Shown: piece by piece, positions 1 to 64,000 of the stretch
Layout: each line of letters opens with the position of its first letter
How positions within the stretch are numbered: the stretch's first letter is position 1
Assembly (NCBI RefSeq): GCF_023208195.1
Contig: NZ_CP060034.1
Location: 3,968,001-4,032,000, forward strand
DNA: 64,000 nt
Reading direction: 5' to 3'
From: Nocardioides sp. InS609-2
Lineage (GTDB): Bacteria > Actinomycetota > Actinomycetes > Propionibacteriales > Nocardioidaceae
Position numbers and translations under genes: made by a program
Notes under the pieces: generated by a model
The model's input: the letters and a program-made list of their open reading frames with translations, nothing else
Databases searched by the model: none
Told to the model about the DNA's origin: nothing

Positions 1-1
1 A

Positions 2-313
2 TACCCCGAGGACACCGGCCTGGCCTCGCTCATCGGCGAGCTGGCGATGGGCAGCGAGCGCTTCCGCCGCCTCTGGGCCCGCGCGGATGTACGTGCCCGC
101 ACACATGGACGCAAGGCGTACCGGCACCCGCTGGTCGGACTGCTGGAACTGCACCAGGAGAACTTCGCACTACCGGACGAATCAGGCATGGAGCTGCTGG
201 TGCTGTCCGCGGCCCCCGGCAGCCCCGCCGACGACGGGCTGCGCCTGCTCGCGGGCCTGGGCGCGGACAGCCGTAACGCGCACCCCACAGTGAGCGCCCA
301 GGTCCGCGAGTAG
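2..313 (+). CDS. XRE-family regulator with MmyB-like ligand-binding domain, C-terminal part
   Basis: Only about 103 C-terminal codons lie in the window; the start and the expected N-terminal helix-turn-helix are off the left edge. The visible part has the order typical of the MmyB-like ligand-binding domain that follows XRE DNA-binding domains in actinobacteria: SERFRRLWARADV, then HPLVGLLELHQENF, then a hydrophobic strand (ELLVLSAAPGS) near the C-terminus. The frame is open from the first base. Such proteins are cytoplasmic transcription factors, often regulating a neighbouring oxidoreductase or transporter gene; the target here is not visible. The family call comes from pattern memory of the domain and the ligand is unknown. 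Confidence 0.7.
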   Translation, partial: YPEDTGLASLIGELAMGSERFRRLWARADVRARTHGRKAYRHPLVGLLELHQENFALPDESGMELLVLSAAPGSPADDGLRLLAGLGADSRNAHPTVSAQVRE

Positions 314-691
314 CTCAACGACGCACACTCACCTCCGGGAACGTCTCAACACTGACGGCTTCCGGTCCCAGGCCCACTTTGCGGCCGCGACAAGCTTCTT
401 ACCGACACCCAAGTGGGTGAATAAGCTGGCGCTCGACGATGACTAGAACTCAAGCGTCGCTCCGGGGCCAGTTCAACCCGTCACAGTCAAGGTGAGCCCC
501 ATGAGCGCCTGAGCAACTGTCACCAGCCAGTTGTTCGGGCAATGCCCCCGACCCCGGGCTCCGGGATTGGCGAGGTCTCGGGTTGACTGATGTTCGCAGC
601 GATGACCGACAGGCACCGGGAGCCGCTGTGAGGGCCAATCTCGCCATCACCGATGGGCGATGCGGCGATCTCATAGTCCAAGGAGGTCGGT
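314..691. other. Intergenic stretch with one perfect palindrome
   Basis: No convincing gene is seen on either strand. The only structured element noticed is CACCCA-AG-TGGGTG at 406-419, a 6-bp inverted repeat with a 2-bp centre that could be an operator or a weak hairpin after the regulator gene. The downstream membrane-protein gene has its own ribosome binding site at the right end, so its promoter probably lies in the last 200 bases, but no clear -35/-10 pair could be assigned. Confidence 0.4.
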
Positions 692-1771
692 GTGGAGAAG
701 TCGTCGTCAGGACAGGCTCGCACGACCGGCTGGCTGGTGCGGCGCACCCTCGTCGGAGTACTGCTTTTCGGTGCTCTGGTACAGGTCGTCCTCATCATCT
801 ACTACCTCGGTGCGGCGCACAGCCCGAGGCCGCACCACCTTCCCGTCGGGTACATCTCGACCGACGCCATGGCTTCAGAGGTCGAGGCTCAGATTGAGGA
901 GGGGGGCAGTTTCGCTGCCCGTCGATTCACCGACGAACCCGCCCTCACCGCCGCGGTCCGGGCCAAGGACATCTACGGAGGAGTAGACCTCACCAGTGAG
1001 CAGCCCGAGCTGTACCTCGCTTCGGCCGCAGGCACGAGTGCGGCGACCGCGATCCGCAACACCTTCACAGAGGTCGTCGAGCGACGGCGCGCCGACCAGG
1101 TCCAGCGGCTCGTCGCGGCGGGGCGACCTGTGCCCGCGGACACCGTCGAGCAACTGACCGAGCCGCCGTCGGTCACCGATCTGGTGCCGCTGCCCGATGC
1201 CGACCGCGGAGGCACCTCATTGGGCCTGCTCGTCCAGGTTCTCGCCATCGGCGCCACCATTGCCTCCATCGAGCTGGGGAAGCTTGGCGTGCACACGACG
1301 CGCTCGGCCCGCCGCGGGTTCGTGCACGCCGCCGTTCTCGTCTTGTACGGCATCGTCTCCGCCGCGGCGGTCGCCGTGGGGGCCAGCCTTTTCGGCGTCA
1401 TTCCCTCCGGCGAGGTGCTTTCCCTGTTCGCCTCGTTCGCCTTGCTCTCACTTGCCCTCAGCTGCTCGGTCGCTGCAGCCGTCGCGCTCCTTGGACCTGG
1501 GGGAGCGATGCTCGGAACGCTGTACTTCCTCGTGGGGATCGTCATCTCGGGTTCCTCGGTCGTCCCTGAGTTCCTCCCGTCCTGGGCTCGCGTCTTGGGA
1601 CAAGCCCTACCACCCGGGTCAGGTGCCAGTTTGATCCGCGAGCGTCTCTACTTCCCCGACGCCTCCGTTGCGGGCCCGGCTTCGGTACTCGCCGGCTACG
1701 CCGTGGTCGGGCTTGTCGTCGTCCTCATCACCAACGCCCTGCCCAGCACGAAGGTTCGTGCCGCGCCATGA
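692..1771 (+). CDS. Membrane protein with ABC-2/YhgE-like topology
   Basis: A 359-residue integral membrane protein. The start is GTG, fixed by AGGAGG at 681-686 five bases upstream. One N-terminal membrane segment (about residues 16-41) is followed by an extracytoplasmic region of about 130 residues, then four or five membrane segments between about 180 and 350. This single-helix, large loop, helix bundle layout is that of ABC-2-type permeases and YhgE/Pip or DUF3533 proteins, which act in export or envelope processes. No ATPase gene is adjacent, so a classical ABC exporter is not supported locally. The substrate cannot be inferred. The topology is read from the sequence; the family is inference. 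Confidence 0.6.
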   Translation: MEKSSSGQARTTGWLVRRTLVGVLLFGALVQVVLIIYYLGAAHSPRPHHLPVGYISTDAMASEVEAQIEEGGSFAARRFTDEPALTAAVRAKDIYGGVDLTSEQPELYLASAAGTSAATAIRNTFTEVVERRRADQVQRLVAAGRPVPADTVEQLTEPPSVTDLVPLPDADRGGTSLGLLVQVLAIGATIASIELGKLGVHTTRSARRGFVHAAVLVLYGIVSAAAVAVGASLFGVIPSGEVLSLFASFALLSLALSCSVAAAVALLGPGGAMLGTLYFLVGIVISGSSVVPEFLPSWARVLGQALPPGSGASLIRERLYFPDASVAGPASVLAGYAVVGLVVVLITNALPSTKVRAAP

Positions 1772-1936
1772 TCAGCGACGAGGTCGCGCAGCAGTCGACG
1801 TGAGCTTGAGGGCGTCGAGGAAGACACCCGGCCGCTGCCGTCTCAACAAACTCCCGTCGCATCGCTGCCGAGCGCAGCGACCGGACATCATGCCCAGGTT
1901 CCGGGGTCGCGCCGTCGCATCGTCATCCGCGCAGCC

Positions 1937-2209
1937 ATGTGCTCCAAGCCAGTCACCCCCGAGGGACAGACCGCGGCGGAGCTGCGTGCCAGGCCGCCCC
2001 CGCTGATGACGGCGAACGTGCAGCGCCGACTCCGCAAGGTTCTGGGCGACGCGGGCATCGCCGGTGACCACCCGCACATGTTCCGGCGCACGGTGGCGAC
2101 GGTGATCAACGATCAGGCCAGCGTGAACCGTGCGGCCGAACTGCTCGGCCACATCGATCCCAAGGTGACCATCGAGCACTACAGAGGCGGCGCCGCGGCT
2201 CGAGGATGA
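1937..2209 (+). pseudogene. Tyrosine recombinase (integrase) C-terminal remnant
   Basis: The reading frame keeps the end of a phage/ICE-type tyrosine recombinase catalytic domain: HMFRRTVAT supplies the H-x-x-R pair, ELLGH the next histidine, and IEHY the nucleophilic tyrosine. The N-terminal DNA-binding domain and the first catalytic arginine are absent, and the frame changes to unrelated residues within a few codons after the tyrosine, where an IS256-like fragment begins on the other strand. It therefore cannot encode a working integrase. It marks the former site of an integrated element. No att repeat could be identified. Confidence 0.75.
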
Positions 2210-2318
2210 CGGGGGAGAACGAGCCCTTGCGGAGCTTGGGGATGCGCAGGCCGACATCGCCGGACTGGGTGGTGACCAGCCGCGGACGCGACCCGTTGCC
2301 CTCGGTCGTTCGCGTGTC
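2186..2318 (-). mobile_element. IS256-family (mutator-type) transposase remnant
   Basis: On the minus strand about 44 codons read NGSRPRLVTTQSGDV-GLRIPKLRKGSF-SPVILEPRRR. This matches the strongly conserved N-terminal segment of IS256/mutator transposases, where an RNGxRxR..T..G-[DE]-[LV]-x-L-x-I-P-K-x-R pattern is followed by a LEPRRR motif. No start codon, DDE residues or terminal inverted repeats remain. The piece butts against the truncated integrase on the plus strand, so insertion followed by deletion probably destroyed both. It is too short for standard gene calling. Confidence 0.7.
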
Positions 2319-2470
2319 GGGGCTCCAACGCAGCCTCGTCGCTGTGACTCCCTGAGATGAGCGGTGGGGCCCCTGCGGCCGCTCCCGCCCTCACCTCACG
2401 CGGACCGCCGCCGATCAAGCACATCGGGCTGCTGCCACCCGCGGACGGAAGGGATTGATTGATGACCGGC

Positions 2471-3160
2471 TCACGCCGGCCCGGACACCAGCTGACGCGC
2501 CAAGTCCAGAACTGACGTGGCTTCGAGGTCGGGCCGGCCGAAATAGGCCGGGTAGCGGGCCCCCGACCGGTTGATCCACGCCGTACTGAGGCCAGCGCTG
2601 CGCGCTCCTTCGATGTCCCAGGGGTGTACCGCGACCAGCATGGCCTCGCCCGGCTCGTCGAGGTCACAGCAGCTCAGAGCGTAGTGGTAGGCCTCCCGGT
2701 CCGGCTTCCACCGGGGTGCGTCCGCAACCGTGAGCAGTTGCTCGAAACGGTCGCGCAACCCGGCTGCGGCGAAGAGTGCCTCCGCCACTGCGGTTCCGCC
2801 GTTGCTGAGCGTCACGAGCCGTCGGCCCTGCTCGGCCAGGGCAGTGACTCCGTCCACAACGTCATCGTGGACACCGAGGCCGCTGAGGCTGTCGACGAGA
2901 TGGCGGACGGTGTGCTACAGCGCTTCCTCGGGGACGTGGCCGGCCAGGAAGACCTCGAGTGATCCGCGTGCCAGCGAGGCGAAGGACGGGTTTGCGCCCG
3001 TGACGGTCAAGGCGAAGCCGTCGCGTAACAAGGTCGCGAACCAGGCGGCTGCTTCGCGTGCGTCAAGTCCGATCTCCTCGAAGCGTTGCTGGAGCGGGGA
3101 CATGTCGGAGAGCGTCTCGTTGACGTCGAAGATGATCAGTGCGGGCTGCGAGATGGACAT
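2471..3160 (-). pseudogene. Type II haloacid dehalogenase-like HAD hydrolase interrupted by an in-frame amber stop
   Basis: Reading from ATG at 3160, with an upstream TTGAGGAG ribosome binding site, the frame gives a type II HAD hydrolase: IIFDVNETL with nucleophile Asp12 near the N-terminus, VTLSNG (motif II) mid-protein, KPDREAYHYAL (motif III lysine) and DIEGARSAGLSTAWINR near the end. The total is 230 codons, the normal size of L-2-haloacid dehalogenases. Codon 82 is TAG (2915-2917), and the same frame continues unchanged on both sides. A single CAG to TAG transition would explain it. The downstream part has ATG at 2857 but would lack the nucleophile. It is probably inactive unless the stop is suppressed or is a sequencing error. 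Confidence 0.8.
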
Positions 3161-3802
3161 GACACTCCTCAAGCGTGGTCGTGGGTCAGAGGGCTCCGAC
3201 GCACACCTGGACATGGCCACCACGCAGGCTCCATGAATGCACGTCAGCGGCTGTCGTGTCGAGCACCGTCCACGGTCGCGCGTTGATGTTGGCACCGTCC
3301 ATCCGAAAGGAAAGACGGACCCGACGCCACGCGCCTCCCAGGCACCCATCAGCGACAGCGAACAGGTGAAGAGCACTGCGTCAACAGGCAGGGCAGGCCC
3401 ATGAGAGCCGGGCACGGCGAGTGGGCCGAGCTGCTCGGCTTCCGCCTCGACGAGGACGACCGACGGCCTCGAGAAAGGAGCAGGAAGTCGGTCCGGTCCC
3501 GCAGCCGACGTTTGCTTCAGAGGTCGGGTCACCAGGCGCGAGGATGTGCTTGTCGATTGGGGACATCATCGCGGTTGGACCACAGCACGGCGGGCCAGGC
3601 AACCCCGTGGGTCGGGGCGCTCCGAGCTTGGTCGCCCATCCCTCAGCAGGGGTAGGAGAGGCGACCTTGAGCGCGAGGCCAGGCGTGTCCAAGGTTGAGC
3701 GTGGTTGGGGCGTGATGCTCGGGGCAGGTGGCAAACTGCTGTTGTCCCGCATCCTCGGCGGCGCAGACGCCCGACGACGGACCCTGACGACAGCGGCCGG
3801 GC
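3161..3802. other. Gene-poor stretch, no confident coding region
   Basis: About 640 bases separate the broken dehalogenase and the thioesterase gene. Several open frames overlap here on both strands, but none has a recognisable domain or ribosome binding site. One weak hint on the minus strand is a segment reading VDAVLFTCSLSLMGAWEAR near 3320-3376, which resembles the post-motif strand of class I SAM methyltransferases; it may be another gene remnant. The left end must hold the promoter of the dehalogenase gene. No operator, terminator or RNA gene was recognised. Confidence 0.35.
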
Positions 3803-3823
3803 ATGCAGGAGAGACTGGGGTGC

Positions 3824-4273
3824 ATGGACCAGAACCCCACGCCAGACTCCCGTGTGACGCCGACTGGACTGGGAGACATGTCAGACCCGGAACTTCCCGG
3901 CGGCCAGTTCGCGGAGCATCTCGGCCTCCGCCTGACCGAGGTGACCGAGGACCGGGTCGTCGCAACCTGGGAGGCGCTGCCCAAGCTGCACCAGCCCTTC
4001 GGAATCGTGCACGGGGGAGTGCACTGCAGTGTCGTCGAGACCTTGGCGAGCGTCGGCGCCGCGGTGTGGCTCGGCAGTCGTGGGCAGGTGGTCGGCGTGA
4101 ACAACAACACCGACTTCTTTAAGGCGGTCAGTGAGGGTGCGATGAGGTCGACAGCGACTCCCCTGCACCGTGGACGTTCGCAGCAGCTGTGGCTCGTGGA
4201 GACGGTCTCCGACGGTGACGCCAAGCTCGTCGCCCGGGGCCAGGTGCGCATCCAGAACCTCTACGCACCCTGA
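3824..4273 (+). CDS. PaaI-family (hotdog-fold) thioesterase
   Basis: A 149-residue protein with the compact hotdog fold of PaaI/YbgC-like acyl-CoA thioesterases. The key region is QPFGIVHGGVHCSVVETLAS, in which the HGG motif and the following catalytic acidic residue hydrolyse acyl- or aryl-CoA; GVNNNTDFFKAV is the usual strand with the Asn/Asp pair. It is probably cytoplasmic and tetrameric. ATG 3824 was chosen because AGGAGA lies about 10 bases upstream; ATG 3803 and ATG 3878 (with GGGAGA very close) are alternatives, and the domain proper begins after 3878. The neighbours do not suggest a specific CoA substrate. Confidence 0.8.
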   Translation: MDQNPTPDSRVTPTGLGDMSDPELPGGQFAEHLGLRLTEVTEDRVVATWEALPKLHQPFGIVHGGVHCSVVETLASVGAAVWLGSRGQVVGVNNNTDFFKAVSEGAMRSTATPLHRGRSQQLWLVETVSDGDAKLVARGQVRIQNLYAP

Positions 4274-4352
4274 CGCACCACACGACAGGTCAGCCTTCCT
4301 GGCCGGCGGGACGATCCGCTGCGCGACCCAGCATCAGCCTCGCGTCGGCCAG

Positions 4353-4940
4353 TCAGCTGATCCGTTGACTCGGCAGCAGCGCGCGCACGTGCTCCCAGGC
4401 TGCCTCGGTGCTGAGTCCGGGCTCGCCGGTCAGCAGCGCGACGCTGAGGCCGTCGAGTAGCGCCAGCATGCGCTGGGCGATCGGCTCGACATCTTCGTCG
4501 GTCATCTCGGCAAGCAGTGTGGCCAGCGCGTCGCGCCAGGCGGCGTCCAGCTCCTGCTGCGCTTCGCGAAGGGCGGGCTCGCGCAGCACTCGTGGCCACA
4601 GCTCGACCCAAAGCAGCCACCGCGGGTCGCCGGCGGCGCGGGGGAGGAACAGCTCGCACAGGCCGTGCACGCGTTCCTCGGCCGGGGCGTCCGCCGCGAG
4701 TACGACGCTCAGCTGCTCGCTCAGATCGTCCTCGCTCCAGCGCAGCAGGTCGAGGAGCAACCCGTTCTTGCTGCCGAAGTAGTAGGAGAGATGGCCGGCG
4801 CTGGTGCCCAGCCGACGGCCCAGCTCGGAGAGGCTCAGGTCGGCCAACCCCTTCTGGGCCAGCAGGTCCCAGGCCTCCTGGAGCACGCGCTCGCGCGGAC
4901 GCTCGAGCCGCCGGTGTCGCCGATGTTCCTGACCAGTCAC
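4353..4940 (-). CDS. TetR-family regulator of the polyamine operon
   Basis: A 195-residue TetR/AcrR-type repressor. The N-terminal HTH reads VLQEAWDLLAQKGL then LSLSELGRRLGTSAGHLSYYFGSKNGLL, and the helical ligand-binding domain fills the rest. The best start is GTG 4940: the only longer options push the start across a perfect TGACT-GT-AGTCA palindrome at 4945-4956, which would be expected outside the coding region as an operator. It is divergent from the permease gene 65 bases away, an arrangement typical of local autoregulated repressors. It therefore probably controls the agmatine/putrescine operon, with agmatine or a product as inducer (inference). Confidence 0.82.
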   Translation of the reverse strand: MTGQEHRRHRRLERPRERVLQEAWDLLAQKGLADLSLSELGRRLGTSAGHLSYYFGSKNGLLLDLLRWSEDDLSEQLSVVLAADAPAEERVHGLCELFLPRAAGDPRWLLWVELWPRVLREPALREAQQELDAAWRDALATLLAEMTDEDVEPIAQRMLALLDGLSVALLTGEPGLSTEAAWEHVRALLPSQRIS

Positions 4941-4944
4941 CCCT

Positions 4945-4956
4945 TGACTGTAGTCA
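4945..4956. promoter_or_regulatory. Candidate TetR operator between repressor and permease genes
   Basis: TGACTGTAGTCA is a perfect 5-bp inverted repeat with a 2-bp centre, placed immediately upstream of the chosen TetR start and about 50 bases before the permease start. Position and symmetry fit an operator that would block both divergent promoters. No second copy was found in the intergenic region. Confidence 0.5.
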
Positions 4957-5004
4957 GGCGGACCCCTCATAGTGACGCGTGCCACTACTTTGAAAGGCTT
5001 TTAA

Positions 5005-6402
5005 ATGCGACCAGAATCCATGACCGTGTCCGCCGCGGACGATGACGCGGCCGCCGCGTTGACGACCGCCCCGGTGCGGCTGACGCCGGTCCTCGGGGTG
5101 ACCGCCGCGATCCTGCTGACGATCTCGTGCATCACTCCGGCGTCGAGCCTGTTCATCATCGTTCCCGAGCTCCTGGCAACCCAGGGCTCCGGAGTGGTGA
5201 TCGCGCTGGTCCTCGGCCTGGTCGTCTCGATCGCGGTCGGCGCCTGCTACGCCGAGCTGGGCACTCGGACGCCGAGCTCCGGTGGCGAGTACGCGATGGT
5301 CACCCACACGATCGGTCGCACCTTCGGCTGGCTGACGTTCGCCTTGACCGCGGCGCTCCTCGTGGTCATCCCGCCGGTCATCGCCCTCGGCACTGCCGAC
5401 TACCTGAGCTCCATCGTCGACCTCGACCGGTCCATCACCGGAGCGGTCGTGATGCTGCTCGCCACGTGCACCGCGGTGCTAGACGTGCGTGCGAACGCGC
5501 TCGTGACCAGCTGCTTCCTGGCCCTGGAGACCCTGACCGCGGGCGTAGTCGCCTTCCTCGGCTTCTCCCACTCCGAGCGCTCGGTCAGCACGCTGGTCCA
5601 CCCGCAGGCGCTCACCGACGGCGCCCTCTCGCCGTTCACGCTCGGCATCTTGGTGTCCGGCCTCGCGATCGCGATGTTCGTCGTCAACGGCTTCGGCACG
5701 GCGTCCTACCTCGCGGAGGAGATGCTGGAGCCCAGGCGCGACGTGGCGCGTGCCGTGTTCGGCTCGCTGTTCATCGCTGCGCTGGTGATCATCGTCCCGA
5801 CCGCCGCCGTCGTGGTGGGTGCTGGATCGCTCGAGGACCTCGGCGTCCTCACCTTTCCCGACTTCGTGGAGAGCTGGGCCGGTCCGAGGGTCGCCGCCGC
5901 GGTGAGCGTGGGCATCGCACTCGCGATCCTCAACGCCGTGATCGTGATGGTGCTCCAGAACGGCCGCGTGCTGTACGCCTCGGGCCGGGACCAGGCCTGG
6001 CCAGCAGTGGTCAACGCCGCACTGACCAAGCTCCACCCGCGATTCAACACACCCGTCGTCGCGACTCTCTCGGTTGCGATCCCGGGCGCCGTGCTGGCCT
6101 ACCTCGTCGACATCGAGTCGCTGCTGGGGGTCACGGCGGTGATGGTCGCGGCGGTCTACCTGCTGCTCGCGTTCGGGGCGCTCGCCGTCCGTCGTACTCC
6201 CCATGCGGGCTGGAAGATGCCGCTGTGGCCGCTCGCCCCGGTGGTGGTCATCGTCGCGCTCACCTACGCGCTCGCCCAGTCGGCCGCGCTCGACCTGGGC
6301 ATCACCGCCGGCGTCGTCGTCGCCGCGCTCGCCTACGAGGTGCTGTATCTCCGGCCACGCCGCGACACCCGCTTCCTCGTTGACGCGAGGGAGGACAGGT
6401 GA
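5005..6402 (+). CDS. APC-superfamily amino acid/polyamine permease
   Basis: A 465-residue inner-membrane permease of the amino acid-polyamine-organocation superfamily with about 12 membrane segments. The typical first helix (LTPVLGVTAAILLTISCITPASS) with its unwound small-residue stretch and the GGEYAMVTHTIGR loop after the second helix are present. GAAAGG lies before ATG 5005. It is the first gene of an operon for agmatine and putrescine breakdown, so it probably imports agmatine, putrescine or a related amine. Its stop overlaps the next start by four bases. The substrate is inferred from context only. Confidence 0.85.
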   Translation: MRPESMTVSAADDDAAAALTTAPVRLTPVLGVTAAILLTISCITPASSLFIIVPELLATQGSGVVIALVLGLVVSIAVGACYAELGTRTPSSGGEYAMVTHTIGRTFGWLTFALTAALLVVIPPVIALGTADYLSSIVDLDRSITGAVVMLLATCTAVLDVRANALVTSCFLALETLTAGVVAFLGFSHSERSVSTLVHPQALTDGALSPFTLGILVSGLAIAMFVVNGFGTASYLAEEMLEPRRDVARAVFGSLFIAALVIIVPTAAVVVGAGSLEDLGVLTFPDFVESWAGPRVAAAVSVGIALAILNAVIVMVLQNGRVLYASGRDQAWPAVVNAALTKLHPRFNTPVVATLSVAIPGAVLAYLVDIESLLGVTAVMVAAVYLLLAFGALAVRRTPHAGWKMPLWPLAPVVVIVALTYALAQSAALDLGITAGVVVAALAYEVLYLRPRRDTRFLVDAREDR

Positions 6403-8030
6403 CCACCGCTGACCTCGTCCTGACCGGCGGCAACGTGCACACGGTCGACCCGGCCCAGCCGCACGCCGACACGGTCGCCGTCCGTGACGGCCGCATCGTC
6501 TGGGTCGGCTACGCCGCGGAGGCGCCAGCCTGGGTGACCGGTGCCGCCGACGTCGTACGCCTCGATGGGCGCACCCTTCTCCCGGGGTTCGTCGACGCCC
6601 ACAACCACGTCCGCCTCGGCTCGGATCGCGAGTGTGTGCAGCTCGCCGGTGCCGACTCGGTCGAGGCCGTCGCGGCGCGTCTGCGGGACTGGGACCGCGC
6701 ACACCCCGGCGTCGGCTGGGTGGAGGCCGAGGGCTATGCCTATGTCGGCCTGGAGAACGGCGCACACCCGACCCGCCAGCAGCTCGACGCGATCATTCCC
6801 GACCGTCCCGTCGTGGTGTTCAGCTACGACGTGCACACCCTATGGCTGAACACCCTGGGTCTGACGGGACTCGGGATCGACGACGCGGACCAGCCCTTCG
6901 GCACCGCTGAGCTGGACGCCGAAGGGGTGCCCACAGGCTTCATCACCGACTTCGCGGTCAAGGGACTCTCGCGTGCGGGCGTGCGAGCACTGCGCGACCG
7001 CCGGCTGCCGTGGGCGAGCACCGATCGGCAGTACTCCCGCCTCCTGACGAGTCTCGACCACACTGTCGCCTGCGGCATCACGACCGTCGTCGAGCCTCAG
7101 AACTCGCCCGACGACATCGCGCTGTTCGAGCGCGCCCGTGCCGAGGGTCGGCTCGACCCGCGCGTGGTGCTGGCGATGTTCCATCCGCCGACCACGACGC
7201 CGGAGGAGCGCAGGGAGTTCGCCCGTCTCGCCTCGGCGTACGACGACGATCGGCTGCGGGTCGGGCCGCTCAAGCTCTACATCGACGACGTGGTCGAGCC
7301 GCACACCGCAGCGCTGCACGAGGACTACGCCAACGAGCCGGGTCATCGCGGGGCGACGTACTACGAGCCGACGGACTTCGCCGACCTGGTGGCAGACCTG
7401 GACCGCGACGGCTTCCAACTGTTCGTGCACGCGACCGGCGACCGAGGCATCACCACGGTGCTGGACGCCGTCGAGCACGCTCGTCTGGTTAACGGACCGC
7501 GCGACGCGCGCCACCAGATCGTGCACGTCGAGTGCCTCCGGCACGACGACCTGCCGCGGTTCGCCGAGCTTGGCGTGGTGGCCTGCATGCAGCCGCGACA
7601 CGCCAGCCCAGACCTGGCCGGGCCGGGGCACGCGTGGGCCGAGGCGGTGGGGGAGCGCCGCTGGCATCAGGCCTGGCCGCTGCGGTCGTTGCAGGAGCAC
7701 GGCGCGACGCTCGCGTTCTCCAGTGACTGGAACGTCGCCGAGATGGAGCCCATGGTCGGCATCTACAGCGCGGTGACCCGCTCGCCCCTGGCGGGTGGCG
7801 ACGCGTGGCAGCCGGAGGAGGCCGTCTCGGTCGCCGACGCCGTGCGCGGCTACACGATGGGCAGCGCCGTGGCCAACTTCTGCGAGCACGACCGGGGCTC
7901 GATCACCGTGGGCAAGCTCGCCGACATGGTCGTCCTGGACCAGGACCCGCACACCGTCGACTCGGCCAAGCTCGCAGACGTCGCCGTGCTGGAGACCTGG
8001 GTCGGCGGAGAACGGAAGTACGCTTCATGA
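6399..8030 (+). CDS. YtcJ-like metal-dependent amidohydrolase (amidohydrolase family 3)
   Basis: A 543-residue cytoplasmic amidohydrolase. The N-terminal beta-sandwich (DLVLTGGNVHTVD) leads to LLPGFVDAHNHVRLG, the H-x-H metal motif of the TIM barrel. Further signature regions are FVHATGDRGI and HQIVHVECLR (metal histidines) and FSSDWNVAEMEPM, which carries the catalytic aspartate. It ends with the usual return to the sandwich (KLADMVVLDQDPHTVD). The start is GTG inside a GTGA overlap with the permease stop, so the two are translationally coupled. Family members hydrolyse amides, including N-acyl amines. In this operon it might release amines from acylated or formylated polyamines, but the substrate is unknown. 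Confidence 0.8.
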   Translation: MTTADLVLTGGNVHTVDPAQPHADTVAVRDGRIVWVGYAAEAPAWVTGAADVVRLDGRTLLPGFVDAHNHVRLGSDRECVQLAGADSVEAVAARLRDWDRAHPGVGWVEAEGYAYVGLENGAHPTRQQLDAIIPDRPVVVFSYDVHTLWLNTLGLTGLGIDDADQPFGTAELDAEGVPTGFITDFAVKGLSRAGVRALRDRRLPWASTDRQYSRLLTSLDHTVACGITTVVEPQNSPDDIALFERARAEGRLDPRVVLAMFHPPTTTPEERREFARLASAYDDDRLRVGPLKLYIDDVVEPHTAALHEDYANEPGHRGATYYEPTDFADLVADLDRDGFQLFVHATGDRGITTVLDAVEHARLVNGPRDARHQIVHVECLRHDDLPRFAELGVVACMQPRHASPDLAGPGHAWAEAVGERRWHQAWPLRSLQEHGATLAFSSDWNVAEMEPMVGIYSAVTRSPLAGGDAWQPEEAVSVADAVRGYTMGSAVANFCEHDRGSITVGKLADMVVLDQDPHTVDSAKLADVAVLETWVGGERKYAS

Positions 8031-9061
8031 CGACCTGGACGATGCCGGCCGAGACCGACACGCACGACCGCACCTGGATGGCCTGGCCGTCCGGCAGCTA
8101 CACCCTCGGCGACACGCCCGCGGAGGCCGAGGAGGCCCGGCTGACCTGGGCCTCGGCGGCGAATGCCGTGGCCGAGTACGAGCCCCTCCACATGCTGGTG
8201 CCACCGTCGGAGATCGGTGAGGCCCGGCGCCGGCTCTCCGCGGCGGTAGTGCTCCACGAAGCTGCACTCGACGACGCGTGGTACCGGGACATCGGACCCA
8301 CGTTCGTGCTCGGCCCGGACGGCCTAGGCGCCGTCAACTGGGTCTTCAACGGCTGGGGGGCTCAGGACTGGGCCACCTGGGAGTACGACGCGGTGGCCAG
8401 TCTGGTCGCCATGGAGGCGAGCGGAGCGCACCGCATCGACTCGCCGATGGTCAACGAGGGCGGGGGCATCCAGACCGACGGGGCGGGCACCTTCCTGGTG
8501 ACCGAGACGGTCCAGCTCGACCCCGGGCGCAACCCCGGCTGGAGCCGCGAGCAGGTCGAGGCCGAGCTGGTCCGGACGGTCGGCGCACGCAAGGTGATCT
8601 GGCTGACGCGCGGCCTCACCCGGGACAGCGAGCGCTACGGCACCCGCGGACACGTCGACATCGTCGCCACCTTCAGCTCCCGCGGCCGGATCCTCCTGCA
8701 CGAGCAGCGCGACCAGGCGCACCCGGATGCCCTTGTCAGCCGCGAGCTCGGTGCGCTCCTTCGCGACGAGACCGACGCCGACGGCAAGCCGCTCGAGGTC
8801 GTCGCGCTGCCGGCCCCCACCGTGCTCCGCGACTCGAAGGGTTGGGTCGACTACAGCTACGTGAACCACTACGTGGCCAACGGCGCCGTCATCGCGTGCG
8901 CCTTCGACGACCCGGCCGACGACGAGGCCCGCGAGCTGCTCGCCGACGCGTATCCCGGACGCACCGTCGTCCAGCTCGATGCCCGGCCGCTGTTCGCCCG
9001 CGGCGGCGGCATCCACTGCATCACCCAACAGCAACCCGCACTGCCCAAGGAAACCTCATGA
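8027..9061 (+). CDS. aguA: Agmatine deiminase (agmatine iminohydrolase)
   Basis: A 344-residue member of the guanidino-group-modifying family that converts agmatine to N-carbamoylputrescine and ammonia. Characteristic pieces are MPAETDTHDRTWMAWP at the start, RDIGPTFVL, MVNEGGGIQTDG (substrate glutamate), YGTRGHVDIVATF (catalytic histidine) and the terminal GGGIHCITQQQP with nucleophile Cys331. ATG 8027 lies in an ATGA overlap with the amidohydrolase stop, which fixes the start. All recognisable catalytic residues are present, so it should be active. Its product is the normal substrate of the nitrilase-fold protein encoded next. Confidence 0.9.
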   Translation: MTTWTMPAETDTHDRTWMAWPSGSYTLGDTPAEAEEARLTWASAANAVAEYEPLHMLVPPSEIGEARRRLSAAVVLHEAALDDAWYRDIGPTFVLGPDGLGAVNWVFNGWGAQDWATWEYDAVASLVAMEASGAHRIDSPMVNEGGGIQTDGAGTFLVTETVQLDPGRNPGWSREQVEAELVRTVGARKVIWLTRGLTRDSERYGTRGHVDIVATFSSRGRILLHEQRDQAHPDALVSRELGALLRDETDADGKPLEVVALPAPTVLRDSKGWVDYSYVNHYVANGAVIACAFDDPADDEARELLADAYPGRTVVQLDARPLFARGGGIHCITQQQPALPKETS

Positions 9062-9993
9062 AACTCATTGCCCCACCCGCCCAGCCGTCCCTGTCCCGTG
9101 TCGGCGAGACGGACGACCGACAGGTGACCGTGGCTCTGGTCCAGATGCACTGGGCCGCCGAACCCGAGGAGCACCTCGCCACCCTGGCCGAGGGCATCGC
9201 AACCGCGGCCGGGGCCGGTGCGTCGATCGTGTTCCTTCCGGAGCTCACCCTGTCGCGCTACCCGGCGGACACCATGCCCGAGGGGGCGCCGGCCGACATC
9301 GCCGAGCCGCTTGCGGACGGTCCGACGTACACCTTCGCCGCGGCGGCGGCTGCCGCGCACGGAGTCTTCGTGCACGCGTCCCTCTACGAGAAGGCGGAGG
9401 CCGACGACGGACTCGGCTTCAACACCGCCATCCTCGTCGCCCCAGACGGGAGCATCGTGGCTCGCACGCGCAAGCTGCACATCCCGGTGACAGCGGGCTA
9501 CTACGAGGACCAGTACTTCCGGCCGGGTCCCGCCGGCTCGCCGTACCCGGTCCACGCCGTCGACCTGCCCGGAGCGCCTCGCGTCGGTCTGCCGACCTGG
9601 GACCAGTGGTTCCCGGAGCTGGCGCGGGCGTACTCGCTCGCCGACGCGGAGATCCTTGCCTACCCGACGGCGATCGGCTCCGAACCGGACCACCCCGACT
9701 TCGACACCCAGCCGCTGTGGCAGAGCGTGATCGTGGGCAACGGCATCGCCAATGGGCTCTTCATGGTGGTTCCCAACCGCTGGGGCAACGAGGGACTCGT
9801 CGAGTTCTACGGCTCGTCCTTCATCAGCGACCCGTACGGCCGTGTCCTCGCCCAGGCTGGGCGCGCGGGCGTCGCCGTGCTGGTGGCGACCCTCGACCTG
9901 GCGCAGCGGCGTGACTGGCTCGACCTCTTCCCATTCCTGCAAACGCGACGTCCGGACACCTACGGGTGCCTCGTCGAGAAGGAGACCAAATGA
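9058..9993 (+). CDS. N-carbamoylputrescine amidase-like nitrilase-fold protein lacking the catalytic cysteine
   Basis: A 311-residue carbon-nitrogen hydrolase closest in pattern to N-carbamoylputrescine amidase (AguB), which makes putrescine, CO2 and ammonia. Glu62 (FLPELTLS) and Lys139 (RKLHIPVTAGYYEDQYF) of the Glu-Lys-Cys triad are present. The nucleophile normally sits directly before WDQWFPE; here the sequence is RVGLPT-WDQWFPE, with Thr180 in front of Trp181 and no cysteine. Downstream conservation is otherwise good (YPTAIGSEP, VVPNRWGNEG, YGSSF). The start is an ATGA overlap with aguA, preceded by AAGGA. By family knowledge it should not hydrolyse its substrate; substitution, one-codon deletion or sequence error are the options. 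Confidence 0.85.
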   Translation: MKLIAPPAQPSLSRVGETDDRQVTVALVQMHWAAEPEEHLATLAEGIATAAGAGASIVFLPELTLSRYPADTMPEGAPADIAEPLADGPTYTFAAAAAAAHGVFVHASLYEKAEADDGLGFNTAILVAPDGSIVARTRKLHIPVTAGYYEDQYFRPGPAGSPYPVHAVDLPGAPRVGLPTWDQWFPELARAYSLADAEILAYPTAIGSEPDHPDFDTQPLWQSVIVGNGIANGLFMVVPNRWGNEGLVEFYGSSFISDPYGRVLAQAGRAGVAVLVATLDLAQRRDWLDLFPFLQTRRPDTYGCLVEKETK

Positions 9994-11348
9994 TGTCCAC
10001 CCATGACACCGTCATCGTCGGCGGAGGAGTCACCGGCCTGGTGGCGGCCTGGCGCCTGGCCGAGGCCGGACAGGACGTCGTGGTGCTCGAGGCGCGTGAG
10101 CGCGTCGGCGGGCGGCTGCGCAGCGAGGAGCACGACGGATCCCTCTTCGAGATCGGGGGCCAGTGGGTCTCACCCGACCAGGACGCCCTCGTGGGGCTCC
10201 TCGACGAGCTGGGCCTGGAGACCTACCCGCGCTTTCGCGAGGGCGAGTCGCTGTACGTCGCCGGCGACGGTGCGGTGCGGCGCTTCACCGGCGAGGACCT
10301 GCCCGTCGGCCCGGACACGGCGGCTGCCATCGAACGGCTCACCAAGACCCTCGACGACCTCACCGCCGAGATCGACCCCGACCGCCCCTGGGACCACCCG
10401 GAGGCCGAGCGGCTCGATCACATGACGTTCCAGCAGTGGCTCGAGGAGGAGTGCGACGATGTCGAGGCGCGTGACAACATCGCGCTCTTCATCGGCCCGG
10501 CCATGCTCACCAAGCCCGCCTGGTCGTTCTCGGCCCTGCAGGCGCTGTTGATGGCGGCCAGCGCCGGGTCGTTCCTGCACCTCGTCGACGCCGACTTCAT
10601 CCTCGACCGGCGGGTCGAGGGCGGACTGGCCTCGGTCGCGCACGAGCTGACCCGCCGGCTCGGTGACCGGGTGCGGCTCTCGCAGGACGTCACGGCGGTC
10701 GAGTACGACGACGAGGGCGCGACCGTGGTCGTGAAGCACGAGCGGCTGCGCGCACGTCGCGTGATCGTGGCCGTGCCGCCGCCACTGGTGCGTCGGATCC
10801 GGTTCACCCCGGAGCTGCCCGCCGAGCACCGACACGCCCGCGAGCACCAGTCCTTCGGGCTGGTGATCAAGGTGCAGGCGGAGTACCCCACACCGTTCTG
10901 GCGGGAGGAGGGGCTCAGTGGCACCGGCTTCGGTCCCTACCAGGTCGTGCACGAGGTCTACGACAACACACCAGCTGGCTCCACGGTGGGGCATCTGGTC
11001 GGCTTCGTCTCCGACGAGGCCGCGGACCGGCTCGGCACCCTCGGGGTCGAGGAGCGCCGTGAGCAGGTGCTGGCCTCGCTGACGGCGTACTTCGGTGATG
11101 CCGCCCGCAGCCCCACGACGTACGTCGAGAGCGACTGGCAGCACCAGGAGCTGACCGGCGGCGCCTACGGCACCAGCTTCGACGTCGGTGGACTCACGCG
11201 GTACGGCCGGGTGCTTCGTCAGCCGGTCGGGCCGATCGAGTTCGGCACGAGCGACGTGTCCGGCCTCGGCTTCCAGCACGTCGACGGCGCCGTCCGCGTC
11301 GGCACCGAGCTCGCCCAGCGAGTCCTCACACCAGGAGCAGCATCATGA
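9990..11348 (+). CDS. Flavin monoamine oxidase, putative putrescine oxidase
   Basis: A 452-residue FAD-dependent amine oxidase. The Rossmann motif is VIVGGGVTGLVAAWRLAEAG, followed by RERVGGRLRS and GGQWVSPDQ, the amine-oxidase signature that holds the flavin. The C-terminal FAD-contact region reads GLGFQHVDGAVRVGTEL. In actinobacteria such enzymes oxidise putrescine to 4-aminobutanal with release of ammonia and H2O2. AAGGAG at 9979-9984 selects ATG 9990 (or 9993) over an upstream GTG, and the start overlaps the preceding stop. Its place between the amidase-like gene and an aminoaldehyde dehydrogenase supports putrescine as substrate. It would generate peroxide in the cytoplasm. Confidence 0.83.
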   Translation: MMSTHDTVIVGGGVTGLVAAWRLAEAGQDVVVLEARERVGGRLRSEEHDGSLFEIGGQWVSPDQDALVGLLDELGLETYPRFREGESLYVAGDGAVRRFTGEDLPVGPDTAAAIERLTKTLDDLTAEIDPDRPWDHPEAERLDHMTFQQWLEEECDDVEARDNIALFIGPAMLTKPAWSFSALQALLMAASAGSFLHLVDADFILDRRVEGGLASVAHELTRRLGDRVRLSQDVTAVEYDDEGATVVVKHERLRARRVIVAVPPPLVRRIRFTPELPAEHRHAREHQSFGLVIKVQAEYPTPFWREEGLSGTGFGPYQVVHEVYDNTPAGSTVGHLVGFVSDEAADRLGTLGVEERREQVLASLTAYFGDAARSPTTYVESDWQHQELTGGAYGTSFDVGGLTRYGRVLRQPVGPIEFGTSDVSGLGFQHVDGAVRVGTELAQRVLTPGAAS

Positions 11349-12763
11349 TCAAGAACATCATCGACGGCGAGCTTCGCGCGGCGCACGACGGCAGGGTCAG
11401 CGACGTCGTCGACCCCTCGACCGGCAAGTCCTACGACATGGCCGCGCTCTCCGGCGCGCCCGACGTGGATGCCGCGTACGCCGCCGCCACGCGAGCCTTC
11501 CGCGTCTGGCGGCGTACGACGCCGGCCGAGCGGCAGCATGCGCTGCTTGCCCTTGCGGACGCGCTGGCGGCGCGTTCCGAGGAGCTGGTCGCGGCCGAGG
11601 TCGAGAACACCGGCAAGCCGGTCGCGCTCGCGCGTTCCGAGGAGATCGCGGTCGGCATCGACCACCTGCGCTTCTTCGCCGGCGCGGCCAGGACGCTCGA
11701 AGGAGCCTCGGCAGGCGAGTACCTGGCCGGGCACACGTCCTACGTGCGTCGTGAGCCGGTCGGGGTGGTCGGCCAGGTGGCCCCGTGGAACTACCCGTTC
11801 ATGATGGCCATCTGGAAGATCGCGCCGGCCCTCGCGGCGGGCAACACGGTCGTCCTCAAGCCGTCGGACACGACCCCGGTCACGGCGTCACTGTTGGGCG
11901 AGATCGCTCTCGGCGTGCTTCCCCCAGGTGTCCTCAACGTGGTGTGCGGGGACCGGGACACCGGGCGGCTCGTGGTATCGCACCCGGACGCGGCGATGGT
12001 CTCGATCACCGGGTCGACGGCCGCAGGCAAGCAGGTGGCCGTGGCAGCGGCCGACCACGTGACACGGGTCCACCTCGAGCTCGGTGGAAAGGCGCCGGCG
12101 ATCGTGTTCGCGGACGCGGACCTCCCGGCAGCCGTGGAGGGGATCGTCATGGCCGCCTTCTTCAACGGCGGCCAGGACTGCACGGCCGCGACCCGGGTGC
12201 TGGTGCAGGACGGGGCCGCCGATCGGTTCCAGACCCTCCTGGTGGAAGCCGTCTCGCAGGTGCGCACCGGTCCGCCGTCGGACGAGGAGGCGCTGTACGG
12301 TCCGCTCAACAACGCCAACCAGCTCGCGCATGTGTCCGCCGTCGTGGAGTCACTGCCGGAGCACGCGACCGTGCTCACGGGTGGGCACCGGATGGGCACC
12401 GAAGGCTACTTCTATGCGCCGACCGTGGTGTCAGGCGTACGCCAGCAGGACGCGATCGTGCAGCAGGAGACCTTCGGTCCCGTGGTGACCCTGCAGACCT
12501 TCGGATCGGAGAGCGAGGCGATCGAGCTGGCCAACGATGTCGACCTTGGCCTGGCCTCGAGCGTCTGGACCTCCGACCACGGCACCGCCCATCGCTGCTC
12601 GGTCGATCTCGACTTCGGGTGCGTGTGGGTCAACACCCACATTCCGCTGGTGGCCGAGATGCCGCACGGCGGCTTCAAGCAGAGCGGCTACGGCAAGGAC
12701 CTCTCCCGGTACGGCCTGGAGGACTACACACGGGTGAAGCACGTGATGCACTCGCACGGCTGA
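11345..12763 (+). CDS. Aldehyde dehydrogenase, putative gamma-aminobutyraldehyde dehydrogenase
   Basis: A 472-residue NAD(P)-dependent aldehyde dehydrogenase of the aminoaldehyde/betaine-aldehyde type. It has the oxyanion asparagine in VAPWNYPFMM, the cofactor lysine in VVLKPSDTTP, the general base glutamate in LELGGKAP and nucleophile Cys279 in GGQDCTAATR. It would oxidise 4-aminobutanal from the upstream amine oxidase to GABA. ATG 11345 overlaps the oxidase stop (ATGA), and it is the last gene of the six-gene operon. The gene ends five bases from the convergent TetR gene, with no clear terminator hairpin between them. Confidence 0.85.
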   Translation: MIKNIIDGELRAAHDGRVSDVVDPSTGKSYDMAALSGAPDVDAAYAAATRAFRVWRRTTPAERQHALLALADALAARSEELVAAEVENTGKPVALARSEEIAVGIDHLRFFAGAARTLEGASAGEYLAGHTSYVRREPVGVVGQVAPWNYPFMMAIWKIAPALAAGNTVVLKPSDTTPVTASLLGEIALGVLPPGVLNVVCGDRDTGRLVVSHPDAAMVSITGSTAAGKQVAVAAADHVTRVHLELGGKAPAIVFADADLPAAVEGIVMAAFFNGGQDCTAATRVLVQDGAADRFQTLLVEAVSQVRTGPPSDEEALYGPLNNANQLAHVSAVVESLPEHATVLTGGHRMGTEGYFYAPTVVSGVRQQDAIVQQETFGPVVTLQTFGSESEAIELANDVDLGLASSVWTSDHGTAHRCSVDLDFGCVWVNTHIPLVAEMPHGGFKQSGYGKDLSRYGLEDYTRVKHVMHSHG

Positions 12764-12768
12764 AGCCC

Positions 12769-13332
12769 TCAGCGGCCCAGCGCCGCTACGGCGTCGGCCA
12801 GGTCGACCACCGCCCGCTTCCGGGCGGTGGTCCCGACGTCGAGCGGCGCGTCGAGCTGGAAGCCGAGGAACGCCGCGTCGATGACGGTCGCGACCCGGTT
12901 CGCCAGTGGGCGGGCGACCCCTGACCTCGTCAGGTGCGTGACGAAGGACCGCAGCCAGTGCTCGTTGGCCTCACGCACGACAGAGGCATACGGCTCGCGG
13001 CCCAGCAGGCCGAGCGCAGCTGCCTCGACGTACAGACGCGTGCACGACTCGAGCTCGGGCGAGTTCACCACCGACCAGAGATCGTGCACGGCCGCGCGCA
13101 GGTCGGCCGACGGTGCGAGTGCCGCGATGCCAGCGACGGCGCGGTCGTTCGACTCACGCAGGACAGCGGCGACGAGGTTGTCCTTGGTGCCGAAGTGATA
13201 GAGCAGCATGCGGTCGCTGGTGCCGAGCGCTGTGGCCAGGGGTCTGAGGCTCAGCCCGATCAGGCCGTGGCCCAAGGTGTAGTTCGTCGCCTCGACGGTC
13301 CACACCTCTCGGCGTACGGGGTCCTTGGCCAC
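12769..13332 (-). CDS. TetR-family repressor of the SMR efflux gene
   Basis: A 187-residue TetR-type regulator. The HTH region reads LSLRPLATALGTSDRMLLYHFGTKDNLV, followed by an all-helical effector domain. The start is GTG 13332, nine bases from the first of two TGTAGC-N4-GCTACA palindromes, so it probably represses its own promoter as well as the divergent SMR gene. The ligand is probably a cationic or lipophilic compound exported by the SMR protein, as for QacR-like systems (inference). It converges on the polyamine operon but has no evident role in it. Confidence 0.85.
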   Translation of the reverse strand: MAKDPVRREVWTVEATNYTLGHGLIGLSLRPLATALGTSDRMLLYHFGTKDNLVAAVLRESNDRAVAGIAALAPSADLRAAVHDLWSVVNSPELESCTRLYVEAAALGLLGREPYASVVREANEHWLRSFVTHLTRSGVARPLANRVATVIDAAFLGFQLDAPLDVGTTARKRAVVDLADAVAALGR

Positions 13333-13340
13333 GTCCGAAC

Positions 13341-13379
13341 TGTAGCATGTGCTACATTTACAGTGTAGCGACTGCTACA
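13341..13379. promoter_or_regulatory. Paired palindromic operators between TetR and SMR genes
   Basis: Two 16-bp sites share the form TGTAGC-N4-GCTACA: 13341-13356 (centre ATGT) and 13364-13379 (centre GACT). Their centres are 23 bp apart, about two helical turns, so two dimers could bind on nearly the same face. They lie in the divergent promoter region between the regulator and efflux genes. The identical arms make this one of the clearest operator pairs in the window. Confidence 0.85.
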
Positions 13380-13395
13380 TACCGCGGAGAGGACG

Positions 13396-13728
13396 ATGAT
13401 CATGTACGCCGCCTTCGGGCTCCTGACAGCAGCGATCGCTGCAGAGGTTGCCGCCACCGCCGCCCTGCCCCGCGCCGAGGGCTTCCGCAACCCGATGTGG
13501 AGCGGCCTTGTGATCGGCGGCTACGCGCTGTCCATCTGGCTGCTGGCGCTCGTGGTCGAGGACCTGCCGGTCTCGACGGCGTACGCCGTGTGGTCGGGCG
13601 TCGGCACCGCTGCCATCGCTGTCGTCGGCGTCCTGTGGCTCGGCGAGTCCCTGGACGCGGTGAAGGTCGCTGCCCTGTCGATGATCGTCCTCGGCGTGGT
13701 CCTGCTCAACCTGCAGGGCGCGCACTAG
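13396..13728 (+). CDS. Small multidrug resistance (SMR) family efflux protein
   Basis: A 110-residue four-helix membrane protein of the EmrE/QacE/SugE family, which exports cationic compounds as a dimer driven by proton entry. The conserved membrane glutamate is in the first helix (AAIAAEVAATAAL), and VSTAYAVWSGVGTA is the canonical third-helix motif with the Gly-Val-Gly kink. The usual length of SMR proteins is 105-120 residues. GAGAGG precedes ATG 13396. The divergent TetR gene and the operator pair directly upstream indicate inducible expression. Its 3' end overlaps the end of the convergent flavoprotein gene by 23 bases. Confidence 0.9.
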   Translation: MIMYAAFGLLTAAIAAEVAATAALPRAEGFRNPMWSGLVIGGYALSIWLLALVVEDLPVSTAYAVWSGVGTAAIAVVGVLWLGESLDAVKVAALSMIVLGVVLLNLQGAH

Positions 13729-14980
13729 CCTCCACGGCGTCGCGCAGCGGGGAGCGCGGTGACTCGAGGGCGGTGACCGCGACCGGGTCGTGGCCTCGGG
13801 AGCCCAGCAGCCACACCAAATTCACCAGGAGCCTTCGCCGGGAGCACGGCAGTCGCGAGCCGTGGTAGAGCCGGTGCACCAGCCACGCGAGCCGGCCCCG
13901 CACCGGTATGCCGTACAGCTCGGCGACGCCCTTGCGCAGGCCCAGCGACGCGACGGCGCCGGCGTCCTTGTGGCGGTAGGGACGGACGCGGCCGGTCAGG
14001 TTGCCGGTCAGCCGCACGGCCTGCCGGACGGCATGCTGGGCGGTCGGCGCGCACAACCCGCCGGTCACAAGGTCGGGCACCGCGGCGCAGTCGCCGATCG
14101 CCCAGACGCCGTCGCAGACACGGAGGTTCTCGTCGGTGATGACGCGACCGGCCGCGTCGCACGGGACTCCGAGGGCTCGGAGCAGCGGGTTCGCGACGAC
14201 GCCGGCTGTCCACACGACGGTGTCGGTGGCGATGACCGTGCCGTCGCTGAGAACGGCGCGCCCTTCGGCCAGCGAGGCCACGGAGATGCCGGTCCGGATC
14301 TCGACACCGCGGTCCTGCAGGTTGGCGGTCGTGTACGTCGCGAGCCGCTCCGGCAGCTGGCCCAGGATGCGCGGAGCTGCCTCGACCAGCACCCAGCGGG
14401 TGTCTGCCATGGAGAGTCCCTGGTAGCGGAAGATCACCCGGCGCACCATGTCCTCGAGCTCGGCCAGGGCCTCCACGCCGGCGTACCCTCCACCGACGAA
14501 GACGAACGTCAGCGCGCGCTCGCGGGCCTCGGAGCCAGTGGTCGACGCTGCGAGCTCCAGCCGCGACAGGATCCGGCTACCGAGATGCAGCGCCTCCTCG
14601 ACGGTGCGAAAGCCCACGGCGTGCTCCGAGAGCCCGGGCACCGGGAACGTCCGCGTGACCGAGCCGAGAGCAAGCACCAGCTCGTCGTACGCCAGGCCTT
14701 GGGTGGTGCCGTCGGGCGTCGAGCAGGTCGCGACCCGAGACTCGGTGTCCAGGGAGACCAGGGAGCCGGTGAGCACCCGCGCGCCCGGAAGCGCCGACCT
14801 GAGCGGGACCACGACGTGTGCGGCCTGCACGGTCCCGGCGGCGGTCTCGGGCAGGAGGGGCTGGTAGGTCATGTAGCCGTGCGGGTTGACCACGGTGACG
14901 TCGCAGCCGCGCCGGAGCAGCCGACGGGCTGCGGTCAGGCCGGCGTACCCTCCGCCGACCACCACGACTCGCTTCGTCAT
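13706..14980 (-). CDS. NADH dehydrogenase-like FAD/NAD(P) oxidoreductase (NDH-2 family)
   Basis: A 424-residue two-dinucleotide-binding flavoprotein. The FAD motif is VVVVGGGYAGLTAARRL at the N-terminus, the NADH motif FVFVGGGYAGVEALAEL mid-protein, and the FAD-closing motif is WAIGDCAAVPD. A basic, hydrophobic C-terminus after that motif is typical of membrane-associated type II NADH dehydrogenases, which pass electrons from NADH to quinone without pumping protons. Its ATG overlaps the stop of the succinate-semialdehyde dehydrogenase gene. As last gene of the GABA operon it may reoxidise the NADH made by its partners (inference). An alternative is a ferredoxin- or rubredoxin-type reductase. 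Confidence 0.8.
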   Translation of the reverse strand: MTKRVVVVGGGYAGLTAARRLLRRGCDVTVVNPHGYMTYQPLLPETAAGTVQAAHVVVPLRSALPGARVLTGSLVSLDTESRVATCSTPDGTTQGLAYDELVLALGSVTRTFPVPGLSEHAVGFRTVEEALHLGSRILSRLELAASTTGSEARERALTFVFVGGGYAGVEALAELEDMVRRVIFRYQGLSMADTRWVLVEAAPRILGQLPERLATYTTANLQDRGVEIRTGISVASLAEGRAVLSDGTVIATDTVVWTAGVVANPLLRALGVPCDAAGRVITDENLRVCDGVWAIGDCAAVPDLVTGGLCAPTAQHAVRQAVRLTGNLTGRVRPYRHKDAGAVASLGLRKGVAELYGIPVRGRLAWLVHRLYHGSRLPCSRRRLLVNLVWLLGSRGHDPVAVTALESPRSPLRDAVEASARPAG

Positions 14981-16341
14981 GACCAGTCCACGCTGAAGTA
15001 CTGCGTCTCCTGGTACTCGCGGATCCCCGCACGTGCTCCTTCGCGACCGATCCCGCTCTGCTTCACGCCGCCGAAGGGCGTGGACGGGTCGGACACGACG
15101 CCGCGGTTGACCCCGACCATGCCGGCGTCGAGGGACTCCGCGATGTGCAACGCGTCCTGGAGCCTCCCGGCGTACACGTACGCGGCCAGGCCGTACTCCG
15201 AGTCGTTGGCCTGCGCGAGCAGCGTCTGCTCGTCGTGCCAGGTGATCACCGAGACCACCGGTCCGAAGATCTCCTCGCGCGCGATCCGCATGCCCGGGTG
15301 TACGTCGACCAAGAGGGTCGCCGGGTAGAACCAGCCGCCGGAGCCGCTGGTTCCTCGGTGGGTCACGCGGGCACCGGCGGCCACCGCCTCGTCGACCAGG
15401 GCCGCGACGTTATCGACGGCCTTCGCGCTGATGAGCGGCGCGACCTCCAGGCTCTCGACGGCAGCCCCGAACCGGGCGACGAAGTCGTCGGCGACCGACT
15501 CGTGCACGAAGAACCGGTTGGCAGCGGTGCAGGCCTGGCCGGCGTTGCGGAACTTCGCGATCATCGCCCCAGCCACGGCCGCCTCGATGTCGGCATCGGC
15601 AGTGACCACGAAGGGTGCGTTGCCGCCCAGCTCCATGCTCGTGTTGAGCACGCGGTCGGCCGCCTGCCGGAGCAGCACTTGTCCGACGCCGGTCGACCCG
15701 GTGAACGAGAGCTTGCGCACCCGGTCGTCCGCCAGCCAGGTGGAGACGACGTCGGCGGCGTCGGTCGTGGGGACGACGCCCACGACGCCCTCGGGGACGC
15801 CCGCCTTCGTGAGCAGCTCGCTGATCGCGAGTGCGGTGAGGGGAGTCTCGGCAGCCGGCTTGAGGACCACCGTGCAGCCTGCGGCCAGCGCCGGGGCGAT
15901 CTTGCGGGTGGCCATCGCTGCCGGGAAGTTCCACGGGGTCACCAGCGCAGCGACGCCGACCGGCTTGTGCGTCACGACCGACCGCGTGCCGCCGGCGGGG
16001 GAGACGCCGTACTCGCCCTCGGTGCGGACAGCCTCCTCGGAGAACCAGCGGAAGAACTCCGCGGCGTAGCCGACCTCGGCCCGCGCGTCCTCGAGCGACT
16101 TCCCGTTCTCCGACGTGATGAGCGCCGTGAGCCGCTCGGTGTCGGCGACGATCAGCTCGTAGGCACGGCGCAGGATCTCGGCACGGGCACGAGGTGCGGT
16201 CGCGGCCCAGGCCGGGAACGCCGCGGCGGCGGCGTCGACGGCGGCGACAGCATCGGCCGATGTCGCGTTCGGGACCTGGGCGATGACCTCGGTGGTGGCA
16301 GGGTTGCGGACCTCGAAGGTCCGGGTGGCGGTGACGGTCAT
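14977..16341 (-). CDS. gabD: Succinate-semialdehyde dehydrogenase
   Basis: A 454-residue aldehyde dehydrogenase of the GabD type that oxidises succinate semialdehyde to succinate. It has VTPWNFPAAMATRKIAPAL, CTVVLKPAAETPLTAL, FTGSTGVGQ, MELGGNAPFV with the general-base glutamate, and nucleophile Cys271 in NAGQACTAANRF. The C-terminal FGGVKQSGIGREG motif fits the SSADH subgroup. The upstream open frame extends much further, but ATG 16341 sits in an ATGA overlap with the glutamate dehydrogenase stop and begins a normal MTVTATRTFEVRNPATTE start. Placement directly with GABA transaminase supports the assignment. Confidence 0.88.
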   Translation of the reverse strand: MTVTATRTFEVRNPATTEVIAQVPNATSADAVAAVDAAAAAFPAWAATAPRARAEILRRAYELIVADTERLTALITSENGKSLEDARAEVGYAAEFFRWFSEEAVRTEGEYGVSPAGGTRSVVTHKPVGVAALVTPWNFPAAMATRKIAPALAAGCTVVLKPAAETPLTALAISELLTKAGVPEGVVGVVPTTDAADVVSTWLADDRVRKLSFTGSTGVGQVLLRQAADRVLNTSMELGGNAPFVVTADADIEAAVAGAMIAKFRNAGQACTAANRFFVHESVADDFVARFGAAVESLEVAPLISAKAVDNVAALVDEAVAAGARVTHRGTSGSGGWFYPATLLVDVHPGMRIAREEIFGPVVSVITWHDEQTLLAQANDSEYGLAAYVYAGRLQDALHIAESLDAGMVGVNRGVVSDPSTPFGGVKQSGIGREGARAGIREYQETQYFSVDWS

Positions 16342-17603
16342 GGGTAGAGACCTCTCAGGAGATGGGCTTGGGCAACGCGCTCGACGGCCAGGCAGGTGGC
16401 CGCAGTGCGCAGGGGGAGGTCGAGCCGAGCTGCGTGCTCGGTCACGCGGTCCCAGGCGGTCGTCATGCGGTCGGCGAGTCGGGCCTCGACCTCGTCGGCA
16501 GACCACCAGTACGCCTGGTTGGCCTGCACCCACTCGAAGTACGACACGATCACGCCGCCGGCGTTCGCCAGGATGTCCGGCACCACGAGCCGGCCCCGGC
16601 TCTGCAGGATCGTGTCCGCCTCCGGGGTGGTCGGGCCGTTCGCACCTTCCACGATGACCTGGGCGCGGACCTGCTCAGCGTTCCCCGCGTGCACGACGCC
16701 TTCGATGGCGGCGGGCACGAGCAGGTCGACGTCGAGGGTGAGCAGGTCATCGACCTCCTCGCCGGCCGGGAAGCCGACGACCGAGCCGTGCGTGTCGACG
16801 TGCTCCTCGACCGACGGGATGTCCAGGCCGGCGTGCGAGCCGATCGCGCCGTACTGGTCCGAAACGGCGACCACCCGGACGCCGGCCTCGGCGAGGAAGC
16901 GCGCGGCGTAGCTGCCGACCTTGCCGAATCCCTGCACCGCGGCCGTCGCGCCGACCGGGTCGATGCCGCGCGACCTCAGAGCGGCCAGTGCCACGTGCAC
17001 GACACCGCGTGAGGTGGCCGTGGCGCGCCCGAGGGAGCCGCCGAGGCTCACCGGCTTGCCGGTCGCCACTCCGAGCACGGTGTGCCCCTGCTGGACGGAG
17101 TAGGTGTCCATCAGCCACGCCATCGTGTTCTCGTCGGTGCCGATGTCCGGCGCCGGGATGTCGCGCTCCGGACCGATGAGCGGGCTGATCTCGCTGGTGT
17201 AGCGGCGGGTGACGCGCTCGAGCTCGGCGGAGGAGTAGTTGCGAGGGTCGATCCGCACGCCCCCCTTCGCACCGCCGTACGGCACGTCGAGGAGCGCGCA
17301 CTTCCAGGTCATCCACATCGCCAGCGCGCGTACCTCGTCGAGGTTCACGTCGGGCGAGTAGCGCAGCCCGCCCTTGGCCGGCCCGCGAGAGAAGTTGTGC
17401 TGGACCCGGTGACCGATCAAGAGCTCGGTGTCACCGTTGTCGCGGCGTAGCGGGATGCTCACGGTCACCTCGCGGCGCGGTGTGGCGAGCATGGAGTAGA
17501 GACCCTCGTCGTACCCGAGGATCGTGGTCGCCTCACGCAGCTGCGTGCGGGCGTCGTCCAGCGGCCCACGGGCGGTGACCGCGGGCTGGAGGGTGCTTGT
17601 CAT
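16338..17603 (-). CDS. Glutamate (Glu/Leu/Phe/Val family) dehydrogenase
   Basis: A 421-residue NAD(P)-dependent glutamate dehydrogenase. The sequence shows RGPAKGGLRY, PYGGAKGGVRIDP with catalytic Lys113, DIPAPDIGT with the catalytic aspartate, and the nucleotide-binding AAVQGFGKVGSYAARFL. It converts glutamate to 2-oxoglutarate and ammonia. In this operon it would recycle the glutamate made by GABA transaminase back to the amino acceptor, producing NAD(P)H. Its start shares a base with the transaminase stop, and its own stop overlaps the next start, so expression should be tightly coupled. Cofactor preference cannot be told by eye. Confidence 0.87.
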   Translation of the reverse strand: MTSTLQPAVTARGPLDDARTQLREATTILGYDEGLYSMLATPRREVTVSIPLRRDNGDTELLIGHRVQHNFSRGPAKGGLRYSPDVNLDEVRALAMWMTWKCALLDVPYGGAKGGVRIDPRNYSSAELERVTRRYTSEISPLIGPERDIPAPDIGTDENTMAWLMDTYSVQQGHTVLGVATGKPVSLGGSLGRATATSRGVVHVALAALRSRGIDPVGATAAVQGFGKVGSYAARFLAEAGVRVVAVSDQYGAIGSHAGLDIPSVEEHVDTHGSVVGFPAGEEVDDLLTLDVDLLVPAAIEGVVHAGNAEQVRAQVIVEGANGPTTPEADTILQSRGRLVVPDILANAGGVIVSYFEWVQANQAYWWSADEVEARLADRMTTAWDRVTEHAARLDLPLRTAATCLAVERVAQAHLLRGLYP

Positions 17604-18940
17604 CAGGCGTCCTTGAAGATCTGCTCTAGGAGGTCGAGGCCTTCGGCCAGGAGGTGGTCAGGCATGGAGAGCGGGGGCAGGAACCGGAGCACGTTGCCGT
17701 AGGTGCCGCAGGTCAGGACCACGAGGCCCTGCTGGTGCGCGGCGGCGGCGACCGCGCGGGTGAGATCCGCGTCGGGCTCGTCGGTGCCGGGCTTCACGAG
17801 CTCGATGGCGACCATCGCTCCCCGGCCGCGGACGTCACCGATCCGGGGGTCGGCGAAGGACAGGAGCCGTTCGAGCATCGTCGTGCCGATGGCGCGGGCA
17901 CGCTCGACGAGGCCGTCCCGGTCGATGGTCTCGATGACGGCGAGCGCTGCGGCGCAGGCGATCGGGTTGCCGCCGTACGTGCCGCCGAGGCCGCCCACGT
18001 GGGGGGCGTCCATCATCTCCGCACGTCCGGTGACCGCGGAGAGGGGCAGTCCGCCGGCGATGCCCTTGGCGGTCACGATGAGGTCGGGTACGACGCCCTC
18101 GTGGTCGCACGCGAACATCGCGCCGGTGCGGGCGAAGCCGGTCTGCACCTCATCGGCAACGAAGACGACGCCGTTCGCGCGGCACCATTCCAGCAGCGTG
18201 GGGAGGAAGCCGTCGGCGGGGACGATGAACCCGCCCTCTCCCTGGATCGGCTCGATGACGACGGCGGCCAGGTTCTCGGCACCGACCTGCTTCTCGAGGA
18301 CGTCGATCGCACGCCTGGCTGCCGCAGGGCCGTCGATGCCGACGTCACGGAACGGGTAGGACAGGGGAGCGCGGTAGACCTCCGACGCGAAAGGCCCGAA
18401 GCCGCTCTTGTACGGCATGTTCTTCGACGTCATCGCCATCGTGAGGTTCGTGCGGCCGTGGTACGCGTGGTCGAAGACGGCGATCGCCTGCCGCTTCGTG
18501 TACGTGCGGGCGATCTTCACCGCGTTCTCGACCGCCTCGGCCCCGGAGTTGAACAGCACGCTGCGCTTCTCGTGGGTGCCCGGGGTGATCCGGTTGAGGG
18601 CCTCGGCGACGCGAACGTATGCGTCGTACGGAGTGATCATGAAGCAGGTGTGGGTGAAGGCCTGCACCTGCTCGGACACAGCCGCAGCAACCAGGGGTGC
18701 GCTGTTGCCCACCGTCGTCACCGCGATGCCGGAGCCGAAGTCGATGAAGGAGTTGCCATCGACGTCCACGATGACGCCACCGCCGGCGGCGACGGTGTAG
18801 ACCGGCAGGGTCGTGCCGACGCCCTGCGCGACGGCGGCGTTCTTACGAGCGTGCAGCGCACACGACTCGGGTCCGGGGATCTCGGTGACTACGCGGCGTT
18901 CCTGGAGGAGTGCCGGGCCACCGGTGTACTGGTTCGTCAT
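17603..18940 (-). CDS. gabT: 4-aminobutyrate (GABA) transaminase
   Basis: A 445-residue class III PLP-dependent aminotransferase. DEVQTGFARTG holds the PLP-binding aspartate, TAKGIAGGLPLSAVTGR holds the Schiff-base lysine (Lys292), and GTYGGNPIACAAALAVIE is the GabT-type phosphate/tetramer motif. It moves the amino group of GABA to 2-oxoglutarate, giving succinate semialdehyde and glutamate. ATG 18940 begins a typical MTNQYTGGPALLQERR start; the longer upstream frame enters the regulator region and was rejected. It is the first gene of a four-gene overlapping operon, 84 bases from a divergent PucR-type regulator gene with a perfect palindrome between them. Confidence 0.9.
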   Translation of the reverse strand: MTNQYTGGPALLQERRVVTEIPGPESCALHARKNAAVAQGVGTTLPVYTVAAGGGVIVDVDGNSFIDFGSGIAVTTVGNSAPLVAAAVSEQVQAFTHTCFMITPYDAYVRVAEALNRITPGTHEKRSVLFNSGAEAVENAVKIARTYTKRQAIAVFDHAYHGRTNLTMAMTSKNMPYKSGFGPFASEVYRAPLSYPFRDVGIDGPAAARRAIDVLEKQVGAENLAAVVIEPIQGEGGFIVPADGFLPTLLEWCRANGVVFVADEVQTGFARTGAMFACDHEGVVPDLIVTAKGIAGGLPLSAVTGRAEMMDAPHVGGLGGTYGGNPIACAAALAVIETIDRDGLVERARAIGTTMLERLLSFADPRIGDVRGRGAMVAIELVKPGTDEPDADLTRAVAAAAHQQGLVVLTCGTYGNVLRFLPPLSMPDHLLAEGLDLLEQIFKDA

Positions 18941-18959
18941 GTCCTCCACGCTAGGTCCG

Positions 18960-18974
18960 GCACTCGTCGAGTGC
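18960..18974. promoter_or_regulatory. Perfect palindrome between gabT and PucR-type regulator
   Basis: GCACTCG-T-CGAGTGC is a perfect 7-bp inverted repeat around one base. It begins 20 bases upstream of the gabT start and lies 50 bases from the regulator start, inside the only intergenic space that can hold both promoters. It is a good candidate binding site for the PucR-type protein or for another dimeric regulator. Confidence 0.55.
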
Positions 18975-19024
18975 GATGGCGAGACTGCACAACGTGAAAT
19001 CCACAAAGGTGCGAAACTGCCATC

Positions 19025-20485
19025 ATGGTCGACATTGCGGATCTGTGCGACGACCCCTCGCTCGCACTGCGGGCGGTGAGCTTCCCGACACCGGAGGCGG
19101 AGCTCCGCTGGGTCGCGACGAGCGAGCTCCCCGACCCGGCGCCCTTCCTCGAGGGTGGCGAGCTGATCCTGACGACCGGGCTGGCGACGAAGGAGTGGCG
19201 ACGGGAGTGGGACGGGTACGTCCGACGACTGGTGGAGGCTGAGGTAGCGGCACTCGGCTTCGGCACCGGGCTCACTCATCGGCGGGTGCCGGCCGCGCTC
19301 GTGCGGGCCTGCGAGCAGCACGGCCTGAATCTGCTCGAGGTCCCCCGGGAGACGCCCTTCGTCGCAGTGAGCCGCAGTGCGGCGGAGCTGCTGCAGAAGC
19401 GGGAACAGGCCGAGGCGCGTGCCGCGCTCGCCATGCAGCGCCAGCTCACGGCGGCGGCGGTTCGCCCCGATGCGAGACGCTCGCTGGTCCGCCGTCTCGC
19501 CGAGCTCCTCGATGGAGCCGCCTGTCTACTCACGTTCGACGGACGCGTGGCCGAGCCGTCATCGGGCCCGCGTCAACACCTGCTCGATCTCGAGGCCGTC
19601 CGCGACGAGCTGGTGAGGTTGCGACCACAAGGGCGCCATGCGTCGGCAAACGTGGGCACGCGCGAGGCCTCGCTGGTCATCGTGCCCATCGGGCTCACCG
19701 GCAGGCCGGCGCACTATCTGGCCGCGGCCGTCGATGGTCGGCTCTCCGAGAGCAGACGAAGCGCGGTCACCACCGCGGTCGCGCTCCTCGCCCTGGCCGC
19801 GGAGCAGGACCGCGGTCGCATCGCGGCGCGGCGCCGACTGGTGGAGCGGGCGCTTTCGCTCCTCGCTCGGGGTGACGTGGCGAGCGCGCTGCTCCTTGCT
19901 GCCGCTGCCGACGTGCCTTCCCTGCCGTCGCGACTGCAAGCGGTCCATGCAGCCGGCTCCGAGGATGCCGTCGAGGACGCCCTCGGCCCACTCGAGGAAG
20001 CTGGACTCCTGGCGGCGGTGGTGGACGGGCAGCTGTGGCTGTCCGCCTCGCCGGCCGAGGTCGCTCGTCATGCCTCCGGTCTGGGAGGGCTTCGAGTCGG
20101 AGTCAGTGGGCCGGTCGAGCTGGCCGACGTCGCCGATGCACATCGCACCGCTGCCCTGGCGCTCGAGCAGGCTACGCCGCTCGCACCGGTCGTGCACTGG
20201 GAGCACCTGGTCCGCAGCGGGCCAATGGCTCTGCTCGATCCACCGGCAGCCGACGCGTTCAGCCGCTCGTTCCTGGCCGGGCTCGACGACGAGCAAGTGC
20301 AGACCCTGGCGTCGTTCGTACGCAACCACGGCTCGCGGTTGCGGGTGGCCAAGGACCTCGACGTACACCGCAACACCGTGCGGAACCGCCTGGCGGCCAT
20401 CGAGGCCGTGGTGGGGCGATCCCTCGACGACCCGGCCACCCGGGCGTCGGCCTGGCTGGCACTTCAGGTGCGGCTCAGTAGCTGA
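19025..20485 (+). CDS. PucR-family transcriptional regulator of GABA catabolism
   Basis: A 486-residue regulator. The N-terminal half matches the purine-catabolism-regulator-like sensory domain (DPSLALRAVSFPTPEAELRW, then LILTTGLATKEW). The C-terminus carries the PucR/CdaR-type helix-turn-helix: FVRNHGSRLRVAKDL then VHRNTVRNRLAAIEAVVG. In corynebacteria and relatives, PucR-type proteins next to gabTD are GABA-responsive activators. The gene is divergent from gabT, so it probably activates the four-gene GABA operon when GABA or a derivative is present (inference from family and context). A middle GGDEF-like or linker region is not recognisable. Confidence 0.85.
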   Translation: MVDIADLCDDPSLALRAVSFPTPEAELRWVATSELPDPAPFLEGGELILTTGLATKEWRREWDGYVRRLVEAEVAALGFGTGLTHRRVPAALVRACEQHGLNLLEVPRETPFVAVSRSAAELLQKREQAEARAALAMQRQLTAAAVRPDARRSLVRRLAELLDGAACLLTFDGRVAEPSSGPRQHLLDLEAVRDELVRLRPQGRHASANVGTREASLVIVPIGLTGRPAHYLAAAVDGRLSESRRSAVTTAVALLALAAEQDRGRIAARRRLVERALSLLARGDVASALLLAAAADVPSLPSRLQAVHAAGSEDAVEDALGPLEEAGLLAAVVDGQLWLSASPAEVARHASGLGGLRVGVSGPVELADVADAHRTAALALEQATPLAPVVHWEHLVRSGPMALLDPPAADAFSRSFLAGLDDEQVQTLASFVRNHGSRLRVAKDLDVHRNTVRNRLAAIEAVVGRSLDDPATRASAWLALQVRLSS

Positions 20486-20536
20486 GCCTGGGCGACGCCA
20501 CGTGGACCGGCTCTCAGATCGTTCGAGCGCGCCCGT

Positions 20537-22174
20537 TCAGTGCACGGTCACCCGGCCGCCGTCGACGTCCCACCGCTGGTCCAGCCGGACGTTCTCCAGC
20601 AGCCGTCGGTCGTGGGAGACCAGCAGCAACGTGCCGTCGTACCTGTCCAGGGCCCGCTCGAGCTGCTCGATCGCGGGCAGGTCGAGGTGGTTGGTCGGCT
20701 CGTCGAGGACGAGCAGGCTCACCCCGCGGGCCTGGAGCAGCGCCATCGCGGCCCGGGTGCGCTCGCCGGGGGAGAGTCGTCCCACGAGACTCGCGACCTG
20801 GTCGGCCTTGAGCCCGAACTTCGCCAGCAGCGTGCGCACCTCTGCTGCGGTCATGGCCGGTACGGCGGCCTCGAATGCGTCGCCGAGCGGCACGTCCTCG
20901 ACGAGCGAGGTGCGGGCCTGGTCGATCTCGCCCACGGCGACGCTGGCGCCCCGGGAGGCACGACCCTCGTCCGGTGCGTCGTGGCCGAGAAGCAGGCGCA
21001 GCAGTGTGGTCTTGCCGGCCCCGTTGGGGCCGGTGATGCCGATGCGGTCGCCGGCACTGACCTGCGCCGAGACCGGGCCGAGGACGAAGTCGCCCCGGCG
21101 TGCAGTCGCGCCGTCGAGGGTGGCGACGACGCTGGAGGCACGCGGCGCCGGGGCGATGTCGAAGTGCAGGACCCACTCCTTGCGCGGCTCCTCGACCTCG
21201 TCGAGGCGCGCGATCCGCGACTCCATCTGGCGCACCTTCTGCGCCTGCTTCTCCGACGACTCGGTCTGGGCGCGGCGCCGGATCTTGTCGTTGTCGGGCG
21301 ACTTCTTCATCGCGTTGCGGACACCCTGGGAGCTCCACTCCCGTTGGGTCCGCGCTCGCGCCTGCAGGTCGGACTTCTTGTCTGCGAACTGCTCGTAGGC
21401 CTCGCGCGCGTGCCGTCGCGCGACGTCACGCTCCTCGAGGAACGCGTCGTACCCGCCGTCGTAGACCGCGACCTGGTGCTGGGCGAGGTCGAGCTCGACG
21501 ATGCGGGTGACGCAGCGGGCCAGGAACTCCCGGTCGTGGGAGACCAGCACGACGCCGGCGCGGAGGCCGCGCACGAACGACTCCAGCCGCTCGAGGCCGT
21601 CGAGGTCGAGGTCGTTGGTCGGCTCGTCGAGCAGTACGACGTCGAAGCGGCTCAGCAGCAGCGCTGCGAGCGCCACCCGGGCGGCCTGGCCACCGGAGAG
21701 CGACGTCATCAGCGCGTCGGCGCCGACGACCAGACCGAGGTCGGCCAGGGTGGCGGGGATGCGGTCGTCCAGGTCGGGTGCTCCGCTGGCGAGCCAGTGG
21801 TCCAGCGCCGCGGCGTACTCGTCGTCTGCTCCGGATCCACCCTGCTCCAGCGCAGCGGCGCCGTCCTCCATCGCCGTCGTCGCGGCTGCCGCACCGGTAC
21901 GACGCGCGAGGTAGCCGGCGACGGTCTCGCCGGGGACCCGTTCGTGCTCCTGTGGCAGCCAGCCGACGAGCGCGTCGGCGGGAGCAGCGGAGACGGTGCC
22001 CGCCATCGGCTCGGCCGCGCCGGCGAGCAGCCGCAGAAGGGTGGACTTGCCGGCACCGTTGGCGCCGACCACCCCGACCACGTCACCCGGGGCGACGGTC
22101 AGATTCAGGGACTCGAAGAGGGTGCGGTGTCCGTGGCCCCCGGCCAGGTCCTTCGCTACCAGAGTGCCACTCAC
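20537..22174 (-). CDS. ABC-F family ATP-binding protein
   Basis: A 545-residue soluble protein with two ABC ATPase domains and no membrane segments. The first domain has Walker A GANGAGKST, LSGGQAARVALA and LLDEPTNDLDL; the second has GPNGAGKTT, LSPGERTRAAMA and LVLDEPTNHLDL. A charged, helical linker of about 90 residues rich in Arg/Lys/Glu joins them, which is the ABC-F hallmark. These proteins act at the ribosomal E site, either as translation factors or as antibiotic-resistance proteins that dislodge drugs. No leader peptide or attenuator was recognised, so the housekeeping or resistance role stays open. It is convergent with the PucR gene. Confidence 0.88.
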   Translation of the reverse strand: MSGTLVAKDLAGGHGHRTLFESLNLTVAPGDVVGVVGANGAGKSTLLRLLAGAAEPMAGTVSAAPADALVGWLPQEHERVPGETVAGYLARRTGAAAATTAMEDGAAALEQGGSGADDEYAAALDHWLASGAPDLDDRIPATLADLGLVVGADALMTSLSGGQAARVALAALLLSRFDVVLLDEPTNDLDLDGLERLESFVRGLRAGVVLVSHDREFLARCVTRIVELDLAQHQVAVYDGGYDAFLEERDVARRHAREAYEQFADKKSDLQARARTQREWSSQGVRNAMKKSPDNDKIRRRAQTESSEKQAQKVRQMESRIARLDEVEEPRKEWVLHFDIAPAPRASSVVATLDGATARRGDFVLGPVSAQVSAGDRIGITGPNGAGKTTLLRLLLGHDAPDEGRASRGASVAVGEIDQARTSLVEDVPLGDAFEAAVPAMTAAEVRTLLAKFGLKADQVASLVGRLSPGERTRAAMALLQARGVSLLVLDEPTNHLDLPAIEQLERALDRYDGTLLLVSHDRRLLENVRLDQRWDVDGGRVTVH

Positions 22175-22193
22175 CGCCGCAGCATAGGGCGTG

Positions 22194-22331
22194 TCAGCGG
22201 GTCCGCGGAAAGCCCAGGTCGACGCTGGAGGTGGCCGGGTCGGGCCAGCGCGACGTGAACACGGGGGAGGTGCGGCCGGACGTGCCTTCGGTCGGGCGGC
22301 CGTCGATCCAGTGGGAGATGCGGGTCGTCAT
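22194..22331 (-). pseudogene. Internally deleted methylmalonate-semialdehyde dehydrogenase (mmsA) remnant, 45 codons
   Basis: A complete little frame from ATG 22331 to TGA reads MTTRISHWIDGRPTEGTSGR-TSPVF, the usual N-terminus of CoA-acylating methylmalonate-semialdehyde dehydrogenase, then directly TSRWPDPATSSVDLGFPRTR, its usual C-terminus. About 450 residues, including the catalytic cysteine, are missing, and the join is in frame. It is shorter than a usual gene-call threshold. No enzyme activity is possible. It lies 19 bases upstream of the ABC-F gene on the same strand, so it may still be transcribed as part of that gene's leader. Confidence 0.85.
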
Positions 22332-22357
22332 GCCAGGAATCTACGCACCAGACGTGC

Positions 22358-22393
22358 GAAGCGGGAGCCGGTCCGAGGACCTGCTCCCGCTTC
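22358..22393 (-). terminator. Strong hairpin after the secreted nuclease gene
   Basis: GAAGCGGGAGC (22358-22368) pairs perfectly with GCTCCCGCTTC (22383-22393). Inside, GGTCC and GGACC can pair as well, leaving a tiny GA loop. It lies just beyond the stop of the long nuclease gene, which ends at 22416. There is no T-run, as is common for actinobacterial terminators. It would insulate the mmsA remnant and ABC-F gene from upstream transcription. Confidence 0.75.
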
Positions 22394-22415
22394 GGGATGC
22401 TGCTGGATCGTCAGG

Positions 22416-25400
22416 TCAGCGCCTGACGACCTTGACCGCGTCCTTGACCTGCGCCGACTCCACCAAGGTGCTGCCGAGGTAGGTGATGGTCAGCTTCTTC
22501 TTGCCGGGCTTGTTGAACTTCGGCAGCTTCACCGTGGCCTTGCCGTCGACCAGGGTGGCCGTCAGCTCCTTGCCACCCGGGATCTTCACGACGACCGTGC
22601 CGGTGGGCGTGGTGCCCTCGGCGGTGACCCGGATCTTCACCTTGGCGCGGCCCGTGTCGACCTTCACGACCTCCGGCGACACCGTGACGTCGAGATTCGC
22701 GACGCCTTTGGCGACCGTCGCCGTGAAGGTGCCCTGCGACGGCTGGTACGACGCGTCGCCGGCGTAGCTCACCGTGAGGGTGTGCGACCCGGGCGGCAGC
22801 GACGTGGCGGGGAGCGTGACGCTCGTCTTTCCGTTGCTGATGCTGCCGGTGCCGAGGACCGTCGTGCCGTCGAGGACCCGCACGGTGCCAGTGGCGCCGC
22901 TGGTGACGGTCACCGGGACAGTGGCCGACTTGCCGTAGGTCATCGACACGTTGCCCGCCGAGACCGTCGAGGAGGCCTTGGCGACCGTGACGGTGAAGGT
23001 GCTCTCGGAGGGCTCGTACGTCGAGTCGCCGAGGTACTTCACCTTGAGGGTGTGCGCCCCGGGTGCCAGCGACTTCGCGGCGAGCGTCACGCTCGCCGCA
23101 CCGTTGCTGACGGTGCCGGTGCCGAGGACCTCGGAGCCGTTCAGGACCTGGACGGTTCCGGTGGCGCCGTTCGTGACGGTCACCGAGACGGTGGCCGCGT
23201 CGCCGTACGTCACCGACAGGTTGGCGGCCGAGACCGTCGACGCGTTCGTCGTGCTCTCGACCTCGATCGGCACCTGGATCTGCGTGCCGGTCGTCGGACC
23301 CACGAGCGTGAGGCTCTTCGCTCCGCCCGTCGTGCCGGCCGGCAGGACGACGTCGACACTGGCCGTGCCGTATTCGTCGGTCTGCGCCGTACCGATGGTC
23401 GAGTTGACCGGGAAGGTCCTGAGCACCTGGTCGCCGAGCTTGACCTGCAGCTCGCTGTCCTTGGCGTCAGCAGCCGTCGACATCGACCACGACGACACAT
23501 CGAAGGTCACGTGGGCACCCGGCGCGTAGCTCGCCGGAGCACCGGCCGGGAAGGTGGCCCCGACGGCCCGCTGGTCGTACTTGACCGGGAGCGGCGTGTC
23601 GGTGGCGTTCGCCTTGAGGTAGTCGACCATCGCCTGCAGGTCGACCTTGCCGGTGTCGGCCCTTCCGGTCCCGTTGTTGAGTTCGAAGAAGTTGTCCCCG
23701 CCCGAGGCGAGGAAGGAGTTCACGGTGACCGAGTACGTCGACGTGGGGTCGAGCGGCACGCCATCGAGCCACATCCCGTTGACCTCGCCCAGCTTCTGAC
23801 CGGGCTTCGCCGGGTCGTCGTACTGGGAGTAGGTGTAGGTGAAGCCCCTAGAGACACCCAGCCGCAGGAACGCGCGCGACGGCACGTTGCCGCTGCCGTC
23901 ACGCTGCCACTGCTGCTCGAGCACCTTCTCGATCTGGGCACCGGTCAGGTCCATGTTCACCAGGGTGTTGGCGAACGGCTGGACCACGGCGGCCTGTTTG
24001 TAGGTCAGGTCGCGAGAGGCGCCCACGACCGTGCCGACCATGTCGGCCCGCAGACCACCAGGATTCATGAAGGCGATCTTGGCTGCGCCGGCCTCGGGGG
24101 TCCGGGTGGCCCAGCGCTGGACCTCGGCCACCAGGTTGCCGAGAGTGGACTCGCCGCCACGGTTCTCGGTGGTCCCGTCGCCGAGCTTCGCCCGGTTGAA
24201 CGGAGCCGCGATCTTGCCGACCACCACGGCACCGAGCACGTCGGCCTGCGCCCTGGCGGCCGCGACGGTGGCGGCGACCTCCGCGTCGGGCTCGAAGCCG
24301 GCACCGGCGACGCCGACGATGTCCTGGGACACGGCGACGAGCCGGCCGCGGGCGTTGTCGTAGGTGAACCCCAGCTGGTTGAGGTTGGTGCCGTACTGGC
24401 CGGCCGAGACGACCGGGCGCTTCTTCACGACCCGGTTGACCCAGGCGGGCACGGGGACGGCGAAGTTGTAGGCGAGGTGCGTGTGGCCGGACACGATCGC
24501 GTCGACGTCACCGTCGACGTTGTTGACGATGTGGCCGAATGCCGTGTTCTCATTGGTTGCCGACGCGTAGGTAGCCTGCGACGCCCCCTCGTGGACCAGG
24601 AGTACGACGAGGTCGGCACCATCGGCCTTGAGGTCGTCAGCCGCCTCGTTGGTCGCGTCGACGATGTCGGTGACGGTGACGCCCTGGATGCCCGCGGGCG
24701 AGACCAGCGACGGCAGGTCCTCGGTGACCGCACCCACGAAGCCGACCTTGATGTCGCCGGCTTCGGTGTCGAACGTCTTGGTCCAGGTCTCGGCGAGCTT
24801 GTCCTGACCGTTCGGCTCCTCCACGTTGGCAGCGATGTACTCCCAGTCGGCGTGGTCCTGGACCCGACCGGTGAAGTCGGCGTAGCCCTGGTCGAACTCG
24901 TGGTTGCCCGCGGCCGACACCTCCAGGCCGGCCTCGTTGAGCGCCTCGATGGTCGGCTCGTCGATCTGGATGAACGACTCGAACGTCGACGCACCGATCA
25001 GGTCACCGGCAGCCGCGAAGACGGTGTCGGGGTTGTCCGCGCGCATTTGGTCGACCGCACCGGCCAGCACGGCCGCACCGGCGCCGCCTGGTCCGTCGGC
25101 CAGCAGGCGACCGTGGAAGTCGTTGGTCGCCACGAGCTGGATGGTCGAGTAGTTCGTGCCGTACGACGGCAGGTCGATGCCGACGATCTCCGGGTTGTGG
25201 TCGGAGGCCGCGAACGGCAGGTCGCCCTGCCAGAAGTCCTTGGCGTTGTAGTTGTAGCGGCTGTACTGGAATGCCACCGACTCACTGGCGTTGATGTCCC
25301 AGACGTCGGCGCCGACGACCATGTCCATCGCGGCAGCGTTGCCGAGCACGTGGTCGAGCGACCCGGAGAGACCGCTGAAGGAGTAGGTCTCCTCGTCGGG

Positions 25401-28028
25401 CGACTCGATGGGGTCGTAGCCCGCGTCGTAGAGGACGTGCATCGGGTCCTCCTCGGTGTAGGAGTTGAAGTCTCCTGCGAGGAACACCGCCTCGATGCCA
25501 CGCGCCTCGGCGAAGGCGTTCGCGAACTGGGTCAGCTTCGTGGCCTGACGGACACGGTCGCCGCTGAACGCGCCCTGCTCGCCGTTGGCGTTGTCGCCTG
25601 TCGCGGGCGGGTTGCTGTCGCCCTTGGACTTGAAGTGGTTGGCGACCACCGCGAACGCCTTGGAGTCCAGGGCGCCCTTCGGCTTGAACGCCTGGGCGAG
25701 GGGCTCGCGGGCGTTGGAGAACACGCCGGCCGGCGTACTGCTGGTCGCGTTGGCGGACTCGTCGAGGTAGAGGTCCGAGATGCCCACCGGCGTGACGGTG
25801 GCCGGCTTGTAGATGAACGCGGAGCGGATGACGTCCTGAAGGGCGACCGCACCGGTCTGGACGGACTCGGTCGGGCTGGTCACGAAGCGCCAGGTGCCGG
25901 GGCCGGCCGCGGCGTTCAAGGCCTTCACCAGCGCGGAGAGCGCGTCGTCGCGGTTGTTGCCCTCGCCGACGAGCTTGATCGAGTTCTCGATCTCCTCCAG
26001 CGCCACGACGTCGGCGCCGAGGGCGTTGATCGCAGTCACGATCTTGGACTGCTGGCGCAGGAAGTTCTGCTGGTTGGCCGCACCCCGCGGGCCGTTGCCG
26101 GCGTTGGTGCCGTTGCTCACGACACCGCACGTGTTGTTCGCGATCGGGTTGTTCTCACGGTCCAGGTAGTAGGAGCACGCGGTGTTGACCGGCGGAGTCT
26201 GCGCCGCGCCGTTGGCGACGTACTGCTCGCCGGTGGTGTTGAAGTAGTTCAGGACGTTGAACGTGGCGAGCTTCAGGTCCCCGGGGACGAGCTCCGGCGC
26301 GAGATTGCCGGTGCGGGTGTCCTCGAAGGTCACCACGTCGGTCCCGTCGCCGGTCACCTGCTGGCGCGGCTGGAACTTCCACACGTTGTTGCGGTACTCG
26401 AGGATGACCGGCTGGTTGAACGTCGCCGAGGCGCCGACCCGGATCGGGTTGGTCTTCGAGAGGTACGGCAGCGGGGTGTTCATGTTCTCGCGGTTGGCGA
26501 ACGGCAGGAAGTCGAACGACGACGCGTCGTCGAGGGTGACAGCGCGCGCGGCGTTGTCAGCCTTCACCGCGGCCAGGCCAGCGGCGTCGTTCGCCCGCTT
26601 GACCTCGCTCGGCTGGACCAAGGGCGTGCCGCCTGTGGCGAGACCGATCTCGGCGTACCGGTTGGTGCTGAAGACGTTGGTGACGGCCAGGTCGTCGGTC
26701 GGCGCCAGCAGCATGCCCTCCTGCGCTTCGCGGGCGACCTCGGTCGTCGGGTAGGCGATCGCGCGTGCCGTCACGGCTGCGAGAGGCGTGTCGAGCTCGA
26801 CCACGCCGGTGCCGTTGAGGGCCGGGGTGATCTGGGTGGACTTGTTGAACTCGCTGACAGTGCCGGTCACCTCGACCGAGTCGCCGATCGCGATCCCGGC
26901 CGGGATGCCGCCCATGTTGGGGCTGCCGTACACGAAGATCGCGTCCGAGGCATCGGGTGTGGCGTCGGGGCTGCCGCCGGTGCCGCCCGTCTGGATGAAC
27001 ATGCCGTTCAGACCGCCAGTGCGGTAGAGCGCGGTGACGACGCCCTCTGTCGTGACGGTGGTGCCCACGACCGGTGAGGCCGGGCCGGTGCCCTGGATCG
27101 CGGCGATGGGCTGCGTCTCGAGTGCTTGCTCGACGGTGAACGCGAAGGTCTCGGTGTCGGTGCCCGGAGTCGGGGTCGCCGAGTCCGTGACCGTCAGAAC
27201 GACGTCGGTCGCGCCGACCGCCGTCGTCGGGGTGCCCGAGATCTGGTTGCCGGTCAGGGTTACGCCAGCGGGAAGGCCGGTGGCCTGCCAGGTGTAGGAC
27301 CCGGTGCCGCCGACGGCGGCGAGCGTGATGGTGGGGATCGGGGTGCCGACGAACCAGGTCTTGTCACCGGGGTCGGTCGCGGCAAGCGCCGGCGTGGGCG
27401 GCGCGGTCTCGCCCGCGGCGTTGGTCGGGGTGAAGGTCGTGCCTGCGCTGAACTCCGCGCTGTTGACGTCGTTGTCGGCTGCGGTGCGGGTCAGCACGGT
27501 CGTGTTGGACAGACCCGCCGCCGTAGTCGTCTCGTACGTGGTGGAGGCGTACCCCACGAGGTCCACGACCCCAGCCGTCGACTTGTTGTCGCCCGCGACC
27601 AGCGTGATCACCGACGTCCCGTTCGCAAGAAAGACGGTGCCGGCAGTCCCCGACATGTTGACGCCGTTGTTCGTGGCGTCCGGCGTCGGCAGGGGCTTGT
27701 TGGTGACCGTGGTGCCTGCGGCGAGCTGGACCAGGTACCGGCCGTTGGCCGGGACCGAGCCGGTGAGGGCGACGACGCCGGTGCCGGTGTTGGTTCCGCT
27801 CCGGTACTGGACGGACATGCCATCGACCGGGATCGCGCTTGCGGTCGCGTTGGACAGCTCGACGTAGTCGTTGGTGTAGACCGCGCCGGTGTTGCCACCT
27901 CCTCCGTAGACCTCGCTGATGACGAGGCCGGTGCTGACGGCTGTGGCGGAGGGTGCTGAAACGAGCTGAAGGCCGGTGAAGGCCACGCCGAGGCTGAGGG
28001 CCGCAGCGAGTCTCTTGCGAGCAGGCAT
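22416..28028 (-). CDS. Secreted ExeM/NucH-type nuclease fused to 5'-nucleotidase and Ig-like repeats
   Basis: An 1870-residue exported protein. Signal peptide about 1-30 (KRLAAALSLGVAF..SAPSATA). Then a lamin-tail domain (about 33-140, GLVISEVYGGGGNTGA), a putative-Ig domain (GLPAGVTLTGNQISGTP), an OB-like region, and an endonuclease/exonuclease/phosphatase domain from about 583 (LATFNVLNYF, ALEEIEN, ASDHNPEIV). From about 960 a calcineurin-like 5'-nucleotidase domain (LVATNDFHGR, GNHEFDQGY, SGHTHLAYN) is followed by its C-terminal substrate domain from about 1269. Three Ig-like repeats complete the tail, the first two nearly parallel in sequence. It should degrade extracellular DNA and dephosphorylate the nucleotides, scavenging phosphate and nucleosides. 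No sortase motif is seen. ATG 28028 is chosen because it begins the signal peptide. Confidence 0.88.
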   Translation of the reverse strand: MPARKRLAAALSLGVAFTGLQLVSAPSATAVSTGLVISEVYGGGGNTGAVYTNDYVELSNATASAIPVDGMSVQYRSGTNTGTGVVALTGSVPANGRYLVQLAAGTTVTNKPLPTPDATNNGVNMSGTAGTVFLANGTSVITLVAGDNKSTAGVVDLVGYASTTYETTTAAGLSNTTVLTRTAADNDVNSAEFSAGTTFTPTNAAGETAPPTPALAATDPGDKTWFVGTPIPTITLAAVGGTGSYTWQATGLPAGVTLTGNQISGTPTTAVGATDVVLTVTDSATPTPGTDTETFAFTVEQALETQPIAAIQGTGPASPVVGTTVTTEGVVTALYRTGGLNGMFIQTGGTGGSPDATPDASDAIFVYGSPNMGGIPAGIAIGDSVEVTGTVSEFNKSTQITPALNGTGVVELDTPLAAVTARAIAYPTTEVAREAQEGMLLAPTDDLAVTNVFSTNRYAEIGLATGGTPLVQPSEVKRANDAAGLAAVKADNAARAVTLDDASSFDFLPFANRENMNTPLPYLSKTNPIRVGASATFNQPVILEYRNNVWKFQPRQQVTGDGTDVVTFEDTRTGNLAPELVPGDLKLATFNVLNYFNTTGEQYVANGAAQTPPVNTACSYYLDRENNPIANNTCGVVSNGTNAGNGPRGAANQQNFLRQQSKIVTAINALGADVVALEEIENSIKLVGEGNNRDDALSALVKALNAAAGPGTWRFVTSPTESVQTGAVALQDVIRSAFIYKPATVTPVGISDLYLDESANATSSTPAGVFSNAREPLAQAFKPKGALDSKAFAVVANHFKSKGDSNPPATGDNANGEQGAFSGDRVRQATKLTQFANAFAEARGIEAVFLAGDFNSYTEEDPMHVLYDAGYDPIESPDEETYSFSGLSGSLDHVLGNAAAMDMVVGADVWDINASESVAFQYSRYNYNAKDFWQGDLPFAASDHNPEIVGIDLPSYGTNYSTIQLVATNDFHGRLLADGPGGAGAAVLAGAVDQMRADNPDTVFAAAGDLIGASTFESFIQIDEPTIEALNEAGLEVSAAGNHEFDQGYADFTGRVQDHADWEYIAANVEEPNGQDKLAETWTKTFDTEAGDIKVGFVGAVTEDLPSLVSPAGIQGVTVTDIVDATNEAADDLKADGADLVVLLVHEGASQATYASATNENTAFGHIVNNVDGDVDAIVSGHTHLAYNFAVPVPAWVNRVVKKRPVVSAGQYGTNLNQLGFTYDNARGRLVAVSQDIVGVAGAGFEPDAEVAATVAAARAQADVLGAVVVGKIAAPFNRAKLGDGTTENRGGESTLGNLVAEVQRWATRTPEAGAAKIAFMNPGGLRADMVGTVVGASRDLTYKQAAVVQPFANTLVNMDLTGAQIEKVLEQQWQRDGSGNVPSRAFLRLGVSRGFTYTYSQYDDPAKPGQKLGEVNGMWLDGVPLDPTSTYSVTVNSFLASGGDNFFELNNGTGRADTGKVDLQAMVDYLKANATDTPLPVKYDQRAVGATFPAGAPASYAPGAHVTFDVSSWSMSTAADAKDSELQVKLGDQVLRTFPVNSTIGTAQTDEYGTASVDVVLPAGTTGGAKSLTLVGPTTGTQIQVPIEVESTTNASTVSAANLSVTYGDAATVSVTVTNGATGTVQVLNGSEVLGTGTVSNGAASVTLAAKSLAPGAHTLKVKYLGDSTYEPSESTFTVTVAKASSTVSAGNVSMTYGKSATVPVTVTSGATGTVRVLDGTTVLGTGSISNGKTSVTLPATSLPPGSHTLTVSYAGDASYQPSQGTFTATVAKGVANLDVTVSPEVVKVDTGRAKVKIRVTAEGTTPTGTVVVKIPGGKELTATLVDGKATVKLPKFNKPGKKKLTITYLGSTLVESAQVKDAVKVVRR

Positions 28029-28256
28029 GAAGAAGTCTCCGGTCCGGAAAACGGGTGGGCGAGCGTGGGGTGCGCTGACCATAAGCCGACGCTGCAGGCG
28101 AATCCAGACCCTCACGTGAACGGTTCGGAAACCACCGATGAAGGTGCCCGCACGCCCGGAGATCGTTCTGTGCTCAAGACCGCCACCTGAGCCGTCCGTG
28201 GATCTACCGGAGCGCTGTCCGGCGACCCGGTCATGCTCCGAACTCCGTGCCCGTTG

Positions 28257-29057
28257 TCAGGCGACCTCGGTCTCCATGGCGGCGACGAAGTCGCGCTTGA
28301 CCGCTCGCCAGGCCTCGTCGGCCATGTCGCGCCGCCAGTACGGCGAACAGGACATGTCGGCGCGCGTCAGACCGCGGTCGACGAGCAGGTGCCTGCGGAT
28401 CTCGCGGATCTCGACGGCTTCGCCGTGGACGAACGCATGCACACGTCCTTCGGGGAAGGCGGCCACCTTCACGGACGAGACCAGCAGGTCCTCGTCGCTG
28501 GCAACGCCTGCACGATGCAGCCACAGCAGGTCGACCTCGCCGGGGCTGCTCAGCTCGAGCTCGTGCGCCGGACCGTCACAGACGAGCCGGACCACGGCCT
28601 TGGCGCCGGGCGTCAGGATCTCCAGCGATGCCGCGATCGCCGGCAGGGCCGACTCGTCGCCGACCATCAGGTGCCAGTCGGCGTCGGCGTCGGGGAGGTA
28701 ACCGCCGTTCGGTCCCTCGAAGACCAGGACGTCGCCCACCTGGACCCCCGCCGCCCAGGGACCCGCCACCCCGGTGTCGCCGTGCACGACGAAGTCGAGC
28801 GTGAGCACCTGCGCGGTCGGATCCCACGAGCGGACCGTGTAGCGACGCCGCGCCGGCCACGTCTCCTTCGGGAAGCGCTCGCGTACGTCGGCAGGGACGA
28901 AGATGTCGTCGTACGGCGCGCCCGGCGGAGGTATCGCCACGTTCACGTAGGCATCCGTCGCGTCCGGCATCGACAGGGCGGCCAGGTCGCCGCCGCCGAG
29001 CACCACCCGGACCAGGCTCGGCGTCAGCTGCTGCGTTGTCGTCACTCGTGCGTACAT
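28257..29057 (-). CDS. Siderophore-interacting protein (FAD-binding ferric-siderophore reductase)
   Basis: A 266-residue cytoplasmic flavoprotein of the SIP family (ViuB-like), which reduces Fe3+ in imported siderophores to free the iron. The FAD motif RRYTVRSWD (R-x-Y-T-x-R) and the NAD(P)H side (VGDESALPAIAASLE) are clear, and SCSPYWRRDMADE at the C-terminus is the family's closing motif. ATG 29057 begins the conserved MYARVTTTQQLTPSLVRV strand. A 19-bp DtxR/IdeR-type box lies 20 bases upstream, so the gene should be repressed under iron sufficiency. No siderophore transporter or biosynthesis gene is in the window. Confidence 0.88.
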   Translation of the reverse strand: MYARVTTTQQLTPSLVRVVLGGGDLAALSMPDATDAYVNVAIPPPGAPYDDIFVPADVRERFPKETWPARRRYTVRSWDPTAQVLTLDFVVHGDTGVAGPWAAGVQVGDVLVFEGPNGGYLPDADADWHLMVGDESALPAIAASLEILTPGAKAVVRLVCDGPAHELELSSPGEVDLLWLHRAGVASDEDLLVSSVKVAAFPEGRVHAFVHGEAVEIREIRRHLLVDRGLTRADMSCSPYWRRDMADEAWRAVKRDFVAAMETEVA

Positions 29058-29076
29058 CTCGCCCCATTCGTCAAAT

Positions 29077-29095
29077 TTAGGGGAGCCTAACCTAA
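29077..29095 (-). promoter_or_regulatory. DtxR/IdeR iron box
   Basis: On the minus strand the site reads TTAGGTTAGGCTCCCCTAA. It matches the actinobacterial DtxR/IdeR consensus TTAGGTTAGSCTAACCTAA at 17 of 19 positions. Its location 20 bases before the siderophore-interacting-protein start fits direct iron-dependent repression. Confidence 0.85.
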
Positions 29096-29127
29096 ACAAT
29101 CGTGGCCGACGAATGTGAGGCGCCGCT

Positions 29128-30237
29128 TTACTCAACTCCTTCGACGGTCCAACGGCCCAGTTGCTCCACGAGCGCCGCGACATCGCCGTGCTGCGCGAAG
29201 GCGGCTCGCTGACGGTCGGCTCCTGTGCCGACTTCAGCGAGCCGCTGCAGGGCAGCTGTGACAAAGCCAAGATCGCCGGCATCCTCGAGCGCGGGTGCCG
29301 TGTGACGAAGCAGCGCAGACAAGGCTGCCGACGCTGGCACCGGGGTTCCGTCCAGGGGACTGAGCAGCGTGTCATTCAGTCCGAAGCGGGCGGCACGCCA
29401 AGCCCCTGCGCGCAGCTGGTCGACTCGCCACGGTGCCGGGGCTACGCCTCGGCGACATTCGCGCGCAGCCGTCTCGGTCAGTGCCCGGCACAGTGCGGCG
29501 ACGACGAGGGCGTCGTCGACGGATGTGCAGACATCGGCCACCCGGAACTCCACCGTGGGATAGCGAGCGGACAGGCGAACGTCGAGGTTGAGCAGTCCCA
29601 CGTCGAGGACGGCCCCGCTCGTGACCATCCGTGCCGTGAAGGCGTCGTACGTCGCGAGATCGCCGAAAAGCTCCTTCGGGCCGGCGCTCGGCCACATGTT
29701 CCACACCTGGAAGCGCCAGCTCGCAAAGCCCGTGTCGCGTCCGTGCCAGAAAGGCGAGTTGGTGCTGATCGCGAGCAACAGCGGCGCCCACGGCCGTACC
29801 CGGTCGATGACGCCGATCCCCTCGTCTCGATCCTCGACCTCCACGTGCACCTGCAGCGCGCACATGAGCGAGTCGGCAGCGACTCCCGCATAGGTGTGAC
29901 CGATGCGCTCGAAGCGTTCGCTCGGAACCAGCGGGCCATTCGGTGCGTCGACAACCGGGCCACCGACGGCGAGCGGCGAGAGACCTGTCTGTCCCGCCGC
30001 TCTGGCAAGCACGGAACGGGCGCGGCGCAGACGCGTCCCGATGTCCTCGAGCAGCCGTGCCGGCGCTGTGACGATCTCGACCTGAGCTTGGAAGAACTCC
30101 TGGACGAGCGTGACGTCCTCGAGGTCGGGAGCGATCGTCGTACAGCTGGCGAGGACCTGCGCGGATCCGGCGCTCGGTGCGCCGCAGGAGTCGACCAGGA
30201 TGAGTTCTTCCTCGACTCCGAGCTGTCGAACCGCCAC
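29128..30237 (-). CDS. Carboxylate-amine ligase of the YbdK / glutamate-cysteine ligase 2 family
   Basis: A 369-residue ATP-dependent ligase. The N-terminus RQLGVEEELILVD is the metal/ATP motif of the GCS2 family, and VEFRVADVCTSVDDAL plus HGRDTGFASWRFQVWNMWP are typical later blocks. Family members have weak gamma-glutamylcysteine synthetase activity in E. coli; the natural product in actinobacteria is mostly unknown. The open frame extends upstream, but GTG 30237 has GGAGGA nine bases before it and gives the normal family length. It is not part of an obvious biosynthetic operon; it is divergent from the catalase gene. Confidence 0.8.
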   Translation of the reverse strand: MAVRQLGVEEELILVDSCGAPSAGSAQVLASCTTIAPDLEDVTLVQEFFQAQVEIVTAPARLLEDIGTRLRRARSVLARAAGQTGLSPLAVGGPVVDAPNGPLVPSERFERIGHTYAGVAADSLMCALQVHVEVEDRDEGIGVIDRVRPWAPLLLAISTNSPFWHGRDTGFASWRFQVWNMWPSAGPKELFGDLATYDAFTARMVTSGAVLDVGLLNLDVRLSARYPTVEFRVADVCTSVDDALVVAALCRALTETAARECRRGVAPAPWRVDQLRAGAWRAARFGLNDTLLSPLDGTPVPASAALSALLRHTAPALEDAGDLGFVTAALQRLAEVGTGADRQRAAFAQHGDVAALVEQLGRWTVEGVE

Positions 30238-30679
30238 GAGTGGATCCTCCTGGGATGTCGGCGGAAGAGGCACCTCCGTAGCGGTGTCTCTCAGCGATTT
30301 CTCTGCTTTTCGCCGCTGCCGCTCCTCGGCAGACCTGTAGCTGTGGCGAAGCTCTGGGTGATGAGAAGGGGGAGGGGTGACGCGACGACGACTCAGGCTG
30401 GGGTGCATGGTCAAGACGACAACATAACGCTCACCGGCGACTACAACGATCAGACCGAGGACTTCCGGCACGAAGGCTACGGAGCTCGCCAACCGCCTGT
30501 ACGGCCGTTCGATCGGCAACCTGCTCGGACTCGCTGCGACCACTGCCACGCCGACCTTGATCGCAGCGCTCCGGGTCTGCCTCAACATCAGCCGCTGAGA
30601 CGACTGCTCCCGGTCGAGTGACTCCCGCCGGACGGGGTACCTGAAGGTCACCCACCACCCAGCCTCTCAGGAGTCGGTC
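30238..30679. other. Intergenic region between ligase and catalase genes
   Basis: About 440 bases that must hold two divergent promoters. A plus-strand frame ending at about 30599 reads ELANRLYGRSIGNLLGLAA and further small and hydrophobic residues but has no start codon, so it may be a remnant of a short membrane protein or chance. A CAGGAG site at 30667 serves the catalase start. No palindrome with clear symmetry was found. Confidence 0.35.
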
Positions 30680-32962
30680 ATGAGCGCCAAGAAGCCCGCC
30701 AGCACAGCGAAGAAGGCGGCGAAGAAGGCCGCCAAGAACACGGCCGGCGCGATCGCCGACAAGGCAGCGTCTCTCCTGGAGAAGCCGGTGCCGGGCGCAC
30801 CCGGCAGGGAGCCCCCGACGTTGGAGGAGCCGACCACGCCGCGTGGTCCGCTGGCTCCGAAACCCGACCACGGAGCCCCCGAGGTCCGCAGCGCCACCGG
30901 CGCCGTCGAGGGTGAGGAGCCGACGGTCCGCGCACAGCAGGGCGAGTTCCTGACAACGTCGCAGGGCGCGCGACTGCGGGACACCGACCACTCGCTGAAG
31001 GCCGGTTCGCGAGGCCCCACGCTGCTGCAGGACCATCACCTGCGCGAGAAGATCACCCACTTCGACCACGAGCGCATTCCCGAGCGCGTCGTCCACGCGC
31101 GCGGTGCCGGTGCCCACGGGATCTTCGTGGGCTACGGCAACGCCGACACGGTGACCACCGCCGGCTTCCTCGCCGAGGACAAGGAGACGGCGGTCTTCGT
31201 CCGGTTCTCGACGGTCCTGGGATCGCGGGGCTCGGCCGACACCGTGCGTGACACCCGCGGCTTCGCGACGAAGTTCTACACCGAGGAAGGCACCTTCGAC
31301 CTCATCGGCAACAACATCCCGGTGTTCTTCATCCAGGACGGCATCAAGTTCCCCGACGTCATCCACGCGGCCAAGCCGCACCCCGATCGGGAGATCCCGC
31401 AGGCGCAGAGCGCGCACGACACCTTCTGGGACTTCGCGTCACTGCACACCGAGGCGCAGCACCACACCATCTGGAACATGTCCGACCGCGGCATCCCGCG
31501 CTCCTACCGGACCATGGAGGGCTTCGGGGTCCACACCTTCCGTTGTCTGAACGCCGACGGCGAGACGTCGCTGGTGAAGTTCCACTGGAAGCCCCGACTC
31601 GGCGTGCACTCCCTGGTCTGGGAGGAGGCGCAGATGCTCGGCGGTCTCGACCCCGACTTCCACCGCCGCGACCTGGCCGACGCCATCGAGTCAGGCGCCT
31701 ACCCCGCCTGGGAGCTGGGCATCCAGGTGTTCGCCGACGTCCCGGACCAGATGTTCGAGGGCATCGACCTGCTCGACCCGACCAAGCTCGTGCCCGAAGA
31801 GCTGGCGCCGGTGCAGCCCATCGGCATGATGACGCTGACCCACAACCCGACGAACTACTTCGCTGAGACGGAGCAGGTGGCGTTCCACGTCGGCAACCTG
31901 CCGCCCGGCATCGACGTCACCGACGACCCGCTGCTGCAGGCGCGGCTCTTCTCCTACGTCGACACGCAGTTGACCCGGCTCGGCGGACCGAACTTCTCCC
32001 AGATCCCGATCAACCGGCCGCATGCTCCGGTCAACGACCTGCTGCGCGACGGATTCCACCAGCACGCCGACCACGTCGGGGTGGCGCCGTACAAGCCCAA
32101 CTCGCTCGACGGAGGCTGCCCGTTCTTCGCCGGCTCCGAGGACGGAGCGTTCACGGACCTGCCGGTGACGGTGCCTGAGGCGACGAAGGTGCGGGAGAAC
32201 CCCGCGTCGTACGACGACCACTTCAGCCAGGTCCGGTTGTTCTGGAAGAGCATGACCCCGGTCGAGCAGGAGCACATCGTGCTGGCCTACACCTTCGAGC
32301 TCGGCAAGTGCTACGAGCAGGCCGTCAAGGAGCGCCAGCTCCTGGCACTCGCGAACATCGACGGCGACCTCTGCGCCAAGGTCGCCCAGGGCCTCGGCCT
32401 TCCCGTCCCGAAGCGCACCGTCGAGTACGACGAGCCCGACGCCAGTCCTGCTCTCTCGCAGCTCGGTGACACGTGGCCCGCGGACGGCCGCGTGATCGGC
32501 ATCGTGGCCGACCCCGATGGGGACCTCGCGTCGGTCGACGAGGTACGCCGTGCGGTGCTGGCTGCGGGAATGCTCCCGTTGGTGATCGGACCCCACGGCG
32601 GTGACCTCGGCGGCGGGTTGGTGGCACAACGCACGTTCGGCACGGCACGTTCGGTCGAGTTCGACGCCGTGCTCGTCGCAGGTGCTGCCGCACCCGCTCC
32701 CGACGCCCTTGTCGCCCGCGACACCAAGACAAGCGGCGCTGCCGCTGCCGCCACCGACCCGCGCGTGGCGCTGCTCGTCGAGGAGGGCTTCAGGCACTCG
32801 AAGGCGATCGGGGCCTGGGGCGAGGGCGTCGCCGTGCTGGAAGCGGCCGGCTGCACCGGGCCGGGGGTCGTGACGGGTGATGACGGAGCGTCGGTGCTGG
32901 CCGAGGTGCAGGAGCTGATCGGCGCACACCGTGTCTGGGAGCGCTTCGGCACCACCCGGTGA
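30680..32962 (+). CDS. katE: Large-subunit catalase (HPII type)
   Basis: A 760-residue clade II catalase. The core begins near residue 85 and has RIPERVVHARGAGAHG with catalytic His139, LIGNNIPVFF with the distal asparagine, and RLFSYVDTQLTRLG with the haem-ligand tyrosine. The C-terminal flavodoxin/class I amidotransferase-like domain (from about 610, GRVIGIVADPDGD) marks the large HPII type. The N-terminal extension is rich in Lys/Ala (KKAAKKAAKNTAG), unlike typical KatE. CAGGAG precedes ATG 30680. It is a cytoplasmic tetramer removing H2O2, and is usually under general-stress sigma control in actinobacteria. Confidence 0.92.
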   Translation: MSAKKPASTAKKAAKKAAKNTAGAIADKAASLLEKPVPGAPGREPPTLEEPTTPRGPLAPKPDHGAPEVRSATGAVEGEEPTVRAQQGEFLTTSQGARLRDTDHSLKAGSRGPTLLQDHHLREKITHFDHERIPERVVHARGAGAHGIFVGYGNADTVTTAGFLAEDKETAVFVRFSTVLGSRGSADTVRDTRGFATKFYTEEGTFDLIGNNIPVFFIQDGIKFPDVIHAAKPHPDREIPQAQSAHDTFWDFASLHTEAQHHTIWNMSDRGIPRSYRTMEGFGVHTFRCLNADGETSLVKFHWKPRLGVHSLVWEEAQMLGGLDPDFHRRDLADAIESGAYPAWELGIQVFADVPDQMFEGIDLLDPTKLVPEELAPVQPIGMMTLTHNPTNYFAETEQVAFHVGNLPPGIDVTDDPLLQARLFSYVDTQLTRLGGPNFSQIPINRPHAPVNDLLRDGFHQHADHVGVAPYKPNSLDGGCPFFAGSEDGAFTDLPVTVPEATKVRENPASYDDHFSQVRLFWKSMTPVEQEHIVLAYTFELGKCYEQAVKERQLLALANIDGDLCAKVAQGLGLPVPKRTVEYDEPDASPALSQLGDTWPADGRVIGIVADPDGDLASVDEVRRAVLAAGMLPLVIGPHGGDLGGGLVAQRTFGTARSVEFDAVLVAGAAAPAPDALVARDTKTSGAAAAATDPRVALLVEEGFRHSKAIGAWGEGVAVLEAAGCTGPGVVTGDDGASVLAEVQELIGAHRVWERFGTTR

Positions 32963-33011
32963 CCCATCGGTGGGTCCGGGTGCGCTGCCGTCGCCGGCGG
33001 CGAACCCGGGC

Positions 33012-34667
33012 TCACGACCGGCGGTGCCCCTCCATGCTCGCCTGCTCGTCCAGCAGCGCTCGGGCGTGCTGCCCTGCGGGGCCTTCCGCGTCGAGGCCCG
33101 CGTGGAACGTCTCCAGCTTCTCGCGACCGGCGGGGAACGGCGGGAGGAGAGGTGTGTCGGGACCGGTGAGGGCCTCGATGACCACCGGTCGGTCGGACGA
33201 CAGTGCGGCCTCCCAGGCCGCATCGACCTCGCCGGGCTCCGTCACCCGGATGCCGCGGAGCCCCAGCAGCTCGGCGTACGCCGCGTAGGGGAAGGAAGGC
33301 AGGTCCTGACTCTCGTCGAACCGCGGCTCGCCCTCCATCTCGCGCTGCTCCCACGTCACCTCGGCGAGGTCGCGGTTGTGCAGGACCAGCACCACGAAAC
33401 GCGGGTCGGCCCAGTCGCGCCAGCGGTGCGCCACCGTGACGAGCTCGGCGATGCCGTTCATCTGCATGGCGCCGTCACCCGACAGGGCTACGACGGGACG
33501 CCTTGGAGCGGACAGCTTGGCCGCCAATCCGTAGGGAACAGCCGATCCCATGGTGGCCAGGGTCGATGACAGGTGGGCCGGCACGCCGGGAGGAAGACGC
33601 AGGTGACGCGCGTACCAGTAGGTCACGGATCCGACATCGACACTGACGAGGGCGTCGTTGGGCAACCGGTCGCTCAGCGCGCGGACGACCAGCTCGGGAC
33701 TGAGCGGGTCGGCATTCATCCCGGCTCGACGCTCGGCGAGGTCATGCCACTCGTCGACCCAGCCGCGGACCTGGTCGATCCAGGGTCCGGGGGACCTCTG
33801 GTGGATCAGGGGAAGAAGGGCCGACAACGTGTCCGTGGCGTCGCCGGTGAGCCCGACCTCCACCGGGTAGCGGTTGCCGAGGTGGCCCATGACCCCGCAG
33901 CTGTAGGGCAGCGACTCATCCCACCACGGCTTGCCGAGCAGGCTCGTCGTGACTCCGGCGTCCAGCCGCTCGGCGACCGCGCGGACGACGTCACCCGCGT
34001 CGCGGACACCCTGCCCGACCAGAAGGGCCACCCGCTCGCCAGCGTTGAGGACGTCGGCGGCGCGCTGGAGGTCCTCAGCGTGTGGCAGGACGTGAGGGCG
34101 GTTCCAGCCGGGTGCCGTGACCATGACGCCGTGCTCGTGCGGGAGGTCTTCTGGCATCGGCTCCTGCTGCACGTCGTGGGGAATGACCACGACGCACGGT
34201 GACCGGGTCGTCCGCGCCGTGCGGAACGCCCGGTCGATGACCATCGGTGCCTGCTCGGGGGACAGCATTGTCTGGAGGAACTGTGCCGACACGTCCTTGA
34301 AGAGGCTCTGGAGGTCGATCTCCTGCTGGTACTCCGACCCGAGCACGCTGGTCTGCTGTTGACCGACGATGGCGACGACCGGGACGTGGTCGAGCTTGGC
34401 GTCGTACAGCCCATTGAGGAGATGCACGGCACCGGGGCCCTGGGTGCTGACCATCACCCCTGTCTCGCCGGTGTACTTAGCGTGACCGACGGCCATCAGT
34501 GCCGCGTTCTCCTCGTGTCGGGCCTGCACCAGCGTGGGTCCGCCTGCTCGTCGCAGGGCGCCCATGAACGAGTTGATCCCGTCGCCGGAGTAGCCGAACA
34601 GCCGGCTCACGCCCCAGGCTCGCAGGCGCTCGACCATCACGTCGGCGACGATCCGCTGGTCACTCAT
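33012..34667 (-). CDS. Thiamine-diphosphate-dependent pyruvate oxidase/dehydrogenase-like enzyme
   Basis: A 551-residue ThDP enzyme of the PoxB/acetolactate synthase superfamily. GYSGDGINSFMGAL and QARHEENAALMAVG (activating glutamate) form the N-terminal Pyr domain, STQGPGAVHLLNGLYDA follows, and VVALSGDGAMQMNGIAEL with VLHNRDL is the GDG-x-N ThDP/Mg motif at the C-terminus. It probably decarboxylates pyruvate or a related 2-oxoacid. A C-terminal amphipathic membrane helix like that of E. coli PoxB is not evident. The start overlaps the small acidic protein's stop (ATGA). It ends a seven-gene minus-strand unit. Confidence 0.82.
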   Translation of the reverse strand: MSDQRIVADVMVERLRAWGVSRLFGYSGDGINSFMGALRRAGGPTLVQARHEENAALMAVGHAKYTGETGVMVSTQGPGAVHLLNGLYDAKLDHVPVVAIVGQQQTSVLGSEYQQEIDLQSLFKDVSAQFLQTMLSPEQAPMVIDRAFRTARTTRSPCVVVIPHDVQQEPMPEDLPHEHGVMVTAPGWNRPHVLPHAEDLQRAADVLNAGERVALLVGQGVRDAGDVVRAVAERLDAGVTTSLLGKPWWDESLPYSCGVMGHLGNRYPVEVGLTGDATDTLSALLPLIHQRSPGPWIDQVRGWVDEWHDLAERRAGMNADPLSPELVVRALSDRLPNDALVSVDVGSVTYWYARHLRLPPGVPAHLSSTLATMGSAVPYGLAAKLSAPRRPVVALSGDGAMQMNGIAELVTVAHRWRDWADPRFVVLVLHNRDLAEVTWEQREMEGEPRFDESQDLPSFPYAAYAELLGLRGIRVTEPGEVDAAWEAALSSDRPVVIEALTGPDTPLLPPFPAGREKLETFHAGLDAEGPAGQHARALLDEQASMEGHRRS

Positions 34668-34852
34668 TCCGTGTCGTCGGCGTCCTCGTCGACGGTGAGC
34701 GGGTCCTCCGCATGCGGTAGGTCGGGATGGTTCGGCTGGTCCTCGGGATCGAGGCTGGTCCGTCGGGCGGCGTCGGTGGGGTTGATGTCCTCACCCTCGG
34801 GCACGCCCTCCAGATCTATCGGCTTGTCCTGGCCCGGTGTCGAAGTGTCCAT
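34664..34852 (-). CDS. Small acidic protein of unknown function
   Basis: A 62-residue hydrophilic protein, strongly acidic (about a third Asp/Glu) and Pro-rich, with no cysteine, membrane segment or recognisable domain. It contains GVPEGEDINPTDAARRTSLD and ends DEDADDTE. It is plausibly real because its stop overlaps the ThDP-enzyme start by four bases (ATGA) and it sits 28 bases behind the SDR gene on the same strand. It looks disordered, as many small stress-island proteins do. Function unknown. Confidence 0.6.
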   Translation of the reverse strand: MDTSTPGQDKPIDLEGVPEGEDINPTDAARRTSLDPEDQPNHPDLPHAEDPLTVDEDADDTE

Positions 34853-34880
34853 GTGGACCGGTACCCGCCCGGGCGACCGG

Positions 34881-35834
34881 TCATGCGGGCTGATCGGCCA
34901 CTGCGCGCCACCGCTGTCGCAGGTTGCCGAGGATGCCCACCAAGGCTTTGCCCTGGTTGCCGTGCAGGGCGTTGCCGGCCTCGCGTGACTCGAGCACGTT
35001 GCCCGGTCCGTCGGGCACCTGTCGGGTGTGGTCGAGCGCCCCGGCGCTGAACAGCGGACCGATCAGCACGTCGTACAGCCCCGGCAGGGCGTTGTAGCCG
35101 AACCGCACCAGGTCGTTGGCCAGCCCGACCTGGCGGCGGCGCTGGCCCCGCTCGCCGCGCCGGATCGCGATCCGGGCAACACGTTCCGGGGAGTCGACCG
35201 GTGGCGGTGGACGCCCGGTGATGCCGAGACAGCTCGCCGCCTGGGCGTAGATCGGGGTGTCGACGCCGCCGGGTGCAACATAGGCGATGTGCACGTCCGG
35301 CAGGTCGCGGTTCTCGACCCGCAGCTGGCGGGCCAAGGCGTGCACACCCCATTTGCTGAGCACGTAGGGGCTCATCGTCGGTACGGCGATGTGGCCGATG
35401 AGGGATCCGAGCAGCACCAGCCCACCGTGCTCCTGGCGCCGCAGCACGGGGACGACGTGGCGCGCGACATTGACCGAGCCGACCAGGTTCGTGCGCAGAA
35501 CGGCGTCGAAGACATCGGCCGGGACGTCCTCCGTGCGGCCGTAGGCCACGACCCCTGCGGCGTGGACGACCAGGTCGATCGTCTTGTGCCCGGACAGGAC
35601 AGCGTCCACGACACGGGCGACTGCAGCGTCGTCGCCCACGTCGGCGGACATCACCTCCGCGGTTGCGGCGCCGACCTCCCGGCACTCCCGTGCGGTGTCC
35701 TCCAGCGCGGTTCTGCCCCGGGCGACCAGTACGACGTGATCCCCGCGGGCCGCCGCACGCAGGGCGGCCGCACGACCGATCCCGCTCGAGGCCCCGGTGA
35801 CCAGGACGACCTGCGGATCAGGGGCGGTGGTCAT
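34881..35834 (-). CDS. Short-chain dehydrogenase/reductase
   Basis: A 317-residue classical SDR with a C-terminal extension. The NAD(P) motif is VLVTGASSGIGRAAALR, LVVHAAGVVAYG is the NNAG-equivalent, and YVLSKWGVHAL gives the catalytic Tyr-x-x-x-Lys. The C-terminal 80 residues after GVDTP include Arg-rich helices (RIAIRRGERGQRRR) and resemble membrane-associated SDR members. The ATG overlaps the stop of the alcohol dehydrogenase gene, so the two are translationally coupled. The substrate is unknown; stress-island SDRs of this type are often annotated only generally. Confidence 0.83.
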   Translation of the reverse strand: MTTAPDPQVVLVTGASSGIGRAAALRAAARGDHVVLVARGRTALEDTARECREVGAATAEVMSADVGDDAAVARVVDAVLSGHKTIDLVVHAAGVVAYGRTEDVPADVFDAVLRTNLVGSVNVARHVVPVLRRQEHGGLVLLGSLIGHIAVPTMSPYVLSKWGVHALARQLRVENRDLPDVHIAYVAPGGVDTPIYAQAASCLGITGRPPPPVDSPERVARIAIRRGERGQRRRQVGLANDLVRFGYNALPGLYDVLIGPLFSAGALDHTRQVPDGPGNVLESREAGNALHGNQGKALVGILGNLRQRWRAVADQPA

Positions 35835-37021
35835 GGCTTGAGCACGACCTTGATGCAGCCGTCCTCCTTCTTCTGGAACATCTCGTACGCCGCCGGCGCC
35901 TCCGAGAGTGGCAGCCGGTGGGTGGCCAGCGACTCGACGCCGAGCACGTCCTCGTCCTGCTCCAGTACCGCGAGGATGTCGTCGGTCCAGCGCTTGACGT
36001 GACACTGGCCCATTCGCATCGAGATGCCGCGGTCGAACATCTCCATCATCGGCAGCGGCTCGACCTCGCCGCCGTACACGCCGCTGACAGAGACGGTTCC
36101 CCCGCGGCGTACGGCCTTGATGGCGGCGATGAGGGCCGCAGCACGATCGACGCTCAGCTTGTCGATGGCCGGCTTGGCCAGGGCATCCGGCAGCACGCCG
36201 ACGGCGGCGACGGCCGCCTGGGCGACCGGCGACCCGTGCGCCTCCATGCCCACCGCGTCGATCGTGGCGTCTGCTCCGCGCCCACCGGTCAGCTCGAGGA
36301 CCGCCTCGGCCACGTGGTCGACCTTGCCCAGCTCTGACTGGTCGAGCACCTCGACTCCCCACTTGGCAGCCAGTGCCAGGCGCTCGGGCACCAGGTCGAC
36401 CCCGATCACCCGGGCACCCTTCCTCAGGGCGATGCGCGCCGACATCTGGCCGATCGGGCCGAGCCCGAAGACCGCCAGGGTGTCGCCCTCGCCCACGTCG
36501 GCATACTCCACCGCCTGCCAGGCGGTGGGCAGCACGTCGGACAGGTAGAGGTACCGCTCGTCGTGGCCGCTCTCCGGAAGCCGGACCGGACCGAACTGGG
36601 CCTGCGGGACGCGGAGGAGCTCGGCCTGGCCGCCGGGGACCGATCCATAGAGCTCGGTGTAGCCGAACAGCGAGGCGCCCTTGCCGAACTGGCGGACCTG
36701 GGTGGTCTCGCACTGGGCGAAGAGTCCGCGTGAGCACATCCAGCATTGACCGCAGGAGATGTTGAACGGTACGACGACCCGGTCGCCGACCTTCAGGTCA
36801 CCGGTGCCCGGGCCGACCTCACGCACCACGCCCATGGTCTCGTGTCCCAGCACGTCGCCGGCGCGGAGGTAGGGGCCGAGCACCTGGTAGAGGTGCAGGT
36901 CGGAGCCGCAGATCGCGGTGGACGTCACCTCGACGATGGCGTCGGTCGGTTGCTCGATACGCGGCTCCGGGACCTCTTCGACGGAGACGTTGCCCTTGCC
37001 CTGCCAGGTGAGTGCCTTCAT
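35831..37021 (-). CDS. Zinc-dependent alcohol dehydrogenase (formaldehyde dehydrogenase-like)
   Basis: A 396-residue medium-chain dehydrogenase. ICGSDLHLYQ and VLGHETMGVVREVG supply catalytic-zinc ligands, the four-cysteine structural-zinc loop is ISCGQCWMCSRGLFAQC, and AVFGLGPIGQMSARIA is the NAD motif. The insertion after the NAD domain, with QAAVAAVGVLPD and IDKLSVDRAAALIAAI, is that of the glutathione-independent formaldehyde dehydrogenase subgroup. It may oxidise formaldehyde or dismutate aldehydes; the substrate is inferred from the subgroup only. It lies 42 bases downstream of the antiporter gene in the same unit. Confidence 0.85.
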   Translation of the reverse strand: MKALTWQGKGNVSVEEVPEPRIEQPTDAIVEVTSTAICGSDLHLYQVLGPYLRAGDVLGHETMGVVREVGPGTGDLKVGDRVVVPFNISCGQCWMCSRGLFAQCETTQVRQFGKGASLFGYTELYGSVPGGQAELLRVPQAQFGPVRLPESGHDERYLYLSDVLPTAWQAVEYADVGEGDTLAVFGLGPIGQMSARIALRKGARVIGVDLVPERLALAAKWGVEVLDQSELGKVDHVAEAVLELTGGRGADATIDAVGMEAHGSPVAQAAVAAVGVLPDALAKPAIDKLSVDRAAALIAAIKAVRRGGTVSVSGVYGGEVEPLPMMEMFDRGISMRMGQCHVKRWTDDILAVLEQDEDVLGVESLATHRLPLSEAPAAYEMFQKKEDGCIKVVLKP

Positions 37022-37063
37022 GTGGCTCGGTACCCCGAAAGGAGTCGCCTATCCGGTTGGGAC

Positions 37064-38338
37064 TCAGCGGTCTGGATCGAGGCGGGCCATGACCGGGGTC
37101 GACAGCGCCCCGTGCACGAGGACCGAAGCGATGATCGTGAAGGAGACCGTCGACCACAGCCAGTCCTGGCCCAGCTCCGGCGCCTTCCCTGCTGCATAGG
37201 CGAGGTAGTAGAGCGAACCGACACCTCGGACGCCGAAGAACGCCGCCGCCCATCGTTGTGGCCGGGTCAACCCCAGGCCGGCCGACCACGTCGTCCAGGG
37301 TGCCAGGGCGAGGACGCCGGCGGCCGGGCGGACGACCATGATCAGGGCCAGTCCGATGGCCACGCCACGCCAGTCCAGCGCGTCCAGCAGGCCGCGGGTG
37401 ACCGCGATGCCGAGCACCAGCAGCACGAAGAGCGTGAGCAGGCGCTCCAGTCGCTCGACCACCTGGTGCATCGCCGCGTGGTAGTCGTGGGACCGCTCCG
37501 CGGAGCGAAAGGTCATGGCACAGGCGAACACGGACAGGAAGCCGTAGCCGCCCACCACCTCGCCGACGCCGTACGACGCGATCAGGGCGGCGAGAGCCAG
37601 CAGCGACTCCCCACGCTCAGCCACCCGAAGTGACCGGCTGCTGGAGCGGAACGCGAGATATGCGAGGACCCGGCCGACAACGATGCCGGCCACGACACCC
37701 ACGGCCACCTTGTAGACGAGATACAACCCGACCCACTTCAGGCCCCAGTGCGAGACGGCACCCTCGGTGGCGAGCAGGATGGCGACGTAGACGAACGGAA
37801 AGGCCAGCCCGTCGTTCAGACCCGCCTCCGACGTGAGTGTGAAGCGCAGCTCGTCGGTCTCGTCCACCTCGTGGTCGCCGGTCTGCGGTCCGGCGACCTG
37901 GACGTCCGAGGCAAGGACGGGGTCGGTCGGCGCGAGAGCGGCTCCGAGCAGGATCGCAGCCGCTGGCGCAATGCCGGCCGCCCAGCCGAGCAGCGCCACC
38001 GCGGAGATGGTGACGGGCATGCCGATCAGGAGGAGCCGCCAGGTCGCAGCCCACTGCCGCCAGCTCGCGCGGCTTTTGAGCTCGAGGGGTCGATCCAGGG
38101 CGAGCCCGACGCCCATCAGCGCCACGAGCACGACCAGCTCGGTCACGTGCTCGATGGCCGCCCGGTTGGCCTGGGGGTCCAGTGGCAGGTCGTCCGGCAG
38201 CGAAGTGAGGCCGATCAGCATCCCCAGGCCCACGAGCACCATCGGCGCGGAGATCGCCCAGCGAGCGAGGAGCTCGGGCAGGACGATGGCGAGGAGGAGG
38301 CTGGCCCCGGCGACGAGGTAGACCAGGTCGGCTGTCAC
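37064..38338 (-). CDS. Cation:proton antiporter (CPA1/NhaP-like)
   Basis: A membrane protein of about 424 residues with 12-13 segments. APTDPVLASDVQVAG is the conserved half-membrane motif of sodium/proton exchangers, with the transport aspartate, and SEAGLNDGLAFPFVYV is the second conserved block with the Asn-Asp pair. It exchanges Na+ or K+ for H+ across the membrane, in pH and salt homeostasis. There is no cytoplasmic regulatory tail. The start is uncertain: GTG 38338 begins a plausible VTADLVYLVAGASLLLAIVL helix but has no strong ribosome binding site, and the open frame runs further upstream. Confidence 0.82.
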   Translation of the reverse strand: MTADLVYLVAGASLLLAIVLPELLARWAISAPMVLVGLGMLIGLTSLPDDLPLDPQANRAAIEHVTELVVLVALMGVGLALDRPLELKSRASWRQWAATWRLLLIGMPVTISAVALLGWAAGIAPAAAILLGAALAPTDPVLASDVQVAGPQTGDHEVDETDELRFTLTSEAGLNDGLAFPFVYVAILLATEGAVSHWGLKWVGLYLVYKVAVGVVAGIVVGRVLAYLAFRSSSRSLRVAERGESLLALAALIASYGVGEVVGGYGFLSVFACAMTFRSAERSHDYHAAMHQVVERLERLLTLFVLLVLGIAVTRGLLDALDWRGVAIGLALIMVVRPAAGVLALAPWTTWSAGLGLTRPQRWAAAFFGVRGVGSLYYLAYAAGKAPELGQDWLWSTVSFTIIASVLVHGALSTPVMARLDPDR

Positions 38339-38420
38339 AGGGACTGTGTACCCGACCGCTCGCCGCAGCCCTCGGTCGCCGTCCAACGGGTGCAGGCTGC
38401 GGTTGTTGAGTGGGCGGAAG

Positions 38421-40037
38421 TCAGCCGCGGGATCGCGGGTGCCTGATCCGCTCGATGCGGGCGTGGAAGAGCGCCGCCCGTGCCGCGTTGTCGCCTGGCG
38501 CCCCGTGGACGCCTCCGCCCGGGTGTGCACTCGAGGAACCGAGGTAGAGACCGGCGATGCCGGTCTCGGCCCGACCGAGCAAGCCGGGCACCGGTCTCAG
38601 GAACAGCTCCTGCTGCAGCTGCGAGGTACCCCCGTTGACAGAACCGCCCACCAGGTTGGCGTTGCGGGCCTCCAGATCATGCGGTCCCAGCACTCGGCGG
38701 GCGATGACACGGGATCCGAAGCCGGGTGCGAGACGTTCGAAGCGTTCCTGCATACGGTCCGCGAACCGCTCGCAGTCGTCGCGGTCCCACGACCCGGTCA
38801 CCGAGCCGTCGCCGGCGTCGCGGACGCGGGGGTCAGGCTGGGGCACGTGCGCGTAGGCCCACATCGACTCGGTCCCGGTGGGAGAGCGGGTGGGGTCCGT
38901 GGTGGTCATCTGGCCGGCGAGCATGAACGGCGACGCCGGGATCGCGCGCGCGGCCACCTGCCCCAGCGCCTCGGACATCTGGTCGAGAGAGTCGGCGACG
39001 TGCACAGTGCCTGGGGCGTACGCCGGCGTACTGGCCCACGGCACTGGTCCGCTGAGCGCCCAGTCGACCTTGACGGTGCCGGGGTCGAGCTGGAAGTGCT
39101 TCATGCCACGTGCGACGCGTGCCGGCAGGTGCTCCGCCGGCACCAGACCGCCGAACAGGCGCGGCGCCGTGATGTCGGCGACCACGGCTCGCCGGGCAGC
39201 GATCCGCTCACCGTCGGCGGTGATGACACCCCGTGCGCGGCCGCCGTCGACCACGATCTCCGTGACGGTCTGGCCGCAGCGGGTCTCGCCGCCGAGGGAC
39301 TCGAACCTCCGCGCCAACGCCTGCGACAGCTCGCCGGCACCGCCGACCGGCACGGGGAAGCCCACCGTCTGGCCCAGCATCGTCATCAGGATGCCGAAGA
39401 GTCCTGACCCCGGAGACTCGAGCGGGATGTCGGAGTGCCCGGCATTGCCGGCCAGCAGCAGGCCGGGCCCGTCGCCGCCGAACCGCTCCCGGCCCAGGTC
39501 GGCGACCGGCGTGAGGAAGGTCTTGACCAGGTCGAGGCCGCCGGCTCGGCGCAGCCGGGCCAGAGCGCCGAGCCCGGAACGCACCGGCGGGAAAGGCGTC
39601 AGCAGGGCGCCGAGGATCTGGTCGCCGAGCTGGTCCCAGACGGTGCAGAGGTCGAGCCAGAGCTGCCCGTCGCCCCCGTGGGCTTCATCCAGCCAGCCAG
39701 CCGTCAGCTGACGGTCGCGGTGCTGGAGGGCCCAGCGTCCGTCACGGGTCGGGTGCCCGAGCACGGCGGGCGCGTGGGTCCACTCCAGGCCGTGGTTCTC
39801 CAGACCGAAGGACCGGATGGACGGCGATACTGCGGCCAGGGGATAGAACGCGCTGAAGGTGTCGTGGACGAAGTCGGGGTGCACGTCACGCTCACTGCGC
39901 ACGGCCCCGCCAACGTCTGCCTGCTGCTCCAGCAGGAGCACCGACCAGCCCGCGTCGGCGAGCCGATTGGCTGCGACCAGGCCGTTGGGCCCGGCGCCGA
40001 CGACGACGGCGTCGTACGCCGTGTCGTGTGTCGCCAT
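38421..40037 (-). CDS. Phytoene desaturase (CrtI)-like FAD-dependent oxidoreductase
   Basis: A 538-residue flavoprotein. The FAD motif YDAVVVGAGPNGLVAANRLADAGW is N-terminal, with LLLEQQADVGGAVRS after it, and the C-terminal closing motif is GLYLGSSSAHPGGGVHGAPG. This pattern fits the CrtI/pyridine nucleotide-disulphide subgroup often annotated as phytoene desaturase family but usually without carotenoid genes nearby, as here. It probably desaturates or isomerises an unknown lipophilic substrate. The gene lies four bases downstream of the SRPBCC gene in the same unit, a pairing that suggests a shared lipid ligand (inference). Confidence 0.8.
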   Translation of the reverse strand: MATHDTAYDAVVVGAGPNGLVAANRLADAGWSVLLLEQQADVGGAVRSERDVHPDFVHDTFSAFYPLAAVSPSIRSFGLENHGLEWTHAPAVLGHPTRDGRWALQHRDRQLTAGWLDEAHGGDGQLWLDLCTVWDQLGDQILGALLTPFPPVRSGLGALARLRRAGGLDLVKTFLTPVADLGRERFGGDGPGLLLAGNAGHSDIPLESPGSGLFGILMTMLGQTVGFPVPVGGAGELSQALARRFESLGGETRCGQTVTEIVVDGGRARGVITADGERIAARRAVVADITAPRLFGGLVPAEHLPARVARGMKHFQLDPGTVKVDWALSGPVPWASTPAYAPGTVHVADSLDQMSEALGQVAARAIPASPFMLAGQMTTTDPTRSPTGTESMWAYAHVPQPDPRVRDAGDGSVTGSWDRDDCERFADRMQERFERLAPGFGSRVIARRVLGPHDLEARNANLVGGSVNGGTSQLQQELFLRPVPGLLGRAETGIAGLYLGSSSAHPGGGVHGAPGDNAARAALFHARIERIRHPRSRG

Positions 40038-40041
40038 GTGT

Positions 40042-40479
40042 TCAGACCTCCCGACCCTCGGCGATGTACGCGAGGCGCTGCAGGGTCTCCGTGTTGCGCA
40101 GCCTCAGCTGGACGTCGCGCACGGGTTTCGGCACCAGAACTCCCGGTCCGGCGACGGCGTCCTCCTCGATCGTGAGCTCCGTCGAGCTGCCGCGTGCTTC
40201 GAGGGTGAAGACCACCTCGGCCTCGCCGGCCGGCCAGGCACGTGCCCGCAGCTTCAGCATCCGCTGTGGTGTGCACTCGAGCACGCTCGTGCTGTCGTCG
40301 ATCAGGGCCGGCCAGACCCCGACCGAGTGGTGCAGTCTCGCGCCGATCGCCGGCCAGGCGTCGTCGACGTCGCGCATGCGAGACGCCCCGACGACGAACA
40401 GGGCATAGAGCCAGCCGTCCGCCAACACGTCCCACACCTTCTCGACCGGTGCGTTGATCAGACGAGTGTTGGTGCTCAA
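40042..40479 (-). CDS. SRPBCC (START-like) family protein
   Basis: A 145-residue protein with the helix-grip fold that binds hydrophobic ligands. NTRLINAPVEKVWDVLADG is the typical first strand and helix, and VVFTLEARGSSTELTIEEDAV a typical antiparallel strand pair. The preferred start is TTG 40479, since AGGAG lies seven bases before it and STNTR is the usual family beginning; ATG 40506 has no ribosome binding site. Such proteins act as polyketide cyclases, lipid carriers or chaperones. It is the first gene of the unit with the CrtI-like oxidoreductase. Confidence 0.75.
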   Translation of the reverse strand: MSTNTRLINAPVEKVWDVLADGWLYALFVVGASRMRDVDDAWPAIGARLHHSVGVWPALIDDSTSVLECTPQRMLKLRARAWPAGEAEVVFTLEARGSSTELTIEEDAVAGPGVLVPKPVRDVQLRLRNTETLQRLAYIAEGREV

Positions 40480-40539
40480 GGTGGTGCTCCTGTCGCAGAG
40501 GGTCATGGCGCGCCGGATCTCGTCACCGTACGCCGAGGT

Positions 40540-40601
40540 CCGGTACCCAGATTCGACAACCTGATCTGACCAGTGATGGAGCTGTCGTAAATGGGTACCG
40601 G
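40540..40601. repeat. Inverted repeat with divergent GGGTAC boxes
   Basis: CCGGTACCCA (40540-40549) and TGGGTACCGG (40592-40601) are perfect inverted copies, 42 bases apart, in the divergent region between the SRPBCC unit and the diiron-protein gene. Each contains GGGTAC pointing outward towards its gene. GGGTA is also the core of many actinobacterial SigB-type -10 boxes, but no good GTTT -35 was seen, so it may equally be a pair of operator half-sites. Confidence 0.5.
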
Positions 40602-40606
40602 TGGGC

Positions 40607-41554
40607 ATGATCCTTCCCAAGCCCCGCGGAGAGCTCAGCACGGCGCTCTTCGAGGTTCTTCGCTCGGTTCCCGGAGAGGGCGCACTTCTCCCCGCCGAAG
40701 CCGATGATGACGTCGATGCAGCTCTCTGCCTGTGGGTGCTGCACGAGCTGTCGTACCGCGGCTTCGAGGATGTCGACGACGAAGCCGAGTGGGACCTGAC
40801 GGCGCTCGGGCTGCGCCGGAAGCTGGAGCGTGAGCTCGAGCAGCGACTTCACGAACGCTGGCCGGGCAACCCCGGTGACGGCTACTCGCCCGACGACCTG
40901 CTGGCCTACGTGGAGGCCGACGACGGCCCTTCGCTGGCGTCGTACGTGCAGAAGCGTGCCACGCGCGACGAGGCGCTGGAGCTGATGCGACAGCGCTCGG
41001 TCTACCACCTCAAGGAGGCCGACCCCGCGTCGTGGGTCGTGCCCCGGTTGCCCGTCCGTGCCCAGGCCGCGCTGGTGGAGCTGCAGTTCGACGAGTACGG
41101 CGGCGGCGACCCCAACCGGCTGCACTCCCATCTCTTCGCCAAGGGCCTCGATGCCGAGGGCCTGCGCTCGGAGCACGGCGCCTACATCGACGAGGCGACC
41201 GTCGAGACGCTGGAGATGAACAACGCCATGTCGTTGTTCGGCCTCCACCGGCGACTGCGCGGCGCGGCCATGGGTCACCTGGCGGCGTTCGAGGCGACGA
41301 GCTCCGTACCCTCGCGGAAGATGGCGCAGGGCCTGGGCCGCCTCGGGTTCGCCCAGGAGCTGGTCGGCTACTACACCGAGCACGTCGAGGCCGACGCCAT
41401 GCACGAGCAGCTCGCGGCGCGAGACATCTGCGGCACCCTGGCAGACGATGAGCCGGGCCAGGTGGACAACATCTGGTTCGGAGCGTTCACCTGTCTCGAC
41501 CTGGAAGCGCGGTTCGCCCATTCCATGCTGCAGCGGTGGGGGAGCGACGCGTGA
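40607..41554 (+). CDS. Haem-oxygenase-like diiron (iron-containing redox) protein
   Basis: A 315-residue, largely helical protein of the iron-containing redox enzyme family, the haem-oxygenase-like diiron oxidase fold. The metal-ligand regions are ALVELQFDEYGGG and RLHSHLF in the first half and YYTEHVEADAMHEQL in the second, the Glu/His pattern that binds two irons. Members fragment or hydroxylate fatty acids and amino acids, but most actinobacterial ones are uncharacterised. ATG 40607 lies eight bases after a GGGTAC box, possibly leaderless; an in-frame GTG at 40601 is the alternative. It is coupled to the CDGSH gene by a GTGA overlap. Confidence 0.82.
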   Translation: MILPKPRGELSTALFEVLRSVPGEGALLPAEADDDVDAALCLWVLHELSYRGFEDVDDEAEWDLTALGLRRKLERELEQRLHERWPGNPGDGYSPDDLLAYVEADDGPSLASYVQKRATRDEALELMRQRSVYHLKEADPASWVVPRLPVRAQAALVELQFDEYGGGDPNRLHSHLFAKGLDAEGLRSEHGAYIDEATVETLEMNNAMSLFGLHRRLRGAAMGHLAAFEATSSVPSRKMAQGLGRLGFAQELVGYYTEHVEADAMHEQLAARDICGTLADDEPGQVDNIWFGAFTCLDLEARFAHSMLQRWGSDA

Positions 41555-41763
41555 GCGGCCCCCCGGACTACGACCACCCCGACGTCGTGCTCTGCCCGGG
41601 CGGGCCCATGCTGATCCGCGGCGCAAAGACGGTGCAGGACGCCGACGGGCGGGTGCACGCGTCAGTCCGTCCGGTGGTTGCGTTGTGTCGCTGCACGAGG
41701 TCGGCCCGGCTGCCGTTCTGCGACGGTACCCACAAGCTGCTGCCGGTGGACGACCGGCCCTGA
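41551..41763 (+). CDS. CDGSH-type iron-sulphur protein
   Basis: A 70-residue soluble protein with the CDGSH pattern C-x-C-x2-S-x3-P-x-C-D-G-x2-H: CRCTRSARLPFCDGTHK. The three Cys and one His bind a 2Fe-2S cluster used in electron transfer or redox sensing. GTG 41551 overlaps the diiron-protein stop (GTGA), so the two should be made together; the cluster may deliver electrons to the diiron centre (inference). It ends two bases from the convergent methyltransferase gene. Confidence 0.88.
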   Translation: MSGPPDYDHPDVVLCPGGPMLIRGAKTVQDADGRVHASVRPVVALCRCTRSARLPFCDGTHKLLPVDDRP

Positions 41764-41765
41764 CG

Positions 41766-42401
41766 TCAGAGGGTGTCGTCGGGCTCTCGATCGACGAGCA
41801 CCAGTACGCCGCGCTCATGTGACCGCACCTCCGAGAGCGACAGCCCGCCGGCGCGAACGCTCGGATCCTCCCGCAGCGCCTCGACCTGCGCTTCGGACCC
41901 GAGCTGCAGCACCCCTGCGCCACCAGGCATCAGGTGCCGCCCGATGACGGTCAGGCAGGCACGCGCCACGTCGAGACCGTCGTCGCCGCCGTCGATCGCG
42001 AGCAGCGGGTCCTCGGGATATCGCCCGGTCTCCTCACGACGTACCCAGGGCGGGTCGGCGATGACGAGGGCGAAGAGCTCGTCATCGGCGAGAGAGCTCT
42101 CGAGCCGCCCCTCGCGGACGTCGACAAGGTCGGCCAGGCCGGCCGCGTGGGCGTTGGCACGCGCGAAGTCGCAGGCGCTGGGGTTGGCGTCGATGCATAC
42201 GAGGCTGCGCCCCGAACCCGCGACGGCGAGCAGGCCGATCTGGCCGGCGCCGGCGCAGAGCTCGAGCACGGGTCCGTCGGGCACCGCGTCAACGAGCAGG
42301 GAGGCCGCCCACAACGACTGGCCGGTGGTCCACTCCCGCGGTCGGAGGACGCTGTCGTCGAAGGCGATCTCGAGGGAACCGAAGGTCAGGGCTTTGCTCA
42401 T
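41766..42401 (-). CDS. Class I SAM-dependent methyltransferase (PrmC/HemK-like)
   Basis: A 211-residue methyltransferase. VLELCAGAGQIGLLA is motif I, SLVCIDANPSACDFARANA motif II, and LVIADPPWVRRE the (D/N)PP(W/Y) catalytic motif that methylates amino groups of glutamine or adenine. The length fits small HemK-like or RsmC/TrmN6-like enzymes without the N-terminal helical domain of PrmC. The substrate is unknown. It overlaps no neighbour, and it is convergent with the CDGSH gene. Confidence 0.8.
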   Translation of the reverse strand: MSKALTFGSLEIAFDDSVLRPREWTTGQSLWAASLLVDAVPDGPVLELCAGAGQIGLLAVAGSGRSLVCIDANPSACDFARANAHAAGLADLVDVREGRLESSLADDELFALVIADPPWVRREETGRYPEDPLLAIDGGDDGLDVARACLTVIGRHLMPGGAGVLQLGSEAQVEALREDPSVRAGGLSLSEVRSHERGVLVLVDREPDDTL

Positions 42402-42452
42402 ACGCAGAGGTACCCAGCGTCGCCGCCTGCATGCGTCGTCCCGACCAACGCT

Positions 42453-43376
42453 TCAGCGGTCCACCGCGCGCGCGATCGCGATCAGCTCCCGCACCGGACC
42501 GGCCGGCGGCTGCTCGCTGCCGACCCACAGCGCGCGGAAGACCCGGGTGAGGTCGAGGCCGGTGGTCGGTACGGCGACGAGGTGGCCGGAGTCGAGCTCG
42601 CGGGCCACCACGCGCTGGCTGAGGAAGGCGGGCGAGCTGCCGGCGAGCACCGCCTCGCGGATCGCGGTGGCGGTGGTGAGCTCGACGACGGCGTCGCCCA
42701 TGGTCAGGCCGTGGGCGTGGAGCGCGGCCTCGAGGACCTCGCGGGTGCCGGACCCGCGCTCGCGGCTGGTGAGCTGGAGCGCCGCGACCTCCTCGGGAGG
42801 CAGGGGACTGCGTCGGCGGCTGAGCGGCGAGCCCGCCGCCGCCACCAGGACCAGGTCGTCGTGGGCGATCTGGGTGTTGCGGAGCCCGCGCGGGGCGCGC
42901 ACGCCCTCGATGAACCCGAGCTGGGCGACGCCGTCTCGCACCGCCTCGACGACGTGGCCGCTGTTCGACGCGTTCAGGCTGACTGCGGTGGGACGCCGTC
43001 CCTCGCCAAGCTGCCGTTGCCGCAGCTGCACGAGCCAACGGGGGATGAGGCTCTCGGCGATCGTCATGCTGGCCCACACGGTGAGGTCGTGGTTGCGGTC
43101 GCCGCGCAGCCCGGTGATGGCGGTGTCGATCTCGTCGGCAAGATCGAGCAGCCGCGCGGCCCACTCGGCGACCACCACGCCGGCGGCGGTCAGCCGCGAG
43201 CCGCGGGCGCCGCGATGGACCAGAGTGAGACCGGTCTGCGCCTCGACCGCGCGGAGTCGTTCGGAGGCCGCCTGCTGGCTGACGCCCATGGCGCGGGCGG
43301 ATCCGCCGATGCTGCCGTGCCGGGCGATGCCGACGAGCAGCTCGAGACCGGCGAGGTCGGGCACGTGGGTGGACAC
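42453..43376 (-). CDS. LysR-family regulator
   Basis: A 307-residue LysR-type regulator. The N-terminal winged HTH is LAGLELLVGIARHGSIGGSARAMG then VSQQAASERLRAVEAQTGLTLVHR, followed by a periplasmic-binding-protein-like effector domain. GTG 43376 is chosen; TTG 43382 is the longest option. It is divergent from the TDT-family transporter gene 93 bases away, which is the usual LysR arrangement, so it probably controls that transporter. An inducer cannot be guessed. Confidence 0.85.
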   Translation of the reverse strand: MSTHVPDLAGLELLVGIARHGSIGGSARAMGVSQQAASERLRAVEAQTGLTLVHRGARGSRLTAAGVVVAEWAARLLDLADEIDTAITGLRGDRNHDLTVWASMTIAESLIPRWLVQLRQRQLGEGRRPTAVSLNASNSGHVVEAVRDGVAQLGFIEGVRAPRGLRNTQIAHDDLVLVAAAGSPLSRRRSPLPPEEVAALQLTSRERGSGTREVLEAALHAHGLTMGDAVVELTTATAIREAVLAGSSPAFLSQRVVARELDSGHLVAVPTTGLDLTRVFRALWVGSEQPPAGPVRELIAIARAVDR

Positions 43377-43469
43377 AGGCAATACCGTACGCCGTCCACA
43401 GGCGTTGCTTGTGAGGACACAGGTACAGAGGGGCTACTGGGAAACGACGCACCGATTGAGACTCGAAGC

Positions 43470-44597
43470 ATGACCAGCACACTCGTCCGTCCCACCGGTG
43501 ATCGCACAGCCTTTATGGGCGCCCTCGCGGGTCAGCCCGTCTTCGCCTTCATCGGTCCCAACTGGTTCGCGTCGGTGATGGGCACCGGGATCGTCGCCAA
43601 CGCCGCGGCGACCCTGCCGGTCGACGTACCGGGGCTGATGGCGTTCGCCGGTGTCGTCTGGGCCGCCGACGTGGTCCTGCTCGCGGTGGTCATCGCGGCG
43701 ACGGTGCTGCACTGGGTGCACCACCCGCGCACCGCCCGCGGGCATCTGGACGACCCGGTGATGTCGCACTTCTACGGAGCTCCGGCGATGGCGCTGATGA
43801 CCGTCGGAGCCGGTGCCGTGCTGGTGGGTGAGCCGCTCGTCGGGCTGGTCTCCGCCGTTCGCCTCGACTTCGTGCTCTGGACGACGGGCACCGTGCTGGG
43901 GCTCTGGACCGCGGTGGCCGTGCCCTACAAGGCGTTCACCAGGCACGACGTGAAGCCCGACTCGGCCTTCGGCGGGTGGCTGATGCCGGTGGTGCCGCCG
44001 ATGGTGAGCGCGGCCACGGGGCCACTCCTGCTGCCGCACCTCCCGCACGGGCAGTGGCAGCTCGCCATGCAGCTGGCCTGCACGATGATGTTCGGGCTCA
44101 CCCTGGTCGCCAGCCTGGTCGTGATCACGCTGGTCTGGGGCCGCCTGGTCCACCACAAGATCGGCGCCGCTGCGGCCGTGCCGACGTTGTGGATCGTGCT
44201 CGGACCGCTCGGCCAGTCCGTCACCGCGTCGCACACGCTCGGTGCCACGGCTGCGCACGTGCTGCCCGCGCCGTACGGCATGGCGTTCGAGGCCATGGGC
44301 GTGGTCTACGGCGCGCCGATGTGGGGCTTCGCGATGCTCTGGCTCGCGCTGGCGCTGGCCGTCACCGTGCGCACCGCGCGCCAGGGGTTGCCGTTCTCGC
44401 TGTCCTGGTGGTCGTTCACGTTCCCGCTCGGCACCGTCGTGACCGGCACCTCGGGGCTCGCCGACGCCACGGGCGCGGACTTCCTGGTGGTGGCCGCGCT
44501 GGTCCTCTACGTCGGGCTGCTGGTGGCATGGGTGGGGGTCGCGATCCGCACCGGGCTCGGCACCTGGCGGGGTCAGCTGCTGCGCGTGCCGGCCTGA
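43470..44597 (+). CDS. TDT-family (SLAC1/TehA-like) transporter
   Basis: A 375-residue membrane protein with about ten helices. GPNWFASVMGTGIVANAAATLP at the N-terminus is the typical TDT start, and the pseudo-fivefold helix-hairpin repeats of the family follow (PYKAFTRHDV, HTLGATAAHVLP, SWWSFTFPLGTV). Members are anion channels or exporters, such as tellurite-resistance TehA, sulphite efflux and malate transport proteins. The start is ATG 43470, at the LysR divergent promoter. The substrate is probably a small inorganic anion or a dicarboxylate; tellurite resistance is not supported by neighbours. Confidence 0.85.
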   Translation: MTSTLVRPTGDRTAFMGALAGQPVFAFIGPNWFASVMGTGIVANAAATLPVDVPGLMAFAGVVWAADVVLLAVVIAATVLHWVHHPRTARGHLDDPVMSHFYGAPAMALMTVGAGAVLVGEPLVGLVSAVRLDFVLWTTGTVLGLWTAVAVPYKAFTRHDVKPDSAFGGWLMPVVPPMVSAATGPLLLPHLPHGQWQLAMQLACTMMFGLTLVASLVVITLVWGRLVHHKIGAAAAVPTLWIVLGPLGQSVTASHTLGATAAHVLPAPYGMAFEAMGVVYGAPMWGFAMLWLALALAVTVRTARQGLPFSLSWWSFTFPLGTVVTGTSGLADATGADFLVVAALVLYVGLLVAWVGVAIRTGLGTWRGQLLRVPA

Positions 44598-45128
44598 TTA
44601 GGCGCCGTCCGCGACGACGACCACGTCCACCTGCGGAACGGGCATGTCCAGCACGCGCGAGTGCCGGAGCCGCCAGACGAGGTACGCCGTGCCGAGACGC
44701 GTGCGACCGAACCCGTCGTACGGGTCGAAACCCATCACGCCGGTGATGCAGTCGAGGTGAGTCTGCAGGGTGCTGTGGTGCACGCCGGCCAGCCGAGCTG
44801 CCTGCCGCACCGAAGGTGAACGCACGATCGCGTCGACGGTCGCGACGCCCCACGGGTGCCGGGCGACCTCGTCGAGCCGGATGGCGTCGGGCTGCGGCGA
44901 GTCGGCGGGTGCGTCGGCCAGCAGCCCGATCAGGCCGCCGTACTCGTCGGCGGTCACGCGTGGCGTGGCCGGCGGGTCGCAGAGCAGGAGGGCCACCAGC
45001 GCCGTACGGAACGAGTGGTGCAGCTGCCCGATGCCGGCGGCGACGCCCACACCGCACGGGCTGGCGTCGACCTCGGTCATCGTCTCCGGCAGCACGAGGG
45101 CGGGCACGTGGGGCTCGGCCGGCAGCAT
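44598..45128 (-). pseudogene. Truncated helix-turn-helix regulator
   Basis: A 176-codon frame whose last 80 residues form a PucR/GAF-regulator-type HTH: SPSVRQAARLAGVHHSTLQ then LGTAYLVWRLRHSRVL at the end. The expected N-terminal sensory domain of such regulators (total 350-400 residues) is missing, and the frame begins exactly where a truncated beta-lactamase-like gene on the other strand begins. The deletion that joined the two appears to have removed both 5' parts. A shorter functional regulator cannot be excluded. Confidence 0.55.
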
Positions 45129-45585
45129 CCTCAATCCCGAGCCCGACTGGTGGCCCGGCGGCCACGGCCGCTACTCCACCCCGCGCGACTACATCCGCTT
45201 CGAGCAGGCCTTGCTGCGCGGCGGAGAGCTCGACGGCGCCCGCATCCTCGAGGAGGCCACGGTCGACGCGGCGTTCTCCAACCAGATCGGCGACCTCGAC
45301 TTCCCCGCCGAGATCGCGACCGCTGACCCGCCGATCACCGACACCCTGTACGCCGGTCCCGGCTGGAAGTGGGGCTACGGACTGATGCTCAACGGCGCCG
45401 ACTCTCCGGGTGGCCGCAAGGCAGGCTCGGGCGCCTGGGCCGGTCTGTTCAACACGCACTTCTTCATCGACCGGACCACCGGCATCTGCGCGTCGAGCTA
45501 CACCAACTCGCTGCCGTTCATCGTCCGCGACGAGGCATGGAAGGTGTTCGGCGACTTCGAGCAGGCCCTCTACGCAGCACTCTGA
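45124..45585 (+). pseudogene. Serine hydrolase (beta-lactamase family) C-terminal remnant
   Basis: The frame reads ILNPEPDWWPGGHGRYSTPR, then RFEQALLRGGELDGARIL, YGLMLNG and GAWAGLFNTHFFID, the second half of EstB/class C beta-lactamase-like serine hydrolases, including the late KTG-equivalent region (AGSGAWAG). The N-terminal half with the Ser-x-x-Lys nucleophile and the Tyr-x-Asn motif is absent, and no start codon or ribosome binding site lies near the break. It cannot be active. Confidence 0.8.
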
Positions 45586-45599
45586 GCCCGGGCCCCGGG

Positions 45600-46256
45600 T
45601 CACCGTGGGATGCGGTCGCTCTCGTACGCCCACATGGCTATCTCGACCCGATTGCGTACGCCGAGCTTGTTCATGACGCTGGTGACGTGGGTCTTGACCG
45701 TGCTGAGACTGATGTGCAGCTCCTCCGCGATCTCGGAGTTGGTACGACCCCGGGCCACCGTGATCACGATGTCCTCCTCGCGGCGAGTGAGCGACTCCAG
45801 CGGCTCGGCCGCGTTCGTTCCCGTGCGGGCGTTCGCAAAGGCGGCAAGCAGACGACCGGTGACGGCCGGGGCGATGAGTGCGTCGCCAGCTGCGGCGGCG
45901 TGGATCGCCTGCGACAGCAGCGCGGGGCCGGCGTCCTTCAACAGGAAGCCGCGGGCTCCTGCCTTGAGCGCGCCGTGCACATACTCATCGAGGTCGAACG
46001 TCGTGATCACGACGACGGCAAGGGGGTCCTCGACGCCGGGTCCGGCGAGCCGGCGGGTTGCCTCGATGCCATCCATCTCGGGCATGCGGATGTCGAAGAG
46101 ACACACGTCGGGTCGATGCCGTTGGGCGAGGGCCACCGCCTCACGACCGTTGACTGCCTGGCCGATGACCTCTATGTCGGGCTGGGCGTCGAGGATCATG
46201 GTGAGGCCGGTGCGGACGATGTCCTGGTCGTCGGCGACGAGCACTCGAATGGTCAT
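45600..46256 (-). CDS. NarL/LuxR-type response regulator
   Basis: A 218-residue response regulator. The receiver domain has the acidic pair at Asp9-Asp10, phospho-acceptor Asp55 in CLFDIRMPEMDG and the switch lysine in GFLLKDAG. The C-terminal LuxR HTH reads LTRREEDIVITVARGRTNSEI then LHISLSTVKTHVTSVMNKLG. ATG 46256 overlaps the kinase stop (ATGA). Phosphorylation by the adjacent HisKA_3 kinase would activate it. The likely target is the MMPL exporter divergent from the kinase gene (inference). Confidence 0.9.
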   Translation of the reverse strand: MTIRVLVADDQDIVRTGLTMILDAQPDIEVIGQAVNGREAVALAQRHRPDVCLFDIRMPEMDGIEATRRLAGPGVEDPLAVVVITTFDLDEYVHGALKAGARGFLLKDAGPALLSQAIHAAAAGDALIAPAVTGRLLAAFANARTGTNAAEPLESLTRREEDIVITVARGRTNSEIAEELHISLSTVKTHVTSVMNKLGVRNRVEIAMWAYESDRIPR

Positions 46257-47397
46257 GCCGACGAACCCGTCCTCGGCAGTACGGCGTCCACGGTCCAACC
46301 GCCATCAGGGCTGAGGCCCGCCTGGAGGGTGCCGCCCAGGAGCGTCGCTCGCTCGGTCATGCCCACCACGCCGTAACCCGTCGTGCTCCTGCCGTGGACG
46401 CTCACGTCACCGTCGTCGCTGACGGTGAGGCGGACACAGTCGAGCTCCCCGGTCACGCGGACGTCGATCCGGGTCGCTCGGACACCGTGTCGCACCGCGT
46501 TCGTGACCGACTCCTGGGTGATGCGGTAGATCGCTGAGTCGACCCGCGGCGCCAGGTCCTGGAGGTCACCCGACAGGTCGAGGTGGACCCGGGGGCGCTC
46601 CCCGAGGCTCCGCACAGTTCGAGGTCGGCCACGCCGGGCTGCGGAGCAAGGGCCGCAGTCTCCCCGTCGCGCAGACCGCCGACCACGATGCGCATCTCGG
46701 CCAGGGCGCGCGAGGCCTCCTGCTCGATGACCTCGAGCGCGTCCACGGCGGCATTTGGCTGGGACGAGGCCAGGAGACGTCCGGCCTGGGCGCGGATGGC
46801 GATCGCGGACACGTGGTGCCCGACGGTGTCGTGCAGCTCGCGCGCGAGCTGGGCGCGCTCTCGGAGCTTGACCTGGTCGAGCTCCCGGATCCGGCTGGAG
46901 GTCCAGTAACGAACCGTCAGTCCGCTCCAGACAGGAAACAGGAGGACCATGAGCCCGCCCACGGCGTCGACGACCCCCGTGAAGTCGACGGCAATGCCGA
47001 GGCCGGCGGCGACCAGCATGATGCCGAGGCCGATCGCGACCTCACGGCCGGCGCCCCATCGCGCGAGCGCGTACGCGAGCACCAACACGAAGGCCATGGA
47101 GTTGAGGCCCACCACCCCGGGTGAGCCGATCAGGCTCGCGACGTCGAGCACGATGACGGAGCCGAAGGCCAGGACCACCATCGCGAGCGGATGGGTACGG
47201 CGCCACAGCACCGTGAACCCAAGCGCCACCGCAAGCACGAGCGCGACGGGTCGCCACGGCATCTCCGCACGGAACGAGCCTTCGAGGATCGCCGTCACCA
47301 GCACGACAGCGACAAGCGGCCAGTCCCGCCACACGCGCCCGGGCGGGTGCGGAGCCCGGGGTTCGGCCCAGAGCGCGCCGACGACATTCCTCATCAC
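46253..47397 (-). pseudogene. Two-component sensor histidine kinase (HisKA_3) with a frameshift
   Basis: The first frame encodes about five membrane segments and the dimerisation/phosphorylation helix ARELHDTVGHHVSAIAIRAQ, characteristic of NarX/DesK-type kinases. The frame then goes wrong at about 46613-46617 and the HATPase domain continues in the next frame (IYRITQESVTNAVRHG with the N-box, GYGVVGMTERATLLGG with the G-box). The bases read CTC GAA CTG TGC; one extra G (CTG GTG CGG) would restore a normal linker. Either it is a recent inactivation, leaving the response regulator orphaned, or a one-base sequencing error. The normal stop overlaps the regulator start. Confidence 0.8.
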
Positions 47398-47577
47398 GAC
47401 CCCAGCCTAGGGACACGACCGCCCACCGGGATCGGTCCAAAGTACGACCCGGCCCTCCTTCGCCCGGACGAGCCGAGTCGGGCTCTTCTCCCGAGGCAGG
47501 GGAGTGAGGACTCCCGCGAGCATCGAGGGCGTACCGGTCGCCGTACGGGCACCGGATGTAGGCCAAGGAGATCGCTC

Positions 47578-49857
47578 ATGTCGCACGCGTTGTACCGGTT
47601 GGGTCGCCTCACCGCACGTCGGCCGTGGGCGACCATCGGATCCTGGCTCCTCGTGTCCGTGCTGGTGGTGGGTGCCTCGGTCGCGTTCGGTCAACAGCCC
47701 AAGGACTCGTTCGGCGCGCCGGGTCTCGACTCCCAGGAGGCCGCCGACCTGCTCTCGGCCGCCTCGTCAGGCCGCGAGGGTCTGACGGCACAGGTGGTGC
47801 TGACGCCCCGGGAGGAGAGCGCCACGTTCTTCGACTCACCCGACGCCAGTGCCGCGCTGGCCGAGATCCAGTCAGCCGTGCGCCGCCTGCCGAACGTGGT
47901 CACGACCAGCGACCCGGCTGGCGTCGCGACCGCGAATCTCCCGGCGAGAGAGGCGAGCGGAGTGATATCCGAAGACGGGCGCGTCGCCCTCCTCCGGGTG
48001 CAGTACCCCGTGCTGGAAGAGCTGCAACCCGACGACCTCGAGAACCTCAAGGCGCTCGTCGCCCGGTCACAGGTGAGGTCGCCGCTGCAGATCGAGATCG
48101 GCGGTGACCTCTTCTTCGCGTTCGAGGAGGCAGGCGCCGGCGGCGGGGAGATTGCCGGGCTTGTCGCAGCCGTCATCATCTTGATGCTGGCCTTCGGGTC
48201 GCTCATCGCGACCGGCCTCCCGATCGGGCTCGCCCTCTTCGGTCTGGGCCTCGGGATCGGCTCCCTGTCTCTGGTCACCTACGTCATCGACGTTCCCAGC
48301 TGGGCTCCGGTGATCGGGAGCATGGTCGGGATCGGTGTGGGGATCGACTACGCCTTGTTCGTCGTCACCCGGCATCGCGAGTACCTGGCCCGCGGCCTTT
48401 CGGTCGAGGAGTCCGTGGGGCGCTCGGTCGCCACCGCGGGCCTGGCCGTGGTCTTCGCCGGAGGCACGGTGGTGATCGCGATCCTCGGCCTCGCCGTCGC
48501 GGGAGTGCCGTTCATGACCGCAGGTGCGATCGCCGTCTCCCTCATCGTCCTGCTCATGGTTGCCGCCTCGATCACCCTGCTGCCGGCATTCCTTGGTCTG
48601 AGCGGGCACTGGATCAACCGTCTCGCGTTGAGCCGACGCCGTTCGGGCGCTGCGCCATCGGCCGGTGCCGGTTGGCATCGCTGGGGCGCCCACGTCTCGC
48701 GGAACGCCGTCAGGTACGCGGTCGGCGCGACCGTCGTACTGCTGGCACTCGCTGCCCCGGTGCTGGACCTTCGTGTCGGCACCCCGGACGAGGGCGCGCT
48801 ACCTGAGCACCGCACCGAGCGTCGGGCCTACGACCTCGTTGCCGGCGGGTTCGGACCCGGGGCCAACGGGCCGCTGGTCGTGGCCATCGACATCGCGGAT
48901 GATCCCGACGTGGTTCAGCCACTCCGCGAAGCCATCGGCGCTGACGCCGGGATAGCCAGCGTGGGTGCACCCGCGGTCGACGCGATGGCAGGAGTCGCCA
49001 CCATGGTTGCGTTTCCGACCACGGGGCCCCAGGACGATGCCACGCAGGACACCATCGAGCGGTTGCGTGCAGACGTCTTCCCGGAGGCCCTGCGCGGTAG
49101 TCCGGCCCGGGCACACGTGGGTGGCCAGACGGCGACCTTCGCCGACGTCGGCGGCAAGGTCAACGACAGGCTGCCGCTCTTCATCGGCGCCGTGGTCCTG
49201 ATGTCCTGGCTGCTGCTGACACTGGTCTTCCGGTCGGTCCTGGTGCCGCTGAAGGCCGCCCTGATGAACCTGTTGAGCATCGGAGCCTCGTTCGGTGTGA
49301 TGGTGATGGTCTTCCAGTGGGGGTGGGGCGCCCAACTCATCGGCCTGGAGTCGACGGTTCCGATCGTCCCCTTCATTCCGATGTTCATGTTCGCGATCCT
49401 GTTCGGCCTCTCCATGGACTACGAGGTCTTCCTGCTCTCACGCATCCGTGAGGAGTACCTGGTCACGGGCGACAACACGGCGTCCGTCGTCCACGGCATC
49501 GCCCGGACGGGTCGGGTCATCACTTCGGCGGCCCTGATCATGGTCGCCGTCTTCTTGGGCTTTGTCCTCGGTGACGACGCGATCACCAAGATGTTCGGAC
49601 TCGGCCTGGCGACGGCCATCCTCGTCGACGCAACGATCGTGAGGATGGTGCTGGTGCCCGCAGTGATGAAGCTGATGGGCCACGCCAACTGGTGGCTGCC
49701 CGCCTGGCTGGATCGACTGCTGCCCAGCCAGGCGGCGGGCGACGAACCTCCTGGCCTCCGGTCGGCCACGGCTGGTAGACCTACGGTGACCCCCGAGGAG
49801 TTCGATGGACCTGTCCCTGAACGACGACCAGCTGAGCTTCCAGCAGCTCGCCCGTGA
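47578..49857 (+). CDS. MMPL-family RND exporter
   Basis: A 759-residue inner-membrane exporter of the MMPL branch of the RND superfamily, with about 12 helices and two large extracytoplasmic loops. The N-terminus is RLTARRPWATIGSWLLVSVL; the helix 4 region includes GMVGIGVGIDYALFVVTRHREYL and the second half GLSMDYEVFLLSRIREEYL, the conserved Gly-x-x-x-Asp-Tyr proton-relay motifs. AAGGAG at 47565-47570 fixes ATG 47578. Actinobacterial MMPL proteins export lipids or drugs. It is divergent from the kinase gene. Its last 53 bases overlap the start of the collapsed acyl-CoA dehydrogenase gene. Confidence 0.87.
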   Translation: MSHALYRLGRLTARRPWATIGSWLLVSVLVVGASVAFGQQPKDSFGAPGLDSQEAADLLSAASSGREGLTAQVVLTPREESATFFDSPDASAALAEIQSAVRRLPNVVTTSDPAGVATANLPAREASGVISEDGRVALLRVQYPVLEELQPDDLENLKALVARSQVRSPLQIEIGGDLFFAFEEAGAGGGEIAGLVAAVIILMLAFGSLIATGLPIGLALFGLGLGIGSLSLVTYVIDVPSWAPVIGSMVGIGVGIDYALFVVTRHREYLARGLSVEESVGRSVATAGLAVVFAGGTVVIAILGLAVAGVPFMTAGAIAVSLIVLLMVAASITLLPAFLGLSGHWINRLALSRRRSGAAPSAGAGWHRWGAHVSRNAVRYAVGATVVLLALAAPVLDLRVGTPDEGALPEHRTERRAYDLVAGGFGPGANGPLVVAIDIADDPDVVQPLREAIGADAGIASVGAPAVDAMAGVATMVAFPTTGPQDDATQDTIERLRADVFPEALRGSPARAHVGGQTATFADVGGKVNDRLPLFIGAVVLMSWLLLTLVFRSVLVPLKAALMNLLSIGASFGVMVMVFQWGWGAQLIGLESTVPIVPFIPMFMFAILFGLSMDYEVFLLSRIREEYLVTGDNTASVVHGIARTGRVITSAALIMVAVFLGFVLGDDAITKMFGLGLATAILVDATIVRMVLVPAVMKLMGHANWWLPAWLDRLLPSQAAGDEPPGLRSATAGRPTVTPEEFDGPVPERRPAELPAARP

Positions 49858-50188
49858 CTTCCTCGAGAAGGAGGTCGTCCCGCACCGCGCCGCGTGGGAC
49901 CGCGCCGATGCCGCGCGGCTCCCCACCTGGCGTGCGGCCGACCTGATCGAATGCGGCGAGCCCTACGGAGTGGCCGCGTCGAAGGCCAAGCTCTTCGCTT
50001 CGGAGGCGGCGGTGCGTGCGTGCGTCGAACCTGGCGATCCAGGCGTTCGGCGGATCGGCTACGTCGACGAGTACCCCGTGCAGAAGTTCATGCGCGACGC
50101 CCGGGTGATGACGCTCTACGAAGGCACCAGCCAGATCCAGAAGCTGATCATCGGGCGCGCCGAGACCGGCGTCAGCACGTTTCTCTGA
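49805..50188 (+). pseudogene. Internally deleted acyl-CoA dehydrogenase with two compensating frameshifts
   Basis: A 127-codon frame joins the typical N-terminus of an acyl-CoA dehydrogenase (MDLSLNDDQLSFQQLARDFL to about residue 36) to its C-terminal quarter (TWRAADLIECGEPYGVAASK then YVDEYPVQKFMRDARVMTLYEG and TSQIQKLIIGR). About 240 residues, including most of the FAD and substrate sites, are missing, with an in-frame join near 49913. Between about 50020 and 50055 the residues are wrong but the +1 frame reads ASNLAIQAFGG, so an insertion of GTGC-like bases and a later one-base loss cancel out. It has GAGGAG before the start and probably still yields a short protein. Confidence 0.8.
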
Positions 50189-50205
50189 CCTGAAAGGCTG
50201 CACCC

Positions 50206-51390
50206 ATGGCGAACCCCCGGACCCCACTCGGCCTCTTCGGCACCGACGACCTGATCGACCCCGACGACCTCGCGATCCGCGACACGGTGCGCAAGCACGT
50301 CGACGAGAAGATCCGGCCGCACCTGGCCGACTGGTACGAGTCCGGAGAGATCCCTGCCCGCGACCTCGCCAGGGAGCTCGGCACGCTCGGTGTCCTGGGC
50401 ATGCACCTCGAGGGCTACGGCTGCGCGGGTACGACGGCGACGGCGTACGGCCTTGCCTGCATGGAGCTCGAGGCCGGTGACTCCGGGCTGCGCTCGCTGG
50501 TGAGCGTGCAGGGGTCGCTGGCGATGTTCGCGATCTGGAAGCACGGGTCGGAGGAGCAGAAGCAGGAGTGGCTGCCGCGGATGGCGGCCGGCGACGCGAT
50601 CGGCTGCTTCGGCCTCACCGAGCCCGACTTCGGGTCCAACCCGGCCGGCATGCGCACCCGCGCCGTCCGCGACGGCGACGACTGGGTGCTCGACGGCGCC
50701 AAGATGTGGATCACCAACGGCTCCGTTGCCGACGTCGCCGTGGTCTGGGCCCGCGTAGATGATCCGGCCGACGACAAGGTCCGCGGGTTCGTCGTACCCA
50801 CCGACACTCCTGGCTTCTCGGCACCGGTGATCAAGAAGAAGATGTCGCTCCGCGCCTCCGTCACCTCCGAGCTCGTGCTCGAGGGCGTCCGGCTGCCGTC
50901 ATCCGCGGTGCTCCCGGAGGCGACGGGCCTCTCCGGCCCGCTCTCCTGCCTCAACGAAGCCCGTTACGGCATCGTCTTCGGTGCTCTCGGCGCCGCCCGC
51001 GACTGCCTCGAGACCGCGATCGCCTACACCCGCGAGCGCGAGATCTTCGACAAGCCGCTGGCCGGCTACCAGCTCACGCAGGCCAAGCTCGCCGACATGA
51101 CGCTCGAGCTCGGCAAGGGCATGCTGCTCGCGCTGCACCTCGGGAAGCTCAAGGACGCCGGCACCCTCGCGCCCGAGCAGGTCAGCCTCGGCAAGCTCAA
51201 CAACGTGCGCGAGGCGATCGCGATCGCGCGCGAGTGCCGCACCCTGCTCGGCGCCGCCGGCATCACGCTGGAGTACCCGATCATGCGGCACGCCAACAAC
51301 CTCGAGTCGGTGCTGACCTACGAGGGCACCAGCGAGGTGCACCAGCTCGTGATCGGCCAGGCCCTCACGGGGGAGTCCGCGTTCCGCTGA
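50206..51390 (+). CDS. Acyl-CoA dehydrogenase (glutaryl-CoA dehydrogenase-like)
   Basis: A 394-residue intact flavin-dependent acyl-CoA dehydrogenase. CFGLTEPDFGSNPAGM and WVLDGAKMWITNGSVADV are the FAD/substrate motifs of the middle domain, RYGIVFGALGAARDCLE the helix of the C-terminal domain, and VLTYEGTSEVHQLVIGQALTG holds the catalytic glutamate. The pattern is close to glutaryl-CoA dehydrogenase, which both oxidises and decarboxylates glutaryl-CoA, but medium-chain or branched acyl-CoA is possible. It starts 17 bases after the collapsed paralogue, so the two were probably one tandem pair or operon. Confidence 0.87.
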   Translation: MANPRTPLGLFGTDDLIDPDDLAIRDTVRKHVDEKIRPHLADWYESGEIPARDLARELGTLGVLGMHLEGYGCAGTTATAYGLACMELEAGDSGLRSLVSVQGSLAMFAIWKHGSEEQKQEWLPRMAAGDAIGCFGLTEPDFGSNPAGMRTRAVRDGDDWVLDGAKMWITNGSVADVAVVWARVDDPADDKVRGFVVPTDTPGFSAPVIKKKMSLRASVTSELVLEGVRLPSSAVLPEATGLSGPLSCLNEARYGIVFGALGAARDCLETAIAYTREREIFDKPLAGYQLTQAKLADMTLELGKGMLLALHLGKLKDAGTLAPEQVSLGKLNNVREAIAIARECRTLLGAAGITLEYPIMRHANNLESVLTYEGTSEVHQLVIGQALTGESAFR

Positions 51391-51514
51391 CCTCCTCCGA
51401 ACGGTCAGGGAACTGGCCACGGGGCCGTTCGTGGTCGTGGCAGCGCTGGGCCGGGCCCTGCCCGCTGTCGAGGACGGTGAGGACCTCGCGGGACGAAGTT
51501 CCGCCGGCGCCGGG

Positions 51515-51874
51515 TCAGTGCGAACCGTGCGAGGTTCTGAGGTGACGCAGGACCGGATGACTGATGAGCCATCCGCCTACCAGGAGCACGTAGGCGACGA
51601 GAGCGTCGACCACGAGCGGGCCGATGGCCACGCTCGTGGGGTTCTCCCACGGCGATGCAGGTGAGAGATCTGTGGGATACGGCGGCGACAGCGCCGACTG
51701 GTCCTGCACCAGCCAGGTCATCGGGAAGCCGAAGCCGAGGTGTCCAAGTGCCTCGCCGCTCGCCACCGTGACTCGGTCCAACAGCACTGACGCGGTCGCA
51801 ACGAGTGCAGCGACGAACGCCAGGCCGGCCAGGACACGCCCCCGGACCTGGTCGGAGGACTCAGCCGGCGTCAT
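51515..51874 (-). CDS. Small membrane protein of unknown function
   Basis: A 119-residue protein with two predicted membrane helices: VLAGLAFVAALVATASVLL near the N-terminus and VAIGPLVVDALVAYVLLVGG near the C-terminus, separated by about 45 residues rich in Pro/Ser that probably lie outside the membrane. ATG 51874 (or ATG 51883) is the start; no strong ribosome binding site was seen. No family was recognised. It is convergent with the acyl-CoA dehydrogenase gene and follows the broken propeller-like gene on the same strand. Confidence 0.55.
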   Translation of the reverse strand: MTPAESSDQVRGRVLAGLAFVAALVATASVLLDRVTVASGEALGHLGFGFPMTWLVQDQSALSPPYPTDLSPASPWENPTSVAIGPLVVDALVAYVLLVGGWLISHPVLRHLRTSHGSH

Positions 51875-51911
51875 GCAGCGCATCCTGCCATCCAGGGGCG
51901 ACAGCCCGGGG

Positions 51912-52607
51912 TCAGGACGGCAGCACCGGCACACCGGTCGGGGCTCCCGACACCCGCTCGCACGCGCCGGTGCCGGCGTCACATCGCACGAGTGCCTCGA
52001 CACCGGCGTCCCGGTCGTCGAAACCGTCGAACGGCAACCTCGTCTGCAGGATGACCGCCTGGGGCGACTCCCACGTCGCCAGTCCGAAGCGCAGCTCGGT
52101 CGGCAGGTCCAGCCGCCGGCGGTCGCCGGTGCCGACGTCCTGCACCCAGAGGTTGTCCAGCGCCGCGTTGACGAGGGAGCGTCCGTCGGCCTGTCTCGGG
52201 GATAGACGTACGCCGACCCGTCCGGCGACCACTGCCCGAGCTGGTCGGTCGGGACCTTGCCCACGCGACGTACGACGCCTGCCTCCGACACCGTGGCGAG
52301 CACGCCGGCGAGCCGGGTGATCGCCCGGATCCGCCCCTGCCACATGACGCCGCCCGGCCAGTTCTGCAGCGAGAGCTGACGCGACTCGAGAGCGAGTCGC
52401 ACGGCGTCGTTCTCACCGGGACGCCAAGCGAACGCTGATGACGGACCGGTTGACCAGATCACCCAACCGTCGGTCGTCACCCCGTGCACAACGAGCTCGC
52501 CGCCCTGGTCACAGCACGTGACCTGCACCGGCACCTCGACCTCGCCGGTCTGGTGCTGCTCGAGCAGCTCGCGCCGCTCGTGCGGGTCACCACGTCCGAC
52601 GAGGTCT
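51912..52607 (-). pseudogene. Beta-propeller (WD40/TolB-like) gene, frameshifted and 5'-truncated
   Basis: The first frame reads TTDGWVIWSTGPSSAFAW, SLQNWPGGVMWQGRIRAITR and QLGQWSPDGSAYVYP, repeats of strand-turn type seen in TolB/WD40-like propellers. After about 52200 the similarity continues in another frame (NLWVQDVGTGDRRRLDLPTE, EALVRCDAGTGACERVSGAP). There is no convincing start codon or signal peptide before the first blade; the upstream bases end at the hydroxyacid dehydrogenase stop. Both a frameshift and loss of the 5' end are likely. Function unknown. Confidence 0.6.
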
Positions 52608-52610
52608 GAG

Positions 52611-53567
52611 TCAGACCGGAGTCGGCGGCGTCTCGCCTGCCAGCACGGCCCGCACGTTGTCGAGTGCGAGCTCGAGCATGCGCAGGCGGGTGCGCCGCCC
52701 GGCGCTGCCGATGTGGGGGAGCAGTACGACGTCGGGCCGGCCGACGAGGTCGTGGTGGATGTCGGGCTCGTGCTCGAAGACGTCGAGCCCGGCACCGCCG
52801 ATCTGCCCGGCGATCAGTGCTGCCGCAAGGGCGGCCTCGTCGACGATCGGTCCGCGAGCGGTGTTGACCAGGATCGCCTCGGGCTTCATGAGTGCGAACT
52901 CTTCGGCACCGATCAGGTGCCTGGTCTCGGGCGTCAGCGGGCAGTGCAGGGAGACGATGTCGCTCTCGCCGAGCAGCCGATCGAGGGGCATCGTCTCGAC
53001 GCCCAGCTCGGTCGCCGCCGCGGCGCCACTGCGTGACGGCGTCGCGAGCACCCGCATGTCGAAGGCCGCGGCACGACGCGCGACCTGCTGGCCGATCCGG
53101 CCGAAGCCGACGATCCCGAGCGTGGCACCAGTGACGTCGAGGCCGACGAAGAGGTCGGGGCTCCACGTCCAGGCGTTGCCCGCCCGGATGAACGCGTCGG
53201 CCTCCACCACCCGTCGGGCCGTGGCCAGGGCCAGCGCGAAGGCGAGGTCGGCGGTGGCCTGGTCGAGCACACCGGGCGTTGTTGTCACGATGACATTTCG
53301 TTGCCGGCAGGCGTCGAGGTCGATGTTGTCGTGGCCGACCGCGACGTTGGCCACGACGCGCAGCCCCGGCCCGGCCGCATCGAGCAGCTCTTTGTCGACG
53401 CGCTGGGTGAGCAGGGTGACCACGGCGTCGCAGCCTGCGACGTCCGCCAGCAAGGCGGCCCGCTCCTGCCCCGACGGGTCGTGACTCGTCGTGACCTCGC
53501 CGGGCAGCGAGTCGAGAGCCGCCCTAGCGTCAGGAGTGGGCCGGAAGCCCACGTGGGTGCGCGGCAT
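52611..53567 (-). CDS. D-2-hydroxyacid dehydrogenase (glyoxylate/hydroxypyruvate reductase-like)
   Basis: A 318-residue NAD(P)-dependent enzyme. The Rossmann motif is LGIVGFGRIGQQVARRA, NTARGPIVDEAAL carries the catalytic arginine, GLDVFEHEPDIH the glutamate and VVLLPHIGSAGRRTR the general-base histidine. It reduces glyoxylate, hydroxypyruvate or a related 2-oxoacid. The length is normal for GhrB-like enzymes, which lack the regulatory domains of SerA. It stands alone between a broken gene and the metalloprotease gene. Confidence 0.86.
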   Translation of the reverse strand: MPRTHVGFRPTPDARAALDSLPGEVTTSHDPSGQERAALLADVAGCDAVVTLLTQRVDKELLDAAGPGLRVVANVAVGHDNIDLDACRQRNVIVTTTPGVLDQATADLAFALALATARRVVEADAFIRAGNAWTWSPDLFVGLDVTGATLGIVGFGRIGQQVARRAAAFDMRVLATPSRSGAAAATELGVETMPLDRLLGESDIVSLHCPLTPETRHLIGAEEFALMKPEAILVNTARGPIVDEAALAAALIAGQIGGAGLDVFEHEPDIHHDLVGRPDVVLLPHIGSAGRRTRLRMLELALDNVRAVLAGETPPTPV

Positions 53568-53575
53568 ACCGGTCT

Positions 53576-55081
53576 TTAGCGCACCGACGCGTTGACGATG
53601 AACTTCTGCTTGTCGTCCTTGGGCTTTCCGCCGCAGGCCCAGTTGGTGTTGGCCGTGACGCAGTTCTTGTAGCGGGTCGAGGCGTTGCTGAGCAGCAGGA
53701 CGACGTACTTGACCTTGCCGCGGTTGAACTTGACCAGCTTGCTGCCCTTGCCCAACTTGTTCAGCTTGATCGTCGTCTTGGAGACGGCGCCTTTCTTCGT
53801 GAAGACGAGGGCGCGGGCGACCGGGCTGGCCTTCTTGCCGCGGGTGGCGTCGACCGAGATCAAGAGCTTGCGCTTGCCGTTGATGCCCTTGCCCGGCTTG
53901 ATCCGCAGGGACGTGCTGGACAGGTGCGGCGCGGCGAGCTTCTTCGCGCCCGTCTTGCGCTTCTTGCCGGTCAGGGTGACCTTCGAGGCCACCGGGGCCG
54001 CCTTGTACGCCGCGCCCTCGGCGTACTTCTTCTGCGGGATCAAGTTGGCCTCCACGAAGGTGGAGTAGAAGTCGGCGAACCTGGTCTTCTTCGTCTTAAG
54101 GAAGGCCGACACGGCCTTGATCGACGACTCATCGGGCGCACCGGTGGCTGCGTCGAGACGGCTCCAGATCTGGCGGATCGCGTCGACGCCGTAGGCCTGC
54201 GAGAGCCGCTGGATGAAGATCCAGTTGCCGTACATCGCCAGCGAGCCGTCGTACGTGTCGAGCGGGACGCCGGGCTTGCCGAGCTGGCCGACGGGGAGGT
54301 ACTGCCGGTTGTCGTTGACGTCGCCGGCGACCTGCTCCTCGATCCAGGTGGCGGTCGCTTCCATCCACCACTTGTCCTCGGCGGCGTCGAGGTTGAACTG
54401 GATCGCGTGAAAGAACTCGTGGGCCGCAGTGACGCGCAGGCTGGAGACCGGGTCCATCGGGAAGCCGAGCATGTCGTTGTCGAGGATGCAGTAGGCCTGT
54501 GCCAGGTACTTCTGGCCGGCGACCGGCGCCTCGGGCACGCAGAAGCCGTAGTAGCCCTGCGACGACACGTCGGCGAGGTAGACGTCGAAGCGGCCGTCGC
54601 CACCGGCGGCGCCGTCGGCGGCGGGCGCGCGGTAACCCATCTGGTCGACCTCGCGGGTCCACGAAGCCTCCATCACCTGAAGGGTCTGAGCCGCCCACGC
54701 GGCGCTGGACACGTCGGCGCTGGCGGTGACGTAGGTGACGCAGACATGCGGGCCGCAGACCTGGGCGCGCGGCGCGTTGGCCTGGTACGTCGTGGTGTTG
54801 GGGTTGTCGGGGCTCTCCGAGTCGGTCGGGCGACCCAGCAGCGCGTCTGCCTGGCGCTTGCCGGCCGGGCTCAGATCGGGCCGGGCGAGGAACACGTCGC
54901 GCATGGCCATCGTGACGTCCCGATCGGCTTCCTTCGCGGTCCCGTCGAGGGCAGCACGAGCCTGCGCGATCACCGGCGCCGCAGGTGCGGCGGGCTTGCG
55001 GGGGTCAGCGGCCACCGCGCCCGGCAGGGCGAGGGTGAGCGGCACGGCCGTAGCGAGCACCAGCGTGACGAGACGACGCAC
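53576..55081 (-). CDS. Secreted zinc metalloprotease (MXAN_6640 family)
   Basis: A 501-residue exported protein. A signal peptide (RRLVTLVLATAVPLTLALPGAVA) is followed by a catalytic domain with TAAHEFFHAIQFN (H-E-x-x-H zinc site) and WWMEATATWIEEQV, giving the third ligand, a pattern of the MXAN_6640 putative metalloproteases. Paired cysteines in VCGPHVCVTYV suggest a disulphide outside the cell. The last 170 residues are unusually Lys-rich (for example LTGKKRKTGAKKL), perhaps binding cell-wall polymers. It is 10 bases upstream of the hydroxyacid dehydrogenase gene but has its own start. Substrate unknown. Confidence 0.78.
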   Translation of the reverse strand: MRRLVTLVLATAVPLTLALPGAVAADPRKPAAPAAPVIAQARAALDGTAKEADRDVTMAMRDVFLARPDLSPAGKRQADALLGRPTDSESPDNPNTTTYQANAPRAQVCGPHVCVTYVTASADVSSAAWAAQTLQVMEASWTREVDQMGYRAPAADGAAGGDGRFDVYLADVSSQGYYGFCVPEAPVAGQKYLAQAYCILDNDMLGFPMDPVSSLRVTAAHEFFHAIQFNLDAAEDKWWMEATATWIEEQVAGDVNDNRQYLPVGQLGKPGVPLDTYDGSLAMYGNWIFIQRLSQAYGVDAIRQIWSRLDAATGAPDESSIKAVSAFLKTKKTRFADFYSTFVEANLIPQKKYAEGAAYKAAPVASKVTLTGKKRKTGAKKLAAPHLSSTSLRIKPGKGINGKRKLLISVDATRGKKASPVARALVFTKKGAVSKTTIKLNKLGKGSKLVKFNRGKVKYVVLLLSNASTRYKNCVTANTNWACGGKPKDDKQKFIVNASVR

Positions 55082-55395
55082 GAGAATCCCTCCATCGGGC
55101 CCATCGGACTGGTTCCGACGCGGCGCGGGTGAGGCAACAGGCTACGTGGCGGTGGTGTCCGACGTACGGGAAGCACCCCGGCGTGGCACTTGCTGGTCTC
55201 GAAACAGGCACGTATCGCCCCCGCGTCTCACTGGCGAAGCCCGCCCACTCCCACACTCGCGGCGGGGGACAGGCGTGCCGTGTCGCCGCGGTAGTGCCGT
55301 CTGTGGTCGTTCGCCGATGCGCGGCGCCACGCCGCGCTTTCAGCCCCCGCCGCGAGTGCGTGCGCCGCCGGACCGCCATGGACCGTTGGGCAGGC
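55082..55395. other. Intergenic stretch between metalloprotease and cytidylyltransferase genes
   Basis: About 310 GC-rich bases containing the metalloprotease promoter and the 3' end of the cytidylyltransferase gene. Two G/C-rich runs near 55220 and 55265 (CCCCCGCG and CGGCGGGGG) could form a stem but the match is imperfect. No RNA gene, riboswitch or additional coding region was recognised. Confidence 0.35.
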
Positions 55396-55791
55396 TCAGA
55401 GGTCTGCGATGTGCTCGATGATCGCGGTCGTCGAGATGGCCGGAGTACGCGTGAGGTAGACGACCTCGCACACGTCGTTGAACTCGTCGAACTTGCCGGC
55501 CCAGTCGTCGCCCATCACCAGCACGTCGGCGCCGTGCTCGACGATGTAGTCGCGCTTGAGCTCCAGGCTCTCCTCGACGAAGACCGAGTCGACCACCTTG
55601 AGGGCAGCCACGATCGCCAGCCGCTCGCCCTGGCTGAACACGGGAACGCGGCCCTTCTTCCGCTCGTTGAGAGCGTCGGCGGACACACCGACGACGAGTC
55701 GGTCGCCGAGGGCGGCGGCCCGCTGGAGGACGCGGAGGTGTCCGACGTGGAAGACGTCGAACGTCCCGAAAGTGATGATCGTGCGAGGCAT
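55396..55791 (-). CDS. Cytidylyltransferase-family protein (TagD-like)
   Basis: A 131-residue nucleotidyltransferase. GTFDVFHVGHLRVLQRAA contains the H-x-G-H CTP-binding motif, and AISTTAIIE at the C-terminus resembles the second signature R-T-x-G-I-S-T-T. The length and pattern fit glycerol-3-phosphate cytidylyltransferase or a sugar-phosphate homologue, which make CDP-activated building blocks for wall polymers or lipids. ATG 55791 was chosen over ATG 55800 as it starts the strand PRTIITFGTFD. It faces the DUF445 gene 29 bases away. Confidence 0.85.
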   Translation of the reverse strand: MPRTIITFGTFDVFHVGHLRVLQRAAALGDRLVVGVSADALNERKKGRVPVFSQGERLAIVAALKVVDSVFVEESLELKRDYIVEHGADVLVMGDDWAGKFDEFNDVCEVVYLTRTPAISTTAIIEHIADL

Positions 55792-55820
55792 GGGCGGCAT
55801 TCTGGCACGGGCAGGGGAGG

Positions 55821-57104
55821 ATGGCCGCGATGAGCACCAGCGCCAGCACCGCCCCGATGATCGCGTCCGAGCCGGCCGCCGACGAGGCGCGCCGACGCGG
55901 CCTCCGCCAGATGCGAACCGTTGCCGTGTCGCTGCTCGGCCTGGCTGCCGTCGTGTACGTCGCCACGCTGGGTCAGGAGGGTTTCCTCGGTTTCGTCAAC
56001 GCCGGTGCTGAGGCGTCGATGGTCGGTGCGATCGCCGACTGGTTCGCGGTGACCGCTCTCTTCAAGCACCCGCTCGGGCTGCCGATCCCGCACACGGCTC
56101 TGATCCCGCGCCGCAAGAACGACCTCGGCAAGGGACTCGAGGAGTTCGTCGGGGAGAACTTCCTGCAGGAGGGCGTCATCCGCGAACGGGTGGCCGCCGC
56201 GACCATCTCGGCCCGGGTCGGCACCTGGCTCACCGACGAGGTCAACGCCCGCAGGGTCGTCGACGAGGTCGCCGACCTTGCCGCCCTGGGGCTCGGCAAG
56301 GTCCGAGACGACCAGATCGAGGACTTCTTCACCGAGGCGCTCCTGCCGCGGTTCCGCGAGGAGCCCGTTGCTCCGCTCGCCGGTGGGCTGCTGGCCGAGG
56401 TCGTGCGCGACGACCTGCACCACGGCATGGTCGACCTGGCGCTCGAGGAGCTGCACCGCTGGTTGGTCGGGAACCCCGACACGTTCATCGAGGTCATCGG
56501 CGAGCGCGCGCCGTGGTGGGCGCCGCCACGCCTCAACGAGGTCGTCACCGCCCGCATCCACACCGAGGCCGTCCGCTGGGTGACCGACATCCGCGACGAC
56601 CCCCGTCACCACGCGCGCGGGGCCCTCGACGAGGTGCTGGCGCAGCTCGCGCAGGACCTGATGGTCGACCCCGACACCCAGGAGCGCGCCGAGCGACTCA
56701 AGGAACGCGTGCTAGCCCACCCGCAGGTGGTCACCACCGGCGTCTCGCTCTGGAACGCTCTGCGTCGCGCCCTGCTGGCCTCGCTCAACGACCGCGACGG
56801 CGCCGTATGCCAACGGTTGCTCGCCGAGCTCTCGACGTTCGCCGGCAACCTCAATACCGACGCAGAGCTGCGCAAGCGCCTCGACGAGACCGCGGCCGGC
56901 ATCGCCGTCTTCGCGGTCTCGAGGTACGGCGCCGAGGTCACCGCCGTCATCACGCACACGATCGAGCGCTGGGACGGCAAGGAGGCCGCCCGACGCATCG
57001 AGCTGCACGTCGGCCGCGACCTACAGTTCATCCGGATCAACGGCACCATCGTCGGCGGGCTGGTCGGGGTACTGATCCACACCGCCAGCGTGCTCGTCCA
57101 GTAG
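55821..57104 (+). CDS. DUF445-family membrane protein
   Basis: A 427-residue protein. After a hydrophilic start, one helix (SLLGLAAVVYVATLG) is followed by SMVGAIADWFAVTALFKHPLGLPIPHTALIPRRK (in two blocks: AIADWFAVTALF and PIPHTALIPRRK), the hallmark of the YjiN/DUF445 family, then a long alpha-helical soluble region and a final membrane helix (INGTIVGGLVGVLIHTASVL). These proteins sit at the inner membrane; biochemical function is unknown. ATG 55821 or 55830 may be used. It is followed after 20 bases by the S4-domain gene. Confidence 0.85.
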   Translation: MAAMSTSASTAPMIASEPAADEARRRGLRQMRTVAVSLLGLAAVVYVATLGQEGFLGFVNAGAEASMVGAIADWFAVTALFKHPLGLPIPHTALIPRRKNDLGKGLEEFVGENFLQEGVIRERVAAATISARVGTWLTDEVNARRVVDEVADLAALGLGKVRDDQIEDFFTEALLPRFREEPVAPLAGGLLAEVVRDDLHHGMVDLALEELHRWLVGNPDTFIEVIGERAPWWAPPRLNEVVTARIHTEAVRWVTDIRDDPRHHARGALDEVLAQLAQDLMVDPDTQERAERLKERVLAHPQVVTTGVSLWNALRRALLASLNDRDGAVCQRLLAELSTFAGNLNTDAELRKRLDETAAGIAVFAVSRYGAEVTAVITHTIERWDGKEAARRIELHVGRDLQFIRINGTIVGGLVGVLIHTASVLVQ

Positions 57105-57124
57105 CCGCGAGACACAATGGCCCC

Positions 57125-57370
57125 ATGCCCGCCCCCCAGGACGTCCCGATCCGCGACGAGTCGATCCGGCTCGGTCAGTTCCTCAAGCTCGCCAACCTCA
57201 TCGACCACGGCTCCGAGGCGAAGCCGCTGATGATCCAGGGCTCGGTCGAGGTCAACGGCGAGGTCGAGACGCGGCGCGGTCGCCAGCTCGTGCCGGGCGA
57301 CGTGGTGACGCTCGGTGGGGTGTCCGCGCGGGTCGCCACGGGCGAGGTCGCGGACGACCTGCCCTGGTGA
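57125..57370 (+). CDS. S4-domain RNA-binding protein (YbcJ-like)
   Basis: An 81-residue protein made of one S4 RNA-binding domain: IRLGQFLKLANLIDHGSEAK, then QGSVEVNGEVETRRGRQLVPGD, the usual L-x-x-F-L-K..G..V.VNG..E.R.GR.L pattern of YbcJ/RlbA-like proteins. It binds structured RNA, possibly ribosome-linked. ATG 57125 gives the normal length; the longer upstream frame crosses the DUF445 gene and is an artefact. It lies in the same direction 20 bases after DUF445. Confidence 0.87.
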   Translation: MPAPQDVPIRDESIRLGQFLKLANLIDHGSEAKPLMIQGSVEVNGEVETRRGRQLVPGDVVTLGGVSARVATGEVADDLPW

Positions 57371-57379
57371 AGCTTCAGG

Positions 57380-57748
57380 TCAGCTGACGTCGAGCAGGTC
57401 GACGACGAAGATCAGCGTCTCGCCCGGCGCGATCGCGCCGCCGGCGCCGCGGTCGCCATAGCCCAGGTGCGGCGGGATGACGAGCCGGCGACGTCCGCCG
57501 ATCTTCATGCCCTCGACGCCCTGGTCCCAGCCGGAGATGACCTGTCCGATGCCGAGACGGAACTGCAGGGGCGCACCACGGTTGTACGACGCGTCGAACT
57601 CCTCGCCAGAGGAGTGGGCGACACCGACGTAGTGGACCGAGACGGTCTTGCCGGTGGTGGCCTCGGCGCCGTCGCCCTCGATGAGGTCGGTGACCTCGAG
57701 GTCGGACGGAACTGCTCCCATGTGCGGGTCGACTTCAGGCTTGTCCAT
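57380..57748 (-). CDS. FKBP-type peptidyl-prolyl isomerase
   Basis: A 122-residue cytoplasmic isomerase that speeds proline cis-trans isomerisation. The FKBP core is VSVHYVGVAHSSGEEFDAS, GQVISGWDQGVEGMKIGGRR and LVIPPHLGYGDRGAGGAIAP, with the conserved Trp and Tyr of the binding pocket present. The absence of a signal peptide fits a cytoplasmic form. ATG 57748 starts MDKPEVD, the usual actinobacterial beginning; ATG 57757 is an alternative. It is convergent with the S4 gene. Confidence 0.9.
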   Translation of the reverse strand: MDKPEVDPHMGAVPSDLEVTDLIEGDGAEATTGKTVSVHYVGVAHSSGEEFDASYNRGAPLQFRLGIGQVISGWDQGVEGMKIGGRRRLVIPPHLGYGDRGAGGAIAPGETLIFVVDLLDVS

Positions 57749-57781
57749 GGCGACCACCCTAGTAGGCGGCCGCCTGCGACC

Positions 57782-58213
57782 TCAGGTCCGGTGGACGTAG
57801 TTGTCGAGCTGGTCGCGCTCGAACTCGAGCTCGTCGATGCGGTGCTTGACGAGGTCGCCGATGCTGATGATCCCGACCAGGTTGCCGTCGGTGACCACGG
57901 GCACGTGCCGGATGCGGTGCTCGGTCATCACCTGCATCAGCTCGGTGAGGGCCTGGCTCCCCTCGCAGGTGCGGACCTCGGCGGTCATGATCGAGCCGAC
58001 TGGCCGGTCGAGCACCTGGGCGTCGTCGTGGAGGCGGCGTACGACATCGCGTTCGCTGACGATCCCGTCGACCGACGTGCCGTCACCGCTGACGACGAGG
58101 GCACCGACGTTGTGCTCCGAGAGGAGCGCGATGAGCTCGCGCACGGTGGCGTCGGGACTGATGGTGAAGATGTCGTGACTGGGCTTGGCTTTGAGCACGT
58201 CGTTGATCCGCAT
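57782..58213 (-). CDS. CBS-domain pair protein
   Basis: A 143-residue protein consisting of two CBS domains. The first contains VRELIALLSEHNVGALVVS then GIVSERDVVRRL, the second MTEHRIRHVPVVTDGNLVGI. Together they form a Bateman module that senses adenine nucleotides or related ligands. No effector domain is attached, so it may regulate a partner protein. GGAGG five bases before ATG 58213 fixes the start and excludes the longer frame. Confidence 0.88.
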   Translation of the reverse strand: MRINDVLKAKPSHDIFTISPDATVRELIALLSEHNVGALVVSGDGTSVDGIVSERDVVRRLHDDAQVLDRPVGSIMTAEVRTCEGSQALTELMQVMTEHRIRHVPVVTDGNLVGIISIGDLVKHRIDELEFERDQLDNYVHRT

Positions 58214-58307
58214 GGCACACCTCCGGTGACTCGACTCTCGTCGAGAGTCTCCGAATCTAGTCGCGTCCGGCGGCGGGCGACAGGGCGACACAGGTGACGA
58301 GACAGAA

Positions 58308-59198
58308 TTAGTCGAGCGAGGGGCGTCGGTCGCGCAGCTCGTGCACGGAGCCCGGGCCAGGACGCCGGGAATCGGGGTCCTGGTCGTCGTCTGGCATCGA
58401 GCCGAGGAACGCCAGCGCGGCCTCGTGGAGGTGGCCGTTAGACGCCAGCGCGTTGCCCCCGAACGGGCCGTCGGTGCCGTCGAGCGAGGTGAACCGGCCG
58501 CCCGCCTCGCGCACGATGATGTCGAGCGCGGCCATGTCGTAGGTCTCGAGCTCCGGCTCCGCGGCCAGGTCGACGGCGCCCTCGGCGAGCAGCATGTAGG
58601 ACCAGAAGTCGCCGTAGGCCCGCGTGCGCCAGCAGCGACGCGACAGCGACCAGAAGTCGTCGAGGCGACCCCGTTCGTCCCAGCCGTGGAGCGAGCTGTA
58701 GGACAGCGAGGCGTCCTCGAGGCGGCGTACGTCGGAAACCTCGCACCTGGTCGCCTTGAGCAGCGAGCGGCCGGTCCAGGCGCCGTGGCCCTTCGAGGCC
58801 CACCAGCGTCGCTGCAGCTGCGGCGCGGAGACCACGCCGAGCACTACCTCCTCGTCGACGACCAGCGCGATCAGCGTCGCCCAGACGGGCACGCCGCGCA
58901 CGAAGTTCTTGGTGCCGTCGATCGGGTCGATCACCCAGCGTCGCTGGCTGTGGCCGGTCGAACCCGTCTCCTCGCCGAGTACGGCGTCGCGCGAGCGCGC
59001 CCGCGACAGGGTGCGCCGGATGCCTTCTTCGACGGCCTGGTCGGCGTCGGTGACCGGCGTCAGGTCGGGCTTGGTCATCACGTGCAGGTCGAGCGCCTTG
59101 AACCGCGACGTGGACGTCGAGTCGGCGTCGTCGGCCAGCACGTGCGCGAGCCGGAGGTCGTCGGTGTAGTCGGGCGAACCCGGACCGGAGATGGGCAT
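58308..59198 (-). CDS. hisN: Inositol monophosphatase-family protein, putative histidinol-phosphatase
   Basis: A 296-residue magnesium-dependent phosphatase. GEETGSTG provides the acidic metal ligand, WVIDPIDGTKNFVRGVPVWA the D-P-I-D-G-T-x-N-F metal motif, and TYDMAALDIIVREAGGRFT the C-terminal W/Y-D-x-A-A motif. In actinobacteria a HisN subgroup dephosphorylates histidinol phosphate in histidine synthesis; proximity to aroA and rsgA is the usual genomic setting. Inositol- or other sugar-phosphatase activity is the alternative. ATG 59198 is 54 bases from the divergent DUF2231 gene; the longer frame runs across that gene. Confidence 0.78.
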   Translation of the reverse strand: MPISGPGSPDYTDDLRLAHVLADDADSTSTSRFKALDLHVMTKPDLTPVTDADQAVEEGIRRTLSRARSRDAVLGEETGSTGHSQRRWVIDPIDGTKNFVRGVPVWATLIALVVDEEVVLGVVSAPQLQRRWWASKGHGAWTGRSLLKATRCEVSDVRRLEDASLSYSSLHGWDERGRLDDFWSLSRRCWRTRAYGDFWSYMLLAEGAVDLAAEPELETYDMAALDIIVREAGGRFTSLDGTDGPFGGNALASNGHLHEAALAFLGSMPDDDQDPDSRRPGPGSVHELRDRRPSLD

Positions 59199-59252
59199 GT
59201 CGCACAGGTTAGTGCCAGCCAACTCGTCGAACCCGGCACTACCGTGCGGCCC

Positions 59253-59696
59253 ATGGAGATCACCGGTGTCCCCCTGCACCCTCTGGTCGTGCACGCGGCG
59301 GTCGTCCTCGGCCCGCTCGCGGCACTCGCGGCACTCGTCTACCTCGTACCGCCGTGGCACGACCGGCTGCGCTGGCCGATGGTGGTGCTCGCGCTGCTCG
59401 CCGCCGGCTCGATCTGGGCGGCGTACCTGACCGGCGAGGACTTCTTCGACTCCGCGCGTTTCGACGGCTTCTCCGGAGAGGCCCTCGAGAAGATCGAGCA
59501 CCACGTGGAGCTCGCGGAGACCCTGCGCCTGGTGGTGAGCGGCTTCGCGATCGTGGCCGTGCTCAAGGCGTTCGCCCATCGCCGCGGCGGCTTCGTCGGG
59601 GCGCTGCTCTCGGTGCTGCTGCTGGCGGGCGCCGTGGCAACCCTTGTCTGGGTCGTGCTCACGGGCGACGCCGGCGCCCAGGCGGTCTGGGGCTGA
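59253..59696 (+). CDS. DUF2231-family membrane protein
   Basis: A 147-residue protein with four membrane helices. GVPLHPLVVHAAVVLGPLAAL with its conserved H-P-x-x-V-H motif is the DUF2231 signature; a second histidine pair lies in EKIEHHVELAETLR after the second helix. The family may bind haem or metal; its role is unknown. ATG 59253 follows no strong ribosome binding site. The gene ends 10 bases before a long hairpin. Confidence 0.8.
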   Translation: MEITGVPLHPLVVHAAVVLGPLAALAALVYLVPPWHDRLRWPMVVLALLAAGSIWAAYLTGEDFFDSARFDGFSGEALEKIEHHVELAETLRLVVSGFAIVAVLKAFAHRRGGFVGALLSVLLLAGAVATLVWVVLTGDAGAQAVWG

Positions 59697-59705
59697 TTGG
59701 CCAGT

Positions 59706-59763
59706 TAGTCCGGGGCAAATCGCACCTCGAATGCCCGTTCGACGTGCGATTTGGCCCGGACTA
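59706..59763. terminator. Long near-perfect hairpin between convergent genes
   Basis: Two 26-base arms (59706-59731 and 59738-59763) pair with only two mismatches around a six-base loop. The left arm begins TAGTCCGGGGCAAATCGCAC. It lies 10 bases after the DUF2231 stop and 15 bases before the end of rsgA, so it fits a bidirectional terminator. There is no T-run. Because the arms are unusually long and AT-richer than the surroundings, a dispersed palindromic repeat is an alternative. Confidence 0.75.
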
Positions 59764-59777
59764 CCCCGGCCGTGGGG

Positions 59778-60776
59778 TTAGTCGCTCGAGCCCTCGCGCG
59801 CAGCGAGAAGCCGCCGGAACGACTCGACCCGCTCCGGGTCGGCCTCGCCGGAGGCGATCGCGTCGTCGAGCCCGCACTCGGGCTCGTCGGTGCCGTGCGT
59901 GCAGCCGCGAGGGCAGTCCTCGGTCATCTCGTCGAGGTCGGGGAACGCCTCGATCAGCTTCTCGGGCCGCACGTGCGCCAGCCCGAACGAGCGGATGCCC
60001 GGAGTGTCGATGATCCAGCCGTCACCGTCCGGCAGTTCGAGGAGGTACGCCGAGGTCGAGGTGTGCCGCCCTCGCCCGGTCACCGCGTTGACGACGCCGA
60101 CCGATCGGTGCGCATCGGGCACCAGTGCGTTGACGAGCGTGGACTTGCCGACGCCACTGTGACCGACGAGCACGCTGGTGCGTCCGCGCAGCCGGTCGCG
60201 TACGACGTCGAGCTCGCCGCCGCGCTGGGTGACGACCCACGGCACGCCGAGTGAGCGGTAGGTCGACAGCAACGTCTCGGGGTCGCGCAGGTCGGCCTTG
60301 GTGAGGCAGAGCAGCGGCGCCATGCCCTCGTCGTACGCCGCGACGAGTGCGCGGTCGATCAGTCGAGGGCGGGGTTCGGGGTCGGCCAGCGCGGTGACGA
60401 CGACCAGCTGGTTGGCGTTGGACACGATGACGCGCTCGATGGGGTCGTCGTCATCGGCGGTACGACGCAGCGTGCTGGTGCGCTCGGTGACCTCGACGAT
60501 CCGCGCCAGCGAGCCGTCGTCGCCCGAGACGTCACCCACGACCCGCACCCAGTCGCCCACGACCACGCCCTTGCGGCCGAGTGGCCGGGACTTCATGGCC
60601 ATCACGATGCGACCTTCGATCAGGAGGGTGAAGCGTCCGCGGTCGACGGTGACGACGCGGCCGGGGACGGCGTCGTCGTACGTAGGTCGCTCCTTGGTGC
60701 GCGGGCGGGTGCGCCGGCGCGGGCGGTCGTAGTGCTCCTGGTCGTTCTCGTCGTAGCGCTGCTGCTGCCGACTCAC
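59778..60776 (-). CDS. rsgA: Ribosome small-subunit-dependent GTPase A
   Basis: A 332-residue circularly permuted GTPase that acts late in 30S subunit maturation. After a basic N-terminal tail comes an OB domain ([20 protein letters not shown]), then the GTPase domain in permuted order: LTKADL (G4), [12 protein letters not shown] (G1), TGRGRHTST (G2) and IIDTPGIR (G3). The C-terminal zinc site is [20 protein letters not shown] 60776 overlaps the aroA stop (ATGA), so translation is coupled. Confidence 0.92.
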
Positions 60777-62047
60777 AGCAGTCCCGACCAGAACGGCGCG
60801 AAGTCGGGGAACGTCTTGCCGGTGGTGCCGATGTTCTCGACGCGTACGCCGTCGACGCCCGCGCCGAGGATCACCGCCGCGTGCGCCATCCGGTGGTCGT
60901 CGTAGGTGCGGAAGACGCCGCCGTGCAGGGGTGCCGGGTTCAACGACAGGCCGTCCTCGCGCTCGGTGACGTCGGCGCCGAGCGAGGTCAGCTCCGTGAC
61001 GAGCGCGCTGATGCGGTCGGTCTCGTGGGCGCGGATGTGGGCGACGCCGCGCAGGTGGGAGGGCGAGTCGGCCAGCGCGCAGAGCGCCGCCACGGCCGGG
61101 GTGAGCTCGCCGACGTCGTGCAGGTCGACGTCGACGCCGTGCAGGACGCCGGTGCCGCGCACCCGCAGCCCCTCGGGCACCCGGGTCACCTCGCAGCCCA
61201 TCGAGGTCAGGATGTCGCGCAGGGCGTCGCCGGCCTGGGTGGTGGCCTCCGGCCAGCGGCGTACGACGACGGAGCCGCCCGACACGGCCGCCAGCGCGAG
61301 GAACGGCGCCGCGTTGGAGAGGTCGGGCTCGATGACGTGGTCGACGGCGCCCACCGGACCTGGCGCGACCGCCCAGCGGTTGGCCTCGGCGTCGTCGACC
61401 TCGACGCCGTGGGCACGCAGCATCGCGATCGTCATCTCGATGTGGGGGAGTGACGGCACCGGCTTGCCGTCGTGGCAGACCTCGACACCTTGTTCGTAGC
61501 GGGCCCCGGCCAGCAGTAGTGCGGACACGAACTGGGACGACATCGACGCGTCGATGACGACCTTCCCGCCAGGCACCGACCCCTTGCCGACCACCGCGAA
61601 GGGCAGCGAGCCTCGGTCGCCGTCGTCGATGGTCACGCCGAGGTCGCGCAGGCTGGTGAGGACTGTGCCGATCGGACGGTTGCGCATGTGGGCGTCGCCG
61701 TCGAAGGTGGTCGTGCCAGTCGACAGTGCGGCCACCGGCGGCACGAACCGCATCACCGTGCCGGCCAGCCCGCAGTCGACCTCGGCGCCCGCGTCGAACC
61801 TGCCGGGGGTGACGTGCCAGTCGTCACCGCTGGTGTCGACCTCGGCGCCGAGCGAGGTCAGTGCCCGCGCCATGAGGGTCGTGTCCCGCGACCGCAGGGC
61901 ACGACGTACGACACTGGGGCCGTCGGCGATCGCGGCCAGGATCAGCGCGCGGTTGGTCAGCGACTTCGAGCCGGGCAGGTCGATCGTGAGGTCGACGGGG
62001 TCGCTGGCGCGCGGGGCCGGCCACGGGTCGTCGACGAGCACGGTCAC
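60773..62047 (-). CDS. aroA: 3-phosphoshikimate 1-carboxyvinyltransferase (EPSP synthase)
   Basis: A 424-residue enzyme of the shikimate pathway that joins phosphoenolpyruvate to shikimate 3-phosphate. [37 protein letters not shown] (the glyphosate-binding loop has the pattern with Gly-Thr-x-x-Arg), [14 protein letters not shown] and [16 protein letters not shown] near the C-terminus are all present. The upstream frame overlaps the DoxX gene, so GTG 62047 is taken as the start. It is followed immediately by rsgA, the conserved actinobacterial order. Confidence 0.92.
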
Positions 62048-62057
62048 AGGGTTGGCG

Positions 62058-62588
62058 TCAGCTGATCTGGGCGCGGACGAGCTTGGCCTCGTGGCGGGCG
62101 TCCTTGGCCAGGTGACCGGCTTCGCGGCGTACGTCGCGGGCGGCGCGGCGTGCCCGCCAGGCGACGCCCGGCTTGCCGTCTGTGTCGACGCCGGCGAGCA
62201 GCAGACCGCCGAACATCGAGACGTTCTTGAAGAAGTGGATCCGCTGGGCGCTGCGGGCGCTGGGGTCGCTCTCCTCCCAGAAACGGTGGCCGGCGGCGGT
62301 GGTCGGCACCAGGGTCGCCGCCAGGACGGTCGCCGACAGGCGGGGCGCCCGGCCGGTGGCCAGCGCGAGGCCGGCGACGACCTGAGCGACGCCGTTGATG
62401 CGCACGAGCGTCTTGGCGTCACTCGGGATCGGCGCCTGCGGCACGGCCCTCTTGGCCATCGGGACGATCTTGTCGGCCACCGGCTTGGCTGCCGCCGCGT
62501 GTGCGTCGACGTTGCGCAGTGCGTTGAGGCCTCCCACGACGAACATGGAGGCGAGCATGGGTCGGGCGATCAGTCGCGTCACTGTCAT
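62058..62588 (-). CDS. DoxX-family membrane protein
   Basis: A 176-residue protein with about four helices. [20 protein letters not shown] at the N-terminus is the typical DoxX start, [20 protein letters not shown] the second-helix region, and [18 protein letters not shown] the last helix. The C-terminal 35 residues are charged and cytoplasmic ([20 protein letters not shown]). The family is linked to redox or sulphur homeostasis of the membrane in some actinobacteria; function here is unknown. Its stop is 10 bases before the aroA start. Confidence 0.85.
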
Positions 62589-62615
62589 GTGACATTCCTA
62601 CCCGATAGCCCGCGG

Positions 62616-64000
62616 TCAGTCGAAGGTGACCGTGTCGGTGTTGTTGTCGAGGTCGGGGTCATCGACGCCGGGGGCGGTCACGGTGAAGTCGACGGTGCCT
62701 CGGCCCAGTGCCGCGGCGATGAAGCGGAACGGGCCGGGCGTCACGGTGCAGGTGATGTTCAAGACGTTGCCCTTGCAGCGAGTGTCGCCGCCCACGTAGG
62801 CCAGCCGGGCCAGACCGGGCGGACCGTTGATGTGGGCGGTCATCGAGGCCTCCGCGCCGGCCGGCACCCCGGTCACGGTCACCACGATGTCCCACAGAAC
62901 GAGGACGCGTGCGGCCTTGGCGGAGACCGCGATGTCCGCGACGGGAAGCGGCGGGTTGGTCGGGTCGACGGTGGGTTCTTCGGTGGGTTCCTCCGTCGGA
63001 TCCTCGGTCGGTCCGGTGGTCGGGTCGTCCGTGGGGTCGTCCGTGGGGTCGTCGGTCGGCCCGGTGGTGGGGTCGTTCGTCGGCCCTACGGTCGGGTCGC
63101 TCGTGGGAGCCGTCGTCGTCGGTGCGGTCGTCGGGCTGTTGGTCGGCGTCTTCGTGGGCTTGTCGCTGGGCTTGTCGCTGGGCTTGTCACTGGGCTTGTC
63201 ACTGGGCCCGGCGGTGGGGTCGTCACTGCCGTCGTCGGTCGGGTCGCCGGTGCCGACGGACGGGTCCGTGCTCGGGTCGCCCGTGGGCAGGTCGATGACG
63301 GTGCCATCGGGTGCGTCGCCGGGGCCCGCGGTCTCGGAACCCAACGCCTCGGGCGACCGGACGAGGCCGGTGCCGGCGTCGAGTGTCCCCGTCGGGCCAG
63401 GGGTGCGCGAGCTGGAGGTGGCTAGTGGCCCGAGCGGCATTTCGGCCGAGGAGAGCTGGCTGTTGTCGTTGTTCTGCACGGCCACGAACACCGCTCCAGT
63501 GATGAGGGCCGTCGTGGCCACACCTGCTGCCGCGGCGACCGGGGCGTTGCTCAGCACCAGGTCGCGGACCCGGCCGGCGAGCAGCCCGATGCCGGCGCCG
63601 ACGCCGGCGGAGGTGGTGCCCGACGCGACGTACGCCGCGGCGAAGCCGCCCAGCAACAGCGGCGCGAGGACGCCGGAGAGGTTGGAGTTGACCTCGGTGA
63701 GCTCGAGGTAGATCGCCGCACACGTACGGCACTCCTTGACGTGGTCCTCGACCTTACCGGTGTCGCGGCGGGACAACCCGCCGCGCACGTAGGCGCCGAG
63801 GTGTTCGTGGGTCCAGCGGCAGGTGTCGTCGTCGAGCTCGCTGGCGTGCTGGGTGAGGAACGCCTGCCGCAGCCCCTCGCGAGCCCGGTAGGCGAGCGCG
63901 GACACGGAGTTGGGGGTCATGCCGAGCAGTACGGCCACATCGGCCGGCTTCTGTCCTTCGACCTCGGTGTGCCACAGGACCGCCTGCCAGCGCTCGGGCA
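62616..64000 (-). CDS. ECF sigma factor fused to anti-sigma zinc finger, membrane helix and repeat stalk (partial)
   Basis: The gene enters from the right edge, so sigma region 2 is outside. Visible residues start in region 4: ERWQAVLWHTEVEGQKPADV then GMTPNSVSALAYRAREGLRQ, the -35 recognition HTH. Next comes an anti-sigma zinc finger, CRWTHEHLGAYVRGGLS then KVEDHVKECRTC (H-x3-C-x2-C), two hydrophobic stretches of which APVAAAAGVATTALITGAVF is the probable membrane helix, a stalk of about 110 residues rich in Pro/Thr/Asp/Lys with tandem tetrapeptides, and a CARDB-like Ig domain (DIAVSAKAARVL ending VDDPDLDNNTDTV). It looks like a membrane-tethered sigma factor sensing the envelope. The start is not visible. 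Confidence 0.8.
   Translation of the reverse strand, partial: PERWQAVLWHTEVEGQKPADVAVLLGMTPNSVSALAYRAREGLRQAFLTQHASELDDDTCRWTHEHLGAYVRGGLSRRDTGKVEDHVKECRTCAAIYLELTEVNSNLSGVLAPLLLGGFAAAYVASGTTSAGVGAGIGLLAGRVRDLVLSNAPVAAAAGVATTALITGAVFVAVQNNDNSQLSSAEMPLGPLATSSSRTPGPTGTLDAGTGLVRSPEALGSETAGPGDAPDGTVIDLPTGDPSTDPSVGTGDPTDDGSDDPTAGPSDKPSDKPSDKPSDKPTKTPTNSPTTAPTTTAPTSDPTVGPTNDPTTGPTDDPTDDPTDDPTTGPTEDPTEEPTEEPTVDPTNPPLPVADIAVSAKAARVLVLWDIVVTVTGVPAGAEASMTAHINGPPGLARLAYVGGDTRCKGNVLNITCTVTPGPFRFIAAALGRGTVDFTVTAPGVDDPDLDNNTDTVTFD
62949..63206 (-). repeat. Tandem 12-bp repeats encoding the Pro/Thr/Asp stalk
   Basis: Within the sigma fusion gene, four tandem 12-base copies of CTTGTCGCTGGG or CTTGTCACTGGG occupy 63159-63206 and encode PSDK repeats. 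The rest of the stretch is made of related 12-base units encoding DDPT, EEPT and similar tetrapeptides. Length variation by slippage would keep the frame because the unit is a multiple of three. Confidence 0.85.

Follow-up and report, generated by a model that had tools for sequence, protein, structure and literature searches.

The window analysed here, a stretch of 64,000 nt, belongs to a single-contig genome of 4.52 Mb that is 98.98% complete. Positions 5005–12763 of the window comprise six co-directed genes with short overlaps, followed by a TetR-type gene on the opposite strand (Table 1). The functions of these genes, taken in order, fit the conversion of agmatine via N-carbamoylputrescine, putrescine and 4-aminobutanal to GABA. 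The aguA gene is joined to the gene of a CN-hydrolase (nitrilase) homologue by an ATGA overlap. The start of aguA at 8027, which itself forms an ATGA overlap with the preceding gene, fits better than the start at 8021 used in the family scans.

Table 1 Features of the agmatine gene cluster in the window and of the second agmatine module in the same genome
Feature	Position	Strand	Evidence or remark
Amino acid/polyamine-type permease (AA_permease_2)	5005–6402	+	PF13520, 105.5 bits
YtcJ-like amidohydrolase (Amidohydro_3)	6399–8030	+	PF07969, 271.8 bits
aguA, agmatine deiminase	8027–9061	+	PF04371, 341.1 bits
AguB-like CN-hydrolase, 311 aa, nucleophile Cys deleted	9058–9993	+	PF00795, 154.6 bits; TIGR03381, 197.9 bits
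Site of the missing codon, ACC/TGG (Thr180/Trp181)	9595–9600	+	single CTG, as against CTGCTG in G210, G027 and the own paralogue
FAD amine oxidase, putrescine-oxidase-like by context	9990–11348	+	PF01593, 245.8 bits; ATGATG junction with the nitrilase stop
Aminobutyraldehyde dehydrogenase	11345–12763	+	NF010000, 676.8 bits (cut-off of 615 exceeded)
TetR-type regulator	12769–13332	-	PF00440, 25 bits (cut-off 24)
Second module (L094, 8066–12208): cytosine/purine-type permease, TetR, Cys-bearing AguB-like nitrilase, AguA	C1, about 2474065–2478207		own genome
Cys-bearing paralogue of the window nitrilase	C1, 2475141–2476037	-	66% identical to the window copy; motif PTCWDEWFPE

An earlier note on this DNA had described the agmatine operon as complete apart from a nitrilase-fold protein devoid of its nucleophilic cysteine. 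The genes neighbouring the Cys-less nitrilase are indeed open reading frames, and AguA retains 62 of the 62 residues that are invariant among 81 relatives, including C333 (numbered from the start at 8021; five aguA rows with a stop symbol inside the aligned stretch were retained in this test). The remaining genes depart from columns that are invariant among their relatives, namely at 6 of 178 columns in the amine oxidase and at 6 of 200 in the aldehyde dehydrogenase (11 relatives each), at 5 of 180 in the permease (nine relatives) and at 24 of 331 in the amidohydrolase (four relatives), the relatives in each case being few and the columns weakly constrained. Of these neighbouring genes, AguA is thus the one for which the invariant-column test demonstrates intactness.

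Family assignment of the nitrilase homologue

The protein encoded at 9058–9993 matches the CN_hydrolase profile PF00795 over residues 24–287, far above the cut-off of 23.2 bits. The cut-off of 410.25 of the AguB profile TIGR03381 is reached neither by this protein nor by its Cys-bearing paralogue (180.9 bits), and since both score below it, we use the name AguB-like for them. The TIGR03381 model may not cover this mostly actinobacterial group, of which two members were scored, both far below the cut-off. Support for AguB activity of the group comes from gene context rather than from the profile, because 72 of the 80 relatives, the best 80 among 290, have aguA adjacent to the nitrilase gene, on the same strand and with a gap of <300 bases. 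Among the other eight, aguA is divergent and further off in two, and in six none lies within the stretch examined. As noted earlier, Glu62 and Lys139 are seen in the translated reading frame, but the Glu-Lys-Cys triad is incomplete owing to the deletion of its cysteine. The window protein is a CN-hydrolase homologue failing the triad, for which active N-carbamoylputrescine amidase is not an appropriate annotation.

The best solved relative is the N-carbamoylputrescine amidohydrolase of Medicago truncatula, MtCPA (PDB 5h8i and 5h8k; E values of 4.8e-38 and 7.9e-38 over residues 16–307), whose nucleophile is Cys158 according to passages of the MtCPA report (PMC4812014). Alignment by phmmer places Glu48, Lys121, Glu132, Trp159, Trp162 and Glu187 of the plant enzyme opposite Glu62, Lys139, Glu150, Trp181, Trp184 and Glu209 of the window protein, each of which is conserved in 93 of 93 relatives. 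Hence the second glutamate (Glu132) and the substrate glutamate (Glu187) of MtCPA both have their counterparts; however, the window protein is short by one residue in the turn that bears Cys158 in the plant enzyme.

The nitrilases of similarly arranged Nocardioides operons (genomes G210 and G027, N. gansuensis, N. sp. Root240 and others) belong to the same clade as the window protein, with which they share 72–83% of their residues, but the cysteine is kept in all of them.

Deletion of the cysteine codon

The motif of the window nitrilase reads LPT-WDQWFPE (sequence ...RVGLPTWDQWFPEL...), the TGG codon of Trp181 at 9598–9600 directly following that of Thr180. No cysteine precedes WDQWFPE, as had been pointed out before; the protein has a single cysteine, at position 304 and close to its C-terminal end. 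The protein alignment comprised 100 sequences including that of the window, which after removal of six identical duplicates left 94 distinct proteins (80 relatives plus homologues from the genus). Thr180 aligns with a threonine found in 93 of the 93 distinct relatives, the next column is cysteine in all 93, and a gap in the cysteine column occurs in the window copy alone. The change is therefore a deletion of one residue, i.e. of one codon, and not, as the earlier note had described it, the presence of Thr180 where the family has its cysteine; a Cys-to-Thr substitution is ruled out by the alignment of Thr180 with the threonine of the 93 relatives.

In the DNA of the nearest relative, G210 (83% identical at the protein level), the site reads CCG ACC TGC TGG GAC CAG, as against CCG ACC TGG GAC CAG in the window. 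The sequence ACCTGCTGG, which contains CTGCTG, is the commonest form of the site, being present in 55 of 90 Cys-bearing rows (five rows duplicate named records). Presumably one CTG was lost from this two-unit repeat, as replication slippage would yield. When phmmer aligns the protein with the plant enzyme alone, Thr180 lies opposite Cys158 and the gap falls one column earlier; the placement of the gap thus differs between the family and the pairwise alignments, and which residue comes to lie at the tip of the shortened turn depends on the alignment chosen.

The Cys-less form is confined to this genome in all samples searched. Among 215 genomes of the genus, 19 contain homologues at E <= 1e-60, amounting to 20 genes, and the window copy is the only one without the cysteine; this genome is also the only one of the 215 with two copies at that threshold. 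Class-wide motif searches with exact patterns, by which variant motifs are missed, found the Cys-less motif in one of 394 genomes, namely this one, and the Cys-bearing motif in 38, including the second copy of this genome. All of the 80 relatives drawn from the genome collection, the best 80 among 290, have the cysteine. The question raised in the earlier note, whether the TWDQW motif or a one-codon loss is conserved, is thus answered in the negative for the genomes searched, and a conserved Cys-less subfamily was seen neither in the genus (215 genomes) or class (394 genomes) samples nor among the best 80 of 290 relatives.

Constraint on the gene and the second agmatine module

Apart from the cysteine, the gene has no damage at invariant sites, the window nitrilase keeping 72 of the 73 residues that are invariant in 93 relatives. 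Its pairwise dN/dS against G210 is 0.136, the lowest of five comparable genes (0.150–0.226 for the others), albeit a rough value, dS also being high (0.788); against L095, the nitrilase gene has a dN/dS of 0.241 and aguA of 0.242. Over 305 sites, the window protein and that of G210 show 14 unique amino-acid changes each. Neither the invariant columns, nor dN/dS, nor the unique changes thus gave any sign of acceleration or of further damage in the nitrilase gene.

Neutral decay was simulated 1000 times for each of two base compositions, the criterion being that all 72 invariant residues remain unchanged; the branch was set to half of the pairwise NG86 dS of 0.79, a rough figure. When 10% of the branch was neutral, none of the 1000 runs kept all 72 residues under either base composition, while 3.3% and 2.4% of the runs did so when 5% was neutral, and 53% and 46% when 1% was neutral. 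Free decay could hence occupy no more than about 5% of the branch that separates the window copy from G210, and a long-standing neutral pseudogene is ruled out by the simulation. The retention of the 72 residues, the missing acceleration and a neutral phase of at most about 5% together leave a very recent deletion, a protein that is still under constraint, or an error in the sequence. A very recent event would leave no relaxation visible, but so, equally, would an error in sequencing or a function that has been retained.

The genome harbors two PF04371 (agmatine deiminase) genes, one beside each of the two AguB-like genes, and the AguA of the second module likewise has its catalytic cysteine. 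Like the window copy, the paralogue is located next to aguA, but it retains its cysteine, has the gene order nit-aguA, and is accompanied by TetR and cytosine/purine-type permease genes. The two copies also fall into different clades: in the tree, the window copy and that of G210 lie within a Nocardioidaceae clade of 11 rows, whereas the paralogue has a Nonomuraea sequence as its sister, in a different clade to which four further members of the genus belong. Two further CN-hydrolases encoded in the genome share 29% and 32% identity with the window protein. No match to the arginase/agmatinase family (PF00491) was found in the genome. Its two matches to putrescine carbamoyltransferase (TIGR04384) are both below the cut-off, and since 14 of 14 control genomes match as well, they are uninformative.

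The earlier note had considered the operon to be possibly blocked at the opening of N-carbamoylputrescine. Because the genome encodes, at another locus, a Cys-bearing AguB-like paralogue beside a second AguA, such a blockage is unlikely for the cell, and the agmatine pathway as a whole is probably not blocked; the second enzyme could run the step in trans. The presence of two copies would therefore explain why the cell tolerates the loss, and would also leave the pathway a way to continue.

Origin and consequences of the deletion

As judged from sequence comparisons, the window gene is probably a recently inactivated copy of a redundant AguB-type amidase, of which a second, Cys-bearing copy was kept. 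The AguB-type N-carbamoylputrescine amidase of the operon would recently have lost its nucleophile by an in-frame deletion of three bases, of the type expected from slippage at CTGCTG. Such a deletion preserves the reading frame and so leaves intact the stop/start overlaps linking aguA, the nitrilase gene, the amine oxidase gene and the aldehyde dehydrogenase gene. The protein should still fold, though without a Glu-Lys-Cys triad, and hydrolysis of N-carbamoylputrescine at a useful rate is not expected from it; the step would be supplied in trans by the Cys-bearing AguB-like enzyme encoded beside the second aguA. The gene then presents a clean case of an enzyme that lacks exactly its nucleophile through one codon, with its other invariant residues unchanged. 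If confirmed in living isolates, the deletion would represent the first step of a gene loss, or the birth of a pseudoenzyme, caught in the act, and would show that homology-based annotation could call a dead enzyme active. If it were a sequencing error, its value would be limited to that of a caution.

An assembly or sequencing error, by which three bases of the CTG repeat went missing from a gene that really contains the cysteine codon, is the main rival of a recent inactivation, although we consider it unlikely. In line with an error, the gene shows no other damage (low dN/dS, no acceleration, and 72 of 73 invariant residues kept), and the deletion is known from one isolate of the species. 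A codon-model scan for frame switches, a home-made and crude procedure, covered 483,501 bases of this genome and returned seven places, three of which look like ordinary gene overlaps; the remaining four at most, one of which lies in the window near 52193, are suspicious and stay unexplained, so that indel errors appear to be rare, yet not absent. On the other hand, the genome is assembled into a single contig of high completeness with few frameshift-like places, that an error of three bases should strike one particular codon is unlikely from the outset, and the base runs at the site are never longer than three.

Rather improbable, in our view, is a retained pseudoenzyme, that is, a protein without hydrolytic activity that selection maintains for its binding of N-carbamoylputrescine or putrescine, or for its assembly with the active paralogue. 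The retention of all mapped active-site residues of the plant enzyme except the cysteine would agree with such a role, as would a constraint on the nitrilase that is no weaker than that on the neighbouring genes. It is conceivable that the protein binds ligand or enters mixed oligomers in view of MtCPA, for which passages of the report state that the C158S variant retained the binding properties of residue 158 and that the active-site entrance is walled partly by neighbouring subunits (PMC4812014). However, the Cys-less form occurs in no other sampled genome and shows no sign of maintenance across speciation, and a very recent loss accounts for the identical facts. Its more specific form, a selected N-carbamoylputrescine- or putrescine-binding subunit or sensor which tunes the paralogue or the operon, and which a single codon deletion created at one stroke in a two-module genome, seems decidedly improbable. 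The suggestion in the earlier note of a non-catalytic role for the protein is possible in this general sense. Our literature search returned nothing on pseudoenzymes of the nitrilase superfamily, and nothing that joined N-carbamoylputrescine, catalytic cysteine and nitrilase.

It is very improbable that the protein is an altered catalyst that employs Thr180 at the apex of the nucleophile elbow, or that has recruited Cys304. Such a role for Thr180 would be in line with the pairwise alignment to MtCPA, but in the family alignment Thr180 is the ordinary neighbour of the nucleophile, and even a serine in place of Cys158 of MtCPA "strongly diminished its reactivity", as stated in the same passages (PMC4812014). 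Cys304 is located beyond the last invariant residue, Asp300, which makes the relocated cysteine envisaged earlier improbable, too.

A takeover of the reaction by the YtcJ-like amidohydrolase, which would have freed the nitrilase from its function and which had likewise been proposed before, is scarcely credible. Although its gene belongs to one series of overlapping genes with that of the nitrilase, and was not found in the 15-kb stretch of G210 (L113), where the nitrilase bears its cysteine, four relatives (L095, L097, L114 and L010; 68–77% identity) have the amidohydrolase gene close to a Cys-bearing nitrilase, so that the amidohydrolase is not peculiar to the Cys-less case; moreover, the CN-hydrolase paralogue is the simpler substitute. 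An amidase-type alternative enzyme, AguY, is described in passages of PMC12283126.

Elsewhere in the window, at about 51912–52480 on the minus strand, the codon signal changes its frame near position 52193 within a coding stretch, with no stop nearby; this place may correspond to a frameshifted gene or to an assembly indel.
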